Virus record (IMG/VR): IMGVR_UViG_3300014720_000239
Span: 1-20,154 of that record
Length of the DNA: 20,154 nt
Direction: 5' to 3' (one strand)
DNA from: a virus
Positions 1-20,154 of this stretch are shown here, piece after piece (position 1 is the stretch's first letter; every line of letters starts with the position of its first letter). The notes under the pieces were generated by a model. The model was not told where the DNA came from. It searched no databases and saw only the letters and a program-made list of their open reading frames with translations. Both the position numbers and the translations under genes were made by a program.

Positions 1-1979
1 ACGTTATTGTTGTTGGCAAAGCCGTGATTTAGTAGATGTATTCTTACATTATTTGAACCAGAAGAAATGTAAGTGCCATCTCTATAGTAACGCAATTCAA
101 TGTTGGAAGAGGCAAGTGATGACTCACTGTCTACATCTGAAAGAAAATGCACATGTTCGCCAAATAGCTTAACACCTGCTGGTTGCACTAAATCTCTTAA
201 TATTTTTCTATATGCATCAATAGACTCTTTAACTTTTACAACAAATGAATAGTTTTGATAGTAGTCTCTATCTTGTAAGAAATTAAACGAACTTAGATGA
301 CCATCATCATTGATATATCTACCTGGTTTTGTGATAATACCTTCTAGTAAAACTGGTTGTAGATTTGCTGTTCCGTCTCCAGATCCAGTCATATCAATAT
401 ACGTATTTTGAGTCGTGTAGCTTGAGCCGCCAGCCGTGATAAGAACTCTTTCAATTCTACCAATAATACTATTAGCTTCTTTAAATTCACCACCTGCACC
501 TAATATAGCAGTAACCATTATGTTTGCACCATTGCCGGTAGTTGTTATAACATTAGCTACAGGCAATTGATCCATTGTGTAGCCAAGTCCGCCAGGCAGT
601 TCTCCATATGCAATAAATTTTACTTCAGTTATTTTACCATTAGCTGCGACTTGAGTTACATTACCTCTAGCTCCATAACCATATGTTTCTGGATAATTTA
701 TAAATTCTATTTTATCATTAGCTTGGTAGTTTAATCCACCATCAATTATTTCCATTCTACCAAGAATACCGAGTCTTTGTATCATAGTGTTACCGAACAC
801 ACCAATGCTTGGAGAAATATAACCTGCACCAGGTTCATTAACAACAATAACGCTTGCCGGACCTGCATTCGAAAATTGCCATGAGGCCAAAGAGTTTGCT
901 AAAGTTGTGTTGGCATTGGATCCAGCAATAAATCCTGTATAGTAAAGCCCATAGTTCACGTTGTTTATTAAAGCATTTTGAATATTTTCTATTGTAGCTG
1001 AGATAACATTATAAGAATTTTGATGGTATTTTTCGTCTGTATTAACCGCTGAAATGTATGCATTAGCGCCAAGACCTTCAGGATCACTTATTGCCATAAA
1101 ATCGCCGATTCTATATCCAGCACCACCACTCAAAACCGATATAGCTGCAATATTACCAGTCGAGACTTTATCTACTACAGCTACAGCTCCATTGGCGTCT
1201 ACGTCTGTGGAAACTACGATGACAGGATCGCCTCTTCTATAACTAGCTCCAGGATTAACAATTTTAACACCGTTGAGAATACCACCAAAGACACGGCCTG
1301 TAACCATTTTGGTCTGAGTAGATTCGTCAAAGTATGCGCGTATGGTTTCACCAGCCTTGAAATCACCTTTTACCTGTGAAATAATAAGTTCATCTACTCT
1401 AATATTTTTATCAAAAAATCTACTAACAGATTCAACTTTTGCTGATGCGTTTGATGTATTACCGGTAATTTTTCTGCTTACGAATTTTTCTAATGCAGCA
1501 GTATCATTATTTGCTACACCATTTATAGTCTCTTCTGTTATTCTGAGACTTCTTTCAATATACCATTTACCGTCCGATGCTCTCAAAACGTCTCTCTTAG
1601 GATAATAAAACTCTATCTCTTCATTGAATAATGCTCTCATCAGAAAGCGTATAGATTTTTCGCTTCCTGATGAACGATAAAAATCTTTAGCATTTTTAAG
1701 AATTAAATCTTTGTCTGCTACTGTATTTTTTGGCAAGAAATAAAGAAAACGTTGATATAGTTTTTCAGAAAAATCATCAAGAGTATTGTCAATGTCTAAG
1801 TAAGTGAGTAGATTTTTAGCCCTTTCGGTTGTTTTTCCGTACTGAAGAGTATTATTAGCCTGTTCTAGATATTCATAATATGCTTCTAGAAAAGCAACAA
1901 AATTAGGGTGATCATTTCTTACAAAGAAAGGAAGTTGACTAGCTACTACAGTTGATATTTTAGTATTTGTATTTGCCAT
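1..1979 (-). CDS. Large baseplate-proximal virion protein (gp7 position), partial
   Basis: This reading frame starts at ATG 1979 and stays open to the left edge, giving 659 residues with the C-terminus missing. Its start overlaps the gp6 stop by one base (TAATG), so the two are translationally coupled. Residues 1-170 look helical and contain FYRSSGSEKSIRFLMRALF (about residues 118-136), which resembles a segment I recall from large structural proteins of T4-like marine phages. Residues of roughly 235-525 carry at least five short glycine-aromatic repeats (PGASY, GGAGY, PGAGY, GGLNY, GGSSY), each followed by a beta-strand-like stretch. A second helical stretch (VKVKESIDAYRKILRDLV) follows. The position after gp25 and gp6 matches T4 gene 7, a baseplate wedge protein, but I see no clear gp7 signature. 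The call is virion protein with a gp7-like location; the exact identity is uncertain. Confidence 0.7.
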   Translation of the reverse strand, partial: MANTNTKISTVVASQLPFFVRNDHPNFVAFLEAYYEYLEQANNTLQYGKTTERAKNLLTYLDIDNTLDDFSEKLYQRFLYFLPKNTVADKDLILKNAKDFYRSSGSEKSIRFLMRALFNEEIEFYYPKRDVLRASDGKWYIERSLRITEETINGVANNDTAALEKFVSRKITGNTSNASAKVESVSRFFDKNIRVDELIISQVKGDFKAGETIRAYFDESTQTKMVTGRVFGGILNGVKIVNPGASYRRGDPVIVVSTDVDANGAVAVVDKVSTGNIAAISVLSGGAGYRIGDFMAISDPEGLGANAYISAVNTDEKYHQNSYNVISATIENIQNALINNVNYGLYYTGFIAGSNANTTLANSLASWQFSNAGPASVIVVNEPGAGYISPSIGVFGNTMIQRLGILGRMEIIDGGLNYQANDKIEFINYPETYGYGARGNVTQVAANGKITEVKFIAYGELPGGLGYTMDQLPVANVITTTGNGANIMVTAILGAGGEFKEANSIIGRIERVLITAGGSSYTTQNTYIDMTGSGDGTANLQPVLLEGIITKPGRYINDDGHLSSFNFLQDRDYYQNYSFVVKVKESIDAYRKILRDLVQPAGVKLFGEHVHFLSDVDSESSLASSNIELRYYRDGTYISSGSNNVRIHLLNHGFANNNN

Positions 1980-4027
1980 TATTCAGGATCTATTTCAATT
2001 TGAATTGAACTGACATCAGCCAAGTCTACATCTATAATGCCGTTTCTTGCTTGGCGAACAATATCGCTATCTGGTTTAATATTTACAGTTAATATATTTT
2101 GTTCATAAATGTCGTTTTCTTCAACAGAAATAGTATATAGATTTTTGAGTGTGATCTTACCTACATCATAGTCTATTGTTCCTGCTTCAGAATCAACAAT
2201 CACTTTTTGACCATCTTCTTTAAAGTAGAATGATTGTAAGATACCATTTCTAAACTGTAAACTAGCCGCTGCGGTAGCTCCAAACCCACCACCACCCGTC
2301 AAAGCAACTGTAGCTCTGGTATAATTTTGACCTCTTGTAAGAATATCAATAGAATTGACTCTGCCATTTACTATTCTCGCTCTTGCTGTTGCACCTGTTC
2401 CATCACCTGTTATCGTAACAGTAGGAGGTACGACATAATTAACTCCAGGATCTTCTATTTTTATAGAGTCAATTCCTGTAAACGAACCTGTAACTTCTTC
2501 AAAATATACATCTCTTTCTAAATTGAATGTGTCGTATGTTTTTACTGATGGATAAGTATACATAGCTTCAGTGAGTCCGCCGCGATGTAGCTTTGTATCA
2601 AAATTTATAATATAGTTTTGCCTAGAGTTTGGAACCAATGTTATTCTTTTTTGTAGAAATGCTGTTGCTTCGCTACTTAAAATAGATTGGTGCGCTCTAT
2701 CAACATAGTTGTGTAATACAGATTCTCGATACGCTGATTCAAAAGTGCTTAATTCACTATCTACATAATCTTCTACGGCTGCTCTAACCAAACTATTAAT
2801 TTGAGATTCATTTAAATCTGTTAAGTTTGGTTTCCAATTTACAGAAATTCTCAATAACAAATAAGTATAATTAGGTTCTACTATTTCTGGAAATATAGAA
2901 ACAACGCTTCTTTTTGATATGATATCATTTACAATTCTTTGTTTCTCAGTAGTTGTAAATTCATAATTGCTTATTGGTTTTAATGAAATAAAAATTTTAC
3001 CATAAATTGGTGGATCATTTTCATCGCCGGGCCAAATAGAAATTGAACTGATATTTGGATAATCTTTTAACAGTAGAGATTCAAAATCACTTATAGTTAC
3101 TGCTCTATTTTGTGATGTGTAATGAATAGGTGCTCTAAATCTTATTTGCTCTATGGTTTCTTTATCTGCGCCAGCAGCCGCTGCTGTTAAAGAAGATACG
3201 GCAACATTAGAATATCCAGCAATATTTTCTATATTCGTAAATACATTTGCTTTATTAGCTGCTGAGCCTAACGTGTCTAGATATTTTATGATAACAATAT
3301 TTCCATTAGCAGGTTGCTTACCAAGAACATTATCACCAAAATAGATCATGTAGTTTTCGTCTAAATTTTCTTCAAAGAAAAACACTGTAGAATTTGCTGT
3401 GATTTCTGTAATGTCTTCAGCCAGTGCATAAGATTGTGTAGATGTATTCGCTGAAGATTCTTGAATACTGACAGTAATTGTTTTGGTGTCTACATTAGCT
3501 GAAGGCAATAAAAATTTTCTATTTGAGTTTACTACAGTGTAGAATAGGTTTGATGTTTCACCCTGTTTTATTGCAACATTATTGAATGTAAACTTACCGC
3601 CTGATTTTGAAACAATATAAGTCTCTGTTGTAGAAAAAGTATAGTTTACACCATCAATAGCCTCTGAGATAAAACGGGTAAACTTAGGCAGAACTAGAGC
3701 AGTTTCTGTATCGCCATTTGGTGGTGTTACTACAACATTTACTGTAGCTACAGCTCCGGTTCTTGATCTTGGAACATAGTTTGTTAGTTTAGAAAGGGAT
3801 AGCACAGAATTTCTTATCTGAGCAGTATCTAAGAACATTTCGTTACCGATCATGTTCAGATAGTATCCCATATAGTGAGTATTGTAAGCTAGAATATCTA
3901 ATAATACAGATAGACCTGATCCATCAAAATCATAGTCGGAAAATTCTGACTGGTTTCTGAGATAGGTCTTTAGATTTTCTTTGATCGTATTGAAATCTAA
4001 CTCAGATATTCTAAGTGCGCCTGCCAT
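1979..4027 (-). CDS. 6: Baseplate wedge protein gp6 (baseplate J-like)
   Basis: gp6 forms the inner ring of the T4 baseplate wedge and joins neighbouring wedges. The protein has 682 residues (T4 gp6 has 660). The N-terminus (ISELDFNTIKENLKTYL, then DGSGLSVLLDILAYNTHYMGYYLNMI) is the classic gp6 start. The middle shows the baseplate-J type region around KETIEQIRFRAPIHYTSQNRAV. The C-terminal end (GTIDYDVGKITL ... QARNGIIDVD) is also gp6-like. Between these, residues of about 517-600 hold two repeats of the form GxxYxxPPTVTITGDGTGATARA and GQNYTRATVALTGGGGFGATAAA. These look like an insertion and resemble the repeats in the next gene. There is no good ribosome-binding site: the start follows the gp25 stop by three bases (TAAAAAATG), so coupling is likely. 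Confidence 0.95.
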   Translation of the reverse strand: MAGALRISELDFNTIKENLKTYLRNQSEFSDYDFDGSGLSVLLDILAYNTHYMGYYLNMIGNEMFLDTAQIRNSVLSLSKLTNYVPRSRTGAVATVNVVVTPPNGDTETALVLPKFTRFISEAIDGVNYTFSTTETYIVSKSGGKFTFNNVAIKQGETSNLFYTVVNSNRKFLLPSANVDTKTITVSIQESSANTSTQSYALAEDITEITANSTVFFFEENLDENYMIYFGDNVLGKQPANGNIVIIKYLDTLGSAANKANVFTNIENIAGYSNVAVSSLTAAAAGADKETIEQIRFRAPIHYTSQNRAVTISDFESLLLKDYPNISSISIWPGDENDPPIYGKIFISLKPISNYEFTTTEKQRIVNDIISKRSVVSIFPEIVEPNYTYLLLRISVNWKPNLTDLNESQINSLVRAAVEDYVDSELSTFESAYRESVLHNYVDRAHQSILSSEATAFLQKRITLVPNSRQNYIINFDTKLHRGGLTEAMYTYPSVKTYDTFNLERDVYFEEVTGSFTGIDSIKIEDPGVNYVVPPTVTITGDGTGATARARIVNGRVNSIDILTRGQNYTRATVALTGGGGFGATAAASLQFRNGILQSFYFKEDGQKVIVDSEAGTIDYDVGKITLKNLYTISVEENDIYEQNILTVNIKPDSDIVRQARNGIIDVDLADVSSIQIEIDPE

Positions 4028-4030
4028 TTT

Positions 4031-4432
4031 TTATCTAACCTTTTCCAAGAAAATTGTTGTTACATATGGTTCTAATCTGTTACTTACTTGAAAAACGATA
4101 CGAGCAGAATAGCCATTGTTATCAGGATCTGCTCTAACTGATACAGAAGATAATATTGCTCTAGGTTCAAAGTTGATTATGACATCTCTAATCTGATCTT
4201 GTAAAAAATTAGCTGTAATTGGACCTATGTTATCAAAAAGTATCTTTTGTGCATTAGAACCAATAAAAGAGCGAAACGGCCTCTCATAGAAATTGGTCAG
4301 AACCAAATTTCTAATAGACCTTATAATAGCGTTTGGACCTACTTTTTTGCCGATATCCTTTGTCACAGGATGTATCGTGAAATCTAGGTCTAAATCCGTG
4401 TAATCTTTTGCTCTTGATACTATGCTTGCCAT
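4031..4432 (-). CDS. 25: Baseplate wedge protein gp25 (TssE-like)
   Basis: gp25 is the small wedge protein that contacts the sheath and is the phage counterpart of type VI secretion TssE. The length (133 residues) matches T4 gp25 (132). The conserved core is visible: DLDFTIHPVTKDI near the N-terminus, ERPF at residues 51-54 and the FEPRAI segment at about 88-93, which contains the EPR motif typical of the family. It sits between the PAAR gene and gp6, in the order expected for a wedge/spike operon. The start follows the PAAR stop by eight bases in an A-rich leader with no clear Shine-Dalgarno, so re-initiation or coupling is likely. Confidence 0.95.
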   Translation of the reverse strand: MASIVSRAKDYTDLDLDFTIHPVTKDIGKKVGPNAIIRSIRNLVLTNFYERPFRSFIGSNAQKILFDNIGPITANFLQDQIRDVIINFEPRAILSSVSVRADPDNNGYSARIVFQVSNRLEPYVTTIFLEKVR

Positions 4433-4440
4433 ATTTTTAT

Positions 4441-4734
4441 TTATCCGTATGCTGTAACATCGCCGCTACCTTGCGCCGTCTGTGGATTACAATGTGGAGG
4501 ACCAATAGGTGGACATAAATTATCTGCTACTGCACTATCAGCAGCGTGAACAATAACTCTTTTGCCCTGTATTTTCACAGTAGAACCAGAAGGAATTAAC
4601 CCTCCGCCGCCATGTGTATTAGGATCATTATCAACTGCCCAAAGTTTTCCATTTACTGTTACAGTCCCTTGGCCAACAACGGTAGTCGTTGCACCACATA
4701 CTCTTAAATCGTCTTGTCTATGTGCTGGAGGCAT
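4441..4734 (-). CDS. PAAR-repeat spike tip protein
   Basis: PAAR proteins cap the central spike of contractile tails and type VI systems with a sharp zinc-bound cone, as gp5.4 does in T4. This 97-residue protein starts MPPAHRQDD and has the short, glycine-rich, His/Cys-containing pattern of the family (VCGATTTVVGQGTVTVNGK, NTHGGGG, VIVHAADSAVADN, PIGPPHCN). The candidate metal ligands are the His and Cys residues near the N-terminus, in NTHG and in PPHC. It lies directly after the beta-helix gene whose tip it would close. An AGGA ribosome-binding site lies seven bases before the ATG. Confidence 0.9.
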   Translation of the reverse strand: MPPAHRQDDLRVCGATTTVVGQGTVTVNGKLWAVDNDPNTHGGGGLIPSGSTVKIQGKRVIVHAADSAVADNLCPPIGPPHCNPQTAQGSGDVTAYG

Positions 4735-4742
4735 TTTTATTC

Positions 4743-5399
4743 CTATGGGTTTAGATCAATACCTGAACGATCAATAATCTGCATACCAGATTTTGACTCT
4801 GTAAGCATTGTTGTTCCTGCTTCTACTTTCATGCTTGTTTTTGCTTTTACACTGACAGAGCTAGATACAGAACCAAGCTTCATTGTTCCTGCCGCGCCCA
4901 TTTGAAAATCACCGCCAGTTGACATATGTGCATCATCACCAACAGTCATCTTCATAGTCTTTGGTGTCATCTCTAACTGTTCTGAAACATTCATGTTCAT
5001 ATTTTGAGCGTTAAATGTAGCATTACCCTTGACGTTTGTTTCCATATCACCGTTTACTTGCCAATGAGCATTGCCTTCAACTTTGAAAGTTGCATCTCCA
5101 TCAACGATTACATCATATTTTCCGGTAACATGCAATTGGCCCTCACCCTTTATTTCAAATTCCATTTTTCCATTTTGTGACACTATTTTAACAGATCCAT
5201 CTGGCGCTATTGTAAACCCTGCACCAGATCGGTGAGTGCATCGGATAAATTCATTACCCTCTTCAAAACTCATTTCAAGCTCATTACCACTTCTATCAAT
5301 AACTTTGTGAGAGTTTAAATGTGTTTCGCTTTTTGGAGTTGGATTACCCTTTACTTTAGGTTCTGCTTCTTTTTTAGGTGTTATTCCTGTAAATGCCAT
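4743..5399 (-). CDS. Central spike beta-helix protein (gp5 C-terminal-like)
   Basis: This is a needle protein of 218 residues. From about residue 65 it consists of short alternating beta repeats (for example KVEGNAHWQVNGDMETNVKG, then NATFNAQNMNMNVSEQ). This is the pattern of the gp5/VgrG triple-stranded beta-helix, in which each chain of a trimer contributes to one prism. The N-terminal part (SHKVIDRSGNELEMSF, THRSGAGFTIAPDGSVKI) is like the VgrG/gp5 stretch leading into the helix. In T4 this module is fused to an OB fold and a lysozyme; here it is its own gene, between the OB-fold gene and the PAAR tip. A good AAGGA site lies eight bases before the ATG. Confidence 0.88.
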   Translation of the reverse strand: MAFTGITPKKEAEPKVKGNPTPKSETHLNSHKVIDRSGNELEMSFEEGNEFIRCTHRSGAGFTIAPDGSVKIVSQNGKMEFEIKGEGQLHVTGKYDVIVDGDATFKVEGNAHWQVNGDMETNVKGNATFNAQNMNMNVSEQLEMTPKTMKMTVGDDAHMSTGGDFQMGAAGTMKLGSVSSSVSVKAKTSMKVEAGTTMLTESKSGMQIIDRSGIDLNP

Positions 5400-5410
5400 T
5401 ACTAAATTCC

Positions 5411-6604
5411 TTAATCAAAAAATTCTTTGAGTTTCTTTTTTGCATGGACTATTGGTTTACTTGATATATTATCAAGATTTTCTTTGAATTTTTGTCTTGA
5501 TTCGGGCGCAAACCTGTCTAACATTGGACCTAACTTATCTGATATTGATTGCAAAGCATCAACGCTACCAAGTGCTGAACTAAAAGCTCTTTCTGCTGCT
5601 TGCATGGCATCAGACTTCAGTGTCGTAATATCACCAAGAGGACTTATTATTTGTTCTAGTTCACCAAATGGTGTCTGTATTTTACTTATTACCGGTTCTA
5701 AAAGATCCATACCTGTGATAGAATCATCCGAATCTATCTTTTGTAATGCTTGTATAATATCATCAGAATTCTTAACGTTTTTTAAGATTTCAACCGCTTT
5801 TACAAAAAAGATTTCAGGATTTACTTTTTTACCAGCTGAACTACCACCAGCACTAATGGGCGTATAACTTCTTACTAGTCCCATAATACTTTCAAGTTGT
5901 TCACCAACACCGTTTGGCAAAGCTTTGAAAAGTTCATCTTTCAACTGAGCAGGCATCATGTTCAAGAGATTACCTATTGAGAAGTTCATTCCGGGTAGTC
6001 CACTCAACATAGAACCAGTAAGTATAGCTTCAGCTTGATCTAAAGCTGTAGAAAGATTTTGAATTTGAGGAACTCTAGACCCAAATATAGGAGAAGACGT
6101 TATACTATTGATAAGACCGTCGGCCTTGGCTAAATTCCAAGTACCTTTTTCTATAATTTTTGCAACTACTGGACTATTTTGTGTCTCTTGAACATCAGGA
6201 GGAAGTTTTACAGGTTTGCCTCTCTCTTGTTCTTTATAAGTCTTAACTCTATCGTTTGCTCCAGGTAAAAGATCAGATCCTGCTAATTGAGGATTTTTGT
6301 TTTCTTTATTGTTAAGAACACTTGTGATAACACCTCTTGATGTTCCACCATCGCCTGGATTTTTACGAACAGTAACCATTTGCCCCTTATCAAGGGCTGC
6401 TACAGATGTCATCGCACCAAAAATTGAATTCTCGGCTGGTATCCAGGCTAGATGTTCGTCAGGTACGTTATTGCCCTGTTTTCTTGGAACTCTAACTTTA
6501 TAAAGAATTTGTCCTGATGGCAATTCTTTATGATCTACAATATATGCTTGTTCTGTTCGGCCCTCATCAGGAAAAGACCTATGCTTATAATAACCTGGAT
6601 CCAT
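5411..6604 (-). CDS. 5: Baseplate hub/spike protein with gp5-type OB fold
   Basis: I chose the ATG at 6604 (397 residues), one base after the gp27 stop. An in-frame ATG at 6640 would overlap gp27 by 35 bases, and the shared segment HRSFPDEGRTEQAYIVD starts after both. Residues of about 1-100 (YKVRVPRKQGNNVPDEHLAWIP ... GQMVTVRKNPGDGGTSRGVI) look like the N-terminal OB fold of gp5-type hub proteins. The rest is helical and low in cysteine, with no lysozyme motif. This differs from T4 gp5, which carries a lysozyme domain and beta-helix after the OB fold. The protein would sit on the gp27 trimer and hold the separate spike encoded next. Confidence 0.8.
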   Translation of the reverse strand: MDPGYYKHRSFPDEGRTEQAYIVDHKELPSGQILYKVRVPRKQGNNVPDEHLAWIPAENSIFGAMTSVAALDKGQMVTVRKNPGDGGTSRGVITSVLNNKENKNPQLAGSDLLPGANDRVKTYKEQERGKPVKLPPDVQETQNSPVVAKIIEKGTWNLAKADGLINSITSSPIFGSRVPQIQNLSTALDQAEAILTGSMLSGLPGMNFSIGNLLNMMPAQLKDELFKALPNGVGEQLESIMGLVRSYTPISAGGSSAGKKVNPEIFFVKAVEILKNVKNSDDIIQALQKIDSDDSITGMDLLEPVISKIQTPFGELEQIISPLGDITTLKSDAMQAAERAFSSALGSVDALQSISDKLGPMLDRFAPESRQKFKENLDNISSKPIVHAKKKLKEFFD

Positions 6605-6605
6605 A

Positions 6606-7832
6606 TTATACTCTACCCGCTGCCACAGTTTCCGACACACACTCCAATATAGTTATGCCTAAACCACCAGCTTTGATGTTATGTGTCATACTTGAAATTA
6701 GATATTTGCCGCTGCCATATAATCTTCCGCCTTCTGAACCTTTGTTAGGAAAATCAACTTGTATTGTTTTACCAGCATGTAAAAACGGACTAAACGGCAC
6801 TGTTAGTTTAAGTGCTATCTTGTCTTGATCTAGTAAAGCCATTCTTGGTCTACGCTTTACTAGATATTTTTCTATATTTGGATTACATACGCCCTGATCT
6901 GACTCTGTTTCTGTAATAGAAGAAACCATGAAAGGAGAATTGCCGCAATCAGATGGTTGCCCAAACATTCCAAACTTTCCTGTTAATGTATTGAATACAG
7001 AAGCAACTGTAATATCATTGCCGTTTTCATCATAACCATTTAATACATCCGATAGCATATCAAAATCACATGGAAAATCAAAGTTCATGATGCTTAATGG
7101 AGACGCATATGATATATCTATATCACCCTTATCGGTGTAAGAAAACGACCAAACCTCTCTAGCAGCAGCTAAAGATGTTAGTGATCTAAAATGATGTGTG
7201 CCAAGATTTTCATAAGTCATATAATGAATAAAAGAAGGGTCCATCTTCATTGTGCTTAGAGCAACTTCAGAGTTTTGAAATATTGCTTGAAACGGATGAA
7301 CGTTCTCAGCATTATATTCTCTAGGTGGCATAGAAGATTCAACATCTATTCTTGGTGCTTTTATACACCCTCTTAGAATATCAGAAACAACTTGACTAGC
7401 TGGTGAGCAAGGCCAAGACTTACTTATAAATGTTTTAGCATCTTTTATAATAGATGGATCACATGCATCTAACTCAAACACCTCAACGTCATAATTGATT
7501 CTTTTTCTTTTACTCAGACGATATATCATCTGGCTAACTTGCAACTCAGATGTAACGTTATATGGTGTTTTATCTCCGTAAGCATCAATTATTGGTCTTT
7601 TTGCTGTAATGCTAACAGACTTACCATAAAAGTTATCTAGATTTTTTTTGCCAGCATCTTGAACGTTTGATATCTTATTTTGAACGACAATATTGGTTTG
7701 TAAACCTGGTGTTAAAAGGCTTTCAGTCAAGTTAACTTCAGTTGCATTTATTTCTATGAGTTCATTTCTTCCTACATCAATATTGGTTGTAAGCTGTGTA
7801 AGATAAGAACTTTGTTTTGTTTCTTCAGCCAT
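6606..7832 (-). CDS. 27: Baseplate hub protein gp27-like
   Basis: The protein has 408 residues (T4 gp27 has 391). It starts two bases after the gp53 stop and is followed at once by the OB-fold hub gene. In T4, gp27 forms the trimeric hub that adapts the sixfold tube to the threefold spike. The C-terminal part (LKLTVPFSPFLHAGKTIQVDFP ... YGSGKYLISSMTHNI ... GITILECVSETV) has the layout of hub proteins of the gp27/gpD group, whose last domain is a beta barrel. The remainder is diverged, so the call rests on the C-terminus, length and position. Confidence 0.82.
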   Translation of the reverse strand: MAEETKQSSYLTQLTTNIDVGRNELIEINATEVNLTESLLTPGLQTNIVVQNKISNVQDAGKKNLDNFYGKSVSITAKRPIIDAYGDKTPYNVTSELQVSQMIYRLSKRKRINYDVEVFELDACDPSIIKDAKTFISKSWPCSPASQVVSDILRGCIKAPRIDVESSMPPREYNAENVHPFQAIFQNSEVALSTMKMDPSFIHYMTYENLGTHHFRSLTSLAAAREVWSFSYTDKGDIDISYASPLSIMNFDFPCDFDMLSDVLNGYDENGNDITVASVFNTLTGKFGMFGQPSDCGNSPFMVSSITETESDQGVCNPNIEKYLVKRRPRMALLDQDKIALKLTVPFSPFLHAGKTIQVDFPNKGSEGGRLYGSGKYLISSMTHNIKAGGLGITILECVSETVAAGRV

Positions 7833-7833
7833 T

Positions 7834-8505
7834 CTATAGTCTTCTTGCCAAACTTTGTATTACTGTTTCTTTTCGTGCTACTCGCATGATATCATCAAAT
7901 TCAGCTTTTATGATTGGATAATAATCTGACTTAATCAATTTGATATTTCTCTTCTTTTCATTTAGATCAAATTCATAGTCATAAGCATAGACAATATTTC
8001 TATAGGTATACATAAACGCTGTTTTATTTCCAACTGTCAATTGTAGTGGATTTAAATCTTCATTTGGTAAAGTGTTATACTCAGATAATGTTATTTCATA
8101 TCTTCTAATAGTTTCAGTGTTGGTGCTAACATCTACAGTCTTGATTATCTTCTCATACTTATGGATTGCTGTTTTAGAACTTTCTATGCTACTATACTTA
8201 TTAATGATATACTTGTCAAAATTTGTGTCTATTAATGGCCAGTCATATAGAGGATCAAGTCTTCTGTTTGAAAGCATTATGATCCAATAAGATTCAGGAT
8301 CACCATAATATCTTTCTGCTAAAATCTCTAATTTATCTGTGTCTTTGATTACATAATCATAGTAGATAAAGATGTTATCAAGAGAATTGGCCAAGAAACC
8401 TACCCTTGTCAATATGTTTACAGGAAAATCAAACTCTTTTGTTAGATTTCCATCTAAACTCATATTATATTTGACAACAGGAAACTTATCAAAAAATTGT
8501 GCCAT
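7834..8505 (-). CDS. 53: Baseplate wedge protein gp53
   Basis: gp53 is a wedge component that bridges wedges around the hub. The protein has 223 residues (T4 gp53 has 196). The N-terminal region contains the diagnostic LysM-like stretch DTDKLEILAERYYGDPESYW followed by IIMLSNRRLDPLYDWPL (about residues 55-92), the most conserved part of the family. The C-terminus is basic (RVARKETVIQSLARRL). The ATG lies two bases after the gp48 stop, so expression is probably coupled. Confidence 0.93.
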   Translation of the reverse strand: MAQFFDKFPVVKYNMSLDGNLTKEFDFPVNILTRVGFLANSLDNIFIYYDYVIKDTDKLEILAERYYGDPESYWIIMLSNRRLDPLYDWPLIDTNFDKYIINKYSSIESSKTAIHKYEKIIKTVDVSTNTETIRRYEITLSEYNTLPNEDLNPLQLTVGNKTAFMYTYRNIVYAYDYEFDLNEKKRNIKLIKSDYYPIIKAEFDDIMRVARKETVIQSLARRL

Positions 8506-8507
8506 CT

Positions 8508-9614
8508 TTAGAATCCTTGTAGAACACGAAGCTTGTGAGTAACTTCAAGTTCACGGAAAGCAAGCTGCATTCTTATTTGTGTTGGATATCCATCATGGAA
8601 GGTTGACCATGTTCCATTTGGTGAATATGAAACGTCTATCTGAGTTAGCGCACAAGTATTTATTCTTGGTATTCTTGTATTTTCAAGACCTCTATGATAG
8701 AATGTTATATCAAATTCTGCTGGAGGCACCCAAAAGAATGAATTTACAATGCCGGGTCTTATTTCTGGTGCAGCATGATATCTTAGAGTTCTGATGATTT
8801 GTCTTAAAGTTTCTGATTCTTTGTGACTAGAAGGTGCAAATATAAAATCAAACCTATGCTCTCTCTGCATTGTGTTAGCATACAATACTTCAACTTTTGG
8901 ATTAATTGGACGGCCTACGATAGTTGCAGCTTGAGCAGCGCCAGATAATGTATCTGTTACTGCTCCACTTATTCCAGTAGCTGCTAAAGCACCTGCTGCA
9001 CCGCCTTTTAAAGCGCCTAGGCCAGCAGCAGCAAAAGTAAATAATCCACCAGCTATTTGAGCACCAAATTTTGTTAAGCTGATATTCTCAAAATCGTGCG
9101 TATCATTGAAAGTCAATTCAGCATTAGGCATATAAAGAGCAATCGACTCTTGAATTCTTCTTGTGAATCTAGGTCTTGTTATTCCACTTGTTGAAAATCC
9201 TGAAACTTGACCTAGATTTTGACCAGCTTGATTTGTAAAGTTTTTATCTATTGTAAATCTCAAAGCATCAGTTTTAGACAGTTCGCCGTAGTTGCCTATC
9301 TGTGTAGGAAAAACTGTAGCTATGGTTCTTGTTCCCTCTGCTGTTCCTATTTCATTCATTTGAGAAGAGGTTTGAACGTTGATGTTGATGACCATATAAT
9401 GGCCTTCATAAGATTGTCCGCCTAAGTTTTCTGGAAAAATTCTATAATTGAAATCATATTTTCGTTGTGTCAGTGTTGGATCAGAAGGAGTTCCTCCAAG
9501 AAGTTCATCATTTGATATTGAGTCTATGGCGTCAGTCGCTGTATTTGCTATGCTAGTGTCTAATTCAGACCATGGTGTGGTAACAAAATCCCACCAGCTT
9601 CTTTCTTCTGGCAT
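8508..9614 (-). CDS. 48: Baseplate tail-tube cap protein gp48
   Basis: gp48 sits on top of the hub and starts the tail tube together with gp54. The length (368 residues) matches T4 gp48 (364). The C-terminal half (KVEVLYANTMQREHRFDFIFAPSS, EFDITFYHRGLENTRIPRI, ALTQIDVSYSPNG, IRMQLAFRELEVTHK) is the tube-like beta fold of this family. A long Ala/Gly-rich segment lies at about residues 184-235. It is the first gene of the leftward operon, with a strong site (TTTAGGAGA) nine bases before the ATG and a late promoter box just upstream. Confidence 0.92.
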   Translation of the reverse strand: MPEERSWWDFVTTPWSELDTSIANTATDAIDSISNDELLGGTPSDPTLTQRKYDFNYRIFPENLGGQSYEGHYMVININVQTSSQMNEIGTAEGTRTIATVFPTQIGNYGELSKTDALRFTIDKNFTNQAGQNLGQVSGFSTSGITRPRFTRRIQESIALYMPNAELTFNDTHDFENISLTKFGAQIAGGLFTFAAAGLGALKGGAAGALAATGISGAVTDTLSGAAQAATIVGRPINPKVEVLYANTMQREHRFDFIFAPSSHKESETLRQIIRTLRYHAAPEIRPGIVNSFFWVPPAEFDITFYHRGLENTRIPRINTCALTQIDVSYSPNGTWSTFHDGYPTQIRMQLAFRELEVTHKLRVLQGF

Positions 9615-9638
9615 TATTGTCTCCTAAACTATTCTATA

Positions 9639-9646
9639 TATTTATA
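9639..9646 (-). promoter_or_regulatory. T4-type late promoter box for the gp48 operon
   Basis: Read on the minus strand, these bases are TATAAATA, the exact T4 late promoter element recognised by gp55 with the gp33 coactivator. Transcription would start near 9633, leaving a leader of about 19 bases that contains the gp48 ribosome-binding site. The presence of a gp33-like gene at 16304-16531 supports this reading. The match is exact and well placed, but AT-rich DNA can produce it by chance. Confidence 0.72.
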
Positions 9647-10092
9647 TGGAAACCTACAAAGGCAAATTCAAACCAAAGAACCCAGAAAAGTATAGTGGTG
9701 ATCCAACGAACATCATATATCGTTCGTTATGGGAGCGTAAGTGTATGGTTAAATTTGATGAAAACCCCAACGTTCTAGAGTGGAGAAGCGAAGAGGTGGC
9801 TATACCTTACTTATCTCCTATTGACAATCGAGTCCATAGATATTTTCCTGATTTCATCATAAAAGTGATTACAAAAGAAGGTTCTAAGAAGACCTATATG
9901 ATAGAAGTAAAGCCTAAGTCTCAGACCAAAGAGCCTAAAAAGAAAAAGAAAATAACCAAAGCATACCTTAGAGAAGTCACTGAATGGGGTAAAAACTCAG
10001 CAAAATGGAAAGCTGCGGAAGACTACTGTTCTGATAGAGGTTGGGAATTTAAAATACTGACCGAAGACGAGATTTTTGGTAAAAACAGATAA
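9646..10092 (+). CDS. 4: Head completion protein gp4-like nuclease
   Basis: In T4, gp4 (also called gp50/65) completes DNA-filled heads before tail joining. This 148-residue protein has the usual length and the family opening YKGKFKPKNPEKYSGDPTNI followed by YRSLWE. It carries a TnsA-type PD-(D/E)xK nuclease layout: Glu30 (SLWERK), Asp69 (YFPDFII), and Glu87 with Lys89 (IEVKPK). A lysine-rich segment follows. The start matches the family, yet no Shine-Dalgarno precedes it and the upstream 31 bases are shared with the divergent gp48 promoter. In T4 the gene also lies next to 53. Confidence 0.9.
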   Translation: METYKGKFKPKNPEKYSGDPTNIIYRSLWERKCMVKFDENPNVLEWRSEEVAIPYLSPIDNRVHRYFPDFIIKVITKEGSKKTYMIEVKPKSQTKEPKKKKKITKAYLREVTEWGKNSAKWKAAEDYCSDRGWEFKILTEDEIFGKNR

Positions 10093-10100
10093 ATAGGAAT

Positions 10101-10601
10101 ATGGCTAAACAAGAAGAAAAACAATCCGTTGACTGGTTCATAGGCAAAGCTAGGAGCGCAGCTGGATACAGAAGAAATATTATCAACAATGATGATAGGT
10201 CTAGAAATGGAACTGTCATAGGAAAGATGTATTTCTTCTATTATGATCCAAAACACAAAGAAAAATTACCCATATATGATAAATTTCCTCTTGTTTTCCC
10301 TATAGAGCGTTACAATGACGGCTTTCTGGGGTTAAATCTACACTATCTAGCACCAGGCGAAAGGCAGGCTTTATTAGGTCAGCTTACAACATACAGAACA
10401 AATAGTAAGTATAACGAGACAACCAAATTGAAATTATCATATGATCTGTTGGCTAGCACCAAAAGATTGAATAGTTTGGCTAGACCTTGCATCAAGAGAT
10501 ATCTTTTTGGTCAAGTTAGAAGTAAATTTATAGAAATAACAGCAAACGAATGGTCAAATGCGATTAATCTTCCAGTCCAGATGTTTGTAACAAAGAGTTA
10601 A
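10101..10601 (+). CDS. Unrecognised conserved-looking phage protein, virion block
   Basis: I do not recognise a function for this 166-residue protein. It starts eight bases after the gp4-like gene, with a TAGGA site very close to the ATG. A distinctive stretch is YFFYYDPKHKEKLPIYDKFP followed by LVFPIERYNDGFLGLNLHYL (about residues 44-83), rich in aromatics and prolines. I recall similar strings from other T4-like phages, but without an assigned role. It is basic overall, with no signal or membrane segment. Its place between gp4 and gp54 suggests a virion assembly or structural role; this is inference from position only. Confidence 0.8.
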   Translation: MAKQEEKQSVDWFIGKARSAAGYRRNIINNDDRSRNGTVIGKMYFFYYDPKHKEKLPIYDKFPLVFPIERYNDGFLGLNLHYLAPGERQALLGQLTTYRTNSKYNETTKLKLSYDLLASTKRLNSLARPCIKRYLFGQVRSKFIEITANEWSNAINLPVQMFVTKS

Positions 10602-10604
10602 GAA

Positions 10605-11384
10605 ATGGCATCAACAGTTTTCACAAATCCTCCTGGCTTTCTAGGATTACAAGAACATAAAGCTATAATTAATAGACAAGGTGGTCCAGCCAAAGCGAAC
10701 AGATTTGTCGCAAGGCTTAACAGTATTCCGAGAAAGATTGTCCGTAGAGGAATATACAATAATCTAATTAGAGATATACCATATCTGTGTGAAGCTGCTG
10801 AATTTCCTGGACGCGGCTTCATGAATATAGACGTTCGCTATTATGGCCCAAACTTCAAAGTGCCATTCCAGACAACTTACGAAGACTTGAATTTGACTTT
10901 CTTGGTGAGAGATTTATTCTTAGAAAGACAGATGTTTGATGATTGGTTAGAATTGATCAACCCATCAAATACTTACAATTTTTCATACAGAAAAGACTAT
11001 ATTTGTAATATTGATTTGTTTCAAATGAGCGAAGTTGAAATATCATCTGGAGGTTCCGGTGACCGTCCTAACCGTCCATCAACGTCAACAAATCAGTCTA
11101 AGTCTAGCTCTGTTCAGTATAAGTTTACCTTTGAAGAAGCTTGGCCTATTCTTGTTAATCCAATGCCTGTAAACTGGGCAGAAGATAACTTTCACAGACT
11201 GACGGTCTCATTCACTTACAAGAGATGGCATAGAGAAACACTTGATCCAAATTATCTACAAGCATTTGATCTTATTAATGGCGCAGATACTATAATCAAC
11301 GGCACATGGTTGCCAACATACGATTCTAAAGGTGTTGTTGTAGATAATCCTGTTGGTTCACAACCAAGAGGTCCTAATAGATAA
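10605..11384 (+). CDS. 54: Baseplate tail-tube initiator gp54-like
   Basis: gp54 follows gp48 in T4 assembly and provides the platform on which the gp19 tube polymerises. This 259-residue protein (T4 gp54 has 320) shows the gp19/gp54-type tube fold pattern: RFVARLNSIPR, LCEAAEFPGRGFMNIDVRYY, then VPFQTTYEDLNLTFLVRDLF, and near the end FHRLTVSFTYKRWHRETL. A Gly/Ser-rich linker lies at about residues 147-170. A tail tube protein is the main alternative, since the folds are shared. Length and proximity to baseplate genes favour the initiator. Confidence 0.75.
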   Translation: MASTVFTNPPGFLGLQEHKAIINRQGGPAKANRFVARLNSIPRKIVRRGIYNNLIRDIPYLCEAAEFPGRGFMNIDVRYYGPNFKVPFQTTYEDLNLTFLVRDLFLERQMFDDWLELINPSNTYNFSYRKDYICNIDLFQMSEVEISSGGSGDRPNRPSTSTNQSKSSSVQYKFTFEEAWPILVNPMPVNWAEDNFHRLTVSFTYKRWHRETLDPNYLQAFDLINGADTIINGTWLPTYDSKGVVVDNPVGSQPRGPNR

Positions 11385-11400
11385 AAGAGGTTAATACATT

Positions 11401-12126
11401 ATGAATTTTCCTAATATTGCTACGCCTACATATAGTCTTACTTTACCCTCAAGTGGAAAACCAGTCAGGGTAAGACCGTTTTTGGTTAAAGAAGAGAAGC
11501 TTCTTCTGATAGCCGCACAGACGAAAGACACCAACGAAATAATAGAAACAACAAAACAGGTCATTAGCAACTGCTTAATAGATAACGATGTTTCTGTTGA
11601 AAATCTACCATTCTTTGATGTAGACTATCTGATTATCGCACTGAGAGCAAAATCTATTGGAGAAGCTATTCCTATCAAGTTCACATGCAATAACATAGTT
11701 GATAACCAGAGGTGTGGGCATGTGTTTACCATTGATGTTGATATCTCTAAAACAACGGTTATCAAAGATGATACGATAAGTCCTGAGATTTGGTTGGCTG
11801 ACGATTTTGGTGTTAAGATGAAATATCCAAAGTATTCAGCAATCAAAACAATCATGTCAAATGAAACTGAATTAGATAGAATAATCAGAATCATAGGCGC
11901 ATCTATAGAGTACATTTTTGATAAAGAGCAAATCTACACCACAAAAGATAAGACAAGAGAAGAGATGCAAGAGTTTGTAGAGGGTTTGACAAAAGTTCAA
12001 CTCTCCAAGTTAGAAAACTTTGTTAGAAATTTTCCTGAAATTGAGTGTAGAGTAGAGCATACTTGTGAAAAATGTAATTTTGACCATAAGATCAGATACA
12101 ACAACTTCGAGAGTTTTTTTTTATAG
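11401..12126 (+). CDS. 26: Baseplate hub assembly protein gp26-like
   Basis: The protein has 241 residues (T4 gp26 has 208) and matches the T4_baseplate (gp26) family: TYSLTLPSSGKPVRVRPFLV and KEEKLLLIA near the N-terminus, then a cysteine pair C96/C105 and a second pair C222/C225 (TCEKC), together suggesting a split zinc site. The C-terminal half is helical. gp26 acts in hub assembly and is probably not a major virion part. The gene ends on a nine-T run directly followed by TAG, where ribosomes could slip into the next reading frame. An AGAGG site precedes the ATG. Confidence 0.9.
   Translation: MNFPNIATPTYSLTLPSSGKPVRVRPFLVKEEKLLLIAAQTKDTNEIIETTKQVISNCLIDNDVSVENLPFFDVDYLIIALRAKSIGEAIPIKFTCNNIVDNQRCGHVFTIDVDISKTTVIKDDTISPEIWLADDFGVKMKYPKYSAIKTIMSNETELDRIIRIIGASIEYIFDKEQIYTTKDKTREEMQEFVEGLTKVQLSKLENFVRNFPEIECRVEHTCEKCNFDHKIRYNNFESFFL
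12117..12123 (+). promoter_or_regulatory. Predicted -1 ribosomal frameshift site
   Basis: The last sense codons of gp26 are TTT TTT TTA followed by the TAG stop at 12124. In the gp26 frame this contains T TTT TTA, a canonical X XXY YYZ slippery heptamer (the same as the HIV-1 gag-pol site). After a -1 slip, translation continues with ATA at 12123 and stays open for 68 codons to 12329. The T run spans 12114-12122. A stop codon immediately after the slip site can further favour slipping. Confidence 0.75.
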
Positions 12127-12329
12127 TTTTTGGCCATGACAGTCTTATTAACCATTATAAGACCAATTTTAACTTGATGCAATTCCATCATTATTCTTTG
12201 AGTGATTTAGAAAATATGCTGCCTTGGGAGAGATACCTGTATCTGGATCTACTCAAGGCTCATATACAAGAAGAGAATGAAAAAGCAAGAGAAAAGCAGA
12301 TGTTAATGCAGAGACAAATGAGAAAGTAA
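12123..12329 (+). CDS. 51: gp51-like extension reached by -1 frameshift
   Basis: This 68-residue frame has no usable start of its own. The only early ATG (12177) lacks a ribosome-binding site and would discard part of the frame. It is open directly from the gp26 slip site. The product includes YSLSDLENMLPWERYLYLDL, a motif of the kind found in gp51/tail-assembly-chaperone C-termini, then a charged helix (AHIQEENEKAREKQ). In T4, genes 26 and 51 are adjacent, both needed for the hub. Here a 309-residue gp26-gp51 fusion would be made beside free gp26, comparable to lambda gpG/gpGT. The call of gp51 is by position and motif, since T4 gp51 is much longer. Confidence 0.7.
   Translation: MVFGHDSLINHYKTNFNLMQFHHYSLSDLENMLPWERYLYLDLLKAHIQEENEKAREKQMLMQRQMRK
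12142..12163 (+). promoter_or_regulatory. Hairpin downstream of the slip site
   Basis: GTCTTAT at 12142-12148 pairs perfectly with ATAAGAC at 12157-12163 around an eight-base loop. It begins 18 bases after the heptamer, farther than the usual 5-9, and is A/T-rich, so any stimulatory effect is uncertain. A TTG at 12130-12132 could extend the structure by pairing with CAA at 12164-12166. Confidence 0.35.
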
Positions 12330-12333
12330 TAAG

Positions 12334-14670
12334 ATGGCAATAGATCCAAAAAGCCTAACAGTCGATTATAGAACGCTTCAAGCTATACCGTTCCGCGATA
12401 GAAGGGCTTTGATGTATTCTAGTTATGCTGATCAAATCAATTCTGCTTTGACTCCAAGCCAGAGAGCTAATCTATTTCCTTCTTACTATAGGCAAGACGC
12501 TGCTGCTGCAAAATCAGCTTTGACTGGTACAAGCGGTGTACTCGGTGGTTCTAGCGCAGCGAATAGAGAAAGAACTGGTGCTGGTGTTGGTTTTTCAGAT
12601 TCTAACAATGTAGAAGGTCAACCAGAAAACAAGGGTCCGCCCGCGATAACTGCATCTGAGTTTCGTGCTGTAGAGAGTAATCCGTTTTTAGCAGGATATG
12701 CCGATAAGACAGTTAGAAAAAGTAGCTCAATTGATAATGTAACAGGCATAAAAAAAAGAGAAGCAGGTGCGCGAGGTAACTTAGGTTTCACACAAAATAC
12801 ATCACTTTCTCCTAAAAAGAGAGCTTTATTAGACGCTATAGCTACAGACAGTGGCGGCGGTTATGGTACTGTCAATTATAAAGCTAGAGAATTATATGGT
12901 ACTAAAGATGTTGTAGATTTATCTCAAGGACATCCTTTTGATGATGGTAACAAAAGTAAAAAAGGATATAAAGTAGGATACACAGCAGCCGGTAGATATC
13001 AGATTTTAGCATCTAACTATGTACCATTTGCCAAAAAATTAGGATTGATTGATCCTAAAACGGGTAAAGCTGATTTTTCGCCTGAAGCTCAAGATCAGAT
13101 TGCTTATGAAATGGCAAAAGATGTATACTCTAAAGGCACCGGCGGTAGAAATTTAGAAGAAGACTTAAACAACCCCAACATTACTCCCGATCAATTAATA
13201 CGACCTCTATCTATTGACTACGGATGGCATATTTTAAAAACAAAAAAAGGTATGCAAAGGGCAACAAATGTATTTTCTATCAATGAAAAAATTTATAACC
13301 TAGATTTAACTGAAGCTGTTGCAAATCAAACAACACCTGTTGAACACCCAGACGCAATGTCAGTAGTACAAGAAGTGGCCTCGCAAACTCCATCTGCTAG
13401 TGAATTGAAATCGGTAGCAGAAGGTTTAGATGTAAATGCCACAACAGAATCAGCATTGAACTTTTTAAACAATAAAGAAAGAAACCCAGACGGTGCTAAT
13501 TTAGTTGACGTTGATTCTAGACTTCTTGAAATAACAGAAATGGGTATTAAGAAATTTGAATCTGAAAATCCTAATTTGAAAGTAGAAATCTATGGTCCGA
13601 ACAGTGGAAAAAGAACATCGTCGGTTACTCAGAATTCACAACATTTAAAAGGACGAGCTTTAGACTTTGAGATTTTTGAGATTGATCCAAAAACAGGTAA
13701 GAAAACAGGAAAAAGATTAGCTAATTTTCCTACACAAGCAGGTGCAGGAGAAGCTGGCGACGAATATTTGAAGCTGCATCAAAACATAGAATTGGCTAGA
13801 ATATATAAAAAAGACGTGTTGAAAGACGATAGATATAAAACGGTTTATGGTCGTAGTGGCGCTCTTTTTGGTGGTGAGTATGCTTTTGATACTCAACACT
13901 ATGATATAGGAGGATTACCAGCTAGAGACGGTATTCAATCTTTAGGACAACCTGGAGGTAGTATTTTTGGTGGTTATACCGAAGAATATATGAGAAAATT
14001 TGGTGTTGAAAAAACAACGATGGATATAGAACCAGAAAAGTTGCCTGAAATGGCAAAACTGGCATACGGACCAAAACAAGAAATTGAACCAACCGTTGCG
14101 TCATTGCCTGAACCAAAAACATCTGTATTACCAAAAGATTCTGATAGTGTAACAAAAGCTCAACCTGCCGCAACATCAACAAATGTTACACTCCCTGTTC
14201 GAGTTGCTGCTACTACGACTACACAAGCACAAGAAGTTGTGCCACCTCAAACTGCTACTACGACTGAAGAACCACAATCACAGACTATACCCATAAAAAC
14301 AATGGCTCAAGGTGGCATAGTACCATCTTACGGAGAAAACGAAATTATCACTCGCGCGCCTACGAGTGGAGAAGTAATTCAAAGAACTAAAATCTCAGAG
14401 TATGGTGCAGAGCAGGTGAAAGTTGAACCTATATCAAAGATGAAAGCCGAAGCCTTGACACCAGCTAAGAATGATGTTGATGTCGCTCCTCAGATGAATG
14501 AAGACCAGCAGAAACCTCCTATGCAAAGATCAAGTATGACAGCTTCTAAAGTTCCTAGTAGGCCTTATTCAAATATAACTTCAGAGATTAAGAAACCAAC
14601 AGCAACTGCACTTAGAGCAGCATTACAAATCAGAATGGGTAACACATCAATGGGCGATTATGTTGCATAA
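12334..14670 (+). CDS. Tail-associated peptidoglycan hydrolase, lysozyme-like plus M15 peptidase-like
   Basis: This is a 778-residue two-domain protein. Residues of about 160-310 resemble the lambda R endolysin (transglycosylase): LLDAIA, then TAAGRYQIL at 217-225, KKLGLID, and DFSPEAQDQIAYEMAK at 247-262. The lambda catalytic Glu (AWSEGT) aligns with Ser173 here (ATDSGG), so activity is doubtful unless Asp172 substitutes. Residues of about 385-530 resemble M15 D,D/L,D-peptidases: SQHLKGRALDFEI with His437 and Asp444, and TQHYDIGG with His522, the expected zinc ligands. The C-terminus is Thr/Pro-rich and ends with a conserved-looking MAQGGIVPSYGENEII block. The location after gp26/51 suggests a virion-borne enzyme that opens the wall at entry, in place of the T4 gp5 lysozyme. 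A tape-measure role is not supported, as little of it is long coiled coil. Confidence 0.78.
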   Translation: MAIDPKSLTVDYRTLQAIPFRDRRALMYSSYADQINSALTPSQRANLFPSYYRQDAAAAKSALTGTSGVLGGSSAANRERTGAGVGFSDSNNVEGQPENKGPPAITASEFRAVESNPFLAGYADKTVRKSSSIDNVTGIKKREAGARGNLGFTQNTSLSPKKRALLDAIATDSGGGYGTVNYKARELYGTKDVVDLSQGHPFDDGNKSKKGYKVGYTAAGRYQILASNYVPFAKKLGLIDPKTGKADFSPEAQDQIAYEMAKDVYSKGTGGRNLEEDLNNPNITPDQLIRPLSIDYGWHILKTKKGMQRATNVFSINEKIYNLDLTEAVANQTTPVEHPDAMSVVQEVASQTPSASELKSVAEGLDVNATTESALNFLNNKERNPDGANLVDVDSRLLEITEMGIKKFESENPNLKVEIYGPNSGKRTSSVTQNSQHLKGRALDFEIFEIDPKTGKKTGKRLANFPTQAGAGEAGDEYLKLHQNIELARIYKKDVLKDDRYKTVYGRSGALFGGEYAFDTQHYDIGGLPARDGIQSLGQPGGSIFGGYTEEYMRKFGVEKTTMDIEPEKLPEMAKLAYGPKQEIEPTVASLPEPKTSVLPKDSDSVTKAQPAATSTNVTLPVRVAATTTTQAQEVVPPQTATTTEEPQSQTIPIKTMAQGGIVPSYGENEIITRAPTSGEVIQRTKISEYGAEQVKVEPISKMKAEALTPAKNDVDVAPQMNEDQQKPPMQRSSMTASKVPSRPYSNITSEIKKPTATALRAALQIRMGNTSMGDYVA

Positions 14671-14699
14671 AAAGAGAGGGAGCCAAAACTCCCTCTCTT
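14667..14699 (-). terminator. Rho-independent terminator for gp32
   Basis: An 11-base-pair stem (14672-14682 with 14689-14699; core GAGAGGGAG/CTCCCTCTC) has a six-base loop. On the minus strand it is followed by TTTTT running into the end of the plus-strand gene, which gives a proper U-tract 21 bases after the gp32 stop. On the plus strand the stem lies right after the stop of the 778-residue gene but is followed by a C/T mix, so it is weaker there. It serves as the boundary between two convergent genes. Confidence 0.85.
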
Positions 14700-14720
14700 C
14701 TCTCTCACGCTGCAACAAGA

Positions 14721-15632
14721 TTACTCGGCCAGAGCCTTGAAGTAACTCAGATCCTCGTCCTCATCAGTATCAAACGGCACAGTATCTTCAACAGACTTAC
14801 GCGGCTTTGACGACTCAAATGTCGGTTTAGACTGAGTAACTGAATCGGTGATCTGGTCGTTTACTGTACCAGCAGCACCAAGAACTTCATCAAGGCGCTT
14901 CTTCAGTTCATCATAAGACTTGAACTTCTTGGCGTCAACGAATTCCTTGAGTGAGTATTCAGACTTCCAAATCTTCTCAAGTTCACTGTCATCATCAGAC
15001 AGTGGCTTGGGAATATCGAAGGTAGACTGGTCATAGTTCAGATAACCAGCAACCATACGAGTACGAAGCTTGAAGTTAGCGCCGTTCCAAAAATGGAACG
15101 GATTGACAGGTGTATCGCCGTCATATTCAGGATTCATAGCAAGAGTGATCTTGTCGAAAATCTTCTTACCGAAGACGAACAGGAAGACCTTGCCTTCGTT
15201 CTCAGGATTTGCAGGATCCTTGACAACATAGATGTTAGATATGTAATGCAGACGGCGTTTCTGGTCACGGGCCTGCTTGCGCTGCCAAGAGTTGTCATCG
15301 CTAGATGCGTTCCAAAGCTGGGAGTTGTATTCAGAAACAGGATCTTTCTGCCCAAGAGTCGTCAGAGACTTCTCAATGTACCACTTACCAGTAGGACCCT
15401 TGAAGCCATGATCGAAGTAGCGAACCCAAGGAAGTGAATCATCACCGTCTACTGCGGGAGCAGGAAGAAAGCGAATAACAGCAGAGCCGTTACCAGACTT
15501 ATCACGGCTTAACTTCCAGAAACGAGTATCTTCCTCGCGGTCAGAACCCTGAGGCGCGTTGATCTTTTCAATTTCCTTAGTGAGACGGCTGAGGTCAGTT
15601 GAAGAATTCTTGAGGGATGCAAAGTTTAACAT
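14721..15632 (-). CDS. 32: Single-stranded DNA-binding protein gp32
   Basis: gp32 coats single-stranded DNA in T4 replication, recombination and repair. The protein has 303 residues (T4 gp32 has 301). It shows the core OB-fold landmarks: FWKLSRDKSGNGSAVIRFLP, HGFKGPTGKWYIEKS, IYVVKDPANPENEGKVFLFV followed by FGKKIFDKI, and FHFWNGANFKLR. The C-terminus is acidic (DTDEDEDLSYFKALAE), as in T4, where it recruits partner proteins. The N-terminus differs from the T4 basic LAST-type opening. The T4 zinc ligands (His64, Cys77, Cys87, Cys90) are absent: the corresponding stretch reads EKSLTTLGQKDPVSEYN. It has a GGAG site before the ATG, its own promoter and its own terminator. Confidence 0.96.
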   Translation of the reverse strand: MLNFASLKNSSTDLSRLTKEIEKINAPQGSDREEDTRFWKLSRDKSGNGSAVIRFLPAPAVDGDDSLPWVRYFDHGFKGPTGKWYIEKSLTTLGQKDPVSEYNSQLWNASSDDNSWQRKQARDQKRRLHYISNIYVVKDPANPENEGKVFLFVFGKKIFDKITLAMNPEYDGDTPVNPFHFWNGANFKLRTRMVAGYLNYDQSTFDIPKPLSDDDSELEKIWKSEYSLKEFVDAKKFKSYDELKKRLDEVLGAAGTVNDQITDSVTQSKPTFESSKPRKSVEDTVPFDTDEDEDLSYFKALAE

Positions 15633-15646
15633 TGTATTTCTCCATA

Positions 15647-15682
15647 TATCAGTGTATGTTTTCGTATTATCAGTGTATAATA
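15647..15682. repeat. Operator-like direct repeat and dyad at the gp32 promoter
   Basis: TATCAGTGTAT occurs twice, at 15647-15657 and 15668-15678, 21 bases apart start to start (two helical turns). The second copy lies inside a perfect dyad, TATTAT-cagtgt-ATAATA (15665-15682), which covers the -10 box and the likely start site. This arrangement is typical of a repressor site; the first copy lies in the leader and could instead act at the RNA level. Confidence 0.55.
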
Positions 15683-15705
15683 ACAGAACAATCTCGCTCT
15701 GTCAA
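15670..15705 (-). promoter_or_regulatory. Sigma70-type promoter of gp32
   Basis: On the minus strand TTGACA (15705-15700) is followed by a 17-base spacer and TATTAT (15682-15677): a perfect -35, a 5/6 -10 and ideal spacing. Transcription would start near 15670, giving an A-rich leader of about 38 bases before the gp32 ATG. It begins just after the gp59 stop, so gp32 can be expressed independently of the upstream operon and early in infection. Confidence 0.85.
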
Positions 15706-15721
15706 TACTATATAGTTGCAT

Positions 15722-16303
15722 TCATCTGCTTTTCAAGAGGTCTTTGAATTTATTTTTATCAATTTCTCTCAGCAGAAACGGTGCAAACTTCCGTGCTTTG
15801 AAGCTGAACTTGGACCATAGGTAATCATCCTTGAGTTTAGCATCAAACTTAGCCATGAAACCAACGAAAGTATCTAGGATGATGACAGTCTCAAATGACA
15901 CATCACCACGCATATATTCATTCAGTATCATAGGATAACCATTGTCCTCTGTTTTGAACAGAGCCTTGAGGTTATCATATTGTTCTAGTTCATTCTTGAA
16001 AATGTAAGACATGGACTGGACTTTCTTCACATAGCGTTTTGTAGCATCAAACGCTTCATCATCTAACATATCGCCAATCCATGTCTTATCTTGTAAGAGA
16101 CTGACCATGATGTGTATCATTGGGTTGTCACACTTTCTGGCCAGCTTCTCAAACTGAAATCTGTCTTTTCTTGCTAAAAAAGATTCCTTACTAACATGTT
16201 TGACTTTACCATTGTAAAGAAAATAGTCATACTTGTCAAGTGTAAAGTGATTTTTCAGCGCAAGATAAAGACAGTAGACTTCATATCCTGATTGCTTAGA
16301 CAT
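15722..16303 (-). CDS. 59: Helicase loader gp59
   Basis: gp59 loads the gp41 helicase onto gp32-covered forks in T4. The protein has 193 residues (T4 gp59 has 217). The start GYEVYCLYLALKNHFTLDKYD, then ESFLARKDRFQFEKLARK, WIGDMLDDEAFD, and SFETVIILDTFVGF follow the order of T4 gp59 motifs (YKLYLMIKQHM..YDV, YQKRRDKYFFQKL, WIGDISDADA, SFETFILLDSFL). It is helical throughout. Its ATG follows the gp33 stop with no gap (TAAATG), and it is upstream of gp32, its functional partner. Confidence 0.93.
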   Translation of the reverse strand: MSKQSGYEVYCLYLALKNHFTLDKYDYFLYNGKVKHVSKESFLARKDRFQFEKLARKCDNPMIHIMVSLLQDKTWIGDMLDDEAFDATKRYVKKVQSMSYIFKNELEQYDNLKALFKTEDNGYPMILNEYMRGDVSFETVIILDTFVGFMAKFDAKLKDDYLWSKFSFKARKFAPFLLREIDKNKFKDLLKSR

Positions 16304-16531
16304 TTACAATGGAAGTTTCACAGTGTTTGATCTGGGTAGAAAGTTGAGTTCTTCAGCCTCAAGCTGAATCTTTGATTTAAGAGAACCTGAAATGAGTTTC
16401 GCAGCAAGTTCTACTTCAAGCCCAGTTTGCTCACAGTACAGAATAATAGCGTCCATGTAAGGAATTTCCTTCTCTTTGACCATGCTCTCAATAGTCAAAG
16501 AAAAGGTAGTCATCTCATCCTTCGTAGGCAT
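16304..16531 (-). CDS. 33: Late transcription coactivator gp33-like
   Basis: gp33 bridges RNA polymerase (beta flap) and the sliding clamp to activate T4 late promoters. This 75-residue protein is shorter than T4 gp33 (112) but has the compact pattern of gp33 homologues in T4-like marine phages: IPYMDAIILYCEQTGLEVELAA, KLISGSLKSKIQLEAEELNF and a short C-terminal tail (LPRSNTVKLPL) where the clamp-binding end is expected. It lies directly before gp59, an arrangement known in T4, where 33 and 59 are also neighbours. It follows the protease stop by one base without a clear ribosome-binding site. Confidence 0.8.
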   Translation of the reverse strand: MPTKDEMTTFSLTIESMVKEKEIPYMDAIILYCEQTGLEVELAAKLISGSLKSKIQLEAEELNFLPRSNTVKLPL

Positions 16532-16532
16532 A

Positions 16533-17513
16533 TCACTTAGCCTGATCTGGAGTGTAATCCTTGGACAGTCTGAAATTTGTCTTTATGTCAATCATCATCA
16601 ATTCTCCGTTTCTATCAATCAATAGACTAATGTTCTCTTCATCACCCTTGAGTTTGGCCAGTTCGGTAATCATGTCATTAGGATTTGTTACCTTGACACC
16701 GTTTGGAACATTATGTGGGGTATGAATAGCAACAACTTTATCACCCTTTTTGATGCCTGCCTTATCAGCAGCACCACCAGACTCAACTTCATTCAATATA
16801 ACAGAACCACCATCATCTGTCAAGCCCGCTGTCACGTTCATTACACGCCACCGAATTTCATTGAACACATTGAAGTCATGTAAAACTTTTTCCACTAGAT
16901 CAGAAGGGACGCAAAAGCCATATGATCCACCTTCCATTGCAAGCATCAATGTACTGACACAAATAACTTGCCCTCTGTCATTGAAGATAGGACCGCCTGA
17001 GTTACCTTGGAAAAGATTAGCGTCTACTTGAAACAGGAATCTAGGATTCTGACCAGGGCGCCTATCTTTACCAGATACGATGCCTTCAGATACAGTCCAA
17101 GTCAAACCCCACGGATGCCCGATAACAATGACGCGATCACCAAGATTCATCACAGTGCTATTACCGAATGATAGATTGACTGGTGTTTCATTCTTTTCAA
17201 ATAGTTCCCATTCATACAATCTGAGTACAGCAATGTCTGCAACAAAATCTTTATACACGATTGTCGCAGCATACTTTCGTTGTGAGTCATCAGAGTACAC
17301 AGAAATCTTGCCTGGTCCGTCTACGACATGTAGATTAGTGACAATCTGATTATCGTTTACAATGAAGCCTGTACCAGCGCCGCCTTGCGTTGGATTGATT
17401 TCGTTTGTGATGTATACCACACCATCTTTCACATCCGCTACAATATCAGATGTCTTTGCTTTTGCACATCCTACAAGAAATATGGATAAAATAACTGTTA
17501 ATAGATACTTCAT
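16533..17513 (-). CDS. HtrA/Deg-like serine protease lipoprotein with PDZ domain
   Basis: A signal peptide (MKYLLTVILSIFLVGC) ends in the lipobox LVGC, so Cys16 would be lipidated and the protein anchored in the envelope, facing the periplasm. A trypsin-like domain of about residues 30-215 carries a full triad: His62 (TNLHVV), Asp93 (VADIAVLRL), Ser172 (QGNSGGPIF). Residues 225-312 look like a PDZ domain (NEVESGGAADKAGIKKGDKVVAI). This is the HtrA (S1C) layout. The start overlaps the previous stop by one base (TAATG), the fourth gene in a coupled series with ExbB/ExbD-like genes. It could process or guard envelope proteins, or cleave a phage product. An HtrA-type lipoprotein is unusual in a phage. 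Confidence 0.9.
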   Translation of the reverse strand: MKYLLTVILSIFLVGCAKAKTSDIVADVKDGVVYITNEINPTQGGAGTGFIVNDNQIVTNLHVVDGPGKISVYSDDSQRKYAATIVYKDFVADIAVLRLYEWELFEKNETPVNLSFGNSTVMNLGDRVIVIGHPWGLTWTVSEGIVSGKDRRPGQNPRFLFQVDANLFQGNSGGPIFNDRGQVICVSTLMLAMEGGSYGFCVPSDLVEKVLHDFNVFNEIRWRVMNVTAGLTDDGGSVILNEVESGGAADKAGIKKGDKVVAIHTPHNVPNGVKVTNPNDMITELAKLKGDEENISLLIDRNGELMMIDIKTNFRLSKDYTPDQAK

Positions 17514-18103
17514 TATTCAGTTCCTTTCTCAAGCGGAACAGATGGTGCTAATATCTCAACATCAGGTACTTCCGGCTTATATGTGTCTTTCTGTTTGGGT
17601 AATAATCTCTTCATTAGATTTTCAATAGTACCTGCGATAGTATCTGCTTCACCTTCGTCTGCATTTTCAGCAGAGCCTTTGCTGTTCTTTGGCGGTATAC
17701 CATTGATACGAACTTCCTTGCCTTCTTCCATTGCTTTCTTTGCTAGTTCAAATTCAGCAGCGCGGTCGTTTGAGTATTCAACGAAGAATGTCTTTGGTGC
17801 ATGACGAGGGTAATCATACTCATACCATTTCTTGGGTAGTGTGGGGAACAAACTGATATAGATGCCACCATCATCATCGCTGGATGGATTTACGACAACA
17901 ACAGAAGCAAGAAGCCCTTTGACCTCCGCTGGCTCTTCTGCTGGCCATCCTTTTACGCCGTCAAGTGAGAAATAGATTGTGTTAGCAAGAAACACAAACA
18001 TAGCAATGACAACAAATTTTACTATCGTATTGTTCCAGTAGAATGCAACAGCCATTGTCATTGCAGTAAATAGACCTGTCATCAATAATAATGTCTGCGT
18101 CAT
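17513..18103 (-). CDS. Two-TM membrane protein of the ExbB/ExbD-like module
   Basis: The function is unknown. The 196-residue protein has two N-terminal membrane helices (about residues 4-22 and 27-47), then a globular stretch with FSLDGVKGWPAEEPAEVKG, GIYISLF, YEYDYPRHAPKTFFVEYS and FELAKKAMEEGKEV (residues 46-130). I recall a similar arrangement, a GWP/GYP motif then a beta segment, from unannotated proteins of T4-like phages. The C-terminal third is charged and Pro-rich, probably disordered. The ATG overlaps the ExbD-like stop (ATGA), and its own stop overlaps the protease start, so it is locked into the module. Confidence 0.82.
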   Translation of the reverse strand: MTQTLLLMTGLFTAMTMAVAFYWNNTIVKFVVIAMFVFLANTIYFSLDGVKGWPAEEPAEVKGLLASVVVVNPSSDDDGGIYISLFPTLPKKWYEYDYPRHAPKTFFVEYSNDRAAEFELAKKAMEEGKEVRINGIPPKNSKGSAENADEGEADTIAGTIENLMKRLLPKQKDTYKPEVPDVEILAPSVPLEKGTE

Positions 18104-18753
18104 GGTCCTGATACTCCACTTGTTCTGACTGAAACATAATCATTCTTAAACCGAATAATGTTCTTCTTGTCATCCATCACAAAGCGAACGACAGTCTTCT
18201 CTTGCCAGATTGAATCCAGTCTCATCTCAATGTGCTTTACAACAATAAAGTCAGGATTGATACGAACAATCTCAACCTTCAGCGGAACTTCTATCAGTTC
18301 TCCTGCTTTCATTCCAAGATTTGTTTCTTTTCTTAAGCAAGAATATAAGTGAACGTTGACGATATACTCACCTTCAAATGTGCCGCGTAGAGTGACAAAT
18401 TCTTTGTTGTCGGGATCAATCACGATTTCTTTGCCGTCAATCTCATAGACACTGCGGCGCTTGCCTTGATCATCACGCTCAAAGTACATCAGCCCTGATT
18501 CCATCTGACGATATGACACAATGTTATTGAGAGGGTCACGAATCCACAAATCAACATCACAGTCCAATTCATTGGGCCATTCTAGTGTGACAACATAGTC
18601 GGCATTCTTTTTGATGCCGGCTTCGTTTTGTGTGATTGGAGCAATGAGAAGAGTTGTCAACATAAAGATAACAACTGTTCCCATGAGAAGAGCGATCAGA
18701 ATATCAATGTATGCGGTGCGGAAATCAAACTTTCTGCTATTCTTCATCGTCAT
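18100..18753 (-). CDS. ExbD/TolR-like membrane subunit with periplasmic beta domain
   Basis: The N-terminus FDFRTAYIDILIALLMGTVV with following FMLTTLLIAP parallels ExbD/TolR (TPFIDVMLVLLIIFMV). Asp17 sits where the proton-carrying Asp lies (Asp25 of E. coli ExbD). Residues of about 52-125 form a beta domain with DCDVDLWIRDPLNNIVSY, a motif of DUF2135/YfaP-like domains (DVDLWVxDPxG), ending in GEYIVNVHLYS. That is not the usual ExbD periplasmic domain and may bind peptidoglycan, protein or calcium. The remaining part is beta-rich. The frame overlaps the end of the ExbB-like gene by 17 bases. The start could be the ATG at 18753 or 18747; neither has a strong ribosome-binding site. Confidence 0.8.
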   Translation of the reverse strand: MTMKNSRKFDFRTAYIDILIALLMGTVVIFMLTTLLIAPITQNEAGIKKNADYVVTLEWPNELDCDVDLWIRDPLNNIVSYRQMESGLMYFERDDQGKRRSVYEIDGKEIVIDPDNKEFVTLRGTFEGEYIVNVHLYSCLRKETNLGMKAGELIEVPLKVEIVRINPDFIVVKHIEMRLDSIWQEKTVVRFVMDDKKNIIRFKNDYVSVRTSGVSGP

Positions 18754-19195
18754 ATGTTACCGCATATAGCAGTGCTTTTGTGATGAGACTTGACAGAATG
18801 CCTGTAGCATTTGTGTATAGAGCAATACCAAGACCAACAGACATATTAGCAAGTAGAGCAGCAAGACTTGCAGGATCAGCGACAGTAGCGTTTGTGATAC
18901 CTGAAGTGAGAAGATAGATGAAGCCGATAACTGTACCCAACATTCCGAGGGCCAGCATTTGCTCTGAGAGGAACCAGCAAGCATCTACAATCTTGCTTTT
19001 GAAATTCTTTGTATATGAGATATATCCGATAAGACTCATCGTTATAACAAAGAGAATAGCGAGGAGAGATGTAATCATTGTCACATCATCTTGCCAAATC
19101 TTGGTAATGATTCCGTGATAGTATGCCCAGAACATACCAGTAGAAGTGGCTAGAACTGTGACCCACCAGATATAAACTGGCTTTACGACTTTCAT
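18737..19195 (-). CDS. ExbB/TolQ/MotA-like proton channel subunit
   Basis: I chose the ATG at 19195 (152 residues), which has a GAGG site six bases upstream. The longer frame from 19246 overlaps the previous gene and adds a basic, unlikely N-terminus. Predicted membrane helices lie at about residues 7-27, 38-60, 80-100 and 112-145. The last two carry the ExbB/TolQ family hallmark ALGMLGTVIGFIYLLTSG and the following LANMSVGLGIALYTNATGIL. Family members form a pentamer around a dimer of ExbD/TolR and use the proton gradient. It is shorter than E. coli ExbB (244) or TolQ (230), lacking most of the cytoplasmic region. The ExbD-like partner follows at once. Confidence 0.85.
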   Translation of the reverse strand: MKVVKPVYIWWVTVLATSTGMFWAYYHGIITKIWQDDVTMITSLLAILFVITMSLIGYISYTKNFKSKIVDACWFLSEQMLALGMLGTVIGFIYLLTSGITNATVADPASLAALLANMSVGLGIALYTNATGILSSLITKALLYAVTYDDEE

Positions 19196-19226
19196 ACAGA
19201 CCTCGCTATTTTTGCGCTTGTAATAT

Positions 19227-19478
19227 TTAGTCGTTCTTGGACACAAACTTGTTTAATGCTTCTGCCATGTTGATAATACTCTGAGCATCAAGAGATGGCA
19301 TCTTGGGATATGGAGGAAGAGTTACTTCCTTGTTCATTGAAAGAGCAATAGAAGCCTTTTCACGTTCCAGCCCCCAATCATTTTCTAAACGCATACGTTC
19401 GTTCATTAGATTTTCAGTGATGATATTCTGTGCCATGGCAAGAAGTTCGTAGCGTAGTTCATAAGGTGTCTTACCCAT
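19227..19478 (-). CDS. Small unknown phage protein
   Basis: The protein has 83 residues and no recognised function. It starts MGKTPYELRYELLAMAQNII and is mostly helical up to residue 45, then has a Pro-rich link (VTLPPYPKMPS) and a short C-terminal helix. The KTPYE(L/I)R opening is familiar to me from unannotated small proteins of T4-like phages. A strong AGGAG site lies eight bases before the ATG. It is the first gene downstream of the tmRNA and ends 31 bases before the ExbB-like start, so it probably leads the same transcript. Confidence 0.8.
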   Translation of the reverse strand: MGKTPYELRYELLAMAQNIITENLMNERMRLENDWGLEREKASIALSMNKEVTLPPYPKMPSLDAQSIINMAEALNKFVSKND

Positions 19479-19510
19479 ATTATATCTCCTGTGTTATGAG
19501 TGTGTAAAGT

Positions 19511-19540
19511 GGTGGGTTTTCTGTTTCCACGTAACCCACC
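19511..19540 (-). other. Hairpin at the 3' end of the tmRNA coding piece
   Basis: GGTGGGTT (19540-19533) pairs with AACCCACC (19518-19511) around a 14-base loop, nine bases after the tag stop codon. The position suits the terminal helix or pseudoknot of the coding piece. It is not followed by a U-run, so it is not a classical terminator, and transcription may continue into the small gene that starts at 19478. Confidence 0.6.
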
Positions 19541-19549
19541 GAACGCATG

Positions 19550-19594
19550 TTAGGCCGCTAGGGCGTAACGATGAGGAATGTTGTCATTCGCTGC
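19550..19594 (-). other. tmRNA tag reading frame
   Basis: From resume codon GCA (19594) the frame reads AANDNIPHRYALAA and stops at TAA. The start resembles alphaproteobacterial tags (AANDN...), and the end YALAA matches the E. coli tag end that ClpXP recognises. The bases before GCA (TAAAT) parallel the TAGTC before the E. coli resume codon. The non-coded alanine carried by the tmRNA would precede this. Confidence 0.9.
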
Positions 19595-19678
19595 ATTTAG
19601 AGTTTGCTCTGTTTACGACAGTCGCCTCTCGAAATCCTAAGTAAATGTCTACACAAACGTCGATGCCCTTTCATCCCC

Positions 19679-19687
19679 ATAAAGTTA
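19679..19687 (-). other. Intervening spacer of the permuted tmRNA precursor
   Basis: Nine bases (TAACTTTAT) separate the encoded CCA from the 5' GGGG. In permuted tmRNA genes this segment is removed so that the acceptor piece ends in CCA and the coding piece begins with the acceptor 5' strand. RNase P and a 3' processing nuclease would be expected to do so. Confidence 0.8.
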
Positions 19688-19787
19688 TGGTGGAGATGCC
19701 GGTATCGAAACCGGGTCCGTATCATGCTTCGTTTACTATGTAAGACAGTAGCCGATGTTTCTCTACTGAATGTTCCATCTTGCGATT

Positions 19788-19913
19788 CTATTTTTCGCGG
19801 AAAAGTATTTCGAACATGAGATGTTTATCTTTTGATAGTGTATAGGAAGGATTTCCTATAATTTGTAATACCTGTATTTTATCTTCAACGTTTACTAAAG
19901 GAGAATCAAACAT
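19788..19913 (-). CDS. Small protein, 41 residues, unknown
   Basis: A short frame starts at ATG 19913 (MFDSPLVNVEDKIQ...) and ends with TAG at 19788. It has a GAGG ribosome-binding site five bases before the start and lies 38 bases after the phosphatase stop, in the same direction. The product is mixed-charge with no membrane segment, and I recognise no family. It ends just before the probable 5' end of the tmRNA. It contains a perfect 8-base inverted repeat (TATAGGAA/TTCCTATA, 19841-19860), which may be coincidental. Confidence 0.55.
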   Translation of the reverse strand: MFDSPLVNVEDKIQVLQIIGNPSYTLSKDKHLMFEILFREK

Positions 19914-19951
19914 CCTTTCCTCAAAGATATAAGATAAAGATTTACTTTTCA

Positions 19952-20154
19952 CTAGACTTCCCAACCTCTCTCTTTCGCATCGCTCATATCATACATGCCG
20001 CCCTTCTTTGGCACATGAATGAAGTCTTCTGGCTTACCATCATCACCAACAATAGCAGCGGTCAGTTGCCCATCATAGACACATCCAGTGTCTACATTGG
20101 TTCTATCGTCTCTAGTATCAATAAAACCTCTGAACGGAGTATGCCCGTGATAGA
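19952..20154 (-). CDS. Metallophosphatase, C-terminal part (partial)
   Basis: The frame is open to the right edge and ends with TAG at 19952, giving 66 residues. It begins YHGHTPFRGF and continues with NVDTGCVYDGQLTAAIV, which are the C-terminal metal-binding GHTP motif and the N(I/V)DTGxxxGGxLTA motif of calcineurin-like phosphoesterases (PP1/PP2A-type phage phosphatases and diadenosine tetraphosphatases). The catalytic N-terminal motifs lie outside the window. The last 25 residues (DFIHVPKKGGMYDMSDA and following) are not family core. Confidence 0.85.
   Translation of the reverse strand, partial: YHGHTPFRGFIDTRDDRTNVDTGCVYDGQLTAAIVGDDGKPEDFIHVPKKGGMYDMSDAKERGWEV

Follow-up and report, generated by a model that had tools for sequence, protein, structure and literature searches.

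The gene described here, in a T4-like phage, is very probably a complete tmRNA gene of the circularly permuted (two-piece) form, whose product would rescue ribosomes and tag proteins during infection; in general, tmRNA releases stuck ribosomes and marks the unfinished proteins for degradation. The permuted order, an alanine-type acceptor with the G3.U70 pair, a tag frame ending in ALAA, and a place before gp33, gp59 and gp32 can all be read directly in the window, by which we mean the whole 20,154-base stretch of the virus record analysed here. ARAGORN called a permuted tmRNA at 19459-19781 on the minus strand, with the tag AANDNIPHRYALAA, and two Rfam models agreed: RF04321 (tmRNA_permuted) matched 19746-19550(-) with 103.2 bits (gathering score 47, E 1.6e-19), and RF01849 (alpha_tmRNA) matched 19808-19508(-) with 71.1 bits against a cut-off of 50, over model positions 1-355, which is its full length with the 3' hairpin included. 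The first-pass annotation of this DNA had proposed such an element from the letters alone and had named the alpha-tmRNA covariance search as a check; with these three matches the element is confirmed as real and can be placed to the base, as follows.

19508 to 19781, minus strand: gene for the precursor of the permuted tmRNA, running from the acceptor piece through to the coding piece's 3' hairpin (ARAGORN, Rfam).
19688 to 19781, minus strand: acceptor piece, first in the transcript, with an encoded CCA end whose A is at 19688; the probable 5' end is drawn from ARAGORN and a promoter-like site.
19699 to 19714, minus strand: T arm CCGGT-TTCGAT-ACCGG, with 5 pairs and a 6-nt T loop.
19692 to 19698, minus strand: 3' strand of the acceptor stem, CATCTCC, followed by ACCA at 19691-19688.
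19679 to 19687, minus strand: intervening segment (spacer) TAACTTTAT, 9 nt, presumably removed by tRNA-type processing.
19672 to 19678, minus strand: 5' strand of the acceptor stem, GGGGATG, which is the start of the coding piece, with its first G at 19678.
19550 to 19594, minus strand: tag reading frame AANDNIPHRYALAA plus stop TAA (ARAGORN; sequence read).
19511 to 19540, minus strand: 3' hairpin GGTGGGTT...AACCCACC with TGGAAACAGAA in its loop; it corresponds to the alpha_tmRNA model at the 3' end.

In the window, the CCA-bearing 3' acceptor strand precedes the 5' acceptor strand, with the spacer between them, and the two strands (GGGGATG/CATCTCC) pair at 7 of 7 positions and include G3.U70, by which alanyl-tRNA synthetase recognizes tRNA-Ala and tmRNA. 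The tag frame, at 19594-19550, runs to a hydrophobic ALAA end and then to the stop, and the loop of the 3' hairpin is of the GGAAACAGAA type, as in the alpha model. The permuted acceptor strands with their encoded CCA and the tag frame ending in TAA had been recognized in the first-pass annotation, and its nine-base spacer and coding piece start lie exactly where we find them. Its helix 2 stood in part: the strands are at the homologous place and, over 93 phage tmRNAs, own partners pair best (a mean of -8.4 kcal/mol, against -8.0 for the best of 1000 partner swaps, a difference that relatedness inflates), but minimum-energy folds of the window alone prefer another register. A detail that the first-pass annotation did not notice is in the T arm, which has a 5-bp stem and a loop of 6 nt (TTCGAT) where 7 are usual, the exact loop size being typical and not defining; because about 8 distinct phage alleles have the same 6-nt loop, a contig error is unlikely, and RF04321 and RF01849 still score with it.

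By analogy with known two-piece tmRNAs, a single transcript would be cut by host RNase P at 19678 and processed at its 3' side by the host after 19688, with loss of the 9-nt spacer. The two pieces would remain paired and would be charged with alanine by host AlaRS. In 20 related records (fragments, or of uncertain completeness) no SmpB was found, with controls that worked, so that host SmpB is presumably used; with it, the phage tmRNA would free ribosomes stalled on broken mRNAs in infection. To each rescued chain A+AANDNIPHRYALAA would be added, a tag with an ALAA terminus such as host ClpXP recognizes. The phage would probably gain from this in that ribosomes stay free while mRNA is cut, however much host tmRNA there is. 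A phage-supplied rescue RNA with a degradation tag of its own, as had been suggested from the letters alone, is in our opinion the best reading of the locus, although it is one that we infer.

The carrier encodes homologues of gp32, gp59 and gp33, together with a baseplate wedge subunit, a head-closure protein, a DNA end protector and a tail tube protein, and with this gene set its earlier description as T4-like holds. On the same strand, the tmRNA is followed in order by an 83-aa ORF, three unknown proteins, a trypsin/PDZ protease, gp33, gp59 and gp32, and a further contig (L002), 100% identical over 5,161 bases, extends the phage of the window. The landmarks of this neighbourhood and its promoter-like sites are these.

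19785 to 19813, minus strand: weak sigma-70-like promoter TCGAAA-17-TAGAAT, 9/12, in front of the tmRNA; the number of such sites is not above that in shuffles.
19479 to 19508, minus strand: sigma-70-like promoter TTTACA-18-TATAAT, 11/12, directly after the tmRNA and before the next genes.
19227 to 19478, minus strand: 83-aa ORF directly downstream of the tmRNA, of unknown function, kept in relatives.
16304 to 16531, minus strand: gp33-like late-transcription coactivator, the first marker of the tmRNA-gp33-gp59-gp32 order.
15722 to 16303, minus strand: gp59-like helicase loader.
14721 to 15632, minus strand: gp32-like single-strand DNA-binding protein.

The promoter after the tmRNA is stronger than the one preceding it (11/12 against 9/12). 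A T4 late promoter driving the window tmRNA was considered and found unsupported, TATAAATA not being in excess in the window and the upstream site reading AAAAATAG. Upstream of the relatives' tmRNAs, ATAAATA, a portion of the consensus for T4 late promoters, is in strong excess (55 of 114, with 4.8 expected), and 32 of these 55 have it together with a sigma-70-like site. For the ssrA gene of phage Melnitz, the published view is that of an early promoter (PMC9004378).

The protease between the tmRNA and gp33, at 16533-17513(-), is DegP/HtrA-like, with a trypsin and a PDZ domain and a lipoprotein-type signal (LVGC); it has the same place in T4-like relatives and is rare among annotated phages. 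Also downstream of the tmRNA, orf169 and orf217 (18100-19246(-)) form a pair kept in about 20 relatives and, judging from conserved motifs, look like a membrane pair of the TolQ/ExbB/MotA type and the TolR/MotB type. Fold matches of the low-confidence predicted structure of orf169 were mostly to TolQ, ZorA, MotA and ExbB, none of them significant, and for orf217, whose predicted structure is likewise of low confidence, there was no match of this kind and the matches obtained were not significant.

Because blastn of the window tmRNA against annotated phages gave no match, the search for relatives used patterns and the proteins encoded nearby, and these scans of IMG/VR yielded 145 loci with a permuted tmRNA, of which 114 sequences are distinct, including a few of cultured phages; long-spacer records missed by ARAGORN were recovered with RF04321. 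G3.U70 is kept in 113 of the 114 distinct sequences, and LAA is the tag end in 107 of the 112 tags read. Over the same 114, acceptor pairs 4-6 take up to five pair types and all five pairs of the T stem vary, with pairing maintained throughout, so that both stems covary. In T4-like loci where both are visible, Melnitz included, the tmRNA is always upstream of gp33-gp59-gp32 on the same strand; the gene is not in all relatives, Caulobacter phage Cr30 being without a permuted tmRNA. Covariation, G3.U70, LAA ends and synteny are together strong evidence for what is probably a functional, selected RNA, and the pattern of conservation carries what are, at the level of sequence comparison, the marks of selection on structure, charging and degron.

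The tag ends also bear on the possibility that the phage RNA interferes with the host, competing with host tmRNA for SmpB and AlaRS and thereby lowering or redirecting host trans-translation. Such interference is documented in the literature as a proposal for RNAs like that of mycobacteriophage DS6A, which consists of the tRNA-like domain only, and it would suit phages that, in the records searched, bring no SmpB of their own. It requires, however, nothing beyond the tRNA-like domain, yet a tag frame with ANDN...LAA ends is kept in nearly all distinct alleles read, and we consider interference unlikely and rescue with tagging the preferred reading.

Some members of the collection are worth recording in their own right. 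Two contigs (L031:7373-7782 and L032:7344-7753) are identical just upstream of the tmRNA and differ in T arm, acceptor, spacer and helix 2, each set being consistent within itself, which suggests that the tmRNA was replaced by recombination. The cultured jumbo phage Phosso of Sinorhizobium carries an unannotated permuted tmRNA (L128:3028-3442) with the tag ANDNVSTKVALAA and a 410-nt spacer in which no clear ORF was found. Three contigs classed as viral (L006, L007 and L021) have a permuted tmRNA with the long, unusual tag AKKSTTFASILPVKVERVSLVQEALAASA.

In the relatives the spacer interior is hypervariable, while 91 of the 99 distinct spacers of at least 20 nt are closed by a terminal stem of 7 or more complementary pairs, where shuffling predicts 4.2 such spacers. 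The less expected result of our analysis is that nine distinct alleles hold a homing-endonuclease-like gene in the spacer, on the tmRNA strand. The 9-nt spacer of the window has no endonuclease ORF, and such ORFs are found only in relatives, at the following places.

L048:7097-7428, tmRNA strand: HNH-like gene in spacer.
L070:4887-5373, tmRNA strand: HNH-like gene in spacer.
L142:4893-5389, tmRNA strand: HNH-like gene in spacer.
L165:1985-2470, tmRNA strand: HNH-like gene in spacer.
L236:3975-4499, tmRNA strand: HNH-like gene in spacer.
L302:2429-2960, tmRNA strand: HNH-like gene in spacer.
L316:2425-2950, tmRNA strand: HNH-like gene in spacer.
L298, around 2488-2990, tmRNA strand: HNH-like gene in spacer.
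L098:3200-3715, tmRNA strand: LAGLIDADG-like gene in spacer.

Seven of these spacers (L070, L142, L165, L236, L302, L316 and L298) encode related HNH proteins, that of L048 a different HNH protein, and that of L098 a LAGLIDADG_1 protein. Pfam matches are marginal (E 1e-4 to 3e-3), and PHROG matches to HNH/homing endonucleases, for the three proteins searched, are firmer (E 1e-14 to 1e-25). Occupied spacers are mostly closed by the terminal stem, and the stop of the ORF often overlaps the conserved TTTATGAT before the acceptor; in six alleles the TGA stop lies within the conserved TTTATGA-T just ahead of the first acceptor base. The acceptor of L298, read by eye, is GTGCCGG/CCGGTAC, with G3.U70 retained. 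The L070 type was seen in five contigs from five data sets, and L142 shares 95% of the coding piece with an insert-free relative, so that the insert comes and goes. In L302:2429-2500 and L316:2425-2500, late-promoter-like TATAAATA motifs stand before the HNH ORF in an inverted repeat that extends to its presumed ribosome-binding site; some homing-endonuclease genes of T4 are likewise preceded by a late-promoter motif and an inverted repeat. Small ORFs of about 40-60 aa in the spacers of L042, L119, L201, L121, L127 and L221 had no family match where tested and were not counted as genes.

Group I introns with homing endonuclease genes are found in the T loops of tmRNA genes (PMC11915505), and these too are removable segments of a tmRNA gene that hold such a gene; in the relatives studied here, by contrast, the gene sits in the spacer of a permuted tmRNA and would be removed by tRNA-type processing, without splicing. 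The same 2025 tmRNA database paper has endonuclease genes only in group I introns; among permuted spacers it lists one that holds a tRNA gene and another that holds a repeat (PMC11915505). Our literature search, which covered openly accessible full texts, found no report of endonuclease genes in permuted tmRNA spacers, and this finding is apparently new. We see an even chance that, in the phage group of this tmRNA, the permuted layout has served as a splice-free "intron", in which a spacer removed by tRNA processing became a bay, closed by a stem, that is open to the insertion and spread of homing-endonuclease genes and leaves the tmRNA unharmed, the window representing a very short, unoccupied form.

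A further proposal would be that endonucleases in the removable spacer are what keeps the locus in part of the phage group, the tmRNA offering them a conserved target that needs no splicing. It is consistent with the HNH or LAGLIDADG ORFs of nine distinct alleles and with close relatives, with and without the insert, that share up to 95% of the coding piece. But with 9 nt in the window spacer, and with most alleles by far lacking an endonuclease gene, it cannot account for why the tmRNA itself is conserved, and we hold this proposal to be quite improbable. A captured host gene carried as a passenger, with no selected function in the phage, is very improbable, for even though the fit to the alpha_tmRNA model indicates that, at some point, the gene was probably acquired from a bacterial source, an unselected RNA would decay, and what is seen in many phages is deep divergence with compensatory changes, a fixed G3.U70, and conserved tag ends and synteny.

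A tmRNA gene carried by a phage has known counterparts. Mycobacteriophages Bxz1 and Wildcat and Bacillus phage G likewise encode a tmRNA with a tag; theirs are one-piece as far as known, and these phages are not T4-like. The closest counterpart is the two-piece tmRNA that Buchholz et al. reported in 2022 in the T4-like methylophage Melnitz (MZ577097), alongside 53 two-piece structures among 18,146 phage genomes and a two-piece tmRNA in 17 of 47 Melnitz-related contigs (PMC9004378). Melnitz likewise combines a T4-like phage, an alpha-type permuted tmRNA and the order ssrA, gp33, gp59, gp32, its ssrA standing directly before gp33, and because its locus has this same order, the window is one more case of the published type, which is on record from a few marine phages. 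The view of the first-pass annotation that such an RNA is unusual in a T4-like phage is thus only partly right, given that publication and the recurrence of this arrangement, at the corresponding locus, in dozens of related phage contigs. What sets the window apart from Melnitz is a 9-nt spacer where Melnitz has 142 nt, a 6-nt T loop, a different tag, other genes between the tmRNA and gp33, and the lack of any Rfam riboswitch match in the window, whereas in Melnitz a glutamine riboswitch comes right after the RNA. A glutamine riboswitch next to phage ssrA is common, and is not defining (PMC9004378). The two-piece tmRNAs of alphaproteobacteria (RF01849, e.g. Caulobacter) have the same gene order, an alanine acceptor, an AANDN...LAA-type tag and a 3' loop of the GGAAACAGAA type; spacers have a median of 86.5 nt in T4-like phages (92 distinct), compared to 3-53 nt in 29 alphaproteobacterial loci.

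An alphaproteobacterial host had also been proposed, and the RNA does fit the alpha model, but this is a weak pointer, as the Melnitz tmRNA fits it too (106.7 bits) and Melnitz infects Methylophilales, which are not Alphaproteobacteria. The acceptor pattern was also tried as a means of assigning a host, and rejected: the only cellular genome sharing the acceptor pair of the window in the pattern scan was a Rickettsiales MAG (L262:3246-3302), whose tmRNA has a long tag, AKINFANDNIAQNEDVRLKAVAFA, very unlike that of the window. Nearest-sequence scoring of the window tmRNA ranked other phages first and gave no host pointer.

Cultured relatives, Melnitz among them, make it possible to test why a lytic phage should carry a ribosome-rescue RNA of its own. 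The endonuclease genes found in the spacers of relatives suggest, in addition, a further way, besides introns and inteins, for a mobile gene to reside inside a conserved gene without cost.
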